A stretch of 64,000 bases of DNA from Brachyspira pilosicoli. GTDB lineage: Bacteria; Spirochaetota; Brachyspiria; Brachyspirales; Brachyspiraceae. Below the pieces are notes generated by a model. It was not told the origin of the DNA. It did no database searches and saw only the letters and a program-made list of their open reading frames with translations. Both the position numbers and the translations under genes were made by a program. The stretch covers positions 248,001-312,000 of the forward strand of contig NZ_JAWLPU010000001.1 of NCBI RefSeq assembly GCF_036997485.1. Direction: 5' to 3'. Each line of letters begins with the position of its first letter. Position 1 is the first letter of the stretch. Positions 1 to 64,000 of the stretch are shown here, piece after piece.

Positions 1-178
1 CATTTATTAAAGCCGTTCTATCATAAGAATCTAATGCATTACAGTTTGCACCTTGCTCTAAATATGATTTAACTTTTTTTATATTATTATCTTCTACAGC
101 AGAAAATAACGATTCATCTAAAGTTTTAGAATACAAAAGAATATTAAACAAGAATAATACAGCAAATACTTTTTTCAT
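1..178 (-). CDS. Ankyrin-repeat exported protein, 5' part only
   Basis: Only the first 59 codons lie in the window; the gene continues beyond base 1. The protein opens with a hydrophobic signal peptide (about residues 1-17, starting MKKVFAVLFLF). It then enters an ankyrin-like helix pair containing EDNNIKKVKSYLEQGAN and LDSYDRTALIN. The same arrangement occurs at the mature N-terminus of the ankyrin lipoprotein at 706-3060, so the two are probably paralogues separated by an Rpn remnant. A GGAGGGG ribosome binding site precedes the ATG at 178, and a consensus promoter lies at 213-241. Ankyrin repeats usually mediate protein-protein contacts. An envelope or secreted location is inferred from the signal peptide only; the function is unknown. 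Confidence 0.8.
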   Translation of the reverse strand, partial: MKKVFAVLFLFNILLYSKTLDESLFSAVEDNNIKKVKSYLEQGANCNALDSYDRTALIN

Positions 179-212
179 ATATACCCCTCCAATGCTTATG
201 GCATCTGATTGG

Positions 213-241
213 ATTATATAATTATAATTGTTTTATGTCAA
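213..241 (-). promoter_or_regulatory. Sigma-70-type promoter of the first ankyrin gene
   Basis: On the minus strand TTGACA (236-241) and TATAAT (213-218) are separated by exactly 17 bases. Both hexamers match the consensus. They lie about 35 bases upstream of the ATG at 178. A short ATGC/GCAT hairpin (192-204) falls in the expected leader. Confidence 0.75.
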
Positions 242-316
242 TTAAAATGGATTTTATAAAATTAATGAATTTGTTTTATGCTTTTTAATGATGTTTATTA
301 TAATAAGAAATTTTTA

Positions 317-654
317 TTATAGTTTTTCTATTTCTTCTATGCTCAATCCTGTGTTTTCGCTTATAATTTTTATATCTATTCCTGAATTTTTTAAGTTTTT
401 AGCTATAGATATTGCTTTATTTTTTCTCCTTGTTCTATGCCTTTTTCAAGACCTTTTTTGGTAACTGCCATTACATCAACAATAGACTGTTTATCACTAA
501 TTGTTTTTTTCAGATTAAAAGTATTAAGTACTTTTACTTCCTCAAAAGGCTCTTGATCGTAGTCAGTTCTTAAATTTAATAAAATATGTTCATGTCCTTC
601 TTTGGCGAACATATAACGCATAAAATAGTCATTCAAAACATTAATATTTCTCAT
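317..654 (-). pseudogene. Remnant of Rpn/PD-(D/E)XK transposase-like nuclease
   Basis: The N-terminus (MRNINVLNDYFMRYMFAKEG) and later FNLKKTISDKQSIVDVMAV match the start of Rpn-family recombination-promoting nucleases (PDDEXK transposase family). About 60 residues in, the reading jumps from TKKG to LEKGIEQGEK, a motif normally near the C-terminus, so roughly 200 residues of the middle are missing. The open frame stops at 403. One extra A in the run near 420-428 would restore the usual tail (KAISIAKNLKNSGIDIKI, then GLSIEEIEKL), which ends at a TAA at 317-319. The gene thus has a large internal deletion and a frameshift. Intact relatives are typically around 300 residues and often multicopy. 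A functional product is unlikely. Confidence 0.75.
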
Positions 655-705
655 AGATTTATTATACTAAATTAAATATAAAGTTACAAGTTTAATCATC
701 AAAAT

Positions 706-3060
706 TTACTTTCCATTTCTTTGAGATTTTTTTAGAATATCTGCAATTTCTCTAAGTTTAAGATTCTCTGCTATATCTAAAGCTGTATCTCCATAGTCAT
801 TTTCTATATTTACATCGGCTCCTTTTTCTACTAGAAATTTAACAAATGATTCATTAGATTTTCTTGTACAAGCCCACATTAAAGAAGTGTATCCATTATA
901 ATCTTGAGCATTAATATCTGCACCTTTTTCTAATAAAACTTCAGCTAATTTTATACGATTTTCCTGAAAACTTATATTATAAAAACTACCTTCAAGCATA
1001 CCAAGATGTATCAAAGGAGTATATTGGTTTTTATTCTTTATGTTTACATCAGCACCTTGCTCTATTAAAAAATGAGCTATTTCAAAGTCTGGCATAGTAG
1101 TAAGAGTTTTGTTTAAAGCTGTGTATCCTTCATTATCTTGGGCATTTATATCAGCATTTTTTGAAACTAAATATTTTATTACGTCTATATTTATTTCCAA
1201 ACTAGGTTTACATGCTAATATTAAAGCAGTACTTCCTCCTTTATAAAAGTTTACATCAGCACCGTTTTCAACTAATAATTTTACTGTTTCTAAATTATTT
1301 ACACCATACATTAAGGCTGTATTTCCATAATTATCGAAAGCATTTATATCAGCACCTTTTTGTATTAGAAGTTCTACCACTTTTATATTATGAACTTTGG
1401 AAGCATACATTAAAGGTGTCTCTCCATCCTCATTTGTTACATTTATATCTGCACCTTTTTGTATTAGAAGTTCTGCCACTTTTATATTATGAAGTTTGGA
1501 AGCATACATTAAAGGTGTTTCTCCATCCTCATTTGTTACATTTATATCTGCACCATTATTTATTAAAAATTCTGCAGCGGATGAATTTTCATTTTTATAA
1601 TAATAATATCTATAGTCAGGATGTTCATTATCTAATGAGAGTAATAGGGGAGTTTCTACTGAGCTATGTTCAGAATGTGTTTTAGCATTTACATCGGCAC
1701 CTTTTTCAACTAAAAATTTAACCATATCATAGTCATTTCTTAAAGCTGCTATCATTAAAGGAGTATAATCATAATCAGCAGGAGAATGCTCCCCACCCTT
1801 TATTCTTGATTCTAAGTCAAAACCATTTTCTACTAATACTTTAAACATTTCTCTATTTAGTGCCAATTCTGTTGTATAAGCTGTATCAAGAAGTGATGCT
1901 CCATAATTGTCTTTAGTATTTACATCAGCACCATATTTTATTAATAAATTAAATATTTTTTTAGCATTTTCTAGCATTTCTTCTTTTTCGTAATGATCAT
2001 AGAGAATATTATAATACAATACAGTGTTTCCATCATTATCTTTAGTATTTATATTGGCACCATTTTCTAATAAAAATTTAACCATTTCATAGTCTCCTAT
2101 CATAGCAGCGTTCATTAATGCTGTAAGACCGTCTTCATCTTTTGTGTTTATATTTGCACCTTGTTGTATAAGTAATTTTGAAATATCAAATTTTCCATAA
2201 TCATTAGCAATCGTTAAAGCAGTTTTCTTTTCATTATTTGCTGTATTAGGATTGGCACCTTTATCAAGCAAATATTTAACCATATCATAATCATTTCTTA
2301 AAGCTGCTATCATTAAAGGAGTATAATCATAATCAGATCTACCCGTCTTTATTCTTGACTCTAAATCAAAACCATTTTCAACTAATATTTTAAACATTTC
2401 TTTATTTTTATCAAAAGATTCTGAAATTCTATAGGATACATCAAGGAGAGATGTTCCTTCATCGTTTTTAGTATTTACATCAGCACCGTATTTTATTAAT
2501 AAATTAAGTATTTTTATAGCATTTTCTTGTCCGAAACTATCATGCTTAATACTATAATATAATGCAGTTTCTCCTGATGCATCTCTAATGTTTACATCAG
2601 CACCATTTTTTAATAAAAATTCAACCATTTCATAATTTGTATCTCTAGCAGCATACATTAATGCTGTAGCACCTGCATTATCTTTAATATTGACATCAGT
2701 ACCTTCTTCTATAAGTAATTTTGCTATATCATCATATCCCATTAAAGCAGCGTACATTAATGCTGTAAAACCGTATTCATCTTGAGCATTTGGATTTGCT
2801 CCTTTAGCTAAATATGATTTAACTTCTTCTATGTTATTATATTGTACAGCTAAAAAGAAAGTCTGAGAATACATAGGATACATTTTTGTAACTTGAACAT
2901 ATTCATTAGTATTTGTAGTTGTTGGATTAATATATACTTGTTCATTTGTTTGAGTTTGATTAGTTTGAGTATTTTCTGTTTGTTTAGTATTGCCGCTGTT
3001 ACCGCCGCTGCAGGAAATTATCGAAAGTATTAAAACAAAAATAGAAATAATATTTTTCAT
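706..3060 (-). CDS. Ankyrin-repeat lipoprotein (784 aa)
   Basis: The N-terminus MKNIISIFVLILSIISC is a lipoprotein signal with the lipid-modified Cys at residue 17. A Ser/Thr/Asn/Gln-rich linker follows, then ankyrin repeats run from about residue 65 to the end (repeated G-x-TALMYAA and ADVN/ADIN motifs roughly every 33 residues). Some repeats are longer by up to about 40 residues. A larger block has duplicated: the segment with FDLESRIK followed by YTPLMIAALRNDYDMVK occurs twice. A tandem 99-bp pair lies at 1342-1539. The protein is probably anchored in the outer or inner membrane facing the periplasm or outside. Binding partners cannot be read from the sequence. A GGGGG ribosome binding site precedes the ATG and a promoter lies at 3091-3119. 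Confidence 0.9.
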   Translation of the reverse strand: MKNIISIFVLILSIISCSGGNSGNTKQTENTQTNQTQTNEQVYINPTTTNTNEYVQVTKMYPMYSQTFFLAVQYNNIEEVKSYLAKGANPNAQDEYGFTALMYAALMGYDDIAKLLIEEGTDVNIKDNAGATALMYAARDTNYEMVEFLLKNGADVNIRDASGETALYYSIKHDSFGQENAIKILNLLIKYGADVNTKNDEGTSLLDVSYRISESFDKNKEMFKILVENGFDLESRIKTGRSDYDYTPLMIAALRNDYDMVKYLLDKGANPNTANNEKKTALTIANDYGKFDISKLLIQQGANINTKDEDGLTALMNAAMIGDYEMVKFLLENGANINTKDNDGNTVLYYNILYDHYEKEEMLENAKKIFNLLIKYGADVNTKDNYGASLLDTAYTTELALNREMFKVLVENGFDLESRIKGGEHSPADYDYTPLMIAALRNDYDMVKFLVEKGADVNAKTHSEHSSVETPLLLSLDNEHPDYRYYYYKNENSSAAEFLINNGADINVTNEDGETPLMYASKLHNIKVAELLIQKGADINVTNEDGETPLMYASKVHNIKVVELLIQKGADINAFDNYGNTALMYGVNNLETVKLLVENGADVNFYKGGSTALILACKPSLEINIDVIKYLVSKNADINAQDNEGYTALNKTLTTMPDFEIAHFLIEQGADVNIKNKNQYTPLIHLGMLEGSFYNISFQENRIKLAEVLLEKGADINAQDYNGYTSLMWACTRKSNESFVKFLVEKGADVNIENDYGDTALDIAENLKLREIADILKKSQRNGK
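1342..1539 (-). repeat. Tandem 99-bp ankyrin repeat duplication
   Basis: Bases 1342-1440 and 1441-1539 are two adjacent 99-base units (33 codons, one ankyrin repeat each) that differ at only a few positions by eye. Neighbouring repeats are much more divergent. This points to a recent in-frame duplication within the ankyrin lipoprotein gene. Confidence 0.85.
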
Positions 3061-3090
3061 ATATACCCCCTATATCTTAAAACCAATTTG

Positions 3091-3119
3091 ATTGTATATT
3101 GAAAAATATTCATTGTCAA
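3091..3119 (-). promoter_or_regulatory. Promoter of ankyrin lipoprotein gene
   Basis: On the minus strand TTGACA (3114-3119) and TACAAT (3091-3096) are 17 bases apart, about 30 bases upstream of the ATG at 3060. Confidence 0.65.
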
Positions 3120-3142
3120 TTATTATAAATAGTAATTAAGTA

Positions 3143-5107
3143 TTATCTTCTCTTTTTAGATTTCTTTTTTTCTTTTCTGGTTTTAGATGATTTAGATTTT
3201 CTTGAATATATTTCTTTTTTGTTTTTCTTTTTCTTCAAAAAATCTCTGCTGTCTATTATATCTCTGTCATCTAATGCATTATCAAATTCGCTTGCGGGTA
3301 AAAAGTCTATAAATAACTCTTCTATATTAACCCTATGAACAACTATTCTTATTTTATCTCCAAGCGTATACCATTTAGCTTCTTCATTGCTATACGCTGC
3401 CTGTTCATTTTCATCATAATGATAATGATGTCTTAAATCTGCATATCTTATTAAGCCCTCTATTCCTCTCTCTTCTATTTCAACAAATATACCAAATTTA
3501 GTAATTCCGCTTATGATGCCGTTGTATTCTTTGCCGACTTTTTCTTTCATAAACCTTGCAGCTTTTATTTTATACAAACTTCTCTCGCATTCCACAGCAA
3601 CCCTCTCTGTTTTAGAACACCATTTAGCACAATTATCAAACATCTTTTGCATAGAAGGTTTCATATTTTGAGCACCTTCTAATGATAGTTTTAAAAGCCT
3701 ATGAGTAAGTAAGTCAGTATATCTTCTTATAGGCGAAGTGAAGTGAGTATAATATTCAAAACCAAGACCGAAATGCCCTATATTATTAACATCATATGTA
3801 GCCTGCTTCATAGAGCGTAAAAGTAATGTAAGCAGAAGTTTTTCATCTGGTTTACCTATTATTGACTCTATAAATGAATGAAAATCTAAATTGCCTTCAT
3901 TGTCAGTTGTAAGTCTGTATCCTCTGTTGAATGCTATTCTTCTAAATGTGTCTAACTTTTCAGAATCTGGGCTGTCATGCACTCTATAAATAGCACCTTT
4001 TATATTTTTTAATCTCTTAGCAACCTCGCAGTTTGCAAGAAGCATAAACTCTTCTATTATCTTATGAGTCTCTTTTCTCTCACCTATAAAAAAGTCTTTT
4101 GGGTTTCCGCCTTTATCTAATATTATTTGCGTTTCATTGAGATTAAACTCTATGCTTCCGTTATCTATTCTTTTTTGAAGAAGTATTTTTTTTATGTCAT
4201 CAGCATTTTTTAAAAGTTCCAAAAGCCAATCTTCATCTTGTTCTATGCCGTCCAAAACATCTTGTGCATAATCGTAAGTTAATCTTCTGCTAGACTTTAT
4301 AACGCTTTTGTGAAAAGTACTTTCTTTTATATTTCCTTTATTATCTATAGTGATAAACACTGTCATTGTGAATCTGCTCACGCCTTCATTTAAAGAACAT
4401 ATTCCATTAGAAAGCTCATGCGGAAACATTGGGTATACTGTATCAATTAAATAAACGCTATTTCCTCTCTTTCTCGCTTCCCTGTCTAATGCAGAACCCT
4501 CAGCTACAAAAAAACTAACATCAGCAATATGCACGCCTATTTTATATCCGTCGTTTAATTTTTCTACACTTATAGCATCATCAAAATCTTTAGAATCAAC
4601 CCCGTCTATTGTTACAGTTCTTATATCTCTTAAATCTATTCTGTCAAACTCAAACCCAACATTTTCCATACTATCTGGAAGAATCTTTGCTTCTTCAAGA
4701 CATTTTTTTGGGAAATCAGTAGGTATATTATATGCATTGGCTACTATTTCAGCATCTTTTTTTGCATTGTTTATTTCTACTTTTATATCTGGCTTTTCTA
4801 TAATATTGGTTTTAGTGCTGTTTTCTTTTTTAGATGTTTTTTTTGGATAGCCTTTTTTTAGCTCCTGTTTTTTCAAAGCTTGTTTGGCATCTTTTTCGTT
4901 ATTGCTTGAATCTAAATAATATTTCCCTTCTTTTGTGAGCTTTAATACATCGCCTTTTTTTATGATAAGTCCCATAGAACTTGCTTTATGAAGCATTTTA
5001 TCAAATCTTAACTTATCTTTTTTGTTTTCAACATATTCAGCTTTATAATCTTTTATGCTTACTTGACCTTTTTTCTCTATTCTTCTTAATAACTTAATCA
5101 CTTTCAT
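3143..5107 (-). CDS. rnr: Ribonuclease R
   Basis: This is a processive 3'-to-5' exoribonuclease of the RNase II/R family that degrades structured RNA. An N-terminal winged-helix segment (about 1-70) and a lysine-rich linker are followed by the RNB domain. The RNB catalytic acidic cluster is visible as DSKDFDDA (residues 171-178), followed by GVHIADVSFFV and the HFTSPIRRYTDLL motif. An S1 RNA-binding domain lies near 565-640 (GIISGITKFGIFVEI). The protein ends in a very basic Lys/Arg tail, as is common in RNase R. At 654 residues it is shorter than the E. coli enzyme, and the region between the helical domain and RNB looks reduced. The promoter at 5117-5144 lies so close to the ATG that the mRNA may be leaderless. 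Confidence 0.93.
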   Translation of the reverse strand: MKVIKLLRRIEKKGQVSIKDYKAEYVENKKDKLRFDKMLHKASSMGLIIKKGDVLKLTKEGKYYLDSSNNEKDAKQALKKQELKKGYPKKTSKKENSTKTNIIEKPDIKVEINNAKKDAEIVANAYNIPTDFPKKCLEEAKILPDSMENVGFEFDRIDLRDIRTVTIDGVDSKDFDDAISVEKLNDGYKIGVHIADVSFFVAEGSALDREARKRGNSVYLIDTVYPMFPHELSNGICSLNEGVSRFTMTVFITIDNKGNIKESTFHKSVIKSSRRLTYDYAQDVLDGIEQDEDWLLELLKNADDIKKILLQKRIDNGSIEFNLNETQIILDKGGNPKDFFIGERKETHKIIEEFMLLANCEVAKRLKNIKGAIYRVHDSPDSEKLDTFRRIAFNRGYRLTTDNEGNLDFHSFIESIIGKPDEKLLLTLLLRSMKQATYDVNNIGHFGLGFEYYTHFTSPIRRYTDLLTHRLLKLSLEGAQNMKPSMQKMFDNCAKWCSKTERVAVECERSLYKIKAARFMKEKVGKEYNGIISGITKFGIFVEIEERGIEGLIRYADLRHHYHYDENEQAAYSNEEAKWYTLGDKIRIVVHRVNIEELFIDFLPASEFDNALDDRDIIDSRDFLKKKKNKKEIYSRKSKSSKTRKEKKKSKKRR

Positions 5108-5116
5108 AATGTTTTT

Positions 5117-5144
5117 ATTATAGCAATAAAAAATATAATGTCAA
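5117..5144 (-). promoter_or_regulatory. Promoter almost touching rnr start
   Basis: On the minus strand TTGACA (5139-5144) and TATAAT (5117-5122) are 16 bases apart. Only nine bases separate the -10 box from the ATG at 5105-5107, and no Shine-Dalgarno sequence lies between. The expected transcript begins within a few bases of the start codon. Confidence 0.65.
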
Positions 5145-5247
5145 TTAATTCATAAAAACTTTATTCTCAGCAATAGAACACTATTGATTAAATGACATTT
5201 TAGTTTATCATAAAAAATAAATAAAAAATTATGGAACTTTTTATACT

Positions 5248-8220
5248 ATGAATAAGCTATTCTTGTTTCCAAACTCTAAAGCAAGAGATAATTATATTAT
5301 AAAAGAAAATGATGAATATTATAGTTTAGATATTACAAATTACAAAACAATATATGAATTCTACAAAAACAATATAGATAACTTTTTAAAAAAATACATA
5401 GTAGAAAATAATATATCACTTTTAGAAAAAGCTATAGCTATAGTAAATATGCACTCTGCAATAACCGACTTTGCAAATACAAATAAAAATTCAATAATAT
5501 CTAAACAAGTTATCACTTATCAATTAGCTTCAAATCTATATTCTTTTTTAGAAGAAATTAGCTTTGCCAAATTAATATGCAATAATGAAGAGATAATTTT
5601 AAATGATGACCTCTTAAAAGATATAAATAAAATTATACAAATATATAAACTGAAAAATAAACAAATTAATGCAATTGATGAATTCGATGCTTTTGAAGAG
5701 TTTATTAAAGCAATAAAAAATAAACAAATACAAACTATCAGTAATTATAATGAAATAAATGTATACAACTTTGAAAACCTACCCAATTTATACAGCATAT
5801 TACTAAATACAATACAAACTTCATATAATATAAAAATAAACATATTTTTACCAGAAGAATGTATAAAAAACTTTACACCTTATTTTAAGGATTATAATAT
5901 AATTTCTTATAAAATATCAAATTTTGCAAAATCATTAATAAATAAAAAAAATATAAAAACTGATAATATAAAATTAATAACAGCATTCGGTATAAAACAA
6001 GAAACAGATACTGTATTAGATGAAATAATAAAATTAATAGAATTAAATACCTCTTTAGATGATATAACTATAATCTATTCTGATGCTGATAAATATCATG
6101 ACATTATAGTTGATAGATTAAAAGAATGTAATATTCGTTTTAATGAGAGAAGAGGCAATTTTATATGGAAAATGCCGCTCATACCTGTACTTATGTCGGT
6201 ATTCACTGTGCTTGACAAAAAAGATGATATAAAAATTGATGTAGAAAATCTAATTAAAATATTATCCTCTCCTTTTATAAATAAAAACGAAGAAATAAAT
6301 AATTCCAATATAAGAAATATATTATATGCAGACAAAAAAATAGTAAGCATTATGCAATTAGATGATTTTACAAAAAGAGTTCAAGACAACAAGTTTATAT
6401 TAGATTTTATAGAACTATTAAAAAAATTAATATATGCAAATACTTATAAAAATATAGCAATAGTATATATAGAAATATTAAAATTCTTAAAAGTAGATTT
6501 AATATTTAATAATCAATTACTTTACAAAGACAATAATCTAATTAATATCCATCAAAATGCATTAAGCTTATTTATAGAACTAATATTAAAACTTCATTCA
6601 ATTGAAAATGAAGAAAAAATAGATTATTATGATTTTTATTCAGCACTAAGTACATTAATAGAAGATACTTATATAAAAACAGATAAAAGTAAATATGACG
6701 CTATAACTTTAAGTAATTTATATGATGCCAGAGGAATAAAATCAAAACATTTATTTATATTAGGCATGAATAATGATTTTTTAATTAGAAAGCCGAATAC
6801 TTTTTTTATGAGCAATAAAATTAGAGAAGAAATTAATAATAAATATAAAAAACATATATTTAATACTCAAAGCTTATTGTCTGATATGTATTACAATTTA
6901 TTTTTAAATATACTCTCTTCATTAGAAGATAATAGCAAGGTTTATTTTTCTTTTAGATTTAAAGATAATGAAGGCAATTTAGATATACCATTTTATTATA
7001 TAGAAGATATTGCATCGGAAATAGGAATAAAAGATTTTAATAATATTAACTCTTTTATTTATAGAAAAAATTACATATCAGAAGAAGATAATATTCATAC
7101 TGCAAAAGAAAGTGTTATGAGTTTATTTTTTGAAGGAGAAAATTACAATTTAACAAATAAACATTTAAATAACAATCTTCCAATTAATATAGAAGAAATT
7201 ATAAAAAGCGTTTATAATAAAATCAATAAAAATCTCTATGATGATGCTAATAATAATGCAATAAAAATAATACAAGATAAGTTGTTTAGTGATGAGGGTA
7301 TTAGTGTAAGCTATTTGCTCAATATAATGCAATGCCCTGCTAAGGTTTTATATAATGATGAATGTAAAATAGAAGCTGTATCATCAACTCCAGTTAGTAT
7401 AGATAAAATATTGAGAGGAAGCGTTTACCATGAGATATTTAATAATTTTTACATAGAGATAAAAAATAAATACAATGATTTAAAACTAAAAACTTCAGAG
7501 TTTAATAATTACAGCAACATAGCAAAAGAAGTTATAAAAAATACTATAATAAACAATAATGAAATTATTGATGATATTGACAAAAAAATAATGGAATACG
7601 AAATAACTAATATAATGAAGCATTTTATATTAAATGAAATAGATAATATTGAAAATGATGGATTTATACCGTTTGAATTTGAACAACCTTTCAGCGGTAT
7701 TAATATTTATTCTCATAATGGATTTAATGTAAAAATTAAAGGCAGAATAGACAGAATAGATTTAAGTTATAGAGATGATAAAACAATAAATGGAATAAGA
7801 ATTATAGATTATAAAGGAAGCGATTATAATATTAAAGAAATAAAAAAAGATTACAATTATGATGATATAATCAATAATTATTTGCAGCCTTTGTTGTACT
7901 TAAAATATGCTATAGAAGAATATATAATTAAACAAGATAAAGACATTAATATATTTAAACAATTAGAAAAATGCGAATTAGGTTTCAGCATTTATAAAGA
8001 AAAAAATATAGTAAACAAAGAAAAGCATTATATAAAATTTGATGATAAAGAAACAATACTTACTATATTAGGGTATAATGGAGAGAATATACTTCATAAT
8101 TATTTTGACAAAGTGTTAAGTTATATAGCAGATGGTAAATTAATTTTTATCCCAGGAGAAAACCAATGCAGAGATTGCATGTATTATAATTTATGTAATG
8201 AACATTATGTTTATGAATGA
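5248..8220 (+). CDS. AddB-like PD-(D/E)XK nuclease with Fe-S cysteines
   Basis: The C-terminal third is a RecB/AddB-type nuclease domain. It shows GRIDRIDL near residue 832, the catalytic IIDYKG at 852-857 (Asp854, Lys856) and QPLLYLKYA. Four cysteines are placed as in the AddB iron-sulphur cluster: Cys696 in NIMQCPAK, and Cys974, Cys977 and Cys983 at the end. The N-terminal two thirds resemble an inactivated helicase; a motif with YDARGIKSKHLFILG near residue 490 looks like UvrD/AddB. No Walker A GKT motif is visible at the N-terminus, so ATP hydrolysis here is doubtful. An AddA partner is not adjacent. The likely role is double-strand-break end processing in recombinational repair. It is very A-rich, like its neighbours. 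Confidence 0.8.
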   Translation: MNKLFLFPNSKARDNYIIKENDEYYSLDITNYKTIYEFYKNNIDNFLKKYIVENNISLLEKAIAIVNMHSAITDFANTNKNSIISKQVITYQLASNLYSFLEEISFAKLICNNEEIILNDDLLKDINKIIQIYKLKNKQINAIDEFDAFEEFIKAIKNKQIQTISNYNEINVYNFENLPNLYSILLNTIQTSYNIKINIFLPEECIKNFTPYFKDYNIISYKISNFAKSLINKKNIKTDNIKLITAFGIKQETDTVLDEIIKLIELNTSLDDITIIYSDADKYHDIIVDRLKECNIRFNERRGNFIWKMPLIPVLMSVFTVLDKKDDIKIDVENLIKILSSPFINKNEEINNSNIRNILYADKKIVSIMQLDDFTKRVQDNKFILDFIELLKKLIYANTYKNIAIVYIEILKFLKVDLIFNNQLLYKDNNLINIHQNALSLFIELILKLHSIENEEKIDYYDFYSALSTLIEDTYIKTDKSKYDAITLSNLYDARGIKSKHLFILGMNNDFLIRKPNTFFMSNKIREEINNKYKKHIFNTQSLLSDMYYNLFLNILSSLEDNSKVYFSFRFKDNEGNLDIPFYYIEDIASEIGIKDFNNINSFIYRKNYISEEDNIHTAKESVMSLFFEGENYNLTNKHLNNNLPINIEEIIKSVYNKINKNLYDDANNNAIKIIQDKLFSDEGISVSYLLNIMQCPAKVLYNDECKIEAVSSTPVSIDKILRGSVYHEIFNNFYIEIKNKYNDLKLKTSEFNNYSNIAKEVIKNTIINNNEIIDDIDKKIMEYEITNIMKHFILNEIDNIENDGFIPFEFEQPFSGINIYSHNGFNVKIKGRIDRIDLSYRDDKTINGIRIIDYKGSDYNIKEIKKDYNYDDIINNYLQPLLYLKYAIEEYIIKQDKDINIFKQLEKCELGFSIYKEKNIVNKEKHYIKFDDKETILTILGYNGENILHNYFDKVLSYIADGKLIFIPGENQCRDCMYYNLCNEHYVYE

Positions 8221-8254
8221 TAAAAATAAATATTGAAAAATACAAAACTAATTT

Positions 8255-8283
8255 TTGACAGAATTCAATTTTTTTAGTAAAAT
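8255..8283 (+). promoter_or_regulatory. Promoter of mfd
   Basis: TTGACA (8255-8260) and TAAAAT (8278-8283) are 17 bases apart, about 42 bases upstream of the mfd ATG. No strong Shine-Dalgarno sequence is seen before that ATG. Confidence 0.65.
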
Positions 8284-8325
8284 GTTACTCATATAATAAT
8301 TTATTTTGTTGTAGTTTTTGGATTT

Positions 8326-11300
8326 ATGGAAAATACTGAAATATCAAATCTTTTAATAGAAAAGTTCAAAAATAGTGAAGAGTACAAATCTTTTGATTTA
8401 AACAATGTAAAAAACATATCAGGAATAAAAGGAGGGTCAGATTCTCTTTTTTTTGCAACTCTTTTTAAAGATAAAAATAAAAGTTTAATAATTATAAAAG
8501 AAGATGAAAATGAGGCTATGCTATTAAGTCAGGCTTTAAACTTTTATAATGTAGATAATCATTATTTTCCAGATTATGACAGTGTGCCTTTCACAAAAAT
8601 GTCTCCTATTACGGATATAGTGCAAGACAGATTAAGTATTTTATATAAACTAATTAATGAAGATAAATTTATTCTAATAACAACAATAAAATCCATCGCA
8701 AGAAAACTTCCAAACAAAGAAACATTAAAAAATAATATAATCAATATAAAAGTTAATGACAAATTAAATATTGATTCTTTAAGGCTTAATTTATATGATT
8801 TTGGGTATGTGATAGAGAGAGAAGTTTCTGAGGTTGGAACTTGTGCTGTGAGGGGAAGCATAATAGATATATATTCCATTCTTTATAATAATCCAATTAG
8901 AATAGAGTTATTTGATGATGAAGTTGAGAGTATAAGATTTTTTAATATAGAAGATGGAAAATCATATAAAAATGTTGAAGAGATTATAATATATCCTGTG
9001 AGGGAAGCAATTTATAAAGATTCAATTATAGAAGAGGTTTTAAACAAAGATATTGACAGTGAATTAAAAGATAATATACAAAAAAGCAAATATTTTGCTG
9101 GAAGCGAAAACTTACTTGGGGTATTTAATAATGATTTGCAAACTATATTTGATTATACTCATGGAAGCATTATATTTACAGATGATACATTAAAACTAAA
9201 AAATAAACTAATAAATGTTTTATCAACTGCAGAAGAAAATTTTAATGATATGGATAATATATTTAAATCTTTTTATGATAATATAAACTCTCTTTATATA
9301 GATACAAATTATTTTGAAGATATAGCAAAAAATACAATTAATTTAAGTCCTTTTATAGTGGATAATAATATTCATAAATTTAGTTTCAATGAAGGAGTTT
9401 CTTTCAAATCTAAACTAACAGAGTTTTTGGATTATATTAAAGATTATAGAAAGAAAGATTATTTTATTATACTTTCTACAAGCCATTATGACCAGGCAAA
9501 GAGATTTTATAAGATAATGGATAATTTAGAACCTAAATTAATTGCATCAGAAGAAAACACTAATGAAGAAACTAAAACAATAATAGAAGAAAACAACATA
9601 GTAGATGAAGAAGAAAAACTTGATTTTTCTAATAATGAAAATGATTTTTATATAATAACAACTCAATCAGCATCAGGATTTATTAAAGATGATATAAAAA
9701 CAATATTTATAGCAGATTGGGAAGTATTTGGAAGAAAAAGAAAAAGAGTAAAAAAGATACCGAAAGTAAATAAAAATATTATAGAAACATTTGTTGATTT
9801 AAATATAGGCGACTATGCTGTTCATGTAAACTATGGTATAGGAAAATATTTAGGTTTAACACGTAAACTATCGAACGGAAAAGAAAAAGATTATTTAACA
9901 TTAGAGTACGCCAAAGGAGATAAACTCTATATACCAGTAGAGCAGATGAACTTTGTGCAGAAATATATATCTGGAAGCGGAGAAGAGCCAAAATTAACAG
10001 CATTAGGCGGAAGTGCTTGGGATAAAATAAAAAGCAAGGCAAGAGAAGATGCTTTAGCTACAGCAAGAGAACTTATAAAAATATATGCAATTCGTTCTCA
10101 TGTTCATGGAAATATTTACGGACCAGACACTCAGTGGCAAGATGACTTCGAAGCTTCATTTAACTATGAGGAAACTGTTGATCAATTAAGGGCTATCAAT
10201 GATATAAAGTCAGATATGGAAAGCGATAAGATGATGGACAGGCTTGTTTGCGGAGATGTGGGATTTGGAAAGACTGAAGTTGCTTTTAGAGCTATATTTA
10301 AAGCTGTTATGGCAGGAAAGCAATGTGCAATACTCTGCCCTACTACAATACTCTCGCAGCAGCATTATAATAATGCCAAAAAAAGATTTGAAGATTTTCC
10401 TGTTCGTATAGAAGTATTAAATAGATTTATCTCTTCAAGACAAGCTAAAAAAAATAAAGAAATGCTTGAGAATGGTTCTTGCGATATTATCATAGGTACG
10501 CACATGCTTTTATCTGATGATATTAAGTTTAAAAATTTAGGCTTAATAGTTATAGATGAAGAGCAGAGATTTGGTGTAAAACATAAAGAAGCATTAAAAA
10601 AACTTAGATTTGAAACTGATGTGCTTACACTATCTGCAACACCAATACCAAGAACATTGAATATGGCATTAACAGGCATAAGAGATATAAGTATAATAGA
10701 AACGCCTCCATTAAACAGAATACCTGTAAAAACTTATGTAATGGAATTTAATGAAAAGACTGTTGTAACTGCAATAGAGAGAGAATTAAAAAGAAACGGG
10801 CAAGTATTTTATTTATATAATAGAATAGATACTATAGAATCATTTGCTTTGATGATAAAAAAGCTATGCCCTAAGGCTTCTATATGTGTTGCACATGGAA
10901 AAATGACAGGTATTCAGTTAGAAAAAATTATGTCGGATTTTATTAACCATAAATATGATATATTAGTATCTACCACAATAATAGAAAATGGAATCGATAT
11001 CCCTAATGCTAACACAATATTAATAGATAATGCTAATAAACTTGGTCTTTCTGAGTTATATCAATTAAGAGGAAGAGTTGGAAGGAGCGACAGAGAGGCT
11101 TATGCTTATATGTTTTATCCTGAAAACTTGGCACTAACAGAAGTAGCTTATAAAAGGCTTCAAGCTATATCAGAGCATACAGACCTTGGTGCTGGATTTA
11201 AGATAGCAATGAGAGATTTAGAAATAAGGGGTGCTGGCAACATATTAGGAAAAGAGCAATCTGGTATGATTTATCAGGTTGGTTATGAACTTTATACTCA

Positions 11301-11922
11301 AATGCTTGAAGAGGCTACCAATGAATATAAGGGTGAAATAAAAGAGGTTACTTTTGATACGGTTATAGATTTTAAACATAATTTATTTATACCAGATGAA
11401 TATATATCAGACCCTAAAGAGAAAATATCAGTATATAAATTAATAATGCGTTCTCAAAGTGATGAAGATATTGACACTGCTAAAGAATATATGATAGATA
11501 AATATGGAAAGATGCCTAAAGAAATGGAAGATATATTTAGTATAGCAAAATTAAAAGTGATATTAAAAAGAGTAAGAGTATTATCAGTGATAGAAGGGCA
11601 TTATAATATGTATATAAAACTTGATAAATATTCTAAAATAGATGCTAAGAAAGTATCAAAATTAGTTTCTTTGGAAGGCTCTGGAGTTTATTTTGATAAA
11701 GAAAATCTTAATCAATTAATAATACCCGTAGTAGATGATAGTTTAATGTGGAAAATAAATAAAGTGACTGAAGTAATATTAGAAATAGAAAGCATAGAAG
11801 AAAATAAAGGAAACGAAGAAAAAAGTTTAGTGGATGTCAATTTAGAATCTCAAAGAAAAAATAAGCAAAATAACATAAGAAAAAGAAAAATAATAAAAAT
11901 AAATAAAAGAGATAATAATTAA
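8326..11922 (+). CDS. mfd: Transcription-repair coupling factor Mfd
   Basis: Mfd removes RNA polymerase stalled at DNA lesions and recruits UvrA for nucleotide excision repair. The order of domains fits the family: a UvrB-like N-terminal module (1-450), the RNA-polymerase-interacting domain beginning near 495 (GDYAVHVNYGIGKYLGL), and a RecG-like translocase. The translocase has Walker A GDVGFGKTE (643-651), Walker B DEEQRFG from residue 744, LSATPIPRTLNMAL and the QLRGRVGRSDREAYAY motif VI. The C-terminal regulatory domain ends in a lysine/arginine-rich tail. Its length of 1198 residues is typical. It has its own promoter and reads in the same direction as the AddB-like gene upstream. Its stop overlaps the end of a small convergent gene by four bases. 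Confidence 0.97.
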   Translation: MENTEISNLLIEKFKNSEEYKSFDLNNVKNISGIKGGSDSLFFATLFKDKNKSLIIIKEDENEAMLLSQALNFYNVDNHYFPDYDSVPFTKMSPITDIVQDRLSILYKLINEDKFILITTIKSIARKLPNKETLKNNIINIKVNDKLNIDSLRLNLYDFGYVIEREVSEVGTCAVRGSIIDIYSILYNNPIRIELFDDEVESIRFFNIEDGKSYKNVEEIIIYPVREAIYKDSIIEEVLNKDIDSELKDNIQKSKYFAGSENLLGVFNNDLQTIFDYTHGSIIFTDDTLKLKNKLINVLSTAEENFNDMDNIFKSFYDNINSLYIDTNYFEDIAKNTINLSPFIVDNNIHKFSFNEGVSFKSKLTEFLDYIKDYRKKDYFIILSTSHYDQAKRFYKIMDNLEPKLIASEENTNEETKTIIEENNIVDEEEKLDFSNNENDFYIITTQSASGFIKDDIKTIFIADWEVFGRKRKRVKKIPKVNKNIIETFVDLNIGDYAVHVNYGIGKYLGLTRKLSNGKEKDYLTLEYAKGDKLYIPVEQMNFVQKYISGSGEEPKLTALGGSAWDKIKSKAREDALATARELIKIYAIRSHVHGNIYGPDTQWQDDFEASFNYEETVDQLRAINDIKSDMESDKMMDRLVCGDVGFGKTEVAFRAIFKAVMAGKQCAILCPTTILSQQHYNNAKKRFEDFPVRIEVLNRFISSRQAKKNKEMLENGSCDIIIGTHMLLSDDIKFKNLGLIVIDEEQRFGVKHKEALKKLRFETDVLTLSATPIPRTLNMALTGIRDISIIETPPLNRIPVKTYVMEFNEKTVVTAIERELKRNGQVFYLYNRIDTIESFALMIKKLCPKASICVAHGKMTGIQLEKIMSDFINHKYDILVSTTIIENGIDIPNANTILIDNANKLGLSELYQLRGRVGRSDREAYAYMFYPENLALTEVAYKRLQAISEHTDLGAGFKIAMRDLEIRGAGNILGKEQSGMIYQVGYELYTQMLEEATNEYKGEIKEVTFDTVIDFKHNLFIPDEYISDPKEKISVYKLIMRSQSDEDIDTAKEYMIDKYGKMPKEMEDIFSIAKLKVILKRVRVLSVIEGHYNMYIKLDKYSKIDAKKVSKLVSLEGSGVYFDKENLNQLIIPVVDDSLMWKINKVTEVILEIESIEENKGNEEKSLVDVNLESQRKNKQNNIRKRKIIKINKRDNN

Positions 11923-12029
11923 TCTTTATTCTCATCTTTATTTTTATCTTTTCTATTGTTAACTATTCTTGTAGTAACAGCATAAATACAAAGTAACACA
12001 AAACCTATAAGTAATAGTTTATTTATCAT
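11919..12029 (-). CDS. Small single-pass membrane peptide (36 aa)
   Basis: The frame encodes MINKLLLIGFVLLCIYAV followed by a charged Lys/Asp/Asn-rich tail. It has one hydrophobic segment (about residues 4-19) and a hydrophilic cytoplasmic-type end. A GGAG sits six bases before the ATG at 12027-12029, which supports translation. Its stop overlaps the end of mfd by four bases. It lies just beyond the flaA terminator, so it may be expressed by read-through or from an unseen promoter. I do not recognise a family and the function is unknown. Conservation in related genomes would decide whether it is real. Confidence 0.5.
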   Translation of the reverse strand: MINKLLLIGFVLLCIYAVTTRIVNNRKDKNKDENKD

Positions 12030-12056
12030 AATTTCTCCAAAAATCTATATAAAAAT

Positions 12057-12087
12057 AAAAGGTGAAGTTAGTAACACCTCACCTTTT
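12057..12087 (-). terminator. Terminator of the flaA pair
   Basis: AAAAGGTGA (12057-12065) pairs with TCACCTTTT (12079-12087). Read on the minus strand the stem is followed by a T-rich run. It lies 22 bases after the stop of the downstream flaA gene. Confidence 0.75.
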
Positions 12088-12108
12088 ATTATATCGAAAG
12101 AAATCTAA

Positions 12109-12792
12109 TTACCAAGTATCTCTTGGGTCATCAGCTTCTTTATAAGTTTCTAAGTACATATCAGTTCTAGCTTCCAAGTTATCGAAGTAAATGTAATATT
12201 TACCATAAGAATCTCTAGGATCAACTTTAATATTGATACCCATGAAACTTATACCTTGTTCAGCTTGACCTCTAAAGTTTTCTTGTTCTACTTTAGCAGG
12301 CACTTGTACAGTAATTTTTTTCCAACCCATAAAGTTAAGAGCTTCATTACCAATATTTTGAGGTTTACCATTAATATCATAAACATAGAAACTCATTCTA
12401 TTATTATGATTTCTTCCAGCAACCCAAACACTGATTTCTTTAGTGAAACCAGGGATTTTTACAGGTCTAGGAGGAGTAACAGAAAACCAAGGGTAACCAG
12501 TTTTAAAATACTCTACTTTAGCACCTAAAATATATTTATTAGCATCAGCATTTTCAGCAGTAACATCAGCAGGGCCGCCTTCACGACGAATTATACTAAT
12601 AACACCATAATCTCTAGGCATAGATGCTTGCCAAGTATTAGCAAATTCAAAATCATCTATTAAGAAATTAGTATAAGATTCAGTAACAAAATTATTTCCT
12701 GCTTGACCATTATCTTGTGCTGCATCCTGTGCGAATAACAAGAATGCAACAGTCAAAATCAACATTGTTATCAAAATACTTAATCTTTTCAT
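12109..12792 (-). CDS. flaA: FlaA-family periplasmic flagellar outer-layer protein (227 aa)
   Basis: FlaA proteins coat the FlaB core of spirochaete periplasmic flagella. This copy has a signal peptide (about 1-21, ending LLFAQ), then the family pattern: a start resembling LIDDFEFANTW, a jelly-roll-like body with PWFSVTPPRPVKIPG and ISVWVAGRNHNNRMSFYVYD, MGWKKITVQVP, and the C-terminal YYIYFDNLEARTDMY. It is shorter than the classical FlaA of about 320 residues. It lies 23 bases behind a longer paralogue, and a terminator follows, so the two form a short operon. Processing by signal peptidase I and export by Sec are inferred. Which numbered FlaA this is cannot be told here. Confidence 0.85.
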   Translation of the reverse strand: MKRLSILITMLILTVAFLLFAQDAAQDNGQAGNNFVTESYTNFLIDDFEFANTWQASMPRDYGVISIIRREGGPADVTAENADANKYILGAKVEYFKTGYPWFSVTPPRPVKIPGFTKEISVWVAGRNHNNRMSFYVYDINGKPQNIGNEALNFMGWKKITVQVPAKVEQENFRGQAEQGISFMGINIKVDPRDSYGKYYIYFDNLEARTDMYLETYKEADDPRDTW

Positions 12793-12815
12793 TGTATTTT
12801 TCTCCTTATTAAACC

Positions 12816-13646
12816 TTATTGTTGCGCTTCTTGTTGAGTAGTATCACCAGTAGTAGTAGTACCACCGTCTTCACCTACAACTTTTGCACCGCCATTAGAA
12901 TACTGCTCTGCAGAACTTCCGCCTATTTCTTGACCAAGAGTAGTTTCTATATCAGAACCGTCATAAGCTTCTCTAAATGTATCTGTAACTGTTTGGAAAT
13001 AGTCTAATAATACAACGAAGTTATCAGCTCTTTCTTCAGGTGAAGCCCAGAAACGGAAATTCAAGAATCTTAAACCTTTAGCTCTAGGAACATAAGGTTC
13101 TTCTTGAGGTATAAAAGAAGGTACAGCTGTACTCAAATTTTTCCAACCAATATATTTTAAAGAACCAATAGGCAATGTGTAAGTATAACCGCGATAATCT
13201 TCAAATAACATTTCCATAGTATAGTCATAATTTCCACCCCATACCCATACATCAAAAGTCTGAGCTTTTCCAGGGATAATTTTTTGTACTGTTGGTACTA
13301 AATCAAAGAAATTGTATCCTTTTCTAAAGAATGATACACTTACTGATAATGAATTAGTGGAATTGTAACCTTGATTACCCATACCAAAAGGTTTAGTAGC
13401 AAATAATCTCATATTTGGGTATTTCATTACAACACCATTTTCATTTGTTCTATCGCCTGTAAACATGAAACGACTTCCATTTGATATAGGCTGCCATTCA
13501 TCTAATGTTTCAAAGTTATAAAGCACTCTAGTTTCTAAATAGATACTAGAACTTTGTCCATAAACAGCAAATGAACCTAAGCATATGAATAGACAAATGA
13601 TTATGAGGTAGCGAGAAATGTCTCGCATACTTCTATAGAATTTCAT
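12816..13646 (-). CDS. flaA: FlaA-family periplasmic flagellar outer-layer protein (276 aa)
   Basis: This is the upstream partner of the flaA pair. A signal peptide (about 1-30, with LIIICLFICLGSFAVYG) is followed by a FlaA body: YNFETLDEWQPIS, RKGYNFFDLVPTVQKIIPG, FDVWVWGGNYDYTMEMLF, YIGWKNLSTAVP and, near the end, LRFLNFRFWASPEERADN and VLLDYFQTVTD. The C-terminal 30 residues are a Gly/Thr/Gln-rich tail absent from the shorter paralogue. The strong promoter at 13701-13729 reads into this gene. Family assignment is firm from the pattern. The exact position of the protein along the filament is not known from sequence. Confidence 0.87.
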   Translation of the reverse strand: MKFYRSMRDISRYLIIICLFICLGSFAVYGQSSSIYLETRVLYNFETLDEWQPISNGSRFMFTGDRTNENGVVMKYPNMRLFATKPFGMGNQGYNSTNSLSVSVSFFRKGYNFFDLVPTVQKIIPGKAQTFDVWVWGGNYDYTMEMLFEDYRGYTYTLPIGSLKYIGWKNLSTAVPSFIPQEEPYVPRAKGLRFLNFRFWASPEERADNFVVLLDYFQTVTDTFREAYDGSDIETTLGQEIGGSSAEQYSNGGAKVVGEDGGTTTTGDTTQQEAQQ

Positions 13647-13700
13647 AGCGCACTCTCCTTAATATTTATAGCTAAGCAATTATATCCAATAACTTGCATA

Positions 13701-13729
13701 ATTATATTATTAATAATAAAAATTGTCAA
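13701..13729 (-). promoter_or_regulatory. Consensus promoter of the flaA pair
   Basis: On the minus strand TTGACA (13724-13729) and TATAAT (13701-13706) are separated by 17 bases, a perfect sigma-70-type match. The leader to the ATG at 13646 is about 50 bases and contains an AAGGAGAG ribosome binding site. It resembles a housekeeping promoter, not a sigma-28 promoter. Confidence 0.8.
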
Positions 13730-13862
13730 CTATAAAATATAAAATTATAACTTGCATTAGCTTAATATATCGTATTGTAATAACATAATATTTACAGCAT
13801 TTGATTTAAATATATATTATGATAATATTATTTTTAATTTTTTAATTAAGTAAACAAAAAAT

Positions 13863-14540
13863 ATGAGACTAAACAAATATATAGCTTCTCTAAACATAGC
13901 AAGCAGAAGAGAGGCAGATAATCTTATTAAAGACGGTAAAGTTAAAGTTAACGGAGAAATAATACTCAATCCTGCAACACAAGTATCTGAAAACGATAAA
14001 GTAGAATGCCATAAAGACGAAGAGAGTAAAATATATATAAAATTAAACAAGCCCAGGGGATATGTTGTTTCTACAAATAGAGATGAAGGAAAAACTATAT
14101 ACGAATTACTAAATAATAAATTAAAAGGAGTTTATCCTGTAGGCAGATTAGATAAAGATAGTAATGGACTTATACTTCTTACAAACGACGGGGTATTTGC
14201 TAAAAAAATAATAGGTGAAAACTCTAATTGCGAAAAGGAATATTATGTTAAGGTAAATAATAATATACCAGACGGAGCATTAAAAAAACTTGAATATGGA
14301 ATATCTTTGGATGGAAAAAAATTAAAACCTGCTAAAACAAAAAGAATAACAAAAAATTCATTTAACATAATTCTTACAGAAGGAAGAAACAGACAAATAA
14401 GAAGAATGTGTGAGAAGGTGGGATTTGAAGTAATTATATTAAAAAGACTAAGAATTAATAATATATTTTTAAATGAACTTAAAGAAGGAAAATTTGAATA
14501 TTTAACAAAAGAAGAAATTAATTGCATAATGGAAATATAA
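13863..14540 (+). CDS. RsuA/RluB-family rRNA pseudouridine synthase
   Basis: The enzyme isomerises a specific uridine in ribosomal RNA to pseudouridine. An N-terminal S4 RNA-binding domain (1-45, MRLNKYIASLNIASRREA) precedes the synthase core, which has the catalytic GRLDKDSNGLILLTNDG motif (Asp near residue 95) and ends with the family signature LTEGRNRQIRRMCEKVG. At 225 residues it is typical for the RsuA/RluB/RluE/RluF group. Substrate specificity (16S or 23S) cannot be read safely. It is divergent from the flaA pair and convergent with the chemoreceptor gene. A hairpin overlaps its stop codon. Confidence 0.9.
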   Translation: MRLNKYIASLNIASRREADNLIKDGKVKVNGEIILNPATQVSENDKVECHKDEESKIYIKLNKPRGYVVSTNRDEGKTIYELLNNKLKGVYPVGRLDKDSNGLILLTNDGVFAKKIIGENSNCEKEYYVKVNNNIPDGALKKLEYGISLDGKKLKPAKTKRITKNSFNIILTEGRNRQIRRMCEKVGFEVIILKRLRINNIFLNELKEGKFEYLTKEEINCIMEI

Positions 14541-14556
14541 TACATTATGCAATTAA
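14518..14556. terminator. Hairpin between convergent genes
   Basis: TAATTGCATAATG (14519-14531) and CATTATGCAATTA (14543-14555) form a perfect 13-bp stem. The 11-base loop contains the stop codon of the pseudouridine synthase gene. It could serve as a terminator for both converging genes, although U-runs are weak on both sides. Confidence 0.6.
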
Positions 14557-14567
14557 ATCCATATTAA

Positions 14568-16616
14568 TTAAAAAGTACTAAAACCATCATCTGTTACATT
14601 ATTAGAATTAGAAAATGTTTCGCCGAACTCTCTATCGTTAGAAATACTCACATCTTTTTTGGGCGGTTTTAATTGTGTATTAACTTTTTTAATATCATCT
14701 TTTTTGGAAGGAATATCCGGCTTTTTATTAGGTTTATCTTCTTTTGATATTTTTATATCAGAACTGCTTAATTTAAAAAAGCTAACAGCCTCTTGAAGAC
14801 TTCTTGCCTGCTTAAGTAAATCTTCTGAAGTATAAGCACTCTCTTGAACCAAAGAAGCATTATGCTGCGTAACAGTATCCATTTCAGAAACAGCAATATT
14901 TACCTGATCAACACCTGCCTGCTGCTCCATAGCAGTAGAACTAATATTTTGCATTATTTTAGCAGTATCATCTATTTTTTGCTGAATATCAATAAATATC
15001 TCTTGAGATTGATGAGCTGTTTCTGTTGCTTTATTTATTTTTTCATTTGTATTATCTACCAAATCAGTAATATCTTTTACAGATGATTGAGTAGTTTGAG
15101 CCAAATTCCTAACCTCGCTCGCAACAACAGCAAACCCTTTTCCTTGATCGCCAGCTCTTGCAGCTTCAACTGCAGCATTAAGCGCTAATATATTTGTTTG
15201 AAAAGCAATATCCTCTATTATTTTTGTAATATTTTTTATCTTTGTACTAGCTTCAAATACTTCTTCTATATTTTTTGTTGTTTCTGTGATAATGCTTCCG
15301 GCATTTTCTATAGCCTCCTTAGAAGAAACCATCATATTATTTCCTGTTATAGCATAATCGGTAGAAGATTTTATTGTAGAAGCCATCTCTTCCATAGAAC
15401 TTGCAGTTTCTTCCAAACTTGCAGCTTGTGATTCTGTTCTTCTTGATAAATCTGTGTTGCTGTTTGAAAGCTCCTTTGCAGCATTGACTATATTATTAGA
15501 AGCCTCATTAACTTCTGTTATAGTTTCTATTAATTTATTCCTCATACTTACAAAAGATTTTGATAAAACACCTATTTCGTCTTTTCTTGATTTTATACGC
15601 TGTTTTGAACTGCTTAAATCGCCTTGCTCTATTTTTGATGCTTCCTCTACTACAACTTCTAATGGTTTAGTAATTGTTCTTATAAATAAATTAACAAGTA
15701 TAGCCAAAATTATTATAGATACTATTCCTATAATGCTTATAGCTATTATCAATTTTATATTCTGCTCATATATCTCATAATCCATCATTGCAAGAGCTAT
15801 TATCCAAGGCTGATTTTTTAATTTATGATATGCTGCAGTTCTATTATGACCATCAAGATTATATGTAAGATTACCGCTTATATTACCGCTTTTAAAAGCT
15901 TCTTCATATACAGGATTTATTTTCATAACCGCTATATTCTCATACAAAGAATCCATTATATTGTATAATTTGTCAGTAGTTATAAAAAGTCCGCCTGTTT
16001 TTCCTAAATCAATATTTGCAAAATGAGTTTGATGAAGCATATACCAATCTAAAAAAATATAAATATAACCTATTGTAATATTATACGAATCTTTAACAGG
16101 TTTTATAGCTGGCATAGCCCATTTTGAAGTAATTTCTGATTGAACAAGTTTATCAGCATATACAACCCCATCTGTATTTGAAGCAACAAACCTATTCCAA
16201 GCATCTGGAATATAATCTTTAAGATTTTTTCCTAAAGCAGAAGAAGATAATGAATCTAAAAATATATCCCCTTCAGAGTCAGCTATACCAAAATTAATTA
16301 GATAAAGATTATTATCTTTAAATTTATTTATAGTTTCAGACAATAATTCTTCAGTAAAATTAACATCATTTTCTAAATATTTAACAACTGTAGGAGTAAC
16401 AGAATATGTACTTATTAGAGATGTTTGCAAATCAAACCAAGTATCTAAAACAGAAGCATATCCAGCTATAGTGCTATTAAACCCGCCTAATCTGCTTTTA
16501 CTAATACCTACGCTTGCTATATTTACAGAAGATATTAACATCACTATTATAATTAAAACAACTATAGAACATATTACAAATGGTATTCTAAAACCTAAAC
16601 TATTTACTTTTTTCAT
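14568..16616 (-). CDS. Methyl-accepting chemotaxis protein with Cache-type sensor
   Basis: This is a transmembrane chemoreceptor controlling the CheA kinase. TM1 lies at about residues 10-35. A periplasmic dCache-like sensor follows (to about 285, with [15 protein letters not shown] and [10 protein letters not shown]). TM2 is near 290-315, then a HAMP domain. The long cytoplasmic coiled coil carries the conserved tip [15 protein letters not shown] and [14 protein letters not shown]. Clusters of Glu/Gln typical of methylation sites are seen ([20 protein letters not shown]). The C-terminal 50 residues are a Lys/Pro/Asp-rich linker with no obvious CheR pentapeptide. The ligand is unknown. A strong AAGGAG ribosome binding site precedes the ATG. 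Confidence 0.93.
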
Positions 16617-16680
16617 AATTCAACAACTCCTTACTGATATATTGTTGTACTGTTTATTTTAATATAAAAAATTATTAAAA

Positions 16681-16721
16681 AAAAGCTACAGTATTAAAAT
16701 GAATGTAATACTATAGCTTTT
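16681..16721 (-). terminator. Terminator of iron alcohol dehydrogenase gene
   Basis: AAAAGCTA-AGTATTA (16681-16696) pairs with TAATACT-TAGCTTTT (16706-16721) with one mismatch. Read on the minus strand it follows the dehydrogenase stop by about 20 bases and ends in a T-rich stretch. Confidence 0.7.
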
Positions 16722-16743
16722 AAATGTTTTTTAACAAAAAATA

Positions 16744-17904
16744 TTATCTATAAGATTTTTCTAATACAGTTAATACTTCTTCATCTGTAAAGTTATGAGG
16801 ATCACATTCAAATAATCCGCCCATAGCAAATTTAGCATTCTTAGCTATTTTTGGCAAGTCTTCTTTGCTAATACCATAATCGGAAAGTTTTAGATTATCT
16901 ACACCGCAAGCCTTCTGCAAATCAACTAAAGCCTCTACAAAATCCATAGCCTTATTAGCATCTTTTTTACCTAAAGCCTTAGCCATATTAACCATCTTTT
17001 CATCGCAATCATGTGAATTTGCTATTGCAGTATAATACTCTTTACTTATCATAATAAGCCCAGCACCATGCTCAAGTTTTGGATAATAAGCACTTAAAGC
17101 ATGCTCCATAGAATGTTCTGATGTACAGCTTGAAGTACTTTCCACTATTCCAGATAAAGTATTAGCCATAGCAACATCTTCTCTTGCTTTCATATTGTTG
17201 CCGTCTTTAACAGCATCAGCCAAACTTTTGCCTATAAGCTCTATTGCTTTTAATGCAAATAAATCACTCATATCTGTTGCAATTTTATTAATATATCCTT
17301 CTGTGCTATGGAACAATGCATCAAAACCTTGATAAGCAGTAAGTTTAGGAGGAACTGTTTTCATAAGTTCTGGATCTACTATAGAAAGATAAGGATAAGT
17401 TTTTTCATAACCGAAACCTATTTTTTCATTGCCGTTAGTGATAACAGTCCAAGGGTCAGCTTCTGTACCTGTGCCTGCTGTAGTAGTAATAGCAACTATT
17501 GGAAGAGGGTCATTAGGTATTGCTTTACCCTTACCAGTACCGCCGAATATATAATCCCAATAATCGCCATCATTCGTAGCCATTATAGCAATAGATTTTG
17601 ATGAATCCATACTGCTTCCGCCGCCTATACCTATTACAAAATCACAATTTTCTTTTTTTGCTAAAGCAGCTCCTTCCATTACATGGTCTTTTATTGGGTT
17701 AGGCAAAATTTTGTCAAATAAAACATAGCTTACATTCGCCTTTTTTAATTCTTCTTCTAATCTATTTAAATAACCATATTTCTTTATAGAAGTACCGCCT
17801 GTAACAATTAATGCTTTTTTGCCCGGAAGCTTTTGTTTATGCAGTTTATTTAGAGAACCTGTACCAAATATAACTTTACTTGGCATATAAAAATTAAAAT
17901 CCAT
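16744..17904 (-). CDS. Iron-containing alcohol dehydrogenase
   Basis: A group III NAD(P)-dependent dehydrogenase. The Rossmann part has IGIGGGSSMDSSKSIA and ITTTAGTGTEADPWTV. Metal ligands are visible in GFDALFHSTEGYI (Asp and first His) and TSEHSMEHALSAYYP (further His). The frame is open upstream to 17967, but I place the start at the ATG at 17902-17904: AGGAG sits about eight bases before it and the protein then opens MDFNFYMPSKVIFG, as the family does. The result is 386 residues, the usual length. The substrate is unknown; butanol- or lactaldehyde-type reduction during fermentation is plausible. It is divergent from creD, with a repeat array between. Confidence 0.9.
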   Translation of the reverse strand: MDFNFYMPSKVIFGTGSLNKLHKQKLPGKKALIVTGGTSIKKYGYLNRLEEELKKANVSYVLFDKILPNPIKDHVMEGAALAKKENCDFVIGIGGGSSMDSSKSIAIMATNDGDYWDYIFGGTGKGKAIPNDPLPIVAITTTAGTGTEADPWTVITNGNEKIGFGYEKTYPYLSIVDPELMKTVPPKLTAYQGFDALFHSTEGYINKIATDMSDLFALKAIELIGKSLADAVKDGNNMKAREDVAMANTLSGIVESTSSCTSEHSMEHALSAYYPKLEHGAGLIMISKEYYTAIANSHDCDEKMVNMAKALGKKDANKAMDFVEALVDLQKACGVDNLKLSDYGISKEDLPKIAKNAKFAMGGLFECDPHNFTDEEVLTVLEKSYR

Positions 17905-18000
17905 AATATAGCTCCTATTTTTTAATAAATAAAATAATGAATGATTGAAATTATACAACTGTGCCATATTTAAATCAAATTAATAATAATTTTTATATTT

Positions 18001-18340
18001 TTGTTTGTGGGGACTAGCCCCCTGCGAAGCGTGCCCGTAGGGTACACACCCCCAGTTCTTTTATTGATATAAAAGAACCAAAAGAACTGCATTAAAAAAA
18101 CTAGCTTTTAAGCATATCCAAAATCAGATATTATTTTATACTTAATATATATTCATGAGATATTAGCTATAGTATTTGTACTTTTTGCAACTTTTTGCTA
18201 CGGGAAAAAGTTGAATAAAAAAATCATATAACAAAATATAGTTATTTTAGAATATGTTGATTTTAGTTTGTCATAAAATATTTCTTAAGTTTTTGTTTGT
18301 GGTGGCTTTGCCCCCTGCGAAGCGTGCCCGTAGGGCTAAA
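18001..18340 (-). repeat. Intergenic modular repeat array R1 (A-B-A', minus orientation)
   Basis: Read on the minus strand, a truncated A-tail (18336-18291) is followed by module B (18217-18164), then a full module A (18092-18001). B contains the hairpin CAACTTTTT (18188-18196) with AAAAAGTTG (18205-18213). A contains GTTCTTTT (18055-18062) with AAAAGAAC (18071-18078) and ends in a G-rich/C-rich tail around GGACTAGCCCC. The same modules recur at 27.1-27.6, 45.7-45.9 and 48.1-48.7 kb. No gene was found in 17905-18400, which separates two divergent genes. Confidence 0.85.
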
Positions 18341-18343
18341 AAT

Positions 18344-18374
18344 TTGACAAAATATAAAATCTTTAGTTTTTAAT
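18344..18374 (+). promoter_or_regulatory. Possible creD promoter at the edge of repeat array R1
   Basis: TTGACA (18344-18349) starts only a few bases after the repeat ends. A weak -10 such as TTTAAT (18369-18374) follows. Spacing to that box is long (19), so the -10 call is uncertain. Confidence 0.4.
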
Positions 18375-18400
18375 ATTTAATTAACAATAAAGGCTTAAAC

Positions 18401-19768
18401 ATGATAAAAAATTTAAATGAAGTAACTAAAACTTTAGGATTTAAAATAATAATAATAGTGGTATTAGGACTATTGCTTTTAATACCTATGACATTTATAA
18501 ACAGTGTTGTAAGAGATAGGATTCGTTATCAAAATGAGGCTATATCTTCTATAATAGAGCCTGTTGGTGATAGTGCTAATATACAAGGTGTAGTTATTGC
18601 TATACCATATTTGGAAAAGTTTATTGACAGCGAAACTAAAGAGATAGGATATGCAAGGAAATATATTTTTTATATGCCTAATGAATATAATATTACAGGT
18701 GATGTTGAAGTTACAAGTTTAAGCAGAGGTATTTTTAAAGCCCCTATTTTTAATTCTAAGTTAAATATTACAGGAAGATTCGATAAATATAATGCTGAAA
18801 TATATAACTTAGATGAAAACAATACTATTATACTTTATGATGAAGCTATGATTATATTAGGAATAGGAAACAAAAAAAATCTTATAAAACTTCCTAATAT
18901 ATTAATTGATAATAATGAAGAGCTTAAATATTATGAGAAAAATATTAATATAGATTTAAATATGTTTAATAATAAATTTCTATACACTATTTCAAGAGAT
19001 AGTATATTAAACGGCTTTGATTTCAATATTACAATGGACATTCAAGGAGGAAACTCTCTTATAATAACTCCATTAGCTTCTGAGAATACTTTTAAAATCT
19101 CTTCAAAATGGAAAGACCCTAGTTTTACAGGAGGATTTTTACCTACAAAAAGAGAAGTTAATAATAATGGATTTAATGCTGAATGGAACATAGCAAGCTT
19201 TAATACTTCATTTACAAAATATTGGACTAGCGATGAAAATTCTAATAGGTTAAACAATATAGACAATAACCAATATTATACCAGCAATCAAGAATCTAAT
19301 AATATTTTAGTGTCATTTTTGCTTCTCAATGACAATTATCAGAAAACTTCAAGAAGCGTAAAGTATGCTATATTATTTATATTCATTCCGTTTTTTGTAT
19401 TATTTTTATGCGAAGTGCTTTCAAAAAAACGCATACACCCTGTGCAGTATATACTCATAGGAATAGCTAATGCGATATTTTATCTTCTGCTTTTAGCAAT
19501 ATCTGAGCATATCAATTTTAATATTAGTTATTTTATAAGTGCATTGATGGTTACAGCTTTAACTTCTATATATATAGGATACATTATAAAATCTCCAAGA
19601 TACACTATTTCAATGGCTATAGTAGAGTCTTTGATTTATATATTCTTGTTTGGAATATTACAATTAACTGATTATGCATTACTCATGGGCACATTAGGGC
19701 TATTTGCTGTTATTGCTCTTGCCATGTACTTCACACGAAATGTTGATTGGTATGGTGAAAACAATTAA
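18401..19768 (+). CDS. creD: CreD-family inner membrane protein
   Basis: The protein has one N-terminal membrane segment (about 15-35, IIIIVVLGLLLLIPMTFI), a large extracytoplasmic beta-rich domain, and several membrane helices from about residue 325 to the end. This is the arrangement of the CreD (Cet) family. Family motifs include the start LGFKIIIIVVLGLLLLIPM, VRDRIRYQNEAISSI, and VQYILIGIANAIFYLLLLAI followed by HINFNISYFISA. CreD in enterobacteria is linked to envelope stress and colicin tolerance, but its molecular role is unclear. No creBC regulators are adjacent. It is transcribed away from a repeat array, with a candidate promoter beside that array. Confidence 0.85.
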   Translation: MIKNLNEVTKTLGFKIIIIVVLGLLLLIPMTFINSVVRDRIRYQNEAISSIIEPVGDSANIQGVVIAIPYLEKFIDSETKEIGYARKYIFYMPNEYNITGDVEVTSLSRGIFKAPIFNSKLNITGRFDKYNAEIYNLDENNTIILYDEAMIILGIGNKKNLIKLPNILIDNNEELKYYEKNINIDLNMFNNKFLYTISRDSILNGFDFNITMDIQGGNSLIITPLASENTFKISSKWKDPSFTGGFLPTKREVNNNGFNAEWNIASFNTSFTKYWTSDENSNRLNNIDNNQYYTSNQESNNILVSFLLLNDNYQKTSRSVKYAILFIFIPFFVLFLCEVLSKKRIHPVQYILIGIANAIFYLLLLAISEHINFNISYFISALMVTALTSIYIGYIIKSPRYTISMAIVESLIYIFLFGILQLTDYALLMGTLGLFAVIALAMYFTRNVDWYGENN

Positions 19769-19786
19769 CAAATTTAAAAAATTATT

Positions 19787-19870
19787 ACCGCACGGTGGAA
19801 TAAACTTTTTTATATAATAAAATTCAAATTATAAGTTTATTAATATTTTAAATTTTTCTATGCGTGCGGT
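19787..19870. repeat. ACCGCACG/CGTGCGGT inverted repeat (C element)
   Basis: ACCGCACG (19787-19794) and CGTGCGGT (19863-19870) are perfect inverted repeats about 70 bases apart, 18 bases after creD. A similar GC-rich inverted repeat lies at 48179-48224. Such GC-rich words are rare in this AT-rich DNA. Apart from this and the terminator at 20175-20202, I see nothing definite in 19769-20227. Confidence 0.55.
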
Positions 19871-20174
19871 TATAAATATAATAAATTTAAATAAAGTTTT
19901 TAGATATAGATAAAATACTAATAAAGAATAAATATATACAAAATTTATAATTTTATAAAAAATTAGTTTTTTTAATTTTGATTATTTGCATGGTTTTATC
20001 ATACACTCAAGTTAACTTTTATAAATACTCTTAAAATATTAAGTTGTAGTATGTACATTCTTGAGAAATCATATCTAAAGTAGAATTTTTTTTTTACTAA
20101 ACCAGCAAAGCGCAGCATCTGAAAAACAATAATAAAAAAATTAACAAACTTAATGATTCTTAGTATATATAAAA

Positions 20175-20202
20175 AGAGCTGAGAAATAATAATCTCAGCT
20201 CT
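20175..20202 (-). terminator. Terminator of htrA/degP
   Basis: AGAGCTGAGA (20175-20184) and TCTCAGCTCT (20193-20202) form a 10-bp stem with an eight-base loop, followed on the minus strand by TTTT. It lies 25 bases after the protease stop. Confidence 0.85.
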
Positions 20203-20227
20203 AAAATAACATTTTATATAATGTATT

Positions 20228-21736
20228 TTATTCTTCTATAATAATAACATAAGTCATTCTAGAACGTTTTATTGTAATTGTAAAAGACTTATCATTACCA
20301 TAAGATTTTATAAACTTATTATAATCATCAATATTTGATATTGTTATTCCATTAATAGCTTTAATCACATCTCCAGGTCTAAGTCCAGCAGAATAAGCTT
20401 TAGAGTTTTGAGTCATATTTACTACAACAACACCTCTCTCATTGCTTCTAATCTGAAGTCTTTGAGATATCTCTGGAGTAACATCAGAAACGTCTAACCC
20501 CATCCAAGCATTAGCATCTCTGCTGCTTTGTGATGAATTAGAGTTAGGCACAACTTGCTCATCTTCCTCTCTAGCTTCTATCGTAATTCTTGTAATTTTT
20601 TCTTTTCCATTTCTTAAATATTTAACTTCAACTTTACTTCCAACTTTAGTAGTTGCAACTTTATTAAATAAATCAACACTCTTAGTCATTCTCTCGCCGT
20701 CAAACTCTATAATAATATCACCATCTTGTAATCCCCCCTTAGAGGCAGGAGAATTAGGTATAACCTCACTTACATAAACTCCAGAGTTTTGTTTAACATT
20801 TAATCCCCTCGAAAGATTTTCATCAATATCTTGTAAATATATTCCTAAATACCCTCTAGTAACTCTTCCATTTTCTTTTAAATCTTTCATAACAGAAGTA
20901 GCAATGTTAATAGGAGTAGCAAATCCTATACCAATGCTTCCGCCAGAAGTAGAATATATCAAAGTATTAATTCCTATAACTTGACCATGTATATTAAATA
21001 ATGGACCGCCGGAATTACCTGGGTTTATAGCAACATCTGTTTGAATATATCTCTGATATCTATTAGCACCAACATCGCTTCTACCTTTAGCACTAACTAT
21101 ACCAAAAGTAACAGTATTGTTTAAACCATAAGGGTTACCAATAGCAATAGCAAACTCACCAGGTTCAATGGCATCACTGTCTCCCAAAGCTACATAAGGA
21201 AATACCCTGTCAGATTCAATTTTTAATAAAGCTAAATCATAAGCCTCATCATACCCTATTAATTTAGCAGGCAATTCCTCATCTTCACCATATAAAGTAA
21301 CCATAATTTTAGTAGCGCCTTTAACAACATGGTAATTAGAAAGAACATATCCTTCATCATTAACTATGAAACCGCTTCCTAAAGATTTTTGACTTCTTCT
21401 CTGCCTAGGCATTTGGTCTCCAAAGAAGAATCTGAAAAACTCATCAGCATATCTATCTTCATAAGTCTGACCAGATTCAATTTCTGTAGATATATTAACA
21501 ACTGCAGGCATATTTTTATCAACAACTTCTCTAATAGCACTCTCAACTTCTAAAGCCCCATCTAAAGAGCCATTAAAAGCAGCCTTTTCTGGCGCAGCCT
21601 GGGCATGCACAATGAAATCTCCGTCTTTAGAATTCTTCTCATAAGAGAAAATAAAAAATGATATTATTATTCCTAATAAAGTAAATGTAAGACCAAGATT
21701 GAGAAAAAACATAAACGACTTTTTATTTTGATTCAT
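20228..21736 (-). CDS. degP: HtrA/DegP-type periplasmic serine protease
   Basis: An envelope quality-control protease of the Do family. An N-terminal hydrophobic segment (about 10-30) acts as signal or anchor. The trypsin-like domain shows the catalytic triad in VLSNYHVVKGA (His), EAYDLALLKIES (Asp) and INPGNSGGPLF (Ser). Two PDZ domains follow (about 285-370 and 400-495), with the GYLGIYLQD and GLQDGDIIIEFDG motifs in the first and GLRPGDVIKAINGI in the second. At 502 residues this is normal. It has a strong AGGAGG ribosome binding site and follows the acyltransferase operon on the same strand after 108 bases. It probably degrades or refolds damaged periplasmic and outer-membrane proteins. 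Confidence 0.95.
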   Translation of the reverse strand: MNQNKKSFMFFLNLGLTFTLLGIIISFFIFSYEKNSKDGDFIVHAQAAPEKAAFNGSLDGALEVESAIREVVDKNMPAVVNISTEIESGQTYEDRYADEFFRFFFGDQMPRQRRSQKSLGSGFIVNDEGYVLSNYHVVKGATKIMVTLYGEDEELPAKLIGYDEAYDLALLKIESDRVFPYVALGDSDAIEPGEFAIAIGNPYGLNNTVTFGIVSAKGRSDVGANRYQRYIQTDVAINPGNSGGPLFNIHGQVIGINTLIYSTSGGSIGIGFATPINIATSVMKDLKENGRVTRGYLGIYLQDIDENLSRGLNVKQNSGVYVSEVIPNSPASKGGLQDGDIIIEFDGERMTKSVDLFNKVATTKVGSKVEVKYLRNGKEKITRITIEAREEDEQVVPNSNSSQSSRDANAWMGLDVSDVTPEISQRLQIRSNERGVVVVNMTQNSKAYSAGLRPGDVIKAINGITISNIDDYNKFIKSYGNDKSFTITIKRSRMTYVIIIEE

Positions 21737-21844
21737 ATATATAATTACCTCCTATAATTGTGGTTTCTATATAACTAATTTTACTATATTGATTGAATGA
21801 TGATTTCACTATATAAACCTATTATAAAAAAGTAAAGTAAAAAC

Positions 21845-22774
21845 TTATCTATAATTATTATGCTTATAAAAAATTTCAGGCTCACCATTAGGACGAGTAT
21901 TCCATCTTGGATGCACCCAAAGCCAATTCTCAGGATACTTTCTTATAATATCTTCTAATTTTTTAGTATATTTTTGAGTATTATAATATAAAGTCTCCTC
22001 TTTAGTGCCTTTTTCTTCAATATGCATCATTTCGGATACAATTATTTTATGATGACCATACCTATCCGGCACATCATACATTATAACTATAGGAGCTTTG
22101 GTCTTCATAGCCACTGCAATAGGTCCAACTGCAGTAGCACATTTTTCACCAAAAAAATCAACATAAATGCCTTCTAAATAATTTTGATCGCATAAAAAAG
22201 CAACCGCCTTGTTCTCTCTCAAGGTATAAAATATCTCTTTTAAATTGCCCTTTCTCGCAATACATTTAGCCCCTCTCTTCTCCCTCCAAGACTTCATATA
22301 AGCATCTAATTTAGGATTATCTAAAGGCCTCACTATAACACTAGGATTATATCCATGAATACCAAAATATGAAGCTATATACTCCCAATTACCAATATGC
22401 CCAGTAATAACTACTACACCCTTATTTTCTTTTAAAGCGTTATCAAATATATCTCTGCCTTCTATCTTTATGCGCTTTAATATCTCTTTATCAGACATTC
22501 TTGAAGCCTTTATAAACTCAGCAAAAGTCATCATCATAGACTTCATAGAGCGTCTAGCAATCATTCTTCTCTCCAAATAAGATTTTTCTGGAAAAGCTTG
22601 CTTCAAATTAATTAAAGCAACTTTTCTGCTACCCGGAGCTACATAAAACATCAAAATCCCTATAATTTTCGCAAAAAATATCACAAAAATATAAGGGAAA
22701 AATGATATTATCTCCATTAATATTCTTAATGGAATATATTCAAGCATAATAATTTTTTTTGATTTATAAGCCAA
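21845..22774 (-). CDS. LpxL/HtrB-type lipid A acyltransferase
   Basis: The enzyme adds a secondary acyl chain to a lipid A precursor at the inner membrane. One N-terminal membrane segment (about 15-40) is followed by the acyltransferase domain with the catalytic HX4E motif in TGHIGNWEY. The family patterns FLCDQNYLEGIYVDFFG and WLWVHPRWNTRP are also present. At 309 residues it is typical. The start is a TTG at 22774 with AGGAG six bases upstream, three bases after the preceding gene's stop, so translational coupling is likely. It closes a four-gene minus-strand run. Together with lpxA and lpxB at 58.6-60.6 kb it supports lipooligosaccharide synthesis. Confidence 0.9.
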   Translation of the reverse strand: MAYKSKKIIMLEYIPLRILMEIISFFPYIFVIFFAKIIGILMFYVAPGSRKVALINLKQAFPEKSYLERRMIARRSMKSMMMTFAEFIKASRMSDKEILKRIKIEGRDIFDNALKENKGVVVITGHIGNWEYIASYFGIHGYNPSVIVRPLDNPKLDAYMKSWREKRGAKCIARKGNLKEIFYTLRENKAVAFLCDQNYLEGIYVDFFGEKCATAVGPIAVAMKTKAPIVIMYDVPDRYGHHKIIVSEMMHIEEKGTKEETLYYNTQKYTKKLEDIIRKYPENWLWVHPRWNTRPNGEPEIFYKHNNYR

Positions 22775-22777
22775 TTC

Positions 22778-24634
22778 CTACTCCTGATTATTATCATCTT
22801 TCTTCAACTCAGACTCATCTGTCAATTCTTTTTCAATATTTTTTAAATTATCATCTAAGTCATCTTTATTATTATTATTATTATTTATATCCTTATCTTT
22901 AGAATTATTTTCTTTTTCAACTTTTTTAGCACCCTCTATCAATATTCCAGCTCCAGCCAATTCTCCCGATGTAATTAAATAATAAAATCCAGATATAAAA
23001 TAATAAGCTTCTGTTAATGCCTTTAATACATTATAGCCCTGTATTCTTTTTTTACTGCCGCTAACATCAGAAAAAAAAGTTAATATATCATTAGGGTTTG
23101 CTATTATTCTCTCTCTTTCTGTCTTATCTAATAATAGTTTATCCAATTTTCTTTTTAAAGAAGATATTATAGAAACTATATGAGATTTCAAGTTTTTAGC
23201 AGTATAAGATATTTGCCCATTTTTTTCAGATAACATAGATACCCTCTGTTCAAATCTCATAGTAGTATCTTGCTCTATTTTTAAAGCATTCTTACACATA
23301 TCACTATATTCTAAAAACCTAGAATTAGAGTCTGATAGAGATAGAAATATATTATTAAAATCGCTCTTATAATCTGTTCTAATCAAATTATCATAAATTA
23401 AATTATATTTAACTTTATTAGAAACAAATAATACAGAATACTCTTTATCTAAAAAATCTAATAGCACTTTTATTCTGTAAATTTTATCATCATCCGATAC
23501 CTGAAAGAAAGGATCTCCTTCTATTTCTATATTATTATCTGCTTTTCTAAATGAAACCACTTTCTCTATAAGTTTTACACCGATAGACTCTATTTTCATT
23601 AATTTTTCTTCTTCATTATCTTCAGGATTTTTGCTATCTTCTGTTTCTTCTTTTTGCTGTTTTGTGGTTTCTTCTTTAAGCTTTAACTCTTTTTCTTTTT
23701 TTAATTTAGTATAATAGCCTACTATATCTGTTTCTGTAATGCCTAAAAAATTATTAATTTCAGATAATGTTTCAAGTTTTTCTTTAGAAGCATATTGAAG
23801 CAAAGATAATAATTTAGGATAATATTTTGAATATATTAAATCCACATCCTTTTTAAAATTGGATATTCTTGGATTAATAACACCTTTACTAATATTATCT
23901 ACTATAGAATATGCAATTAAAGCTTTTTCACCAGCTAATTTTAATTTTGAAGAATAAGCATGTAAAATATATAGAGGTTTAAACATAGCTTTAAGCTCAT
24001 TCACATAACTGCTTGCTTTTGTAGGAGAATGTAAATCCTTATACTGTCTTAAAAAAGTCTTATAAATATTTTCATCATACTGATCTTTTATTCGCTCTAA
24101 AAGTTCAATATCTTCCAAATCATTGGCAAATTGAGCTAATATTTTTTCTTTTTTACTTTTAGGTTCCAAAGAATTATCATCTACTGGGTTTAGAGCATTA
24201 AAAATAAGGGTATCCATCTCTAAAAATGCCGATATAACATTCTTATCTATAAAGCCCAAAAACTTATTATGTACATTTCCGCCGAAAGTTGTTATTGTTT
24301 TATTAGATAAAGCATCTAACCATAATTTGAAATTTAAAAATACACTTTTTTGCTTTTTTACGATTAATGTATTGTTTGGCTTTTCTTTTTTAGGAGCTTG
24401 AGAGGTATTAGTATAAACATAATTTCCTCTTGGAGTGCTATTAGGATAATTATTCTTAGGTTTATTATAACTAGGGGTGCTTCTCTTAGATGAATAGTCA
24501 ATAGTAGTTTGTTTTTTTCTGTTAGTAACTACCTCGCCGCCTGCATCTACAAACTTATTAAATAAATTTCTTCTATCATCTTCTTTAAGATTATCTAGTT
24601 TTAATCTATTTCTAGTATTATCTATATCACCCAT
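22778..24634 (-). CDS. Hypothetical protein, 618 aa, charged and helical
   Basis: I do not recognise a named family. The N-terminus (MGDIDNTRNRLKLDNLKED, then RRNLFNKFVDAGGEVV) looks like a conserved short motif. An Asn/Lys/Pro-rich linker follows to about residue 100, then a long mainly alpha-helical body. Near residue 535 there is GYNVLKALTEAYYFISGFYY, a hydrophobic but not clearly membrane-spanning segment. The C-terminus is a low-complexity Asp/Asn/Lys tail with an AAT/ATT repeat tract near 22870. No signal peptide is seen, so a cytoplasmic location is likely. It lies between an SDR gene and the LpxL-type acyltransferase, with very short spacing, so a link to envelope lipid metabolism is possible but unproven. 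Confidence 0.7.
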   Translation of the reverse strand: MGDIDNTRNRLKLDNLKEDDRRNLFNKFVDAGGEVVTNRKKQTTIDYSSKRSTPSYNKPKNNYPNSTPRGNYVYTNTSQAPKKEKPNNTLIVKKQKSVFLNFKLWLDALSNKTITTFGGNVHNKFLGFIDKNVISAFLEMDTLIFNALNPVDDNSLEPKSKKEKILAQFANDLEDIELLERIKDQYDENIYKTFLRQYKDLHSPTKASSYVNELKAMFKPLYILHAYSSKLKLAGEKALIAYSIVDNISKGVINPRISNFKKDVDLIYSKYYPKLLSLLQYASKEKLETLSEINNFLGITETDIVGYYTKLKKEKELKLKEETTKQQKEETEDSKNPEDNEEEKLMKIESIGVKLIEKVVSFRKADNNIEIEGDPFFQVSDDDKIYRIKVLLDFLDKEYSVLFVSNKVKYNLIYDNLIRTDYKSDFNNIFLSLSDSNSRFLEYSDMCKNALKIEQDTTMRFEQRVSMLSEKNGQISYTAKNLKSHIVSIISSLKRKLDKLLLDKTERERIIANPNDILTFFSDVSGSKKRIQGYNVLKALTEAYYFISGFYYLITSGELAGAGILIEGAKKVEKENNSKDKDINNNNNNKDDLDDNLKNIEKELTDESELKKDDNNQE

Positions 24635-24661
24635 AGAAAATAACTCCTAAAAAATATATAT

Positions 24662-25441
24662 TTATTTACCCCTATGTATCATAGTGGCTGTAGCCTGATT
24701 GCCTGCTAAAATAGTCATACTAGATATTTGAACATGCCTTTTTCTAGTAATAACATATTCTATATTATCGGCTATGTCTTCTGCATATAAAGGGTCAAAA
24801 CCTTTATAAACATTATCAGCCTTTTCTTTATCTCCTTTAAATCTCACAGTAGAAAACTCTGTATTTACTGCACCAGGTTTTATATTTGTTACTCTTATAG
24901 GCTTGTCTATTAATTCAACTCTTAAAACATCTCCAAACATCTCTACAAAAGATTTAGTAGAACAATAAATAGCACCTCCAAAATAAGCCTCATCTGCAGC
25001 AGTGGAAGCTAAATTAATAATATCAGCATTTTTACTGCTTAGCATTAAAGGTATTATCATTTTTGTTAATACTATTAAACCCTCACAATTTACCCTTATC
25101 ATCTGTAAACTGTCTTCTACATCATTGTTATAAAAATAATCCTTACCTAAAGCAAGCCCTGCATTATTAATAAGTATGTCTATACTCTTCCATTCATTTT
25201 CTAATGAAGATACAGCATTTTTTATACTATTAGTATCGGCATAATCCACTTTTATAACCTTTACTTTTACATTGTAATCTTTCTCTAACATACTTTTAAG
25301 AGACTCTAATTTCTCAATTCTTCTCGCTGTTAAAATAAGATTAACACCATTAGAAGCAAGCATCTTAGCAACCGCTTCACCAATACCAGCACTGGCCCCA
25401 GAAATAAAAGCTAATCTGCCTTTAATATCTTCTTTATACAT
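24662..25441 (-). CDS. Short-chain dehydrogenase/reductase
   Basis: A classical SDR oxidoreductase of 259 residues. The nucleotide-binding motif is SGASAGIGEAVA (about 14-25), followed by INNAGLALG, the catalytic Ser in IINLASTAAD and YCSTK (Tyr and Lys of YxxxK). The PGAVNTEF motif lies after the active site. It resembles YdfG/serine 3-dehydrogenase-type SDRs, which act on 3-hydroxy acids, but the substrate cannot be assigned. AAGGGCAG precedes the ATG. It sits second in the lipoprotein-SDR-unknown-acyltransferase run, with gaps of under 30 bases on both sides. Confidence 0.9.
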   Translation of the reverse strand: MYKEDIKGRLAFISGASAGIGEAVAKMLASNGVNLILTARRIEKLESLKSMLEKDYNVKVKVIKVDYADTNSIKNAVSSLENEWKSIDILINNAGLALGKDYFYNNDVEDSLQMIRVNCEGLIVLTKMIIPLMLSSKNADIINLASTAADEAYFGGAIYCSTKSFVEMFGDVLRVELIDKPIRVTNIKPGAVNTEFSTVRFKGDKEKADNVYKGFDPLYAEDIADNIEYVITRKRHVQISSMTILAGNQATATMIHRGK

Positions 25442-25465
25442 AAAATCTGCCCTTATAATTATTTA

Positions 25466-25969
25466 TCACTCATAAGTTCTTACTTTGCCCGCAACATCTT
25501 CAGCAGTATATTGCATACCAACCTCTTGAAGATATTTTGTAATCAAAGTATCCATTTGTTTTTTTAAGCCCTTTGAATATAATTCAGCAACAACTGTACA
25601 GTTTTGTTTAGAGTCCCATTTGCTCTCAACTATAGATACCCCTCTCACTCTTCCTGCAACTCTCTCTTGTATTACATATTCATCTATCATACCCTTTTCT
25701 GTAGAACTTAAAGATTCTACATAAGAACCAACTATTTTAGCTACTATTTTATTTTTAGCATCCAACTCTGCAGCCTGTCTTGATACAACCTCTCTTCTAA
25801 ACTTATCATCAACATCTATATCGTCACTCGGAGAACCCATTCCCATTACCCTAAAAGTATCATCATTTATCCAACCTTCAGGATTGTTTCTGCTAACCCC
25901 AGTTCCGCAAGAAGATAATACTATCATCATCATAATAGTTATAATCAAATATAATTGTTTATTTTTCAT
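25466..25969 (-). CDS. LPP20-like lipoprotein (167 aa)
   Basis: A lipoprotein signal (MKNKQLYLIITIMMMIVLSSC) places the lipidated Cys at residue 21. The mature domain has GWINDDTFRVMGMGSPSD, then a charged helix (RREVVSRQAAELDAKNKIVA) and a final beta-rich part with VRGVSIVESKWD and CTVVAELY. This pattern resembles the LPP20 family of outer-membrane-associated lipoproteins. It is the first gene of a four-gene minus-strand run and has a GGAGG ribosome binding site. The role is unknown. Export and lipidation are inferred from the signal alone. Confidence 0.75.
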   Translation of the reverse strand: MKNKQLYLIITIMMMIVLSSCGTGVSRNNPEGWINDDTFRVMGMGSPSDDIDVDDKFRREVVSRQAAELDAKNKIVAKIVGSYVESLSSTEKGMIDEYVIQERVAGRVRGVSIVESKWDSKQNCTVVAELYSKGLKKQMDTLITKYLQEVGMQYTAEDVAGKVRTYE

Positions 25970-26093
25970 ATAGCGTACCTCCGTTTGTTTCTATATTTAA
26001 TATTATATATATTAATAATATGATTGCAATAGCCTAAAACAAAATTTAATATTATATTATAATACATATAACACTTATACTTTAATTTTGTTT

Positions 26094-26121
26094 TTGACAA
26101 TTTTTTATATTAAACTATAAT
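26094..26121 (+). promoter_or_regulatory. Promoter of the TrkA-like gene
   Basis: TTGACA (26094-26099) and TATAAT (26116-26121) are 16 bases apart, about 53 bases upstream of the ATG at 26175. Confidence 0.7.
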
Positions 26122-26174
26122 TAAAACATGTTTATAAACTAAATTAAAAAAATTATTTTTATAGAGGTATTCAA

Positions 26175-26861
26175 ATGCTACAATATGCAGTTATAGGAGT
26201 TGGTACTTTAGGTAAGGCTCTAATAAATAGATTAATGAATAAACCTTCAATAGAAGTATTGGCAATAGATAATGATATCAATGAAATAGAAGCTATAAAA
26301 AATAGTGTTACTCAGGCTATGAAATTAGACTCTACCCAAAGAGAAGCATTAGAGGCTATAGAAATTAATAAATTCGATGCTGTTATAGTTACTATAGGTG
26401 AAGACATTATGACAAGCATATTAACTTCACTAATATTAAAAGAATTAAATGTAAAAAATATAATAGCAAGATATTCTGATGAAAGACATAAAGCAATATT
26501 AAGTAAAATAGGAATCACGCACCTTGTAAGCCCAGAAGAATCTATGGGTATACATATAGCAGAACAGCTTGAAGTTGGAGATTCTCTGCTTTTATACGAC
26601 TTAACTGAATATCATTCTATAGTAGAGTTTCCTGTGCATGCAGGGCTTGCTGGTAAAAACTTAAAAGAACTTGACTTGAGAAAGAAATACAAAATTAATG
26701 TTGTAGCTATAAAAAAAGAAACAACTAGTATATTAGGAGAGAAAAAGATTATAGTTGATTGTACGCCGGACCCTGATGAATCTATGGTTGAGGGGGATAT
26801 ACTTGTAATAGCTGGGCATGACAAAGATATAGAAAAATTAAATAGAAAACTTTCTGAATAA
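26175..26861 (+). CDS. TrkA/KtrA-type potassium channel regulatory subunit
   Basis: A cytoplasmic RCK protein that gates a K+ translocating subunit in response to bound nucleotide. The RCK-N domain has the Rossmann signature VIGVGTLGKALINRL (6-20) and the acidic strand end VLAIDND. A hinge leads to an RCK-C (TrkA-C) domain from about residue 140, with VHAGLAGKNLKELDLRKKY and GDILVIAGHDKDIEKL. At 228 residues it matches single-unit KtrA rather than the duplicated E. coli TrkA. No TrkH/KtrB membrane subunit is in the window. An AGAGGT ribosome binding site precedes the ATG. A small DUF2905 gene follows 52 bases downstream. Confidence 0.92.
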   Translation: MLQYAVIGVGTLGKALINRLMNKPSIEVLAIDNDINEIEAIKNSVTQAMKLDSTQREALEAIEINKFDAVIVTIGEDIMTSILTSLILKELNVKNIIARYSDERHKAILSKIGITHLVSPEESMGIHIAEQLEVGDSLLLYDLTEYHSIVEFPVHAGLAGKNLKELDLRKKYKINVVAIKKETTSILGEKKIIVDCTPDPDESMVEGDILVIAGHDKDIEKLNRKLSE

Positions 26862-26913
26862 TTTTTATAAATATATTTTATAAATAAAAATTAATATAGT
26901 TTAATAAGACAAT

Positions 26914-27126
26914 ATGATGAATAACTACTTTGCAAAAATGCTTATTGCTATAGGAATTATTGCTATAATAATAGGAATATTAATACTATTAAAAATTCCT
27001 ATAGGCAAACTTCCTGGTGATATTGTAATAAAAAGAGAAAACTTTACATTTGCTTTTCCAATAGTAACTTCTATATTAGCAAGCATAATATTGTCTCTTA
27101 TAATGTGGATAATTTCTAAATTTTAA
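26914..27126 (+). CDS. DUF2905 family small membrane protein (70 aa)
   Basis: Two membrane helices (about 8-27 and 48-67) flank the family core, which reads IPIGKLPGDIVIKRENFTFA followed by FPIVTSI. That GKLPGDI plus aromatic-Phe-Pro-Ile pattern is characteristic of the DUF2905 family. The function is unknown. It follows the TrkA-like gene in the same direction and may be cotranscribed. A repeat array begins about 20 bases after its stop. Confidence 0.85.
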   Translation: MMNNYFAKMLIAIGIIAIIIGILILLKIPIGKLPGDIVIKRENFTFAFPIVTSILASIILSLIMWIISKF

Positions 27127-27148
27127 TAAATTAATAAACATTCATATT

Positions 27149-27606
27149 GAGAACCAAAAAGTGCAAGTGCTATAGCTTTATATGTTTAGAATATATAAAA
27201 CTAAAATAATATTTATATTTTGTTATACATAAAAAGCTATATTTCATTAAATGCAGTTCTTTTGGTTCTTTTATACCAATACCGAGTAGGTGCCTATCGG
27301 CAAAAGAACTGGGGTGCGGGGCAAAGCCCTGCAAATATTTTATTTAAAATTAATGTATGTTTTTGTTTTATTCAACTTTTTCCCGCCGCAAAAAGTTGCA
27401 AAAAGTGCAATTATTTAAGTTTTATATCTAAAGAATAAATATGATTATAAAATAATACCATACATTTTTAGCTATACTTTATTAAATGCAGTTCTTTTGC
27501 TTCTTTTATACCAATGCCGAAGACACTTCCTACGGTCGTAAAAGAAGTGGGGGCGTGTACCCTTATGGGCACGTTTCACAGGGGGCAAAACCACCGCAAA
27601 TGATAA
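27149..27606 (+). repeat. Intergenic modular repeat array R2 (B-A-B-A)
   Basis: Four modules alternate: a 5'-truncated B (27149-27195), A (27251-27338), B (27369-27411) and A (27487-27606). The first A stem is GTTCTTTT (27265-27272) with AAAAGAAC (27302-27309). The second A stem is CTTCTTTT (27500-27507) with AAAAGAAG (27540-27547), a compensated change. The B stem is CAACTTTTT (27373-27381) with AAAAAGTTG (27390-27398). Between the arms of each A sits a different small palindromic insert, for example CCGAGTAGGTGCCTATCGG at 27282-27300. The rest of 27127-27749 holds only AT-rich spacer and the fabV ribosome binding site. Confidence 0.87.
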
Positions 27607-27749
27607 ACTTAAAAATTTTTATTACATACTTTTAAGATGATTATATACAACACAAAACCACCATATGCTTGCTATTGAAAAATATATAATATGATATATC
27701 CTTAATGCAAAATAAAAATTAATTAAAAATAAAGAGAGGATTAATGATT

Positions 27750-28928
27750 ATGGTGGTAAAACCTCAAATAGCAAATAATGTATGCAGAACTTCTCATCCA
27801 TTAGGATGCAGAAAAGAAGTAGAAAATCAAATTAACTATGTTAAATCAAAGGGTAAAATAAAGTCAAATATAAAAAATGCTTTAATACTTGGGGGCTCTG
27901 GAGGATATGGTCTTGCAAGCAGAATAGTATTAGCTTATGGTATGAATGCAAATACTTTAAGCGTATCATTTGAAAGGGCAGCATCAGAAGAAAAAACTGC
28001 TACACCGGGTTGGTACAACAATATGGCTTTTAGTGAGTTTGCTAAAAGAGATGGGCTTAAAGAAAAAACTATAGTAGGAGATGCTTTTTTAGAGTCTTCA
28101 AAAGAGAATATTATTAAAGAGGCTAAAAACTTTTTTGACGGTAAAATAGACTGTGTTATATATAGTTTAGCTACTGGTATTAGAAAAGATGAAAAAGAGG
28201 GCATTACATATCGTTCTACTTTAAAACCTATAGGAAAAGATTATAGCGGATTTGGTGTTGATTTTATGACTGAAGAGCTTATACAGGTAAATATGCCTGC
28301 TGCAAGTGAAGAAGAGATTAAAGCTACTGTAAAGGTAATGGGAGGAGATGATTGGAGACTTTGGATTGAGGCTCTAATAAAAGAAGATATGCTTGCTGAA
28401 AATGCTTTAACTTTGGCTTATTCTTATATAGGACCAGAGATGACTAAGGCTATATATAGAGATGGTACTATTGGAAGGGCTAAAGATGATTTGGAAGAGA
28501 CTGCTATAAATATTGATAAGATGATGCAGGAAAAACTTCATGGTCATGCTTATGTAAGTGTTGCTAAGGCTGTTGTTACAAGGGCTTCTGCTGTTATACC
28601 TGCTATGCCTTTATATATAAGCATATTGTTTAAAGTAATGAAAGATAAAAATATTCATGAAGGATGCATAGAGCAAATGTATAGGCAATTTGCAGAAAAA
28701 ATTTATTCTGGAAAAGGTTTTATACTCGATGAAAAACAAAGGTTAAGATTAGATGACTGGGAGCTTAGAGAAGATGTACAAAAAGAAGTTGCTATTGCTT
28801 GGGATAAAATTAAAGATAATGCTACACTAAAAGAAAATGCAGATTTAAATCAATTTAGAGATGAGTATTTACATCTTCATGGATTTGGTTTAGACGGTAT
28901 TGATTATAATGCTGACGTTCAAATATAA
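27750..28928 (+). CDS. fabV: Trans-2-enoyl-CoA/ACP reductase, FabV/TER family (copy 1)
   Basis: An NADH-dependent reductase of the double bond in trans-2-enoyl thioesters. FabV acts in fatty acid synthesis and the spirochaete TER form reduces crotonyl-CoA to butyryl-CoA. The family signature NALILGGSGGYGLASRI binds the cofactor, and Y-x8-K is visible in YSYIGPEMTKAIYRDG. GWYNNMAF is also conserved. An upstream ATG exists at 27744, but the ATG at 27750 is preferred. It has nine bases after GAGAGGA, and it aligns residue for residue with the start of the paralogue at 30106. The length is 392 residues. A terminator follows. The two fabV copies flank an inverted FkbM gene. Confidence 0.93.
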   Translation: MVVKPQIANNVCRTSHPLGCRKEVENQINYVKSKGKIKSNIKNALILGGSGGYGLASRIVLAYGMNANTLSVSFERAASEEKTATPGWYNNMAFSEFAKRDGLKEKTIVGDAFLESSKENIIKEAKNFFDGKIDCVIYSLATGIRKDEKEGITYRSTLKPIGKDYSGFGVDFMTEELIQVNMPAASEEEIKATVKVMGGDDWRLWIEALIKEDMLAENALTLAYSYIGPEMTKAIYRDGTIGRAKDDLEETAINIDKMMQEKLHGHAYVSVAKAVVTRASAVIPAMPLYISILFKVMKDKNIHEGCIEQMYRQFAEKIYSGKGFILDEKQRLRLDDWELREDVQKEVAIAWDKIKDNATLKENADLNQFRDEYLHLHGFGLDGIDYNADVQI

Positions 28929-28953
28929 TAAAATATAATAAGGGATTTGATAA

Positions 28954-28983
28954 AAGGCATACTTATTTTGTAGGTATGCCTTT
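28954..28983. terminator. Terminator after fabV copy 1
   Basis: AAGGCATAC pairs with GTATGCCTT (stem arms 28955-28962 and 28974-28982), followed by TTATTTATTTTTT on the plus strand. It can also stop transcription of the convergent FkbM gene. Confidence 0.85.
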
Positions 28984-29944
28984 ATTTATTTTTTTCTTTA
29001 GGCTTACAAAAAAGAACCGTCTCCCCACCCCAAGGTGAATAGCTTCTTATATAATATTCATAATCATCTGCAACGCTTTTTATAAATACAGGTATCTTAA
29101 AAAAATCTTCCATAAAAAGCTCACCGCCATGATAAATTGCTATAGCTAAACTTGGCCTATATTTTTTTATTGTATTTACAGCTCCTTCTAAAATTTTCTG
29201 CTCTGCTCCTTCAACATCCATCTTTATATAATCAATATTTTTTATATTATTTCTCTCTACAAACATATCTAAAGTAATAGCATGCTTTTTTACTGTAGGT
29301 GTGTTCGGCGTCATAGAAACAAAATCTATATCCCTCTCACAATCTAAAAAAATCTCATTTTCTAATATTACATTATTAAGATTATATTTATCTTTAATAT
29401 TTTTAAGAACATTATACGCATTATCATCAGGTTCAAAAGCATATATTTTAGCATTATTAGAGCTTCTCTTAGAAAAAAAGTAAGTGCTGTCTCCCTTCCA
29501 AGCTCCAACATCAAATAATACATTATCACCTTTCACTTCAAATATATCTTTCGCATTATACTGCTCTAAACCAAATATATAAAATAACAAAAAATTCTCT
29601 ATCTCATTAGGATATTTATGCTTCTTAAAATAAAATAATATTCTCTTTATGCTCCAAGAAAATATGTTTATAATTCCATACTTTATACTCAATATTATTT
29701 TTTTATTTATGTTTGTATATGCATCGCTGTAAAAAGCAAGCATATATCTATATAATACAATTTTTTTAAAAACATCTTTTGAATAATCTTCTTCAAGCAT
29801 ATTATAAAAAATATTAAAATTATCTGTATTAATTAATGCATTTATAAAATTATCGCTTCTTTCTTTTTCTTTTACAAATTCTTTTGTAAATTTATTCCCT
29901 AATTTTTTTCTGCAGTAATTTAACAATTCATTTGATATACTCAT
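28982..29944 (-). CDS. FkbM-family methyltransferase (320 aa)
   Basis: A SAM-dependent O-methyltransferase-like protein. The SAM-binding start is NVLFDVGAWKGDSTYFF (about 140-156), then IYAFEPDDNAYNVLKNI, and the FkbM hallmark IDYIKMDVEGAEQKILEGA. The 130 residues before the domain are helical and of unknown role. Related proteins often methylate sugars in surface polysaccharides, so a surface-glycan role is a guess. No glycosyltransferase cluster is nearby. It is inserted in opposite orientation between two fabV paralogues. Confidence 0.87.
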   Translation of the reverse strand: MSISNELLNYCRKKLGNKFTKEFVKEKERSDNFINALINTDNFNIFYNMLEEDYSKDVFKKIVLYRYMLAFYSDAYTNINKKIILSIKYGIINIFSWSIKRILFYFKKHKYPNEIENFLLFYIFGLEQYNAKDIFEVKGDNVLFDVGAWKGDSTYFFSKRSSNNAKIYAFEPDDNAYNVLKNIKDKYNLNNVILENEIFLDCERDIDFVSMTPNTPTVKKHAITLDMFVERNNIKNIDYIKMDVEGAEQKILEGAVNTIKKYRPSLAIAIYHGGELFMEDFFKIPVFIKSVADDYEYYIRSYSPWGGETVLFCKPKEKNK

Positions 29945-30105
29945 AAAAATACCATAAAAGTTTTCTTAATAGTATAACATATAAAAAATAAAAAAAAATA
30001 TTTATCTAATTATTATTATAAATTTTATTTTATTGAAAAAAATACAATTCTATTATAAAGTATATGTATATTTAAGATAATAATACTATTAAAGGAGATG
30101 CATAA

Positions 30106-31281
30106 ATGATAGTAGCACCTAAAATATTGAATAATATATGTACTACAGCTCACCCATTAGGATGCAGGAAAGAGGTAGAAAATCAAATAAACTATGTAAA
30201 ATCTAAAGGAAAAATAAAATCAAATGTAAAAAATGCTCTTATATTAGGAAGCTCCGGAGGATATGGTCTTGCAAGCAGAATTGCTATAGCTTATGGACTT
30301 GGAGCTAAGACTATGGGAGTTTCATTAGAAAAAGCTGCTACAGAAAGAAGAACAGCTACACCTGGTTGGTATAATAATATGGCTTTCAGTGAGTTTGCTA
30401 AAAGAGATGGTATAGAAGAATTAAGTCTTAATTTGGACGCTTTTTTAAATGCTTCAAAAGAAGAAGTGATAAAAGAAGCTAAAAAGTTTTTTGACGGAAA
30501 GATAGATTTATTTATATATAGTTTGGCTGCTCCTGTGAGAACAGATGAAAAAACAGGTACTTTATATCGTTCTGCATTAAAACCTATAGGAAAAAAATAC
30601 GAGGGTATGGGAATAGATTTTATGACTGAAGAGTTATTAAATGTTTCTATAGAGCCTGCAAGTGATGAAGATATAAAAAATACTGTAAAAGTTATGGGCG
30701 GTGAAGACTGGGAGCTTTGGACTAATGCTTTACTTGAAGCAGACTTACTTGCAGAAAATGCAATTAATATAGCTTATTCTTATATAGGACCAGAAATAAC
30801 TAAAGCAGTGTACAGAGAAGGAACTATTGGAAGGGCAAAAGACCATATAGAAAGTACTGCTCATAGACTCGATAAAGAAATGCAAAAAAAGATAAACGGA
30901 CATGCTTATATATCTGTTAATAAGGCTGTTGTAACAAGGGCTTCTGCTGTTATACCTACAGTGCCTCTTTATATTGGAATATTATTTAAAATAATGAAGG
31001 CTAAAGGATCACATGAAGGCTGCATTGAGCAGATGTATAGATTATTGAGTGATAAATTATATAATGGAGGCGATATACCTTTAGACTCTGTTAATAGAAT
31101 TAGACTTGATGATTGGGAGCTTAAAAAAGATGTTCAAGAAGAAGTATTGAATGCTTGGAAAATACTTAATCAGGATAATTTAAAAGAGTTAGCTGATATG
31201 TCTATGTTTAGAAAAGATTATATGAATATGCATGGATTTGAAGTTGAGGGAATAGATTATTCTAAGGATGTAGAAATATAA
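30106..31281 (+). CDS. fabV: Trans-2-enoyl-CoA/ACP reductase, FabV/TER family (copy 2)
   Basis: A close paralogue of the gene at 27750, colinear over its whole 391-residue length. It keeps NALILGSSGGYGLASRI, GWYNNMAFSEFAKRDG, Y-x8-K in YSYIGPEITKAVYREG, and the C-terminal HGFEVEGIDYS. By eye the copies agree at well over half of positions, with most differences in the outer helices. Two copies suggest that one serves butyrate-type fermentation (TER) and one lipid synthesis (FabV), but which is which cannot be told. AAAGGAG precedes the ATG by eight bases and a terminator follows at 31309-31342. Confidence 0.93.
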   Translation: MIVAPKILNNICTTAHPLGCRKEVENQINYVKSKGKIKSNVKNALILGSSGGYGLASRIAIAYGLGAKTMGVSLEKAATERRTATPGWYNNMAFSEFAKRDGIEELSLNLDAFLNASKEEVIKEAKKFFDGKIDLFIYSLAAPVRTDEKTGTLYRSALKPIGKKYEGMGIDFMTEELLNVSIEPASDEDIKNTVKVMGGEDWELWTNALLEADLLAENAINIAYSYIGPEITKAVYREGTIGRAKDHIESTAHRLDKEMQKKINGHAYISVNKAVVTRASAVIPTVPLYIGILFKIMKAKGSHEGCIEQMYRLLSDKLYNGGDIPLDSVNRIRLDDWELKKDVQEEVLNAWKILNQDNLKELADMSMFRKDYMNMHGFEVEGIDYSKDVEI

Positions 31282-31308
31282 TTTTTTATAATAAACAAAT
31301 TATCAATT

Positions 31309-31342
31309 AAGGGCTTTACTTTTTGTATAGCCCTTTTTATTT
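31309..31342 (+). terminator. Terminator after fabV copy 2
   Basis: AAGGGCT (31309-31315) pairs with AGCCCTT (31329-31335), and TTTATTTTTT follows. It lies 27 bases after the stop. Confidence 0.85.
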
Positions 31343-31358
31343 TTTATATTATATAAAG

Positions 31359-32222
31359 TTATAATTTTTTATTAGCTTTAGATTTTCTAAATATTGACAC
31401 AGCATAGAGAACAGCTGCCAATATAATAATTGCTAATGTAATAGCTCTATTGAAATTCAATTCTTCTTTATATACAAATATAGCAAGCAATGTTGCAAGC
31501 AAAGGAACAAAAAATTGCAAAAATCCTAAAGTAGAAACCTCTAAAGATTTAGCAGCCTTTGCATATAAATATAAAGGAATACCTGTTGCAATTCCTGCAA
31601 ACATTAAAGTTATCCAAGTATTAATTGGCTGATAAGATGCTGGAAAATAAAGTTTAGATATAATAATTGAAGGTATTAATATAGATAAAGTCTCTAAAAA
31701 TAAACTCTCCCAACCTGAGTATATAGTCATCTTTTTTAATATTCCATATACAGAAAAAGTTAAACCTATAAAAAATGCCATTATAGGAGGTTTGCCTAAT
31801 GTAATAGTTTGATATATCATTCCAATAAACATTAAAATAATAGCCAAATATTCTAATACAGTCTTTTTCTCTCTAAAAAATATTATGCCTATTAGTATGC
31901 TTAAAATAGGAGCTATATAATAAGCAAGCCCTGCCTCTAATACATTACCAGAGTTTACAGTATAAATATATAAATACCAATTAAGACCAAGAAAAATACC
32001 TGCTATAAAAATTAAAACAAGAGGCTTTATTCCTCTGTATAAATTAGCTTTTTTAAATATTATTATAATAAGAGTAAATATAAAAGTAGTGATAACTCTA
32101 ACTCCAAGCACAAAAGCAGAATCAAAATTCTGAACAGCCTTCCAATATATAGGAAGAAGCCCCCACATTATATAAGCACTCGCAGCAAGAAAAATAGATT
32201 TATTATTATTATTATTTGACAT
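31359..32222 (-). CDS. rarD: RarD-type EamA transporter
   Basis: A ten-helix drug/metabolite-superfamily permease of 287 residues. The family pattern is clear in ASAYIMWGLLPIYWKAV near the N-terminus, GIFLGLNWYLYIYTVNSG, LEAGLAYYIAPIL and GIATGIPLYLYAKAAKSLEV, with a final stretch containing GFLQFFVPLLATLLAIFVY. The first residues are an Asn-rich run (MSNNNNNK), encoded by a simple AAT repeat. RarD proteins are annotated from chloramphenicol sensitivity, and the real substrate is unknown. It is convergent with fabV copy 2 and upstream of nothing obvious. Confidence 0.88.
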   Translation of the reverse strand: MSNNNNNKSIFLAASAYIMWGLLPIYWKAVQNFDSAFVLGVRVITTFIFTLIIIIFKKANLYRGIKPLVLIFIAGIFLGLNWYLYIYTVNSGNVLEAGLAYYIAPILSILIGIIFFREKKTVLEYLAIILMFIGMIYQTITLGKPPIMAFFIGLTFSVYGILKKMTIYSGWESLFLETLSILIPSIIISKLYFPASYQPINTWITLMFAGIATGIPLYLYAKAAKSLEVSTLGFLQFFVPLLATLLAIFVYKEELNFNRAITLAIIILAAVLYAVSIFRKSKANKKL

Positions 32223-32314
32223 AAGTTAATCAATATTCCATTTTAAATTTTTGAAATATAATAAACTCAATTAAAATATTTTCAAGATAATATTTTTAAA
32301 TAAAAATAAAAAAT

Positions 32315-32345
32315 ACAAAAAAGGAGGCCTTATTAAAGCCCCCTA
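32315..32345 (-). terminator. Terminator of the SOD-rubrerythrin run
   Basis: On the minus strand GGGGGC (32338-32343) pairs with GCCTCC (32323-32328) with one G-T pair, followed by TTTTTTGTATTTTTT. It lies about 25 bases after the rubrerythrin stop. Confidence 0.75.
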
Positions 32346-32369
32346 TTATTTTTAATTAATTATTACAAA

Positions 32370-32906
32370 TTAATAGCTTTCAACTCTAACTTCAAAGAAT
32401 TTTTTAGCATGTTTACAAGCAGGACAAATTTCAGGAGCAGCTTCGCCTTCATATATATATCCGCAGTTTCTGCATTTCCATTGAACTTTAGTGTTTCTTT
32501 TGAAAACTGTACCATTTTTTACAGCTTCTCTTAATTTAGCATAACGCTCTCTATGTTCTCTTTCAACATCACCGATTAATTTCATAGAATGAGCAATCTC
32601 ATCGAAACCTTCAGCAGCAGCTTCTTTAGACATAGTAGGATACATTTCTTCATACTCATAGTTCTCGCCTTCCCAAGCAGATTGTAAGTTTTGAAGAGTA
32701 TCGCCTATACCATTAAGATATTTAAAATGAACTTTAGCGTGTTCTCTTTCATTTTCTGCAGTTTCAAGGAATATTGCAGCTATTTGCTCATAACCTTCAT
32801 TTCTAGCAACGCTTGCAAAATATGTATACTTGTTCCTAGCCATAGATTCGCCAGCAAAAGCATCGTGTAAGTTCTTTTCTGTTTTTGTTCCTTTTAAATC
32901 TTTCAT
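32370..32906 (-). CDS. rbr: Rubrerythrin
   Basis: A non-haem diiron peroxidase that reduces hydrogen peroxide in anaerobes. The ferritin-like domain (1-135) carries the Glu/His ligands in AFAGESMARNKY, ETAENEREHAKVHF and IGDVEREHRERY. A C-terminal rubredoxin domain (about 140-178) carries CRNCGY and CPACKH for one Fe. At 178 residues it is typical. It lies 37 bases downstream of the superoxide dismutase gene on the same strand, so superoxide and then peroxide would be removed by products of one transcript. A terminator follows. AAGGAG precedes the start. Confidence 0.96.
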   Translation of the reverse strand: MKDLKGTKTEKNLHDAFAGESMARNKYTYFASVARNEGYEQIAAIFLETAENEREHAKVHFKYLNGIGDTLQNLQSAWEGENYEYEEMYPTMSKEAAAEGFDEIAHSMKLIGDVEREHRERYAKLREAVKNGTVFKRNTKVQWKCRNCGYIYEGEAAPEICPACKHAKKFFEVRVESY

Positions 32907-32943
32907 TTTTATTTCTCCTTAAATTGTATAATTAAAAATTAAG

Positions 32944-33540
32944 TTATTTTACCTTATTTAATTTTTCTGCTACATAGTCCCAATTTACTAAATGCTCTAC
33001 AAAAGTAGTAAGGAAATCAGGTCTTCTGTTTTGATAATCTAAATAATAAGCATGTTCCCAAACATCGCAAGTTAAAATACCATGTACTTTATCAGCAACT
33101 GGGTTCATAGCATTAGCGTATTTTCTAACTTCTAATTTGCCGTTATTTAATACCAACCATACCCAGCCAGAACCGAATTGTGTTTTACCGCCTGTAGTAA
33201 ATGCTTCTTTAAAAGCATCAAAGCTGCCAAAATCTGCTTCTATTTTACTTTTCACTTCAGCAGGTACAGCAACATCTTTCTTTAACATCTTAAAAAACTC
33301 TTCATGGTTATAAACCTGACCAGCATTGTTGAATAATGCTTGTTTTTCACTATTGTTATGAGAAAGAAGTATTAATTCTTCTATACTTTTTCCTTCTAAT
33401 GACTTATCTTTAGATACTAAATCATTAACTGTTGTTACATAAGCATTTAAGTGTTTGCCATGGTGGAAGTCTAAAGTATTTGAAGACATATATGGTGCTA
33501 AATCCTCTTTGCCATAAGGCAATTTCATTAACTCAAACAT
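32944..33540 (-). CDS. sodB: Iron/manganese superoxide dismutase
   Basis: The enzyme dismutates superoxide to peroxide and oxygen. Metal ligands can be placed at His26 (LDFHHGKHLNAY), His in GQVYNHEEFF, and Asp and His in CDVWEHAYYLDYQNRR. The GSGWVWLVL motif is present. At 198 residues it is normal. The choice of Fe or Mn is uncertain from sequence; I use sodB as a label only. A promoter (33573-33600) and AAAGGAG ribosome binding site lie upstream, and rubrerythrin follows. Confidence 0.94.
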   Translation of the reverse strand: MFELMKLPYGKEDLAPYMSSNTLDFHHGKHLNAYVTTVNDLVSKDKSLEGKSIEELILLSHNNSEKQALFNNAGQVYNHEEFFKMLKKDVAVPAEVKSKIEADFGSFDAFKEAFTTGGKTQFGSGWVWLVLNNGKLEVRKYANAMNPVADKVHGILTCDVWEHAYYLDYQNRRPDFLTTFVEHLVNWDYVAEKLNKVK

Positions 33541-33572
33541 ATTTTATCTCCTTTATTTATTAAACATTAAAA

Positions 33573-33600
33573 ATATTAAACTATTTTTCATTTATGTCAA
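33573..33600 (-). promoter_or_regulatory. Promoter of the SOD-rubrerythrin run
   Basis: On the minus strand TTGACA (33595-33600) and TAATAT (33573-33578) are 16 bases apart, about 32 bases from the start codon. No obvious PerR or Fur palindrome is visible around it. Confidence 0.6.
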
Positions 33601-33648
33601 GTGTATTTATTATATAATATAATTAACTTATTAGTAATATATATTAAT

Positions 33649-33678
33649 AAGGCATGCCAATTAAAACTGACATGCCTT
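33649..33678 (-). terminator. Terminator of the holB/exported-protein run
   Basis: AAGGCATG (33649-33656) pairs with CATGCCTT (33671-33678). It lies 20 bases after the stop of the exported-protein gene on the minus strand. Confidence 0.75.
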
Positions 33679-33697
33679 AAGTTAATTTTTATTTTTA

Positions 33698-34717
33698 TTA
33701 TTGTGCTGCTTCTGTATTTTCTGTAGTAGTAGTTGTTGTATTAGCCTCGTTTGCTTCTCCTTCTTTATAAACAGGAGCTACTTCTCTAGATAATACTTCA
33801 TCTTCTGTATTAGCATATACAAAACCTAACTCATCATAATATTTAGAATATATAGCTTTAAATCTATCAGAAGTTGTATATAATATTTTATGATATTTAG
33901 TGATAAGAAGTTTATACTTAGCAGATTTAATATTTTCATCTTGATTTTTCAAAGTAGTTAAATCCCATAAATTATTAAACATTTCATTAAGATAATAAAC
34001 TTTTCTAATATCACCAGTATTTGCATTATTAGCTAATAGATAATTAACTCCAGCTAAATAAGTATTGAGCATTATCAAATTAGTAGTAGAGTTTTGATTA
34101 TTCACTTCATTTTCTAAAGCCTTATTAAAATGATATCTGCTCATTGAATAGTAACTAGGAGAACCTTTAAATAAATTAAGTATACCAGCATAAAGATTTA
34201 ACTCATAATCAGTTTTAGCAAGTTCATTAGTTTTTCCTAATATTTCATAAGTAGGTCTAATTTCATCATATAACTCAATAGCTTTATAAATTTGACTAAG
34301 TCCCAAATCAACATTATTATCAGTAGATATAGGTCTAGCTACTAAATCATAGTAATTAATAGCATTATAAAACATTTCATTAGTATCTGTAAAATTAACA
34401 TTAGTATAATTTTCTAATATTTTATTAGCTTTATATAATACTCTAAAAAGATAATCATCTCTTATAATATTTAAATTAGTTTGAAGAATATTATACTCTT
34501 TATCTAAATTAGCATCATCTACATTTCTCAAATCTGCAAAATTAGGTGAGAAAGGCACTATACCTTCTACAGTATTTGTATCTACTGAAGCGGCAGTTTC
34601 AGTATTTTGCTGTTGAGTTTCTGTCTGCTGTTGTTCAGTTTGTTGTGCTTCCTCCTGAGCATAAACAAAATTTAATGATAAAATCATTACACTTAATACA
34701 AGAAATAACTTTTTCAT
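33698..34717 (-). CDS. Exported hypothetical protein (339 aa)
   Basis: A signal peptide (about 1-20, MKKLFLVLSVMILSLNFVYA) precedes a Gln/Glu/Thr-rich linker. The body (about 55-315) looks mainly helical and may contain TPR-like hairpins, for example SYYSMSRYHFNKALENEV, but I could not fit a clean consensus. The C-terminus is a Thr/Glu/Ala-rich tail. No lipobox is seen, so it is probably soluble in the periplasm or in the outer envelope. It starts 19 bases after the polymerase delta' gene and is likely cotranscribed. No function is assigned. Confidence 0.75.
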   Translation of the reverse strand: MKKLFLVLSVMILSLNFVYAQEEAQQTEQQQTETQQQNTETAASVDTNTVEGIVPFSPNFADLRNVDDANLDKEYNILQTNLNIIRDDYLFRVLYKANKILENYTNVNFTDTNEMFYNAINYYDLVARPISTDNNVDLGLSQIYKAIELYDEIRPTYEILGKTNELAKTDYELNLYAGILNLFKGSPSYYSMSRYHFNKALENEVNNQNSTTNLIMLNTYLAGVNYLLANNANTGDIRKVYYLNEMFNNLWDLTTLKNQDENIKSAKYKLLITKYHKILYTTSDRFKAIYSKYYDELGFVYANTEDEVLSREVAPVYKEGEANEANTTTTTTENTEAAQ

Positions 34718-34736
34718 GTATAACTCCTATAAGTTT

Positions 34737-36119
34737 TTAATAATTATTTAGCCATATATAAATGTTGCTTAAAGCCTTATAAAGTATCATTTTTGGCTGA
34801 CTATTAGTATTTAATAAACTATTAACTAAATAATCTAATTCATCTATAGCCCATATAATACTTATATCGGAAACAGAGTTAGGAAGTATATAGCTTCTAT
34901 TTTCTATTTCCAGATATTTATCTTCCAAAGATTTTTTAAGAATATTAATTAATTCTCTTATAGTATCTAAAATATCATACTCGCCTTCTGAGAGGAGTGT
35001 GATAATAGAAGACACTTTTGAGGCATTATTATTTAAACTTGCATCTATGAAAGACAATAATACTTCTCTAATATTATCGCTTGTATTTGATTTTTTGTCA
35101 AGCAAATATTTTATAGCTTTAGACATACTTCCTGAAGAATATTGAAGTGCTAAGGCCGTTTTTTCTTCATTTAGTCTTAATCTTTTCATTAATATGGACC
35201 TTAAAGTATTTTCAGAAAGCGATGCAAACTTAAGCTCCATCATACGTGATATTAAAGGCTTCATTCCATCTTGAACTAATTTATTTGTATCTGAAGTTAT
35301 CAAAATAAATATATTATTATCTGAAGGCTCTTCTAAAGTACGCAAAAATATATTGGGAGCTCTTTTATCCATTAATTCTATACCCTCTATTATCACTACC
35401 CTCTTTCTGCCTAATCTTGGTTTTCTGTATGTCATCTCTATTATGTTTCTAATTGTATCTAATGGTATAACTGTATGAATTATATTATAATGTATTTTCT
35501 TTAATGCTGTAAAAAAATCACCATCTATAGAATATTTCTTTTTACCGCCTTTTGCTTTAACTATATTAAGTGCATCTTTTGATTTAGTTCTAAAAATAGA
35601 ATCTATAAACTCAACATTATCCTCGTTAAGCTCATTTAATGTGTAATTAACAGCCAAATAGTAAGGCTCTATTAAGGCATATCTGGAGCTTTCTTTTTTG
35701 TTTCCAAGCATATACTCTTTCGGTTCGCTTGAAGGGTAATTATCATAACTATCAAAAAGCATAGATTCCACTTTATAGAGTATAGAACGGCATTCTGTAT
35801 AAAAATTATTAAACAAATGAGGAAGTTTATATTCTAAATACTGATTAAAATATATTTCAGCATTTCTAAACCGCTCATCAGTGCCAGCAACTACTACATC
35901 AGGGTGCTTATAATTATCTATCATCTTACAAGATTCACATTCATCGCAATAAGTGCCATTGTTTCTTTCGCACAAAAGCACTTTAGCATAATTTAAAGCA
36001 CTTTCATATTTTCCAACTCCCTCTTCCCCATAAAACAAATAAGCATGATGAAGCCTGCCGCTTTTATATATGCCAGACATTATTTTTAAAGGTGTTGTTT
36101 GCCCTAATACTTTAGCCAA
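34737..36119 (-). CDS. holB: DNA polymerase III delta' subunit, enlarged
   Basis: A clamp-loader AAA+ subunit. The P-loop-like FYGEEGVGKYES (about 31-42), a zinc module (CERNNGTYCDECESCK) and HPDVVVAG are at the N-terminus. The family continues at about residue 216 with IPLDTIRNIIEMTYRKP, then RVVIIEGIELMDKRAPN and FLRTLEEPSDNNIFILIT. Between them sit roughly 125 residues not found in ordinary delta', which are helical and charged. This raises the length to 460 residues against the usual 300-340. The start is TTG at 36119 with GGAG eight bases upstream. The exported-protein gene follows. Confidence 0.87.
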   Translation of the reverse strand: MAKVLGQTTPLKIMSGIYKSGRLHHAYLFYGEEGVGKYESALNYAKVLLCERNNGTYCDECESCKMIDNYKHPDVVVAGTDERFRNAEIYFNQYLEYKLPHLFNNFYTECRSILYKVESMLFDSYDNYPSSEPKEYMLGNKKESSRYALIEPYYLAVNYTLNELNEDNVEFIDSIFRTKSKDALNIVKAKGGKKKYSIDGDFFTALKKIHYNIIHTVIPLDTIRNIIEMTYRKPRLGRKRVVIIEGIELMDKRAPNIFLRTLEEPSDNNIFILITSDTNKLVQDGMKPLISRMMELKFASLSENTLRSILMKRLRLNEEKTALALQYSSGSMSKAIKYLLDKKSNTSDNIREVLLSFIDASLNNNASKVSSIITLLSEGEYDILDTIRELINILKKSLEDKYLEIENRSYILPNSVSDISIIWAIDELDYLVNSLLNTNSQPKMILYKALSNIYIWLNNY

Positions 36120-36249
36120 TTATAAATCTCCACATTTTTTTATATTTAATTTATAAATTATAACAAAATTTATAGCAATATAAATTTGATATTTTACATA
36201 TATATTATATATTATATAGTATAAGAAATAAATTTTTAAGGATTTCATT

Positions 36250-38394
36250 ATGTCATTAGAAAATAACAACAATAATAATATATCAAAAGAAGATTTAGAA
36301 GAAATGGAAAAAAAGAATAAAAGATTATTCAAAAAAATATTATTAAACTCTGAAAGATTAGATAATGCCGAAGAAGGAATAAATAATTTACAATATCATA
36401 TAGAAGCCTTAAATAGAAATTTAGACTCTATAAATGACATAGACTTAAAAATAGAAATTCTATTAGAAAAGGCAAATGAACTAATAGAAGAAAATATTCA
36501 AAAAAATGAAATATTAATACAAAATGCAAATAAAAAGCTCGAAGAACAAAATAGCGAATTTGAAAAATCTATAAACGAAAAGTTTAAAGAAAAATTAGAA
36601 GAACAAAATATTAAAAATCATGACATCATAAAAAATATTAACGAAGTAATAAATCTAAAATTAGAAGATAACAACATAAAAAATACCAAATTAAATGAAG
36701 AGCTATTAAAGAAAACAGCAGAACTATTAGAAGAAAATACTAAGAAAAATGAAATACTAATACAAAATGCAAATAAAAAGCTCGAAGAACAAGGCAGCGA
36801 ACTAATAAATAATATCAATGATGAAATAAAAGAAAAATTAAAAGAGCAAAATATTAAAAACGAACAATTCATAAAAACTCTTAATGAGATTATGAATACA
36901 AAATTAGAAGAACAAGACAAAAGAAATGATGTTAAGTTGGAAGAGAGCAATAAGAAAAATAAAGACATTAATGAAAACATCATAAAAACAACTAACGAGA
37001 TGCTTGAGAAATATGACAAGAGTCATGAAGTATTGATTGACTATACTAATAAGAAATTAGAAGAACAGGTTAAAAAGAATGATGAATTTCTAAAAGCTAT
37101 CAATAATTCTATAAGCTTAAAATTTGAAGAGCAAGACAAAAAAAATAAAGAATTTAATGATTTGATAAATAAAAATCATAACGAAATAATAAAAACAACA
37201 AATGAGATGCTTGAGAAATATGACAAAAGCCATGAAATATTAATTGATTATACTAATAAGAAATTGGAAGAACAAGCTAAAAAGAATGATGAGTTCCTAA
37301 AAACTATTAATAATTCTGTAAATACAAAACTTGAAGAACAGGACAAAAAAAATAAAGAGTTTAATGAGTTAATCAATAAAAATCATAATGAAATATTAGC
37401 AAGAACAAATAGCATGCTTGAAAAATATGACAAAAGTCATGAGGCTATTATAGATTATACAAATAGAAAAATAGAAGAACAAGACATTAAAAACAAAGAG
37501 TTCTTAAAAACTTTAAATAATGCAATGAATGATAAATTGCAAGAGCAAGAGAAGAAAAACAATGAGTTTAATCAGTTAATCAATAAAAATTATGATGAAA
37601 TACTTTCTAAAGCAAATAATATGCTTGAGAAATATGATAAAAGCCATGAAGTATTGATTGATTATACTAATAAAAAAATAGAAGAACAAGACATTAAAAA
37701 TAAAGAATTCTTTAATACAATGAATAAGTCAATAAATGAAAAATTAGAAGAACAAGACAAAAAAAATAAAGAGTTTAATGACTTGATGAATAAAAATCAT
37801 AGTGAAATATTATCAAAAACAAATAACATGCTTGAGAAGTATGACAAAAACTATGAAACATTGATGGAGTATACAAATAAAAAGATTGAAGAACAAAATA
37901 ATAAAAACAATGAGCTTGTAAAAAACATTAATAATGCTGTTAACTTAAAAATGGAAGAGCAGGATAGAAAAAACAGAGATTTCAGCAGCAGCATGGAAAC
38001 AAGAATGAATGACATGCTCAAAAAATATGATAGAAATTATGAAACATTAATAGATTATACAAATAAAAAAATAGAAGAAAACAGCATAAAAAACAGCGAT
38101 TATATTACAACTCTAAACAATGCTAAAAGTATTATAAATGAGTTTAACAGCGACAAAGAAAAATTAAGAGAATATACAGACAGACAAATAGAAAGACAAG
38201 AACAAAAAAATAAAGAGTTTAGAGATGATATGGCTAGACAATATGATAATATGTTTAGAACAACTGATGCTATGCTCATAAAACAAAAAGAAGCAGAATT
38301 ATCATCAAAAAATAACGCAAATAACTTTGCTATAATTATGGGTTCTTTGGCTGCAGTAGTTATAGTAGTTGTTATAGCTTTACAGATACTATAA
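36250..38394 (+). CDS. Long coiled-coil tail-anchored protein with 69-aa repeats
   Basis: The protein is almost entirely Lys/Glu/Asn-rich coiled coil with no signal peptide, and it ends in one hydrophobic helix (about 690-712, FAIIMGSLAAVVIVVVIAL). It would be a cytoplasmic rod tethered to the inner membrane by its tail. A unit beginning MLEKYDKSHEVLIDYTNKK recurs with an exact 207-base (69-residue) period starting at 36994, 37201, 37408, 37615 and 37822. The next unit starts 186 bases later and so is one heptad shorter. Earlier N-terminal units are more diverged (ILIQNANKKLEEQ occurs twice). I do not recognise a family. A role in cell shape, motor anchoring or envelope spacing is speculative. 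It is divergent from holB and followed by rnhB 24 bases later. Confidence 0.85.
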   Translation: MSLENNNNNNISKEDLEEMEKKNKRLFKKILLNSERLDNAEEGINNLQYHIEALNRNLDSINDIDLKIEILLEKANELIEENIQKNEILIQNANKKLEEQNSEFEKSINEKFKEKLEEQNIKNHDIIKNINEVINLKLEDNNIKNTKLNEELLKKTAELLEENTKKNEILIQNANKKLEEQGSELINNINDEIKEKLKEQNIKNEQFIKTLNEIMNTKLEEQDKRNDVKLEESNKKNKDINENIIKTTNEMLEKYDKSHEVLIDYTNKKLEEQVKKNDEFLKAINNSISLKFEEQDKKNKEFNDLINKNHNEIIKTTNEMLEKYDKSHEILIDYTNKKLEEQAKKNDEFLKTINNSVNTKLEEQDKKNKEFNELINKNHNEILARTNSMLEKYDKSHEAIIDYTNRKIEEQDIKNKEFLKTLNNAMNDKLQEQEKKNNEFNQLINKNYDEILSKANNMLEKYDKSHEVLIDYTNKKIEEQDIKNKEFFNTMNKSINEKLEEQDKKNKEFNDLMNKNHSEILSKTNNMLEKYDKNYETLMEYTNKKIEEQNNKNNELVKNINNAVNLKMEEQDRKNRDFSSSMETRMNDMLKKYDRNYETLIDYTNKKIEENSIKNSDYITTLNNAKSIINEFNSDKEKLREYTDRQIERQEQKNKEFRDDMARQYDNMFRTTDAMLIKQKEAELSSKNNANNFAIIMGSLAAVVIVVVIALQIL

Positions 38395-38418
38395 TAATTT
38401 ATAATAATTTATAACAAC

Positions 38419-39084
38419 ATGTATCTTTTTGATGATAAAATTGATAAACTGCATTATGAGAAATATTATTTAGACTTGGGCTATAAATATATTTGCGGTA
38501 TAGATGAAGTTGGACGCGGTTCGCTTTTTGGAGAGGTTACTGCTTGTGCTATTATAATGCCTTTAGATGATGATATAATAGAAGAAGCAAATGATTCCAA
38601 AAAACTTACCGCAAAAAAAAGAGAAGAGCTTTACAAAATTATCACTCAAAAAGCATTATCATATTCACTATATTCTGTGCCTGCAAATATTATAGACGAA
38701 ATTAATATATATAATGCTACAAAATTAGCTATGCTTAAAGCAGTTGAAGGTTTAAAAGTAAAACCTGATATATTATTAATAGATGCCATGAAAATTGATA
38801 CTGAAATAAAACAAGAGTCTATAATAAAAGGCGATTTAAAATCATATTCTATAGCTTGTGCCAGCATAGTTGCTAAAGTAAGCAGAGATAAAGCCATGAG
38901 CATATTATCAGAAAAAAATAAAGAATATGATAAATACAAAATATCAAAAAATAAAGGCTACGGCACAAAAGAGCATATTGAGGCTATAAAAAAATATGGT
39001 GCAAGCGATTTACATAGATTATCATTTGAACCTATAAAATCTATAAAAAAAGAAATGAAAGAAGAAAATAGTTTTTTTATATAA
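38419..39084 (+). CDS. rnhB: Ribonuclease HII
   Basis: The enzyme nicks RNA-DNA hybrids and misincorporated ribonucleotides. The metal-binding DE pair is in YICGIDEVGRGS (Asp29, Glu30), with further acidic residues in ILLIDAMKI and the helix SIACASIVAKVSRDKAM. The length of 221 residues is normal. Its stop is one base from the next start, opening a run of rnhB, the YlqG-position gene, fhlB, HD-GYP-like, yraN, a 42-aa gene and kdsD. The order rnhB-(ylqG)-ylqH/fhlB-yraN is known from other bacteria, including Bacillus in part. Confidence 0.95.
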   Translation: MYLFDDKIDKLHYEKYYLDLGYKYICGIDEVGRGSLFGEVTACAIIMPLDDDIIEEANDSKKLTAKKREELYKIITQKALSYSLYSVPANIIDEINIYNATKLAMLKAVEGLKVKPDILLIDAMKIDTEIKQESIIKGDLKSYSIACASIVAKVSRDKAMSILSEKNKEYDKYKISKNKGYGTKEHIEAIKKYGASDLHRLSFEPIKSIKKEMKEENSFFI

Positions 39085-39085
39085 A

Positions 39086-40147
39086 ATGCTAAACATTAAT
39101 AATAAATACTCAAACATAATAATAAATAGCAAAAACTCTCAAAACATAAAAGAGGGAGACATTGTAAGATATTCTCTTATGCGTAAATTGGATAATGATA
39201 GGGCTATTATTAATATAATGGGAAATAAGGTTGTGGCATTATTCAAAGATGGAATGCAAGATAAAGGTTTTGCAGTTATTAACAAAGAAAATGGAAAAAT
39301 AATATTAAAATTGCTTAAAGATGTAAATAGCATTAAAGAAGCAAGAGAAAGCATCAATAACAATGCCATAAAAGATACTTTAGTTTTGAACACTAACAAA
39401 GAAAATAATAGTGAAGCTGCTGCTATTTTATTAAAAAATTCTATAAAACAAAGCCCTGAAAATATAGCTTATTTGGAGAGAGTTTTAAAATACATACCTC
39501 AATTAGATGATAAAAAATTGAAGTTTATACTGCATTCTATGTCTAATAAAATATATTTTAGCATTGATGAATTAGAAATGTTTGAAAATATTTTTTCAAA
39601 ATTTAATAATTTACACTCATTTATAAAAAACTCTAACAAAAATATTGAAAAAACCGAAATATTACTAACGCTTTTAAAAGAAATTAATGATACTGACAAA
39701 AGCCTAAAAAACTATATATCTTCAAATGGAAATTTGAGTGTATGGTTTATGCTCTTTGATATGCTTCAAGATGAATTATCTTCTGATAGTTCTAATATGC
39801 TTAATCTTCTTTTAAAGATATTATCCTCCAATAGGAAAAATAAAACTTTTAGAGAAGGTTCTTTTTTAATACCAATACCTTTTATGGTTAATAATGAATT
39901 AAAAGAGGTACTTCTTTATATAAATAGAAAAGATAATAAAGCTAAAAGTTTAGAGTTTATAGCTTATAATAATAATAAAGAACTGTGCAAAATAGAAATT
40001 GTAAAAGAAAATAAATATATTATTAATTTGCTATTATTTGATAAAAAACTATTTTTAAAATGTAAAAATATAAAAACAAATATAGATAAAGAATTAGAAA
40101 AGTTTAATGATATAGAATTGGAGATAAATTATGAAAAAAGAGATTGA
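39086..40147 (+). CDS. Hypothetical protein in YlqG/FliK-like position (353 aa)
   Basis: The N-terminal part is beta-rich (EGDIVRYSLMRKL, RAIINIMGNKVVALF), the middle is helical, and the C-terminal part (about 250-350) is beta-rich, with FLIPIPFMVNNELKEVLLYI followed by NRKDNKAKSLEFIAYN. This order, and its place directly before an fhlB gene, resembles YlqG/FliK-type proteins whose C-terminus acts in flagellar export switching. The match is by position and general shape, not by a firm motif. It overlaps fhlB by 17 bases, so coupling is likely. It could equally be unrelated to flagella. Confidence 0.65.
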   Translation: MLNINNKYSNIIINSKNSQNIKEGDIVRYSLMRKLDNDRAIINIMGNKVVALFKDGMQDKGFAVINKENGKIILKLLKDVNSIKEARESINNNAIKDTLVLNTNKENNSEAAAILLKNSIKQSPENIAYLERVLKYIPQLDDKKLKFILHSMSNKIYFSIDELEMFENIFSKFNNLHSFIKNSNKNIEKTEILLTLLKEINDTDKSLKNYISSNGNLSVWFMLFDMLQDELSSDSSNMLNLLLKILSSNRKNKTFREGSFLIPIPFMVNNELKEVLLYINRKDNKAKSLEFIAYNNNKELCKIEIVKENKYIINLLLFDKKLFLKCKNIKTNIDKELEKFNDIELEINYEKRD

Positions 40148-40391
40148 AAATGCTGTCGCTTTACTTTATGAGCGGGAAATACATAATGCTCCAATAGTAA
40201 TATCAAAAGGTGAAAAACTCTTAGCTAAAAGAATGATAGAAATAGCTAAAAAAAATAAAATACCTATAGTGTCTGATGAGGATACTGTAAAAGAACTTAT
40301 GCAATTAGAAATAGGAGAAGAAATACCATATTCAGTTTATGAAGCAGTTAGTATAATATTAAAATATGTATATAAATTAAAGGCAGAGTAA
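40131..40391 (+). CDS. fhlB: FhlB, FlhB C-terminal-domain-like protein
   Basis: An 86-residue protein homologous to the cytoplasmic autocleaving domain of FlhB/EscU export switch proteins. It has AVALLYEREIHNAPIVISKG, the helix LLAKRMIEIAKKNKIPIVSD and a closing LEIGEEIPYSVYEAV. It lacks the NPTH cleavage motif (here NAPIV), as expected for FhlB, which corresponds to the post-cleavage part. In other bacteria FhlB can partly replace the FlhB C-terminus in flagellar export. GGAG precedes the ATG inside the end of the upstream gene. Confidence 0.9.
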   Translation: MKKEIENAVALLYEREIHNAPIVISKGEKLLAKRMIEIAKKNKIPIVSDEDTVKELMQLEIGEEIPYSVYEAVSIILKYVYKLKAE

Positions 40392-40400
40392 AAAATAATT

Positions 40401-41630
40401 ATGGAAAAGATTACTAGCGTTAAAGTAGATGATATCAAAACCAAAGTTGATAAACAGGATATTTATATCTATAATGGTTTTATGGCTATTAGTAAGTATA
40501 TAAAATCTATAGATGAAGATATTAAAAGATTAAAAAAATGGGATATAGAAGAAGTATTTATAAAAGATTCTGATGCTAATGCTTATGGATATCAGACTCC
40601 TGAAGATTTTGAAAAATTTGCAAGAGAATGCCTTGTATATAGAAATATATATTTTAATATATTAGAAAAAGTAAAAACAAGCTTAGGGGACTTTAGATAT
40701 AATAATATAGTTAATATATCCAATTTAAAATCAATTATAGATAGCATATTAGACCTTATTAACAAAAATATGAATGCAGCTATAGAGTTATTAAATATTG
40801 AAAATTTAAGCAGAGATGATTATTATTATATAAGATCATTGAATGTATCTATGATATCTTTGATGCTTGGCAAGGTAATGAAATTTCCTGAAGATAAATT
40901 ACAAAAATTAGGTTTGGGTGCTATATTATATGATATAGGTCTTATTAGAATACAAGATAAAGTATTAAATAAACATACACAGTTTACACCAGAAGAATAT
41001 ATTGAAATAAAAAAACATACAGTATTTGGTTATAAAATAATAAAAACAAATTTTAGATTAGAAGAAGAAATAGCAGTTATTCCTTTAGAGCATCATGAAC
41101 ATTATAACGGCAAAGGATATCCAAGAGGAATTAGCGGCAATCAAATACATTTATATCCAAAAATAGTTGCCGTTGCACATTCTTTAGAAAAAATATTAAA
41201 ACCTATAAGAATATTAAGAGACAGCAATAAAACACCTACATATTCTAAGATTGTTAATGGCTCTAGGACTATTGAAAATAAAACATTATCTGATGCTGTA
41301 AGGGAAATAATAAAAGGAGCTAATATAAAATTTGACCCTATAATAGCAAAACTTGTTGTAGGCACTTTTAGTGTCTATCCAATAGGAACTGTAGTAATTT
41401 TGAATGATAATAGAAGGGGATTAGTATTTGCTACTAATATTAGCTATCCTATTAGACCAATAATAAAAATAGTATCCGATGAAAATAATAATTTTATTGA
41501 AGATGGTGAAGTAATTAATTTAATAGAAACTAATAAGTTGTTAATAAGCGGGGTAGATAAAGATAGTAATATTTTAGAGGAGGTAAAGTTAAGACTATTA
41601 AATAAAAAAGAAAATAATGACGGCAATTAA
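40401..41630 (+). CDS. Degenerate HD-GYP domain protein
   Basis: The C-terminal half is an HD-GYP domain of the cyclic-di-GMP phosphodiesterase family. The HHEHYNGKGYPRG motif and a downstream His (KKHTVFGYKI) are kept. The defining HD is changed to YD in ILYDIGLIRIQD, and the later metal-binding Asp is replaced by His (VAVAHSLEKI). Two metal ligands are therefore altered and the catalytic Lys after HDIG is Leu. The N-terminal 140 residues include a small beta-domain and helices. The last 60 residues form a small beta-domain found after HD-GYP in related proteins. The product may bind rather than hydrolyse cyclic-di-GMP. It directly abuts yraN. Confidence 0.85.
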   Translation: MEKITSVKVDDIKTKVDKQDIYIYNGFMAISKYIKSIDEDIKRLKKWDIEEVFIKDSDANAYGYQTPEDFEKFARECLVYRNIYFNILEKVKTSLGDFRYNNIVNISNLKSIIDSILDLINKNMNAAIELLNIENLSRDDYYYIRSLNVSMISLMLGKVMKFPEDKLQKLGLGAILYDIGLIRIQDKVLNKHTQFTPEEYIEIKKHTVFGYKIIKTNFRLEEEIAVIPLEHHEHYNGKGYPRGISGNQIHLYPKIVAVAHSLEKILKPIRILRDSNKTPTYSKIVNGSRTIENKTLSDAVREIIKGANIKFDPIIAKLVVGTFSVYPIGTVVILNDNRRGLVFATNISYPIRPIIKIVSDENNNFIEDGEVINLIETNKLLISGVDKDSNILEEVKLRLLNKKENNDGN

Positions 41631-41996
41631 ATGAAAAGTAAAAAAGAGATAGGCAATCTTGGAGAAGATATTGCCTTAAATTATCTCGAAAATCTTGGGT
41701 ATGAATTATTAGAGAGAAATTATAAAAGCAGCATAACAAGAGGCGAGATAGATTTAATAATGACAAAAGGAGTTGTTATTGTGTTTGTAGAAGTAAAATA
41801 TCGAAGACAGGGAAGTTTTGGATATGCAGCTGATGCTATAACAGAGCGTAAAAAACAAAAGCTCTATGAGACAGCTGAGGAATACTTAATTAAAAAAGGA
41901 TTAAGTTTAAGTCAAAAATGTTCCTTTGGGGCAGTTTTAATAGACGATACCAACTATAGTAGAGAAATTTCTTTTGTAGAAGACATTTTTATATAG
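41631..41996 (+). CDS. yraN: YraN family (UPF0102) endonuclease-like protein
   Basis: A small RecB-like nuclease-fold protein of 121 residues. The family motifs are GEDIALNYLENLGYELLERN, RGEIDLIM (catalytic Asp) and VFVEVKYR (the E-x-K motif). Its biological role is unresolved in most bacteria; a role in DNA processing is inferred from the fold. The ATG follows the preceding stop directly. The usual genomic company (rnhB upstream) is kept. A 42-residue gene follows nine bases later. Confidence 0.92.
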   Translation: MKSKKEIGNLGEDIALNYLENLGYELLERNYKSSITRGEIDLIMTKGVVIVFVEVKYRRQGSFGYAADAITERKKQKLYETAEEYLIKKGLSLSQKCSFGAVLIDDTNYSREISFVEDIFI

Positions 41997-42005
41997 GGGT
42001 ATTGT

Positions 42006-42134
42006 ATGAAAACGGCTGTGAAAATCAATTATGAAAAAATAGAAATTTATAAAAAGAAATTAAAAGATAAAAAGTATGTAGATAAAGCTATAGAAAGGCT
42101 TGCAGGACACTTAATTAGTGCTGTTATAGATTAA
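42006..42134 (+). CDS. Small hypothetical protein (42 aa)
   Basis: The frame encodes MKTAVKINYEKIEIYKKKLK followed by a helix ending ERLAGHLISAVID. It is strongly charged with no membrane segment. AGGGG at 41995-41999, overlapping the yraN stop, acts as a ribosome binding site six bases before the ATG. It sits tightly between yraN and kdsD in one run, so it is probably expressed. I do not recognise a family. FlgM-like or antitoxin-like functions are possible for a small charged helix, but nothing shows them. Confidence 0.6.
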   Translation: MKTAVKINYEKIEIYKKKLKDKKYVDKAIERLAGHLISAVID

Positions 42135-42152
42135 TATAATTAAGGGCAGAAA

Positions 42153-43124
42153 ATGAATATAATAGACAGAGGTAAATTAACTTTATTATTAGAAAGTGAA
42201 AATTTAAAATTATTATCTGAAAAGTTGGATAATAATTTTGAAAATGCAGTTAATGAATTATTTAATATTAAAGGCAGAGTAATAACCTCTGGAGTTGGTA
42301 AGAGCGGGCATATTGCAAGAAAAGCAGCTTCCACTTTTGCTTCTACTGGAACGCCAAGTTTTTTCGTTGACCCTAATGAATGTTTGCATGGCGACTTTGG
42401 TATGATAACTAAAGATGATTATTTAGTATTATATTCTAAAGGCGGAGAGTCAAGAGAGATTATAGAATTAGTAAATTGGTCTTGCAGACAAAATATACCA
42501 TACATAGCCATTACTAATGATAAATCTTCTACTCTATCAAAGAATGCAAAAATCACTTTGCTTACACATGTAAAGGAAGAGGCTTGTCCTTTAAAATTAG
42601 CACCTACTGTTAGTACAACTGCTTCTTTAGCTTTATCTGATGCTTTGGCTACTGCTTTAATGGAACTTAGGGGATTTAAAGCTGAAGACTTTGCAGTATT
42701 TCACCCAGGCGGAAGTTTAGGCAGACAATTAGCTAAAGTAAAAACTATTATGCATACTGATAACTTGCCAATTATAAATTTAGATACATCTCTATATGAT
42801 GCTTTATTTAAAATTATAGAATGTAAGCTTGGCATTGCAATTATTACAGATGATAATAACTTTCTTAAAGGCATTATTGTAGATGGAGATTTAAAAAGAT
42901 TATTGGTAAAAGACAAACAAATAGAAAATATCCTAAAAACAAAAGTAAAAGATATAATGAATAACAACCCTAAAGTAATATATCAAGATACTCTTATAGG
43001 CGAAGCTTTACATTTGATGGAAGGAAAAATTACTAATCTTGTAGTTGTTGAAGATTGTAAAGACGGCAAAAAACCTATAGGTATAGTTCATATACATGAT
43101 ATTCTAAAAATAAAGGCTTTTTAA
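42153..43124 (+). CDS. kdsD: Arabinose-5-phosphate isomerase (KdsD/KpsF family)
   Basis: The enzyme converts ribulose-5-phosphate to arabinose-5-phosphate, the first step to Kdo. An SIS domain (about 35-170) shows VITSGVGKSGHIARKAAST, SFFVDPNECLHGDFG and GGESREIIEL. Two CBS domains follow (about 205-320). The phrase AEDFAVFHPGGSLG is diagnostic. At 323 residues it is normal. No other Kdo genes are in the window, but lpxA, lpxB and the LpxL-type gene fit a lipooligosaccharide. It ends convergently with an LRR gene, overlapping by four bases. Confidence 0.93.
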   Translation: MNIIDRGKLTLLLESENLKLLSEKLDNNFENAVNELFNIKGRVITSGVGKSGHIARKAASTFASTGTPSFFVDPNECLHGDFGMITKDDYLVLYSKGGESREIIELVNWSCRQNIPYIAITNDKSSTLSKNAKITLLTHVKEEACPLKLAPTVSTTASLALSDALATALMELRGFKAEDFAVFHPGGSLGRQLAKVKTIMHTDNLPIINLDTSLYDALFKIIECKLGIAIITDDNNFLKGIIVDGDLKRLLVKDKQIENILKTKVKDIMNNNPKVIYQDTLIGEALHLMEGKITNLVVVEDCKDGKKPIGIVHIHDILKIKAF

Positions 43125-44053
43125 GCTTCTAAATAACCTTTATCTAACAAAGATTTTTTTATTCTATTAGTTTCTAATTTATCATCAGTTGTAACTGTAA
43201 TATATTTTAAACTCTCCATAGTAGATAGTTTTTCTATATTAAAACCTCTGACATTTTCTAATATAAGTATTTTTATTTTTTTATTATTAAATATTGCTTC
43301 TAAATCTTCCAAACTTCTTAAATTTCTTAATATCACTTTTTCTAAATTTTCTAATTTTGATAAATCTGGTATATATTTTAATTCTGATATAGAGTTTAAT
43401 CCTATTATCCTTAAATTTTTTAAATCATTTAAAAAATCTAAAGTATTTATTCCTTTTCCTTTTTCAATATATATTTCTTCCAAGTTAGGCATTCTTTTTG
43501 GAATCTCATCAGAATGAGTAGCAGATGATAGTATAGATAATTTTTTTAATTGACTCATCTTAGTAAAATGCTCCACTCTAATATTTGAAGCCCCTATATC
43601 GCAAAAACTTTTTCTATTTTCTATATAAACAGAATGTTTTAAGCTAAAACCATTTTCTAAATAAAAACTGCTGAGTGTTTCAATACTGTCAAGAGGACTT
43701 AAAGCAATATCTTTATCAACGTTTCCATTAATATGTAAACTTATCAAATTGCCAAGTCTTGAAAAAATATTTAAATTGCTTATTGGGTTTTTAAGAGAAG
43801 CATAAAATGTTAAGTTTCTCACTTCTGGTATAAACTTAATGATATCTTCTCCAGATAAACTATTACTGCCATTTTCTTTTTCTGAAGAAATATTTAAAAA
43901 GAAATCAGGTCTCTCTTTTAATACATCATTTAAAAAAGGTATAATATCTTTTGATATTCCGCTATTATCTATAAATAAAGATATTCTATCTTCAGAAGTT
44001 TTTAATTCTAATAAGTCATTTTCATTTAATGATGAGATTTTTACGTTTTTCAT
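43121..44053 (-). CDS. Leucine-rich-repeat protein (310 aa)
   Basis: Irregular leucine-rich repeats run through the body, for example LSKLENLEKVILRNLRSLED, MPNLEEIYIEKGKG and LKNLRIIGLNSISELK. No signal peptide is seen, so a cytoplasmic location is likely. The frame is open from 44065 but the ATG at 44053 is preferred because GGGGGA lies just before it and falls inside the longer version. LRR domains bind other proteins; the partner is unknown. It is followed by kdsD in the opposite direction and preceded by cardiolipin synthase on the same strand after 21 bases. Confidence 0.75.
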   Translation of the reverse strand: MKNVKISSLNENDLLELKTSEDRISLFIDNSGISKDIIPFLNDVLKERPDFFLNISSEKENGSNSLSGEDIIKFIPEVRNLTFYASLKNPISNLNIFSRLGNLISLHINGNVDKDIALSPLDSIETLSSFYLENGFSLKHSVYIENRKSFCDIGASNIRVEHFTKMSQLKKLSILSSATHSDEIPKRMPNLEEIYIEKGKGINTLDFLNDLKNLRIIGLNSISELKYIPDLSKLENLEKVILRNLRSLEDLEAIFNNKKIKILILENVRGFNIEKLSTMESLKYITVTTDDKLETNRIKKSLLDKGYLEA

Positions 44054-44074
44054 AATTTCCCCCATATAATAAAA

Positions 44075-45544
44075 TTAAAGCACAGGTGCAATAATTCTGC
44101 AAGCTGAATTTCTAAGTCTAATCAAAATAGGCTGCTTTTTATATTCTTCCATAGTTATTTTATGAGATTTTGAAATATCTTCTCTAAAAATACTTTCAAA
44201 TTCTAAAGCAGTATCTATATCATATATAACAGCATTCATCTCATAATGCAAATAAAAACTTCTTATATCCATATTACAAGTGCCAGAAGATACAATCCTT
44301 CCGTCTATAACACAAAACTTACTATGCAAAAAACCGCTCTCATATAAATAAATATTAACACCCGCCTTAAGAAGAGTCTCAAAATAAGTTTGAGCAACCC
44401 ACCAAGCTACTAATTTATCAGGCTTACCCGTAATCATTAAATTAACATTTATTCCAGACAAAGCAGCATTTTCTAAATCATGCAAAAAGCCATCATCAGG
44501 CACAAAATAAGGACTTTCTATATAAATACTTTCTTTAGCATCGGCTATCATTTTTGAATAAATCTTTTGTATAGAATCCCATTTAGAATCTGGTCCAGAA
44601 GATATTATTTGCATAGGGAGATATTTATCTGTAGTCGAAGAAGGAAATAATTCCTGCATAAGTGAAGAACCTTCCACGTTATCCATCAAATTATCTAAAT
44701 CTCTTCCGCCGGCATTATGCCAGTCGCATACAAAAACATTCTGTATGAGATTACAAGCATCACCCACTATACGCATATGAGTATCTCTCCAAGAAGCAAA
44801 CCTCTTTCCGCCGTCAATATATTCCTGACCTAAATTCATTCCGCCCATATAGGAAATTATACCATCTATAACTACTATCTTTCTGTGATTGCGGTAATTA
44901 ACATATCTAGTCCAAAATATAGAAAATGGGTCATGATAATACAAAAACTCTATGCCATTTTTTTTAAGCTCTTTTTTGTATTTTTTGCTTATCCTAAGCA
45001 TAGAGCCAAGTCCGTCAAATATAAGCCTAACTTTAACACCTTCTTTTGATTTTTTTATTAGTATATCTTTTATTTTATTTCCTAATTCATCGCTTCTCCA
45101 TATAAAATATTCCATGTGTATTGTTTTTTCAGCGAGTTTCAAATTATTAATTAAATCATCAAATAAATCTTTGCCTTCATCAAAAACATAAACTTGATTT
45201 TGAACAGTAATCGGAGAGTATCCGCTTTTTATTGCAAGCTTTACTAAATTTGTGTGCTTTGCATAATTACCGCCCATATTATCTATAATATTCATCTGCT
45301 CTTCAAGCAAAGAAGAAAAGTGTTTTCTTATCATATCTTCAGGAAGTCTTGCAGAAAGTTTTCTTTTAGATTTTTTCCAATTTACACCTAAGAATAAATA
45401 GAAAATAGCCCCCACATACGGCAAAAATACCAACACAGTAAGCCAAGCTATAAAAGAATAAGGCGGTCTATTTTCAAGAAGCATTTTTATTGCTATTAAT
45501 ATGACATATAGAAAAAATATAATAGTTAATATATAAATAAACAT
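44075..45544 (-). CDS. cls: Cardiolipin synthase
   Basis: A phospholipase-D-superfamily enzyme that joins two phosphatidylglycerols into cardiolipin. Two N-terminal membrane helices (about 2-20 and 33-53) lead to two HKD motifs: NHRKIVVIDGIISYMGGMN near residue 220 and LHSKFCVIDGRIVSSGTCN near 400. FYLHYEMNAVIYD and the C-terminal RLRNSACRIIAPVL are conserved. At 489 residues it matches ClsA. It is the first gene of a short minus-strand run with the LRR gene. Confidence 0.95.
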   Translation of the reverse strand: MFIYILTIIFFLYVILIAIKMLLENRPPYSFIAWLTVLVFLPYVGAIFYLFLGVNWKKSKRKLSARLPEDMIRKHFSSLLEEQMNIIDNMGGNYAKHTNLVKLAIKSGYSPITVQNQVYVFDEGKDLFDDLINNLKLAEKTIHMEYFIWRSDELGNKIKDILIKKSKEGVKVRLIFDGLGSMLRISKKYKKELKKNGIEFLYYHDPFSIFWTRYVNYRNHRKIVVIDGIISYMGGMNLGQEYIDGGKRFASWRDTHMRIVGDACNLIQNVFVCDWHNAGGRDLDNLMDNVEGSSLMQELFPSSTTDKYLPMQIISSGPDSKWDSIQKIYSKMIADAKESIYIESPYFVPDDGFLHDLENAALSGINVNLMITGKPDKLVAWWVAQTYFETLLKAGVNIYLYESGFLHSKFCVIDGRIVSSGTCNMDIRSFYLHYEMNAVIYDIDTALEFESIFREDISKSHKITMEEYKKQPILIRLRNSACRIIAPVL

Positions 45545-45670
45545 TCAATTATAATCTCTAATTTAAACATTATATATTATTATTTATAGTATATAAGACA
45601 AATACAAAAAGTCAATGAATGCTTAATATATTTTAATATGCACTAAAAATTTTTTACTTTGGTTATTTTA

Positions 45671-45895
45671 ATTATTTGCAGGGCTTTGCCCCGCACCCCA
45701 CTTCTTTTGCGACCGAAGGAAGTGCCCTTGTGGCGTGACCCAAAGAAGCAAAAAGACTGCATTTTTTAACTTAAAATACAGGTATTATCTTACATTTTAT
45801 TTATATTCCAAACATACAAAGCTAAAGCATTTGCACTTTTTGGTTCTTTTTGCTGCGGGAAAAAGAACAATACAAATAACCAAAAGGCTGCATTT
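45671..45895 (-). repeat. Intergenic modular repeat array R3 (B-A, minus orientation)
   Basis: Read on the minus strand, a 5'-fragment of A (around 45895-45879) runs straight into module B (45873-45811), which is followed by a full A (45763-45671). The B stem here is GTTCTTTTT (45843-45851) with AAAAAGAAC (45860-45868), which differs from the CAACTTTTT/AAAAAGTTG of the other arrays but is fully paired. The A insert is a longer GC-rich palindromic stretch around GACCGAAGGAAGTGCC. No protein gene was found in 45545-46040. The array lies between divergent genes. Confidence 0.85.
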
Positions 45896-45971
45896 AATAA
45901 AATCTAAATATATTACCAAATAATATGTGCAACAAAAAACTCAATAATACATCTATTATAAAATATAGAAA

Positions 45972-46000
45972 TTGACAAAACAAATCTGTTTCAATATAAT
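45972..46000 (+). promoter_or_regulatory. Perfect consensus promoter of DUF4261 gene
   Basis: TTGACA (45972-45977), a 17-base spacer, then TATAAT (45995-46000). The expected start is near 46007, about 34 bases from the ATG at 46041. The frame open upstream from this TTG is therefore not the coding start. Confidence 0.85.
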
Positions 46001-46040
46001 TGTTTTTGTATTAGATTTTATATTAAAAATAGGAATAAAA

Positions 46041-46895
46041 ATGGATAACAAAAAATTAGAAAGCACCGAAGAAGCTCTTTTTTCTCATGTGTATTTTTAT
46101 AAAATTTTATTTAAAGAAAAACCACAACTGCCAAATATAGAATTGGTAAAACAAAAATTAAGAGGCATATATAATAACATAGAAACAATCTCTGAAGATA
46201 AAAACCTATACAGCATAATGATTAATGACCTTAAAGTAAAATTTCAAGATGATAAAGAATTAGGTGTTCAAGTTTTTATGTATGAGCCTATAGAGTTTGA
46301 TTATAGCACTATAAGCGATGAAGTTTATAATCAGGCTTGGGATATAAAAGATGCTAAAGAATTATTAAAAGAGTGCAAATATCAAGTAATGTTAAGCGAC
46401 TTTTTGGCTGGCGGATTAGATTATAAAGACAGAACTACCCTACTCAACAACTGGCTTAATATAGCATTAAATATATTTCCTAATGCTGTTGCCGTATACA
46501 ACGAACAAAGCGGTAAAATTTTACTTAGAGAACAATTATTAAAAAATCAATATCCTAAAAATTTAAGATTCTTATATTCAGGATTAAATATTAGATTTTT
46601 TAAAGTGCAAAACACTAATGATATGATAGTTGATACATTTGGGCTTTATTCCATAGGTCTTTCTGATATTCAGTACCATTTTCATGATTTAAACCCAAAC
46701 AATATAATACAGCATGCTATGAATATTGCTGCATATATATTTGAAAATGGAAACATTATAAAGAGTAATGATGAGATAGAAAGCATATTTAATGGAGTAA
46801 AATGGTTATGCAGATACGAAAAATCTTTAACTAAACCGCATAGAGAGATATTGGACATCAATACTCTTGAATATGCTGCTGGAAAAAGAAATTAA
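46041..46895 (+). CDS. DUF4261 domain protein (284 aa)
   Basis: The C-terminal two thirds match the DUF4261 pattern: MLSDFLAGGLDYKDRTTLLN, then NIALNIFPNAVAVYNEQSGK, then VDTFGLYSIGLSDIQYHFHD with a closing helix and KPHREILDIN. The start is taken as the ATG at 46041 because an AGGAA lies just before it and the promoter occupies the upstream extension. No signal peptide or membrane segment is seen. DUF4261 proteins have no established function; in other bacteria they are often near secretion or toxin-immunity loci, which is not the case here. It stands alone with its own promoter. Confidence 0.8.
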   Translation: MDNKKLESTEEALFSHVYFYKILFKEKPQLPNIELVKQKLRGIYNNIETISEDKNLYSIMINDLKVKFQDDKELGVQVFMYEPIEFDYSTISDEVYNQAWDIKDAKELLKECKYQVMLSDFLAGGLDYKDRTTLLNNWLNIALNIFPNAVAVYNEQSGKILLREQLLKNQYPKNLRFLYSGLNIRFFKVQNTNDMIVDTFGLYSIGLSDIQYHFHDLNPNNIIQHAMNIAAYIFENGNIIKSNDEIESIFNGVKWLCRYEKSLTKPHREILDINTLEYAAGKRN

Positions 46896-46952
46896 ATATA
46901 TAAAAAAATAAATAAAAAACAATAATTTTTTAAATAAATTCAAAATAAAGTA

Positions 46953-46980
46953 TTGACATGTTCTAAAAATATGTTAGAAT
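46953..46980 (+). promoter_or_regulatory. Promoter of a candidate small RNA
   Basis: TTGACA (46953-46958) and TAGAAT (46975-46980) are 16 bases apart. GTTAG, CTAAC and GTTAG (46973-46977, 46984-46988, 46994-46998) alternate across the -10 box and start point, which looks like a repressor operator. Confidence 0.6.
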
Positions 46981-46986
46981 AAACTA

Positions 46987-47118
46987 ACAATTAGTTAGAG
47001 ACTATAGTTGTTTTAAGCAAATTCTTTTGTATCCTTAAATTGATACAATATATTTTATAACCTTCATTTAATTAAACTGTTTTGGCACCTTTACAATAGT
47101 AGGGGTGCTAATTTTTTA
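46987..47118 (+). ncRNA. Candidate small RNA (about 130 nt)
   Basis: A promoter at 46953-46980 is followed by about 130 bases with no ATG-initiated frame and then an intrinsic terminator: TTGGCACC (47082-47089), GGTGCTAA (47104-47111) and TTTTTT (47112-47117). The convergent truA gene begins its stop at 47198, so nothing downstream on the plus strand could be controlled by read-through. I do not recognise 6S, 4.5S, tmRNA or RNase P features. Apart from this, 46896-47197 is AT-rich spacer. Confidence 0.5.
47082..47118 (+). terminator. Intrinsic terminator of the candidate small RNA
   Basis: An eight-base stem (TTGGCACC with GGTGCTAA, one G-T pair) is followed directly by six T. Confidence 0.7.
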
Positions 47119-47197
47119 TTAACTATTATTAAAAAAATAATAATTTACTATGAAGAAAAAATATATAATATTGATATATAATTAATCGCTTAATTTT

Positions 47198-47941
47198 TTA
47201 TTTAAAAAAGGCCCTTCTAAAATAAAGACCATGTGCAGGTGCTGTTACAAAAGCAAGCGTTCTATCTTCTTTTTTTAATATATCTTCTATAAAGTTTATA
47301 GGCATATTTTTTCTTTGACCTTCAACCAATGTGCCAACGATAATACGAACCATATTATGCAAAAAAGCATTACCCCTTATAATAAAATATATAGTATCTT
47401 TTTTTCTTATAGCACGTACCCTTTCAATATATCTAAACTTAGAATCATTTTCATCTTCAGTAGAGCAAAAAGAAGTAAAATTATGCTCCCCTATAATATA
47501 CTTAGCATATTCATTTATAAGTTTTTCATTTATAATGTTTTTTCTATAAAACCAAGAATATCTCTCATAAAAAGGAACAGATATATCACTATTTTGTACT
47601 ACATAAATATACTCTCTAAAGGTAGCAGAAGCTCTGGCATTAAAAGTATCATCTACTACTTCAGCATTAATTATTCTTATATCTTTAGGAAGAGCAGAAT
47701 TCAAAGCCCTAGTAACTCTTTCTATAGGCACAAGCATTTTTTCGACTCTAAAATTAGCCACCTGCCCCAAAGCATGCACTCCTGCGTCAGTTCGTCCGCA
47801 TCCATATATTGTAGTTTTTTTTGAATATATTTTTTGAACTGCTTTATAAATTTCTCCCTGAACAGTTCTCAAATTAGGCTGTATCTGCCAGCCAAAAAAA
47901 TCAGTGCCGTCATATTGTATAGTTATTTTTATATTAGTCAT
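47198..47941 (-). CDS. truA: tRNA pseudouridine synthase A
   Basis: The enzyme makes pseudouridine at positions 38-40 of tRNA anticodon arms. The catalytic Asp52 is in GCGRTDAGVHALGQ. The start IQYDGTDFFGWQIQPNLRTV, NALPKDIRII, EHNFTSFCSTED, the end FLHNMVRIIVGTLVEG and APAHGLYF are all family motifs. At 247 residues it is normal. It is divergent from flgE, with 940 bases between that hold a repeat array. Confidence 0.96.
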   Translation of the reverse strand: MTNIKITIQYDGTDFFGWQIQPNLRTVQGEIYKAVQKIYSKKTTIYGCGRTDAGVHALGQVANFRVEKMLVPIERVTRALNSALPKDIRIINAEVVDDTFNARASATFREYIYVVQNSDISVPFYERYSWFYRKNIINEKLINEYAKYIIGEHNFTSFCSTEDENDSKFRYIERVRAIRKKDTIYFIIRGNAFLHNMVRIIVGTLVEGQRKNMPINFIEDILKKEDRTLAFVTAPAHGLYFRRAFFK

Positions 47942-48138
47942 TATTATTATTTATAAATATTTATTATTGAACGTAGTCATACTATAACAAATAATAAATT
48001 AAGTCAAATTATCAAATAAAACTAGTAAATCTAAAGATTGAGTTTTAATAAAATATAATATTTTTTGGTTATAGATATTTAAAAAGTAAATTAATAAATA
48101 TTTATATTACATTAATTTTATTATTTGTATATTTTTTG

Positions 48139-48740
48139 TTTATTCAACTTTTTCCCGCGTACGAGCTGTACCACCTTGCCGCACGGTAATGTTATCCTTT
48201 AATTATAACTTCTTAGTCGTGCGGAGGAGTGCCTTTTAATGTACAATTAAATTATAAAATTTATAATAAGAATGCAGTTCTTTTGCTTCTTTTATACCAA
48301 TAAAAGAAGTGGGGGTTCGGGGGCTAGTCCCCGCAGATAATAAAAAAGATGAAAATTTTTTAGTATCTATTAAACAACTATAATTTATATTATTATTTTT
48401 ATTCAACTTTTTCCCGTAGCAAAAAGTTGCAAAAAGTACAAGTACTATAGCTTTGTATGTTGGAATATGTATAAACTATATTGTAATACCAACATTTTAA
48501 GCATAAAAAATGCAGTTCTTTTGCTTCTTTTATACCAATACCGAGTAGGTGCCTATCGGCAAAAGAAGTGGGGTGCGGGGCAAAGCCCTGCAAATAACTA
48601 AAATAAAAGAATCAAAAATTTTTAATATATATTATTAAAACTATTATTTTATATCAAATTTCTTATTGTTCTTTTTCCCGCAGCTCGCACCCACAGGCAC
48701 TTCCTTCGGTCGCAATCTGGGGAAAGCCCCAGATATAAAA
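48139..48740 (+). repeat. Intergenic modular repeat array R4 (B-A-B-A plus a chimera)
   Basis: A B start (48141-48159) is broken by a GC-rich inverted repeat. Then come A (48272-48338), B (48401-48470), A (48510-48598) and a chimeric piece (48664-48740). A stems are CTTCTTTT/AAAAGAAG (48286-48293 with 48302-48309, and 48524-48531 with 48561-48568). The B stem is CAACTTTTT (48404-48412) with AAAAAGTTG (48421-48429). The first A lacks the palindromic insert that the second A carries (CCGAGTAGGTGCCTATCGG at 48541-48559). The rest of 47942-48881 is AT-rich spacer. Confidence 0.88.
48179..48224. repeat. CCGCACG/CGTGCGG inverted repeat inside array R4
   Basis: CCGCACG (48179-48185) and CGTGCGG (48218-48224) are inverted, about 32 bases apart. 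They sit where module B would normally continue after TTCCCG. The same words occur at 19787-19870. This may be a small mobile palindrome that entered a B module. Confidence 0.55.
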
Positions 48741-48788
48741 CAAAATATAATTTTCACAAAATAAAATTCTAAGACTATAAAAAAATAT

Positions 48789-48814
48789 TAAACAAATTTC
48801 AATTATACCGAAAA
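48789..48814 (+). promoter_or_regulatory. Possible sigma-28-like promoter of flgE
   Basis: TAAA (48789-48792) is followed after about 14 bases by ACCGAAAA (48807-48814), near the flagellar consensus TAAA-N15-GCCGATAA. It lies about 70 bases upstream of flgE. The match is partial and the spacer is one base short. Confidence 0.35.
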
Positions 48815-48881
48815 TAATTACTAAGAATATAACAAATTAATTAAATATAAAAAAAATTACTTTTATGGAGGAATTCGCCTT

Positions 48882-50207
48882 ATGATGCGTTCATTATTTG
48901 CAGGTGTATCTGGATTGCAGAATCACCAAACTAGAATGGATGTTGTTGGTAATAACATATCCAATGTAAATACATACGGTTTTAAAAAAGGTAGAGTAAC
49001 TTTCAAGGATATGATAAGCCAATCTTTAAGCGGAGCAGCTAAACCGCAGGAAGATAGAGGCGGTATCAATCCTCAGCAGGTTGGTCTTGGTATGCAGGTA
49101 GCTACTATAGATACAATACATACACAAGGAGCTTTACAAGTTACAGGTGTAAATACAGATTTAGCTATTCAGGGAGAAGGTTTCTTTATTGAGAAGAAAG
49201 GAAATAGTTCTTATTATACAAGAAATGGTGCTTTCTCTTTAGATAAAAATGGTTATTTAGTTAATCCTTCAAATGGTTATAAGGTACAAGGTTGGAATGC
49301 TGTACTTAATCCAGAAACAGGCATGATGGAATTAAATACTGCTGCCGGCGTAGAAGATTTAATTATACCAGTAGGTTCAAAAGACCCAGCAAGAGCTACA
49401 CAAAATACTAAGTTCTTCTGTAACCTACAAAAAAATAGCGATACTCACCAAGCAGATTTAACTATTTATGATTCTACAGGAATACCTCGTCAATTAAGAG
49501 CAACATTCAATAGAACAGATGTTAACAGATGGGATATGGTAATAGAAGTACCAGAAGCAACAGAAGGAAGTGTAAGTGTTTCAGCAGGCGACCCTGTTGA
49601 AGGCGGCGGAAACAATACTTTCCAATTAGTATTTAATGATGCTGGTTCTTTAATTTCAGTAAGCGACGGTACTAATACTCAAACTGAAGGAGTATTAATG
49701 CCTAATGTATCTTTCACTTACACAGGTACAGACGGAGAAGTAAATCAAACTATTAACCTTACTTTAGGAGAGGTTGGTTTATTTAATGGTATTACACAAT
49801 TTGAATCCCCTTCAACAACTAAAGCTATAGAACAAGACGGCTATACTATGGGTATGCTTGAAGGTTTCAGCTTTGATGACAGCGGTCAGATTACTGGTGT
49901 ATTTACAAACGGTAATAGAAAAACTTTAGGACAGGTTGCTTTAGCTAAATTTGCTAATGCAGGCGGTTTGGAAAAAGCAGGAGATACTTTATTTGTAGAG
50001 AGCAATAACTCTGGTGCTGCTAATATTGGTGTTGCTGCTGCTGAAGGAAGAGGTTCTATTAAAGCTGGTACTTTAGAGATGTCTAACGTTGATTTGAGCG
50101 AACAGTTTACTGATATGATAGTAACTCAAAGAGGTTTCCAAGCTAATGCAAGAACTATAACTACAGCTGACCAGTTACTTCAAGAGGTTATAGCACTTAA
50201 AAGATAA
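48882..50207 (+). CDS. flgE: Flagellar hook protein FlgE
   Basis: The hook protein of the periplasmic flagellum. The N-terminus SLFAGVSGLQNHQTRMDVVG and NNISNVNTYGFKK, and the C-terminus EMSNVDLSEQFTDMIVTQRG followed by FQANARTI, are the rod/hook family ends. Between them lie the D1/D2 domains. Lys167 (in PVGSKDPA) and Cys180 (in KFFCNL) are 13 residues apart, the spacing of the lysinoalanine cross-link known from treponeme hooks. GGAGGA precedes two adjacent ATGs at 48882 and 48885. It opens a run of flgE, flbD, motA and motB. An upstream flgD is not present; a repeat array lies there instead. Confidence 0.96.
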   Translation: MMRSLFAGVSGLQNHQTRMDVVGNNISNVNTYGFKKGRVTFKDMISQSLSGAAKPQEDRGGINPQQVGLGMQVATIDTIHTQGALQVTGVNTDLAIQGEGFFIEKKGNSSYYTRNGAFSLDKNGYLVNPSNGYKVQGWNAVLNPETGMMELNTAAGVEDLIIPVGSKDPARATQNTKFFCNLQKNSDTHQADLTIYDSTGIPRQLRATFNRTDVNRWDMVIEVPEATEGSVSVSAGDPVEGGGNNTFQLVFNDAGSLISVSDGTNTQTEGVLMPNVSFTYTGTDGEVNQTINLTLGEVGLFNGITQFESPSTTKAIEQDGYTMGMLEGFSFDDSGQITGVFTNGNRKTLGQVALAKFANAGGLEKAGDTLFVESNNSGAANIGVAAAEGRGSIKAGTLEMSNVDLSEQFTDMIVTQRGFQANARTITTADQLLQEVIALKR

Positions 50208-50270
50208 ATAAAATATTAGACTTTTTGTTTTTTTTTAGTATAATATAATGGTTAGGAGTTTCTTAATATT

Positions 50271-50495
50271 ATGATATATGTAACTAGATTTGACGGAAGC
50301 GTTTTATATATTAATCCACATCAAATAGAGTTTATGGAGGAAACTCCTGATTTGGTAATCACTATGCTATCTGGAAGAAAAGTGCTAACTAAAGATAGTT
50401 TTGAAACAGTGTTAAATAGAATAGTTGAATATAGAACAAGAATAGTAAATGAAGATTCTACTAAAAAACCTTCTTTCTATGGAAATGAAGATTAA
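50271..50495 (+). CDS. flbD: Flagellar protein FlbD
   Basis: A 74-residue protein of the FlbD family, which is typically placed between flgE and motA in spirochaetes and other bacteria. The pattern is IYVTRFDGSVLYINPHQIEF, ETPDLVITMLSGRKVLTKDS and a C-terminal helix. The function is unclear; it is generally associated with the flagellar motor operon. It follows flgE by 63 bases and precedes motA by 60. Confidence 0.92.
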   Translation: MIYVTRFDGSVLYINPHQIEFMEETPDLVITMLSGRKVLTKDSFETVLNRIVEYRTRIVNEDSTKKPSFYGNED

Positions 50496-50555
50496 GGCAG
50501 CAAAAATTAGTAAAAGTTTAATAAAAAATAAATAAAATATTAGAGAGTAAAAAAT

Positions 50556-51347
50556 ATGGATATTATAGTACCTTTAGGTTTTTTCTTAGTTATAGGTATC
50601 AATTTATTTGGTATAATTTCAGGCGGTGGTAATGTTGGTCACATGGTAGATATTGCCTCTGCAGTTGTAACAGGTTTAGGAGGAACTACTTCTCTTTTCG
50701 TTGCAAACGACATAGGAACTATATTGGGCGTACCTAGAGCTATTAAAGTTCTTTTAAATAAACCTAACTATGATGAAGCACAAATAATTATTACTTTAAT
50801 AAGTTTCTCTGAAAAGGCAAGAAGAGAGGGCTTGCTTGTACTTGAAGATGATATACAAGAAGTGTCTGACCCATTTCTTAAAAAAGGAATGCAGCTTGTA
50901 GTAGACGGAACAGACCCAGAATTAGTAAAAAATATTTTGAATACAGAAATAGATAACGTAGAGGCAAGACACGATACAGTAAGAAAGGTATTTGAAGATG
51001 CTGCTTCATTATATCCTGCTTGGGGTATGATTGGTACATTAATCGGACTTGTAATAATGCTTAGAAGCTTAGGTGGCGGTGGTGGTGTTGAAGCCATTGG
51101 TTCTGGTATGGCGGTAGCACTTATTACTACTTACTATGGTTCGGTTATAGCTAACGGTTTTGCTTTGCCTATAGCTGGTAGGCTTGCAGCAAGACATGCT
51201 TCTGAGGCTATTGTACAGAGCATTATGCTTGAGGGTATATTATCTATACAGGCTGGCGATAACCCTAGAATTGTTAAAGATAAATTAGTATCTTTCTTAC
51301 CTCCTCCTCAGCGTCAAAAAGTTAATGAGCAGGTTGGAGATAGATAA
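50556..51347 (+). CDS. motA: Flagellar motor stator protein MotA
   Basis: The proton-channel stator subunit. It has four membrane segments (about 2-21, 33-50, 150-170 and 180-205) and the large cytoplasmic loop between segments 2 and 3. Motifs include YPAWGMIGTLIGLVIMLRSL with the conserved Pro, and GSGMAVALITTYYGSVIANG. At 263 residues it is normal. motB follows 18 bases later. Confidence 0.96.
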   Translation: MDIIVPLGFFLVIGINLFGIISGGGNVGHMVDIASAVVTGLGGTTSLFVANDIGTILGVPRAIKVLLNKPNYDEAQIIITLISFSEKARREGLLVLEDDIQEVSDPFLKKGMQLVVDGTDPELVKNILNTEIDNVEARHDTVRKVFEDAASLYPAWGMIGTLIGLVIMLRSLGGGGGVEAIGSGMAVALITTYYGSVIANGFALPIAGRLAARHASEAIVQSIMLEGILSIQAGDNPRIVKDKLVSFLPPPQRQKVNEQVGDR

Positions 51348-51365
51348 ATAATTTAAGGATAAATA

Positions 51366-52166
51366 ATGGCTACTATTAAATTTGGTAAAAAAGCTAAAAA
51401 AGTTGGGGATAAAGCACAGGTACCTGGTCCTTCTGCTCCATTATGGCTTCAAACTTATGGAGACTTCGTTACTTTGGTACTTACGTTCTTCGTATTACTA
51501 CTTTCTACAATGTCTGAATCTATTAGTGATTCTACTATGCAGTTGCTTGCTACTGCTTTTCAGGGTTCTTTTGGTAATTTATCTGGGGGAGTTACTTTAT
51601 CACAGAGTAAATTAGTTGCAGGAGGAGCTAATGTAGATGCTTTACCTGCTATGGACAGAGGTTACTCTATGGGTAGAAGCGTGGATAAGGCAGTATCAGT
51701 ATTAGAATCTGAAATAAAAAACAATAAAGTAAGAGTATCTGAAGATGAAAGAGGTTTTGTCATCACATTAGGTGCAGACCAATATTTTGAATCAGCTTCT
51801 ACAAACATAGTAAATACCCAAAGCAATACTGAAACTTTTATCAAGATAGCTTCAGTGCTTAGCACATTACCAAACGATATTAGAATAGAAGGTCATACAG
51901 ATTCTGGTGCAATATTAGAAGGAAGTATTACAGAACAATGGTTTGGAAACAACTGGGGACTTTCTACTGCGAGAGCTATTGTTGTATTAGAAAAAATATT
52001 TGAAAGCGACCAAACTGGAAAGTTAGACATAAATAAATATTCTGTTGCAGGTTATGCTGACACTAGACCTGTGGCTTCTAATGATTTGCCGGATGGAAGA
52101 GCTTTAAATAGAAGAGTTGATATAGTTGTAGTTCGTAATGATGTAACTTACTATAATCAAAAATAA
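51366..52166 (+). CDS. motB: Flagellar motor stator protein MotB
   Basis: The stator subunit that anchors the motor to peptidoglycan. One membrane helix starts at about residue 34 and carries the proton-binding Asp33 in YGDFVTLVLTFFVLLLS. The periplasmic OmpA-like domain has IRIEGHTDSGAI, GLSTARAIVV and GYADTRPVASNDLPDGRALN. At 266 residues it is normal. In many spirochaetes fliL, fliM and fliN follow motB, but here a methyltransferase gene starts eight bases later. Confidence 0.96.
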   Translation: MATIKFGKKAKKVGDKAQVPGPSAPLWLQTYGDFVTLVLTFFVLLLSTMSESISDSTMQLLATAFQGSFGNLSGGVTLSQSKLVAGGANVDALPAMDRGYSMGRSVDKAVSVLESEIKNNKVRVSEDERGFVITLGADQYFESASTNIVNTQSNTETFIKIASVLSTLPNDIRIEGHTDSGAILEGSITEQWFGNNWGLSTARAIVVLEKIFESDQTGKLDINKYSVAGYADTRPVASNDLPDGRALNRRVDIVVVRNDVTYYNQK

Positions 52167-52174
52167 TAAATTGT

Positions 52175-53047
52175 ATGATTGTAGCAAGAGATTGGAAAGA
52201 TTATAAAATTTTAGATGCTGGAAATGGCGAAAAATTTGAGAATATAGGAGGATTTTTAGTATCGCGTCCTGATTCTCAAATTATTTGGCAAAAACAATTA
52301 AATAAATGGGATAATTTAGATGCCATATATCATCGCTCTGATAAGGGAGGCGGTTATTGGCAGTATATTAACACTCCTAAAGAAAACTTTATCATCAAAT
52401 ACAGAGATTTATCATTCAAAATAGAGTTTACAAACTTTAAACATATTGGACTTTTTCCAGAGCAGGCTGTTAATTGGCAATTTATAATAGACAAAATTAA
52501 AGAAAAAAAATCTTCTACTCATCAAAACAAAGAAATAAAAGCTTTAAATTTATTTGCATATACAGGCGGTGCAACTGTAGCTTGTGCTTATGCGGATTGC
52601 GATGAAATAGTGCATGTTGATGCTTCAAAAAAAATTCTTGGGCATGCAAAAACAAATATCGAAATTAATAATTTTCAAAATAAAAAAGTAAGATTTATTA
52701 TAGAAGATGTTATCAAATTTGTTTTAAGAGAAGTGAGAAGAGAGAGAAAATATGATGTTATTATAATGGACCCTCCAGTATATGGCAGAGGTCCTAATGG
52801 AGAGCTTTGGCAGATAGAAACAAGTTTAACAAGATTGGTAGAAGAATGCGTTAAACTATTATCTCCCTCCCCTATTTTATTTTTAATTAATTGCTATACT
52901 GCAAGTTTTTCTCATATATCTCTTAAAAATATTTTACAAACTCAAATTAAAAATAAAGGTTTTTTTGAAAGCGGAGAGATAGCGCTTCCTATAGAAAATA
53001 GTAATTTAATACTCCCATCAGGAATATATGCAAGGTTTTTTACATAA
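52175..53047 (+). CDS. Class I SAM-dependent methyltransferase (RlmI-like)
   Basis: The SAM site is visible in ALNLFAYTGGATVACAYA (about 125-142), VHVDASKKILGHAKTNIEIN and the catalytic IIMDPPVYGRGPNG. The N-terminal 100 residues hold a beta-rich piece like that of rRNA large-subunit methyltransferases of the RlmI/RlmK type. RNA is the likely substrate, but the exact base is not known. At 290 residues it is somewhat short of RlmI because there is no PUA domain. It follows motB by eight bases, so it is cotranscribed with the stator genes. Confidence 0.82.
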   Translation: MIVARDWKDYKILDAGNGEKFENIGGFLVSRPDSQIIWQKQLNKWDNLDAIYHRSDKGGGYWQYINTPKENFIIKYRDLSFKIEFTNFKHIGLFPEQAVNWQFIIDKIKEKKSSTHQNKEIKALNLFAYTGGATVACAYADCDEIVHVDASKKILGHAKTNIEINNFQNKKVRFIIEDVIKFVLREVRRERKYDVIIMDPPVYGRGPNGELWQIETSLTRLVEECVKLLSPSPILFLINCYTASFSHISLKNILQTQIKNKGFFESGEIALPIENSNLILPSGIYARFFT

Positions 53048-53138
53048 AATTATAATACTATAACTATTGCTTTTTTTTATTTATGAGTTAAAGTTTTAAA
53101 TGGGTTTGAGATATATTAATAATTTTTAAGGAAACAAT

Positions 53139-54632
53139 GTGAACACAATTGAAGACTATACCCCCTCAACATCAAAATATGAGTTATATACTCATTTAAG
53201 TGAACAAATAGTATCTGGAAAAATAAAAACTTTCTCAGAAATATTTACTTATGCAAGCAATGTTAATTTTGAAAAAATCAATGACCATAATAATATTTTA
53301 AAAGGACTATTTAGTCTTATAAGAAAGATTAATTGGGGGTTTTTTAATAATTTAGATAAAGAAACATATCCAAAGTTATGGGATCAATTTGTTATAGAAA
53401 ATCCTAAGTATAGCTTTGCTGGAGATTTAAAGCTTAGTTTAACTATAGCAGATATTTATATAGCTATGCTTGATATTCATGGATATACAAAGTTTTGCGA
53501 AGAGAATAAAAATAACCTTTCTAAAATGCATGCTTTAGATGATTTATTACAAAACAAAATAGGCGAACTTACTAAATTTTATAATGTTATATCTCACAGA
53601 AAGCAGGGTGATGAAATAGTAATGATGTGTCCGTCTGCAACCGATGCTTTAAGTGCTACAATGGCTATCATTGGAGCTTTAAGCAAAAAAAGAATATTAA
53701 CAGAGTGCCCAGATATAGATACATCCATATTTCCAGAATTCAAAGTAAGCGCCGGCATAGCAGGCGGAATGAGCAACAGCTCTCTTATAATAACAGAAGA
53801 TGGTGATTTGTCTGGTTTTCTCATTAACAATGCAGCAAGAATGCAAGCAAGAGCAAATATGCTCTCTCCAAAAGACACTAAAATAATCGTTACAAAAAAT
53901 TTGCAATTTAACTTCCTTAAAGAAAATAGCAAAACAAAAAGCGAAATATTTGAAAAAAATATTATATCTTTCTATGACAACGGTATGATATCTTTTAAAG
54001 GAACTGAAATTCCTATAGTAGAAGCAATATTTAATCCTAATGAAAAATATAAAGAAGCTTTCTTTAATGAAATGGAAGAACTTGTTAAAAGTATAAAAGG
54101 TAATCTGTGGAAGCAGAGATTATTTACAAGTATATTAGATTTAATTTCAAAAGCAATTAGCTCTATGCCTAAATTCCAAATAAACAGAAGAGTTAATGAA
54201 TATATATCTGCTTATGATAATAAAACTATATGCGACTTATGCAATAATGCAAATGGTGCTTATGTAGTCAAAGAAAATTATAAAGAAGCGATAGACACTT
54301 TCGCGCTCATAATAAAACTATTAAAAACTATTCCAGATTTTGACCCTATGGTATTGGAATATGCAGAAAGTATATGTAATGGATATGAAAAAGTTTTGCC
54401 TATATATGATACTGTAATAAAAAAAGAAATAGAAATGAATTTAACAGAAATATTTCCTGCTAATCATGTACCGATATTTCAAAATGTGCAAAAAGCTAAT
54501 GAAACTTATAATAAATTAATGAAATATGCCTTAGATAGCAGTGCTCTAAAAAGAAGAAAATCTATTTGGTATGGTATATTAGAAAAAGAGCTTAATAATT
54601 TAGTTATAAATATGTATTCTGGCAAAAAATAA
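53139..54632 (+). CDS. Class III nucleotidyl cyclase domain protein
   Basis: The central part (about 105-270) is an adenylate/guanylate-cyclase fold. The metal Asp is in IAMLDIHGYTKFCEEN and the second Asp in KQGDEIVMM. Near 230 the sequence GDLSGFLINNAARMQA keeps the transition-state Asn and Arg. The Lys usually four residues before the second Asp is Arg (RKQGD), so activity or substrate may differ. The C-terminal 200 residues are helical without a recognised domain. The start is GTG at 53139 with AAGGA seven bases upstream; a nearby ATG is followed at once by a stop. The product, if active, would be cyclic AMP or GMP. Confidence 0.82.
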   Translation: MNTIEDYTPSTSKYELYTHLSEQIVSGKIKTFSEIFTYASNVNFEKINDHNNILKGLFSLIRKINWGFFNNLDKETYPKLWDQFVIENPKYSFAGDLKLSLTIADIYIAMLDIHGYTKFCEENKNNLSKMHALDDLLQNKIGELTKFYNVISHRKQGDEIVMMCPSATDALSATMAIIGALSKKRILTECPDIDTSIFPEFKVSAGIAGGMSNSSLIITEDGDLSGFLINNAARMQARANMLSPKDTKIIVTKNLQFNFLKENSKTKSEIFEKNIISFYDNGMISFKGTEIPIVEAIFNPNEKYKEAFFNEMEELVKSIKGNLWKQRLFTSILDLISKAISSMPKFQINRRVNEYISAYDNKTICDLCNNANGAYVVKENYKEAIDTFALIIKLLKTIPDFDPMVLEYAESICNGYEKVLPIYDTVIKKEIEMNLTEIFPANHVPIFQNVQKANETYNKLMKYALDSSALKRRKSIWYGILEKELNNLVINMYSGKK

Positions 54633-54720
54633 ATATTTATAAAATAGCTTGCACTAATAATATATATATGATAAACTATTGCAACTATTAAGTTGTATTG
54701 TAAATTAAGGAGTATTCTTT

Positions 54721-55443
54721 ATGTATATTAAAAAATTATTTTTATCATTAATAGTGTTATCGATATTTTTTATATCTTGTTCAAAAACAAATACTTCAAA
54801 TTCTTCAGATTCATTAGCATATCTTCAAGGCGGTGAAGGTGAATGGGTATTAAAAGTAGATGACTTCACAATCAATCAAACTAATTTTAATAAAGACTAT
54901 AAAGTATTCTTAAACTCTATGAAAGCACAAGGAGCAACTCCTGAGCAAATAGCTATGATAGAAAGTGATAATAGATATAAACAAAACTACGCAGAAGACT
55001 TAATCAATCAAATACTTCTACTAAAAAAAGCAGAAACAGATAAATTCTTTGAAACAGAAGAAGCTAAATCTACAATAGATGCTACAATAAGAAATATTAA
55101 AGCACAATACTATTATCAAAAATTAATAGAACAAGCAGCAAGTAACGTACCAAATCCAACTCCAGAACAAGCTAAAGCATTCTTTGACCAAGCAAAAGAT
55201 CAATTACAATTAGCTCAATATGGTATCACAGAATACAACACACAAACAGCTCCATACATAGCTGATATTTATAAAAGAGTTTACGCAGAACAAAATGTTC
55301 AAAGAGATATAATAGATTTAAAAGATAAAGCTGTAATAGAAAGAAATAATGCAGTATTAGGAGAACCAACTATAGTTCCTCCTATGCCTAATACACAAGG
55401 ACAAGCTACTAATAATAACTTATTGCCTAGAGCAACAAATTAA
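54721..55443 (+). CDS. SurA-N-like lipoprotein
   Basis: A lipoprotein signal ends in FFISC (Cys20). The mature part starts with a Ser/Asn-rich linker and then a SurA/PrsA-type chaperone helix bundle: WVLKVDDFTINQTNFNKDYK, then NYAEDLINQILLLKKAETDK, then EEAKSTIDATIRNIKAQYYY. No parvulin prolyl-isomerase domain is present; the C-terminal 50 residues are a Pro/Asn/Gln-rich tail. It may be a periplasmic holdase tethered to a membrane, helping outer-membrane proteins fold. AAGGAG precedes the ATG. A hairpin follows before infB. Confidence 0.75.
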   Translation: MYIKKLFLSLIVLSIFFISCSKTNTSNSSDSLAYLQGGEGEWVLKVDDFTINQTNFNKDYKVFLNSMKAQGATPEQIAMIESDNRYKQNYAEDLINQILLLKKAETDKFFETEEAKSTIDATIRNIKAQYYYQKLIEQAASNVPNPTPEQAKAFFDQAKDQLQLAQYGITEYNTQTAPYIADIYKRVYAEQNVQRDIIDLKDKAVIERNNAVLGEPTIVPPMPNTQGQATNNNLLPRATN

Positions 55444-55465
55444 TAAATATATAAAAATATAAAAA

Positions 55466-55503
55466 CACTTGTAAGGTATATATAATTTAGTATCTTACAA
55501 GTG
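55466..55503. terminator. Hairpin between the lipoprotein gene and infB
   Basis: CACTTGTAAG (55466-55475) and CTTACAAGTG (55494-55503) form a perfect 10-bp stem 24 bases before infB. There is no T-run after it on the plus strand, so it could be a leader structure of infB rather than a true terminator. Confidence 0.55.
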
Positions 55504-55527
55504 AATATACTATAAAAAAGAAGGAAG

Positions 55528-57855
55528 ATGATGCCTCAAATAAATGAGAGTAATGACAAAAATAAGCAAGAATTATCACCAGATAATAAGCCTAAAAAAG
55601 TAATTATTAATAAAAAATCTAATAACTCCGCTAATAATAACGAAGAAAATCAGGCTAGTGCTACTGTAAAAAAAGTTATAGTTAAAAAAAAGAAATTTAT
55701 AATACATAATAAAACTGAAAAACAAGAAGATGTAAAAGAGGCTCCTACTCCTCAAGAACATAAAAATTTTAATAAGTTTAATAATAATAAAGATAATAGA
55801 GATATTAATAAAACTTATAATAAAGATTCAAACAAAGAATTTAATAAAGATTTCAATAAAGATAGTAATAAGCATCAGCAGTATAAAAATGCTCAAATAG
55901 CTCCTCCGCCTGTGGAAGAGGTATCTTTTAAAAAAGATAATAAGAAAGATAATAAAAAAAGAGATTATGAGAAGAAAGAAAAAGAATACGATAAAAAATC
56001 TTCTCAAAAAGATTCTAAAGCAGAAGCTGCTCAAAGACAAGAAAATAAAATATTTAATAAATTACAAGCTAAAAAACTTCAGCAGGAACAAAGACTTGCA
56101 AGTGTTGAAAAAGAAATCAGCATAATGGAAACTATTACTGTTGGAGATTTAGCTAAAAAGATGAATTTAAGAGCTTCAGACATAATATCCAAACTTATGG
56201 GTATGGGTACTATGGCTAGAGTTAATGATATAATAGATTCTGATACAGCTACAATTATAGCTGATGATTTTGGCTGTAAGGTTAATGTTATATCGTTACA
56301 AGAAGAAGCTACTATAGAAATAAAAGAAGATAAACCAGAAGACTTGAAACCTCGTCCTCCAGTTGTAACAATTATGGGACACGTTGACCATGGTAAAACT
56401 TCGCTTCTTGATGCTATAAGACATAGTAATATCACTTCTAAAGAAAGCGGCGGTATTACTCAAAATATAGGTGCTTATAAAGTAAAAATTCCAAGCGGAG
56501 AGATAGCTTTTATTGATACTCCAGGGCACGCTGCATTTACTATGATGAGAGCGAGAGGTGCTAAAAGTACCGACATAGTAATACTTGTTGTTGCTTCAGA
56601 TGACGGTGTTATGCCTCAAACTTTAGAAGCTTTAAATCACGCCAAAGAAGCTAATGTACCTATTATTGTTGCTGTTAATAAAATGGATTTACCTAATGCT
56701 TCTATGGATAAAGTTAAGGCTGCTTTATCTGAACATGGTCTTACTCCTGAAGAATGGGGAGGAGATACTCAATATATAGGTGTTAGTGCATTAACAAAAC
56801 AAGGTATTAATGATTTATTAGAGGCTATTATTTTACAAGCTGAAATGCTTGAATTAAAAGCTAATCCTAATAGAGAGGCTATAGGTATAGTATTAGAGGC
56901 TTCACTTGATCAGGGAAGAGGACCAGTAGGTACAGTATTAGTTCAAAATGGTACTTTAAAAATTGGAGATTACTTTGTTTGCGGGCTTTCTGTTGGTAAA
57001 GTACGTGCTATGGTTAATGATTTAGGTCAAAGAGTTACAAAAGCTTTGCCTTCTACTCCTGTTGAAGTTTTAGGTTTTGAAAAGACTCCTGAAGCTGGCG
57101 AATCTTTCAATGTTATGCTTGATGAAAAAGAGGCTAAAGCTATAGCTGATAAGAGGGTACAATTAAAACAGCAAGAAGCTTTGAAGGCTAATGTTAAAGT
57201 TACTTTGGAAAACCTTTATGAGAAAATAGCTTCAGATGCCATGAAAGAGTTTAAGGTTATAATTAAAGCAGATGTTCAGGGAAGTGCTGAGGCTTTAAGA
57301 GATGCTCTAAACAAAATACAAAGTGATAAGATAAGATTTGTTTCAATATATAGTGCATCAGGAGCTGTTACTGAAAGTGATGTAAACTTAGCACATGCTT
57401 CTAATGCTATAATAATCGCATACAGAGTTCGTCCTTCCGGTAAGGCAAGAGAGTTAGCTGAAAAACTTGCTATACCTATAGAGAGATACGACATTATTTA
57501 CGAAGCAATAGAATCTATACAAAATGCTATGAAAGGTTCTCTTGAAAGACTTAAAAAAGAAGTTGATATTGGAACTGTTGAAGTTAGAGATGTATTCCAT
57601 GTTCCTAAGGTTGGCACTATTGCTGGATGTTATGTAACTAGCGGTAAAATTGAGAGAAATGCTGGGGTGAGAGTGATGAGAGATAATGTGCTTATTTATA
57701 CTAGCAAAATCTCTTCTTTAAGACGTATTAAAGATGATGTTAAAGAAGTTGCAAGCGGATATGAATGCGGTGCTTCTATAGAAAACTTTAATGATATCAA
57801 AAAGGGTGATTTATTAGAGATATTCAAAATAGAAGAAATTGCTCAAGAACTTTAA
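55528..57855 (+). CDS. infB: Translation initiation factor IF-2
   Basis: The GTPase that brings initiator tRNA to the 30S subunit. A long Lys/Asn-rich N-terminal region (1-190) with [10 protein letters not shown]-type repeats leads to an IF2-N helix domain ([20 protein letters not shown]). The G domain has [16 protein letters not shown] (P-loop), IDTPGHAAF and NKMDLP. Domains II-IV follow with [19 protein letters not shown] and [15 protein letters not shown]. At 775 residues it is normal. Two ATGs (55528 and 55531) follow AAGGAAG, and the second has the better spacing. It converges with the GHKL gene, overlapping by four bases. Confidence 0.96.
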
Positions 57856-58637
57856 TATTTATTATGAAATATCAAATGGCTAAATATACTTTTTATAGGT
57901 ATTGTCAATTTTGAATGCGTTTTGTTATCTGCATCATATATTTCTAAATATTTTGTAGGTTCAAGCCCCATATTATATAGCCTAAGATCGCATAAAGCTA
58001 AACCAAAACCAGCACTTTCACTGTTATCTAATTGCTCTAAGAAAAAACTCTCTACCATATTATTATTATAATATTCTTTAAAAGTGAGCCTCTTACTGTC
58101 TATTCTCGTACGTCCAAGCATAATAAGAGGGGAATCATTAACTACATCAAATTCTATATTATTTTTTGTAATATGAATAAATAATTTTATAATAAATTTA
58201 CTTTTAGTGTTTTCATTTAATAATAAAATATCATTATAAAAATTATCTATATTATTATTAGATACAAACTTATTTTCACTTTTTAAAATAGTTTTTAATT
58301 TCTCTCTGCTTTCATTATCTCTAAATATATCAGAATATTTTTTCATTATCTCAGGATTACTATAATATTCATCTAAAGAATAATCAGGATATATCTCACT
58401 AAGTATTTTTAAACTAATTAAATGCAAATATCTTGCTTTAATAGCATTAGTTATAAGCTCCATCAATATATAAAGAACATCTTCATAATATTTTTCTATC
58501 TTGTATTTGTTTAATATCTTATTTACTAATAAAGCAATTTTATCTTTTGTAATAGAATCAACAAAAAGAATATCAAACTCCATATTTGTCTTTTTTAAAT
58601 ATTCTTCTATCTTATCAAAAAAATCATCATTTGCCAT
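57852..58637 (-). CDS. GHKL ATPase-like protein in the lpx run (261 aa)
   Basis: The middle and end show histidine-kinase-type ATP-binding boxes: an N box in YILMELITNAIKARY, a short D-x-x region VVNDSPLIML, and a G2-like SAGFGLALCDLRLYN. No dimerisation His domain or membrane segment is seen, so it is not a normal sensor kinase. It may be an anti-sigma or regulator-type GHKL protein. It starts two bases after lpxB and probably is cotranscribed with fabZ-lpxA-lpxB. No function is assigned. Confidence 0.7.
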   Translation of the reverse strand: MANDDFFDKIEEYLKKTNMEFDILFVDSITKDKIALLVNKILNKYKIEKYYEDVLYILMELITNAIKARYLHLISLKILSEIYPDYSLDEYYSNPEIMKKYSDIFRDNESREKLKTILKSENKFVSNNNIDNFYNDILLLNENTKSKFIIKLFIHITKNNIEFDVVNDSPLIMLGRTRIDSKRLTFKEYYNNNMVESFFLEQLDNSESAGFGLALCDLRLYNMGLEPTKYLEIYDADNKTHSKLTIPIKSIFSHLIFHNKY

Positions 58638-58639
58638 TT

Positions 58640-59761
58640 TTAATTAATAATCTCTTTTGCAACACGTTCTAATACATTTTTATCGCCGAGTAATTCTCTT
58701 ACCCTAACTAAATTAGAACTAGTTTTATTATAATATTCTTTATCTGTTAAATATTTTATAATATGACTGCTAATAGCATTTGGATTGCAATCTCTCTGAA
58801 GAAGTTCAGGAGCCGCTTCCTCATTAAGCATAACATTAGGCATACCAACATATTTTATGTTAGTAAAAATCTTGCCAAGCCAAAAAGTTATACGAGATAT
58901 TTTATAACATATAACCATAGGTTTTCCATAACAAGCCGCTATCAAACTGGCAGTACCGCTTGACATTATTAAAGCATCAGAATAAAAATAAACATCATCT
59001 TTATTTTCTATTATAGAATAATATACTCCATTCAATAAATCTTTATAATCATCTATAATATTCTCTATAGGCTTTCTATATTCAGGATAAGCAACAGGTA
59101 TAATAAACCTTATATTTCCAAATAACATATCATTAAGTATCTTCATAGACTTAATAAAAACAGGAGCAAGCTTTTTAATCTCTTGATATCTGCTTCCGAA
59201 TAACACGCCAACTGTATATTCTTTTTTATCCATATTTAATGGAGAAACTTCTCTATTATAATTAATATCAGCAAAAGGATGCCCGCTATAAATAACATTA
59301 CAATTATATTTTTTATAAACCTCATAATCAAATTTAAAAGGAGTGATTATCTTTTTAGCAGATAAAAGCCTTTTAGCATTCCATTCTCCCCATATACCAA
59401 CATGCGGAGGAAAATAATAGATATAAGGAATATTATTTTTTTTACAATATTTAGCTAATATGAGATTAACTCCTTGATTATCTACAAGAAGCATTATATC
59501 AACTTTATTATTTTTAAGATACTCTTTTAATATGTTGAAAGCACCAAGTTTTTTGAAAGCAAATTTTGGATTAATGCCCTCAAATATTCCCATAGTAGAT
59601 AATGTTGACATATCAGATAAAATATTAACATTAGCCTTTTTCATCTCAACGCCGCCAAATCCATCTATTATAGTTTCTGGTGCTAATTTTTTTATTTCAT
59701 TTGCAATCAAGGCTCCCTGAATGTCGCCAGATACTTCTCCTGTAGCTATAAATATCCTCAT
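58640..59761 (-). CDS. lpxB: Lipid-A-disaccharide synthase
   Basis: The enzyme joins UDP-2,3-diacylglucosamine and lipid X. Family motifs are IFIATGEVSGDIQGALIA at the N-terminus, GIWGEWNAKRLLSAKKIITP, FGSRYQEIKKLAPVF and SSGTASLIAACYGKPMVICY. The middle motif is usually PqvWAWr; here it reads PPHVGIWGEWN, an unusual variation. At 373 residues it is normal. It overlaps the lpxA stop by one base (TAATG), so translation is coupled. Confidence 0.93.
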   Translation of the reverse strand: MRIFIATGEVSGDIQGALIANEIKKLAPETIIDGFGGVEMKKANVNILSDMSTLSTMGIFEGINPKFAFKKLGAFNILKEYLKNNKVDIMLLVDNQGVNLILAKYCKKNNIPYIYYFPPHVGIWGEWNAKRLLSAKKIITPFKFDYEVYKKYNCNVIYSGHPFADINYNREVSPLNMDKKEYTVGVLFGSRYQEIKKLAPVFIKSMKILNDMLFGNIRFIIPVAYPEYRKPIENIIDDYKDLLNGVYYSIIENKDDVYFYSDALIMSSGTASLIAACYGKPMVICYKISRITFWLGKIFTNIKYVGMPNVMLNEEAAPELLQRDCNPNAISSHIIKYLTDKEYYNKTSSNLVRVRELLGDKNVLERVAKEIIN

Positions 59762-60555
59762 TATACTGTCTTTCTTGGAGTTATACCTCTTTTAGACTGT
59801 GATATAAAAACAATTATTTTTTTAGCTATATTATTTAAACTATCATCGTCCAAATATCTATCCAAAAACTCTTGCTTTGTTCTATTCCAATTATACCACA
59901 TATCATAAGCTTCTTCAGCCTGACTAATCTCTTCAGAAGTAAAACCAGCTCTCCTCATACCAACTAAATTAAGTTTATATATAATAGCTTCCCCCGCATG
60001 AGCAGTTAAAGCATAAGGCAAAATATCTCTACCAACCGCAGACATTCCGCTAATCATAGCATACTCGCCTATAGAGCAAAATTGATGCACAACACAGTTA
60101 CCAGAAATAAAAGCTCCCTTTCCTACTCTTACATGCCCGGCAACCAAAGCACCATTACATATAATAACATTATCATTAATCTCACAATCATGCGCAACAT
60201 GACCAGTAGCCATTATATAGCAATTATTTTTTATTATAGTTTTTTGATTTTCTTTTGATGCCCTATGCAAATTGGCAAACTCTCTTATCTCATTATTATC
60301 ACCAATCTCTAAAAATGTAACAGTCTTTCTATCAAAATGTATATCCTGAGGTAAATCTCCCAAAACAACATTATCATGAATTATATTGTTTTTACCTATA
60401 TTAGTATACTCTTTTATAACAGTATGAGCACCTATTATAGTGTTTTCACCTATAGTTACATTGCCTTCTATTATACTATAAGGCCCTATTTTTACATTAT
60501 CCGCTATTTTAGCAGATTCTGAAATAATAGCAGTTTCATGTATATCTTTTTTCAT
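59761..60555 (-). CDS. lpxA: UDP-N-acetylglucosamine acyltransferase
   Basis: The first enzyme of lipid A synthesis. It is a left-handed beta-helix built of hexapeptide repeats, for example IGPYSIIEGNVTIGENTIIG, and has the catalytic His in ATGHVAHDCEI. The C-terminal helix domain begins with SAVGRDILPYALTAHAGEA. The frame extends to a TTG at 60570, but the ATG at 60555 fits the family start (MKKDIHETAIIS). The length is then 264 residues. lpxB follows with a one-base overlap. LpxD and LpxC are not in the window. Confidence 0.94.
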   Translation of the reverse strand: MKKDIHETAIISESAKIADNVKIGPYSIIEGNVTIGENTIIGAHTVIKEYTNIGKNNIIHDNVVLGDLPQDIHFDRKTVTFLEIGDNNEIREFANLHRASKENQKTIIKNNCYIMATGHVAHDCEINDNVIICNGALVAGHVRVGKGAFISGNCVVHQFCSIGEYAMISGMSAVGRDILPYALTAHAGEAIIYKLNLVGMRRAGFTSEEISQAEEAYDMWYNWNRTKQEFLDRYLDDDSLNNIAKKIIVFISQSKRGITPRKTV

Positions 60556-60586
60556 CTTTTTGTTATCCAATTATTTATTAATCTTA

Positions 60587-61051
60587 TTATTTATTAATTT
60601 TCATAGCTTCTTTATCTACTAAAAATAATCCCAAATCAGCAGAACAAGCTAAACTATCACCTACCCTAACTTCACCATGTGTTTTAAGCAAAGTTCCATT
60701 AAAAGCCTCAACAGTAACAAACATATCCATTACATCACCTGGTATAACAGGATTTTTAAACTTAACATTATCTATTTTAGCAAAAAACATAAACTTGTTA
60801 CCAATCTCTTCAGGCTTTAAAAGCTTCATATAACAATATATGCCAGAAGTTTGCGCCATTGCCTCAACCATTAAGACACCAGGCATTATAGGACTTTCTG
60901 GAAAATGACCTGTAAATTGAGGTTCATTAAAAGTAACATTTTTTACAGAATGTATTTTACCTTCTTCTATGCTTATTACCTTATCTACAAGCAAGAAAGG
61001 ATATCTATGCGGAAGAAGCTCCATTATTTTAGTTATATTAATATTTTCCAT
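60587..61051 (-). CDS. fabZ: 3-hydroxyacyl-ACP dehydratase FabZ
   Basis: The dehydratase of fatty acid elongation. Catalytic His is in LLPHRYPFLLVDKV, and Glu in GHFPESPIMPGVLMVEAMAQ. At 154 residues it is normal. It precedes lpxA on the minus strand by about 30 bases, matching the widespread fabZ-lpxA order in which both use 3-hydroxyacyl-ACP. AGGTAATGATAA precedes the ATG. Confidence 0.96.
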   Translation of the reverse strand: MENINITKIMELLPHRYPFLLVDKVISIEEGKIHSVKNVTFNEPQFTGHFPESPIMPGVLMVEAMAQTSGIYCYMKLLKPEEIGNKFMFFAKIDNVKFKNPVIPGDVMDMFVTVEAFNGTLLKTHGEVRVGDSLACSADLGLFLVDKEAMKINK

Positions 61052-61131
61052 TTATCATTACCTTTTTTAAAAAAATTCTACTTATAATATTTCTATAATG
61101 ATACCATAATATTAACTAAACTTCAAGTAAT

Positions 61132-62262
61132 TTAAAACTTTCTTTTTAAAAATATGGCTTTATGCGGACATAATTCTTGGCAGCAATAACAAGTTATACA
61201 TTTATCGTAATAATATTCAGGCGGATAATTCTTACCTTTCTTATCAAAGTTTAATGCCAAAGGAGTAACAGGACAAACCTTAACACATACACCGCATTTT
61301 ACACATTTATTTTTATCTATAACAGGCTTAGGTATAATAAAAGAAAATATTCTTTTTACCATAGGAAAATTAGCAAACTTCATCAAACTTCTGCCTATAC
61401 CTATTTTTTTATGCGGTTTTTTAAAATCAAGAACCTTAACACTCTCTATATCATCGCCTAAAACTTCTATATCATCTTTGTTAGAAAAATTATGCTTAAA
61501 ACCCATTTTTAAAGTAGGTATATTATTATAATCAAAAGATATAATCTTTGAAGCAATATAATCTAAAGCAACAGCATCAGTGGAAAATAGCAATGCATTA
61601 ACTTTTCTCGGATTTCCGCTTCTTGGACCATTTCCCTCCATAGCAAGTATTGCATCCATTATGTATAATTTTGGATTTACATATTTATTCAAGTCCAAAA
61701 GCATGGTAGAAAAATCTTCAAAATCAGGAAGCTTCAAATGATACTCAGCCTTTCTAAAACCCGGTATGCATCCAAATTGGTTTTTTACAGCACCCGTCAT
61801 CACAGTTAAAGCATGAGATTTTAACTTTGGCAAACTAATTATAACATCAGCTTCTGTAACAGGTTTTGCTATTGTAAAACTTTTCTCTTGAATACCATCA
61901 GGAAAATTAACACCAACAGGCTCATCAAAATCAGCATATTCTACATTAAGTCTACTCGCAACCTCATCAATACCAGCTTTCATTGCCACACTGCTGCCCC
62001 TTCCAACACCAGGGGAATCCCCATAAGAAACTTTACAGCCTTTCTCCTGCAAAATTGATGCTATGGCCTCAAAAACTACAGGATGAGTAGTTACAGATTT
62101 ATCAGCTGTTTCTGCTGCTAATAAATTTGGCTTTAATAATACTTTATCATTATTATGAACAAATAAATCTATCCCTCCAAGCAAATCTATACCGCGGCTA
62201 ATGGCAGATTTAACTATATCCAAATCATAATTCTCACATTTAATTATAACTACTTTACTCAT
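61132..62262 (-). CDS. DUF362 and 4Fe-4S ferredoxin protein
   Basis: An N-terminal DUF362 domain (about 1-290) shows KVLLKPNLLAAETADKSVTT, SYGDSPGVGRGSS and ISLPKLKSHALTVMTGAVKN. The C-terminus has two 4Fe-4S clusters: CVKCGVCVKVCPVTPLAL and CITCYCCQELCPHKAI. It probably is a redox or iron-sulphur protein, and DUF362 proteins may be involved in electron transfer, but the substrate is unknown. AAGGA precedes the ATG. It stands between fabZ and the FecR-like gene on the same strand. Confidence 0.87.
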   Translation of the reverse strand: MSKVVIIKCENYDLDIVKSAISRGIDLLGGIDLFVHNNDKVLLKPNLLAAETADKSVTTHPVVFEAIASILQEKGCKVSYGDSPGVGRGSSVAMKAGIDEVASRLNVEYADFDEPVGVNFPDGIQEKSFTIAKPVTEADVIISLPKLKSHALTVMTGAVKNQFGCIPGFRKAEYHLKLPDFEDFSTMLLDLNKYVNPKLYIMDAILAMEGNGPRSGNPRKVNALLFSTDAVALDYIASKIISFDYNNIPTLKMGFKHNFSNKDDIEVLGDDIESVKVLDFKKPHKKIGIGRSLMKFANFPMVKRIFSFIIPKPVIDKNKCVKCGVCVKVCPVTPLALNFDKKGKNYPPEYYYDKCITCYCCQELCPHKAIFLKRKF

Positions 62263-62329
62263 TGAATTCCTTATATAATGAATTTTAATAAATATTAGAA
62301 TAAAAAAGTATACTATTTAAAATTAATAA

Positions 62330-63316
62330 TTATTCAGAAACTCCATGCATCTTTCTATCAAAGTCTTTTTTAATTCTGTTAAACTTATCACGAGTTCTAT
62401 TTAACGCAGAATCCATCTTATTTATAGCCCTTTGATTTGCACTATATAATCCCAATGACTTTCTTGCATAAGGCATCATTTCATTTTTACTTACAGAATC
62501 TGAATTAATTAATCTTACTATAGAATTATAATATCCCTCATTTCCTGCTATCATTCTATTTTTCTTCATTTCCAAAGCATCAATATCTTTTTCACCATTA
62601 TTTACATCTGTAAATGATACAGCAGAAACTAAACCAATATCGTTATGAGATATATCTTCCATAGCAGAAATCAAACTTTCTATTGTAGAAGCAGAATCTT
62701 GCCTTGCATTCTCTTCTCCCCTATTTAAAAATACTAAAGGATCTGTATCACTGCCCTGATTTACTACTTTATTATTTCCATCAAAACCAGCAATATAAAC
62801 TTCTCTTGGATTAATAACCCTCTCATCATTATCTGTATAAACATTAACCTTAACATTAATAGGAATCACTATGGTAGAACCATCTTCAGAAAAAGCAACT
62901 TCTACTTTTGCTGCTGTATTGTCAGAACTAACAGTAGAAGAAACATTTGCAGTATGCACTTGATAGTTATCTTCTATACTAACAGTAAAATAACCATGAA
63001 GTAAAGATAATGATATGTAAGAGTCTTCAGCAAAAACCGAATTAACCATCATTATACTTTTTTCATTTAATGAAATACTTCCAATATTATTTCCATTTTT
63101 TAATACAGTAATATCTACGGTTGTATTACTTTCTGTGCTTAATTTATATCCTTCATGTATTTCACTGCCTCTGAAAACTCTTAATGATTTTTCTGATTTT
63201 TCTATAAAAGCAACTCCAGATATACCAGTTATTCTAAAAGTTATATCTTGAGAAAAAAGCATATTACTACTAAAGAGTATAAATATATTCAATAAAAATA
63301 CTGTAGTTATTTTCAT
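62330..63316 (-). CDS. FecR-like exported protein (328 aa)
   Basis: A signal peptide (MKITTVFLLNIFILFSSNML, then FSQ) precedes a FecR-type beta domain: ISGVAFIEKSEKSLRVFRGS, then EIHEGYKLSTESNTTVDITV, then SIMMVNSVF. The last 130 residues are helical (ESLISAMEDISHND and later a KFNRIKKDFDRK segment). It lacks an anti-sigma helix and a membrane anchor, so it is more a periplasmic FecR-domain protein than a FecR regulator. The frame opens at 63352 but GGAG before the ATG at 63314-63316 favours this start. A promoter lies at 63361-63389. Confidence 0.78.
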   Translation of the reverse strand: MKITTVFLLNIFILFSSNMLFSQDITFRITGISGVAFIEKSEKSLRVFRGSEIHEGYKLSTESNTTVDITVLKNGNNIGSISLNEKSIMMVNSVFAEDSYISLSLLHGYFTVSIEDNYQVHTANVSSTVSSDNTAAKVEVAFSEDGSTIVIPINVKVNVYTDNDERVINPREVYIAGFDGNNKVVNQGSDTDPLVFLNRGEENARQDSASTIESLISAMEDISHNDIGLVSAVSFTDVNNGEKDIDALEMKKNRMIAGNEGYYNSIVRLINSDSVSKNEMMPYARKSLGLYSANQRAINKMDSALNRTRDKFNRIKKDFDRKMHGVSE

Positions 63317-63360
63317 ACTCAAACTCCTCGGCAAAATACAAAGCTTCGCCAAGTAATTTA

Positions 63361-63389
63361 ATTGTATACACTTGAATAAAAAAAGTCAA
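63361..63389 (-). promoter_or_regulatory. Promoter of the FecR-like gene
   Basis: On the minus strand TTGACT (63384-63389) and TACAAT (63361-63366) are 17 bases apart, about 45 bases from the ATG at 63316. Confidence 0.6.
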
Positions 63390-63475
63390 TAGCTTTAAAA
63401 AGTCAAATCTCTATATTATGTTTCCTATAAAGAACAAATATTATTAATGTTTAATAACAAATTAATATAACAATA

Positions 63476-64000
63476 TTATAAATTAGCTATCTTTATAAAC
63501 TCATCGGCTTCCATTATTTGAATGCCTAATTCCTGAGCTTTTTTAAGTTTACTTCCTGCTTTCTCTCCTACTATCAAAATGTCTGTATTTTTTGATACTG
63601 CAGATTGCACAGTTGCTCCGAGTCTTTCGGCTGTTTCTTTTGCTGAAGTCCTTGTAAAACCTTCTATTGAACCTGTTATTACGACATTCTTTCCTGTGAG
63701 AGGAGATTCTACAGTTGTAAGTTTTTCAAATACAGGATTAACCCCTACCGCAAGTAAATCATCTATCAATTTCAATGTCTTTTTATTATTAAGAAAATCA
63801 TAAATACTTTGAGCACTTATTTCGCCTATACCCTCAATATTTTGTAAGTCTTCAATGGTTGCCTTTTTGAAATTATCTATTGATGTAAAATATTTAGCAA
63901 GTAAGTCAGCAGTAGTCTCTCCCACCTGACGAATACCTAATGCATATATAAATCTTTTTAAAGTAGTGTTTTTACTGTTTTCAATAGATTCAAGCATATA
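63476..64000 (-). CDS. ligA: NAD-dependent DNA ligase, 3' part only
   Basis: The visible part holds the helix-hairpin-helix domain (KRFIYALGIRQVGETTADLL and IEDLQNIEGIGEISAQSI) and the C-terminal BRCT domain (GKNVVITGSIEGFTRTSA, then AERLGATVQSAVSKNTDILI). This is the end of LigA, which seals nicks in replication and repair. The adenylation and OB domains lie beyond the window. The frame runs in from the edge and is not the start of a gene; the ATG at 63997 is internal. Confidence 0.93.
   Translation of the reverse strand, partial: YMLESIENSKNTTLKRFIYALGIRQVGETTADLLAKYFTSIDNFKKATIEDLQNIEGIGEISAQSIYDFLNNKKTLKLIDDLLAVGVNPVFEKLTTVESPLTGKNVVITGSIEGFTRTSAKETAERLGATVQSAVSKNTDILIVGEKAGSKLKKAQELGIQIMEADEFIKIANL

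Follow-up and report, generated by a model that had tools for sequence, protein, structure and literature searches.

Among the small repeats described in other bacteria, the RUP element of Streptococcus pneumoniae is a uniform unit of 107 bp with IS630-Spn1-like ends that inserts at TA (PMC2229807, PMC3049150). The BOX elements of the same species consist of tandem boxB modules between boxA and boxC, and a relation to ISSpn2 has been suggested for them (PMC3049150). The Correia (NEMIS) elements of Neisseria measure 107 or 155 bp and end in inverted repeats some 24-26 bp in length (PMC2229807), and REPs go with Y1 tyrosine transposases (PMC2817692).

Here, a family of hairpin modules was analyzed in a window of 64 kb (the whole stretch of Brachyspira pilosicoli DNA under study, 64,000 nucleotides) and in related genomes. 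The modules are, with high confidence, the interior of a non-autonomous MITE of the IS630 type (Tc1/mariner superfamily) that is confined to Brachyspira. Like RUP, the Brachyspira unit is a small non-coding intergenic repeat with about 100 or more copies, IS630-family ends and insertion at TA; unlike RUP, it is 230-380 bp long, ends in terminal repeats of ~27 bp and contains three hairpins with covarying stems as well as GC-rich cassettes that can be exchanged. With BOX it shares a composite make-up of modules, variable middles and many interspersed copies, but BOX has tandem boxB modules and a suggested relation to another IS (ISSpn2), a comparison made by description. Correia elements resemble the unit in their terminal inverted repeats and TA termini and occur in two size classes by virtue of an internal segment; however, they differ in sequence, host and size, and a comparable set of covarying GC-rich hairpins is not described in the accessible part of that source. 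BIME and REP sequences are likewise high-copy extragenic palindromes in mosaic arrays, yet REPs lack the boundary of terminal inverted repeats and TA duplication, and no Y1 transposase above the Pfam cut-off was found in Brachyspira. RUP is the nearest system in mechanism, BOX in modular make-up, and Correia in the length of its ends and in TA. No account of the element was found in a literature search, carried out largely without subscription journals, and no named element combining the modules came to light, as had been surmised before. The element is thus undescribed in the searchable literature; its kind, an IS630-related MITE, is known, and its interior is unusual.

The preliminary description of this DNA placed alternating hairpin modules A and B, in the order B-A-B-A and with an additional chimera, in the 940 bases that separate truA from flgE, and the same modules at 18.0, 27.1 and 45.7 kb. 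The modules were confirmed at window positions 48141-48736, together with a truncated third unit, and relatives were found at the three other places (best E 1.5e-46). They do not alternate as independent modules: hairpins B and A are parts of the same repeat unit, B-linker-A-C, of ~230-380 bp, in which B always precedes A on one strand. A full unit runs TA, T1, hairpin B, linker, hairpin A, hairpin C, inverted T2, TA. T1 is a terminal inverted repeat of ~27 bp, TATACTRAAAATTTTTAASTTTGTCAA, and T2 is the terminal inverted repeat TATANCTAAACAANTATATTTTGTCAAA, placed in inverted orientation at the opposite end. The A/T-rich linker of ~65-85 nt is poorly conserved across copies and wholly replaced in some, and hairpin C, the third of the unit, lies directly 3' of hairpin A. 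In the chimera type, a 110-nt segment is swapped in for the whole middle between the B left arm and A, and this arrangement of B left arm, CGTACGAGCTGTACC... and A recurs in further copies. Accordingly, the chimera of the window is a unit with a replaced middle, and the B-A-B-A array consists of two units in head-to-tail order, followed by a third that is truncated.

In the truA-flgE gap, unit 1 (48141..48345, plus strand), the arrangement of which recurs in other copies, comprises the B left arm TATTCAACTTTTTCCCG (48141-48157), the 110-nt replacement middle (about 48158-48270), the A hairpin (48271-48315) and the C hairpin GGGGGCTAGTCCCC (about 48316-48337), all on the plus strand. At its joint with unit 2 (48352..48386, no strand assigned) lie worn terminal inverted repeats with scores of 13-14 of 27, AAAATTTTTTAGTAT for unit 1 (right end) and TATTAAACAACTATAATTT for unit 2 (left end); each is weak alone, since control gaps give comparable matches, and their position agrees with that in intact copies. 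Unit 2, also on the plus strand, contains the B hairpin CAACTTTTTCCCGTAGCAAAAAGTTG with its flank GCAAAAAGTACAA (48397..48465, profile match), a poorly conserved A/T-rich linker (48466..48507), and the A hairpin with the loop cassette CCGAGTAGGTGCCTATCGG followed by the C hairpin GCGGGGCAAAGCCCTGC (48508..48600, profile match). It is closed by a worn right terminal repeat of the T1 type (48614..48629, score 14 of 27), which reads TATATTAAAAATTTTT on the minus strand. The truncated unit 3 (48657..48736, plus strand), identified by direct reading, retains the B left arm TTGTTCTTTTTCCCG, the cassette CCACAGGCACTTCCTTCGGTCGCA and a C-type hairpin TCTGGGGAAAGCCCCAGA, and lacks the B right arm, the linker and A.

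The 18.0-kb copy lies on the minus strand, with A at 18036..18092 and B at 18165..18219 (both profile matches) and a worn T2-type end at 18231-18254. At 27.1 kb, two plus-strand units were delimited: unit 1 (27150..27338) with a remnant of the B right arm (27150-27189) and A plus C (27249-27338), and unit 2 (27366..27624) with B (27366-27432), A plus C (27484-27600) and a T1-type terminal repeat (27601-27624, score 20); this array is missing from the orthologous site in genome G016. The minus-strand copy at 45.7 kb (45668..45873) has A at 45668-45763, B at 45808-45873 and a worn terminal repeat at 45642-45661. A decayed unit at 19933..20167 (no strand assigned) had been overlooked; its terminal repeat, at 20141-20167, is of the T1 type and scores 19. 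The modules thus lie where the preliminary description placed them, except that the 27.1-kb region it called intergenic also holds a DUF2905-family gene of 70 aa (26914-27126, plus strand, E=2e-21), which is conserved in G016. A different, second family of intergenic repeats, with CCGCACGG...GCGTGCGG and GGGCGGG motifs, was seen at window 19786-19870 and in G011 at 2494135-2495607. Throughout the window the terminal repeats are worn (scores of 13-20 of 27, with similarly weak scores in control gaps). Because the ends of these copies are weak, their assignment to the family rests on interiors that match copies with clear ends. The window copies are old.

That the sequence alone had suggested elements without a terminal repeat is explained by the position of the repeats outside the hairpins and by their wear in the window. 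Further, our first boundary, placed ~10 nt outside hairpins B and C on the basis of column-wise conservation, proved wrong; the true terminal repeats lie further out, at a variable distance, and only the filled and empty sites of G009 (a complete genome) and G022, two close species about 95% identical, revealed them. Comparisons among G000, G011 and G016 revealed gain and loss but not clean ends. At site 1, the empty sequence AATTAATT-TA-TTTAAATT (G022 C13:6713-6715) corresponds in G009 (C2, ~419.2 kb) to AATTAATT-TA-TACTGAAAATTTTTAACTTTGTCAA ... TTGAAAAAGTTAAAAATTTTCAGTA-TA-TTTAAATT, where the TA is duplicated and the inserted unit starts with TACTGAAAATTTTTAACTTTGTCAA and closes with a near-identical inverted sequence, its ends being 26/27 identical. 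Site 2 (two units) and site 3 (one unit) of the same genome pair are compatible with this scheme. The ~27-bp terminal inverted repeats are located outside hairpins B and C, usually with T1 ahead of B and T2 behind A. A terminal-repeat consensus score of >=15 was reached in 20.6% of left and 21.0% of right flanks, compared with 1.1% and 0% in shuffles, and a TA lay immediately outside 69 of 97 T1 copies and 57 of 80 T2 copies (71% each). About 45 units of 228-380 bp were bounded by both terminal repeats with A and/or B inside. For 212 kb of the window's own genome, the count of terminal-repeat matches was 40, vs. one in shuffled sequence.

Since the TA duplication and terminal repeats pointed to IS630/Tc1-mariner, a DDE_3 transposase domain (PF13358) was sought in 26 Brachyspira genomes. 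The sole match (E=4.8e-10) was in G015, putatively Brachyspira sp. G79, where the gene is enclosed by a T1 and a T2 end separated by 1,059 bp, each with a TA on its outer side. This gene has decayed; the N-terminal 79 aa are intact and match plasmid genes that carry the annotation 'IS630 family transposase' (37% identity, E=2e-6), and DDE_3 is matched at 1.4e-5 by one C-terminal stretch. The same N-terminus was found behind T1, running into a contig end, in G023 (C213, L238), where T1 equals the consensus at 27/27 positions and the copy is inserted in a gene, and in G014 (C79, L241), where it is inserted within a MITE copy. A complete intact IS was not recovered, as decay has affected the G015 copy and the contigs end within the G023 and G014 copies; judged from their clean terminal repeats, the latter two may be still active elements. 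With a DDE transposase of the IS630 type, TA insertion and a length in the range of ~1.0-1.2 kb, the partner has the features of IS630/Tc1-mariner elements. A transposase, which had not been noticed in the initial reading, is therefore present in relatives, as an IS630-family gene that shares these ends; searches of the window's own genome with DDE_3 and with the N-terminus gave no trace of one, and the element there looks like a fossil population.

The same ends on IS630-family transposase genes, together with the TA duplication and the terminal repeats, identify the unit as a MITE. It has terminal inverted repeats at both ends, a target-site duplication and ends in common with an IS; it contains no transposase, is short (under ~500 bp) and exists in many copies. 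Its interior has no evident sequence in common with the IS and, therefore, the unit is not a simple internal deletion of it. In the MITE sense, then, the modules are fragments of a known transposon, which the preliminary description had named as an outcome that would speak against its own reading; their interior is unlike the IS. Tc1/mariner elements excise and paste at TA. From the common ends and the TA duplication, we infer that the unit may be moved in trans by an IS630 transposase, which would bind the T1/T2 ends, excise the unit and paste it at a TA. Insertions outside intergenic gaps would be selected against, leaving survivors between genes only, and several units landing in one gap could give rise to the B-A-B-A pattern. 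Recombination between copies might swap the GC-rich cassettes and replace middles, yielding chimeras.

The abundance and host range of the modules were determined with profile models of A and B in three genomes (744 kb), counting copies, positions and orientation as had been proposed initially. This search yielded 57 A and 49 B matches at E<1e-3; shuffled sequence gave no A match and one B match (E=0.48). The density of A was 14-22 copies per 184-320 kb, and extrapolation from the 744 kb suggests that most Brachyspira species have about 200 units in each genome. Within the window's own genome, an 81-base piece of A had at least 40 matches. A was found in 23 of 26 Brachyspira genomes (E<=0.001), and an exact 35-base A pattern occurred in 83 stretches across 84,980 species genomes, all of them Brachyspira among the matches listed. 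The rest of the phylum returned only short, A/T-rich, chance-level matches with E above 1e-4. The phage and plasmid collections searched held no match, and an origin from phages or plasmids was rejected on that ground. In agreement with the supposed non-coding nature of the modules, none of the 106 A and B matches overlapped an ORF, although 86-88% of the searched 744 kb is coding.

The stems of all three hairpins vary in sequence while keeping their pairing, as judged from raw counts across related copies in which kinship is ignored. Over all 191 copies, one A pair was G-C 95 times and C-G 81 times; among 140 short-loop copies, it was G-C in 78, C-G in 54 and mispaired in 7. Other A pairs alternate between A-T and G-C or among T-A, G-C and C-G. 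In the B stem, CAAC pairs with GTTG in 25 copies and GTTC with GAAC in 12, and the flanking pairs of the C hairpin switch among C-G, T-A and G-C. The conserved flanks reported earlier were recovered along with these covarying stems, but not every hairpin is perfect, as GC-rich cassettes are inserted in the loops. Cassettes near modules keep one orientation relative to the unit (31/31, 26/27 and 17/18), and this fixed orientation led us to reject the idea that they are independent mini-palindromes. Covarying stems and cassette exchange are superfluous for transposition and are unexplained.

Features of this kind invite other readings. Hairpins near both ends, stem covariation, a location between genes, numerous copies and a mosaic make-up would also suit REP/BIME- or REPIN-like palindromes, spread by a Y1 (RAYT / IS200-IS605) transposase that reads hairpins in single-stranded DNA. 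We consider this origin, one of those raised in the preliminary description, extremely improbable, given that Y1_Tnp exceeded the Pfam cut-off in none of the 26 Brachyspira genomes and was missing altogether from the window's own genome, and that terminal inverted repeats with a TA duplication are foreign to IS200/IS605. It is also very unlikely that the modules form a structured RNA family (a small RNA or a cis-regulatory element) dispersed by chance, in which the strong covariation in the A, B and C stems would reflect selection on an RNA fold. Over the window, no Rfam match reached the gathering score; orientation relative to neighbouring tandem genes is random (A, 11 same and 10 opposite; B, 13:12); the linker is barely conserved and the whole middle can be replaced; and units are gained and lost fast between close species. 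An RNA gene, likewise suggested at the outset, is consequently disfavoured. As a separate observation, three open frames of ~210 aa (L215, L216 and L217, in G008, G010 and G014) gave sub-threshold Y1_Tnp scores of 15-16 bits.

A third proposal keeps the MITE origin and adds exaptation, with A, B and C serving the host, e.g. as bidirectional terminators or insulators at convergent genes, and being retained by selection. The position of A copies agrees with it, 20 of 55 (36%) lying in convergent-gene gaps, which make up 33 of 216 gaps >=150 bp (15%), but a purge of insertions near promoters would produce the same enrichment. Similarly, the pairing that persists in the stems despite sequence change could be maintained without selection by template-switching correction of hairpins. 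The hairpins of the window are less worn than the terminal repeats; however, turnover is high, a module being present in one species only at 7 of 10 module-bearing orthologous gaps of G011 and G016. On balance, exaptation appears unlikely. A broader suggestion, that the A, B and C hairpins are interchangeable cassettes acting at the DNA or RNA level, a genus-wide modular structural part that also shapes rearrangements, is put forward tentatively and with low confidence; candidate roles are, for example, those of terminators or insulators where genes converge, and of sites for hairpin-templated repair or recombination.

With regard to the arrays formed by the MITE, adjacent units in one gap were head to tail in 11 of 11 pairs (G000, G011 and G016), a rule that is unexplained. 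Array neighbours were no more alike than random copies (similarity 0.489 vs. 0.504), so that recent tandem duplication is unsupported as their source. The truA-flgE neighbourhood is unique to the window's genome, the upstream neighbour of flgE being different in other genomes with a readable upstream region. In G011, truA adjoins the gene at window 20228, and the joint contains an A module. The array fills the synteny break at window 48020-48758, and the decayed unit lies in that near 20.0-20.15 kb (19877-20150); hence, relative to G011, intact or decayed MITE copies sit at each of the two joints of the rearrangement. Among about four true synteny breaks in the window, two carry an intact or decayed unit, numbers too few for a statistic. 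Rearrangement by recombination between copies is plausible. Pentanucleotide microsatellites, (GATGC)n and (GTTCA)n, were also observed near genes (L137, upstream of flgE, and G009 C2 at about 446.7-447.9 kb) and are possible phase-variation tracts.

Beyond Brachyspira, a selfish element with covarying stems and exchangeable loop cassettes of fixed orientation is of general interest. Within the genus, whose gut spirochaetes are of veterinary and human importance, the main intergenic repeat is now bounded and tied to a transposase family. Annotators can stop labelling fragments of the unit as genes, the presence or absence of units provides markers for strain typing, and the units offer a testable link to the rearrangements between Brachyspira genomes.
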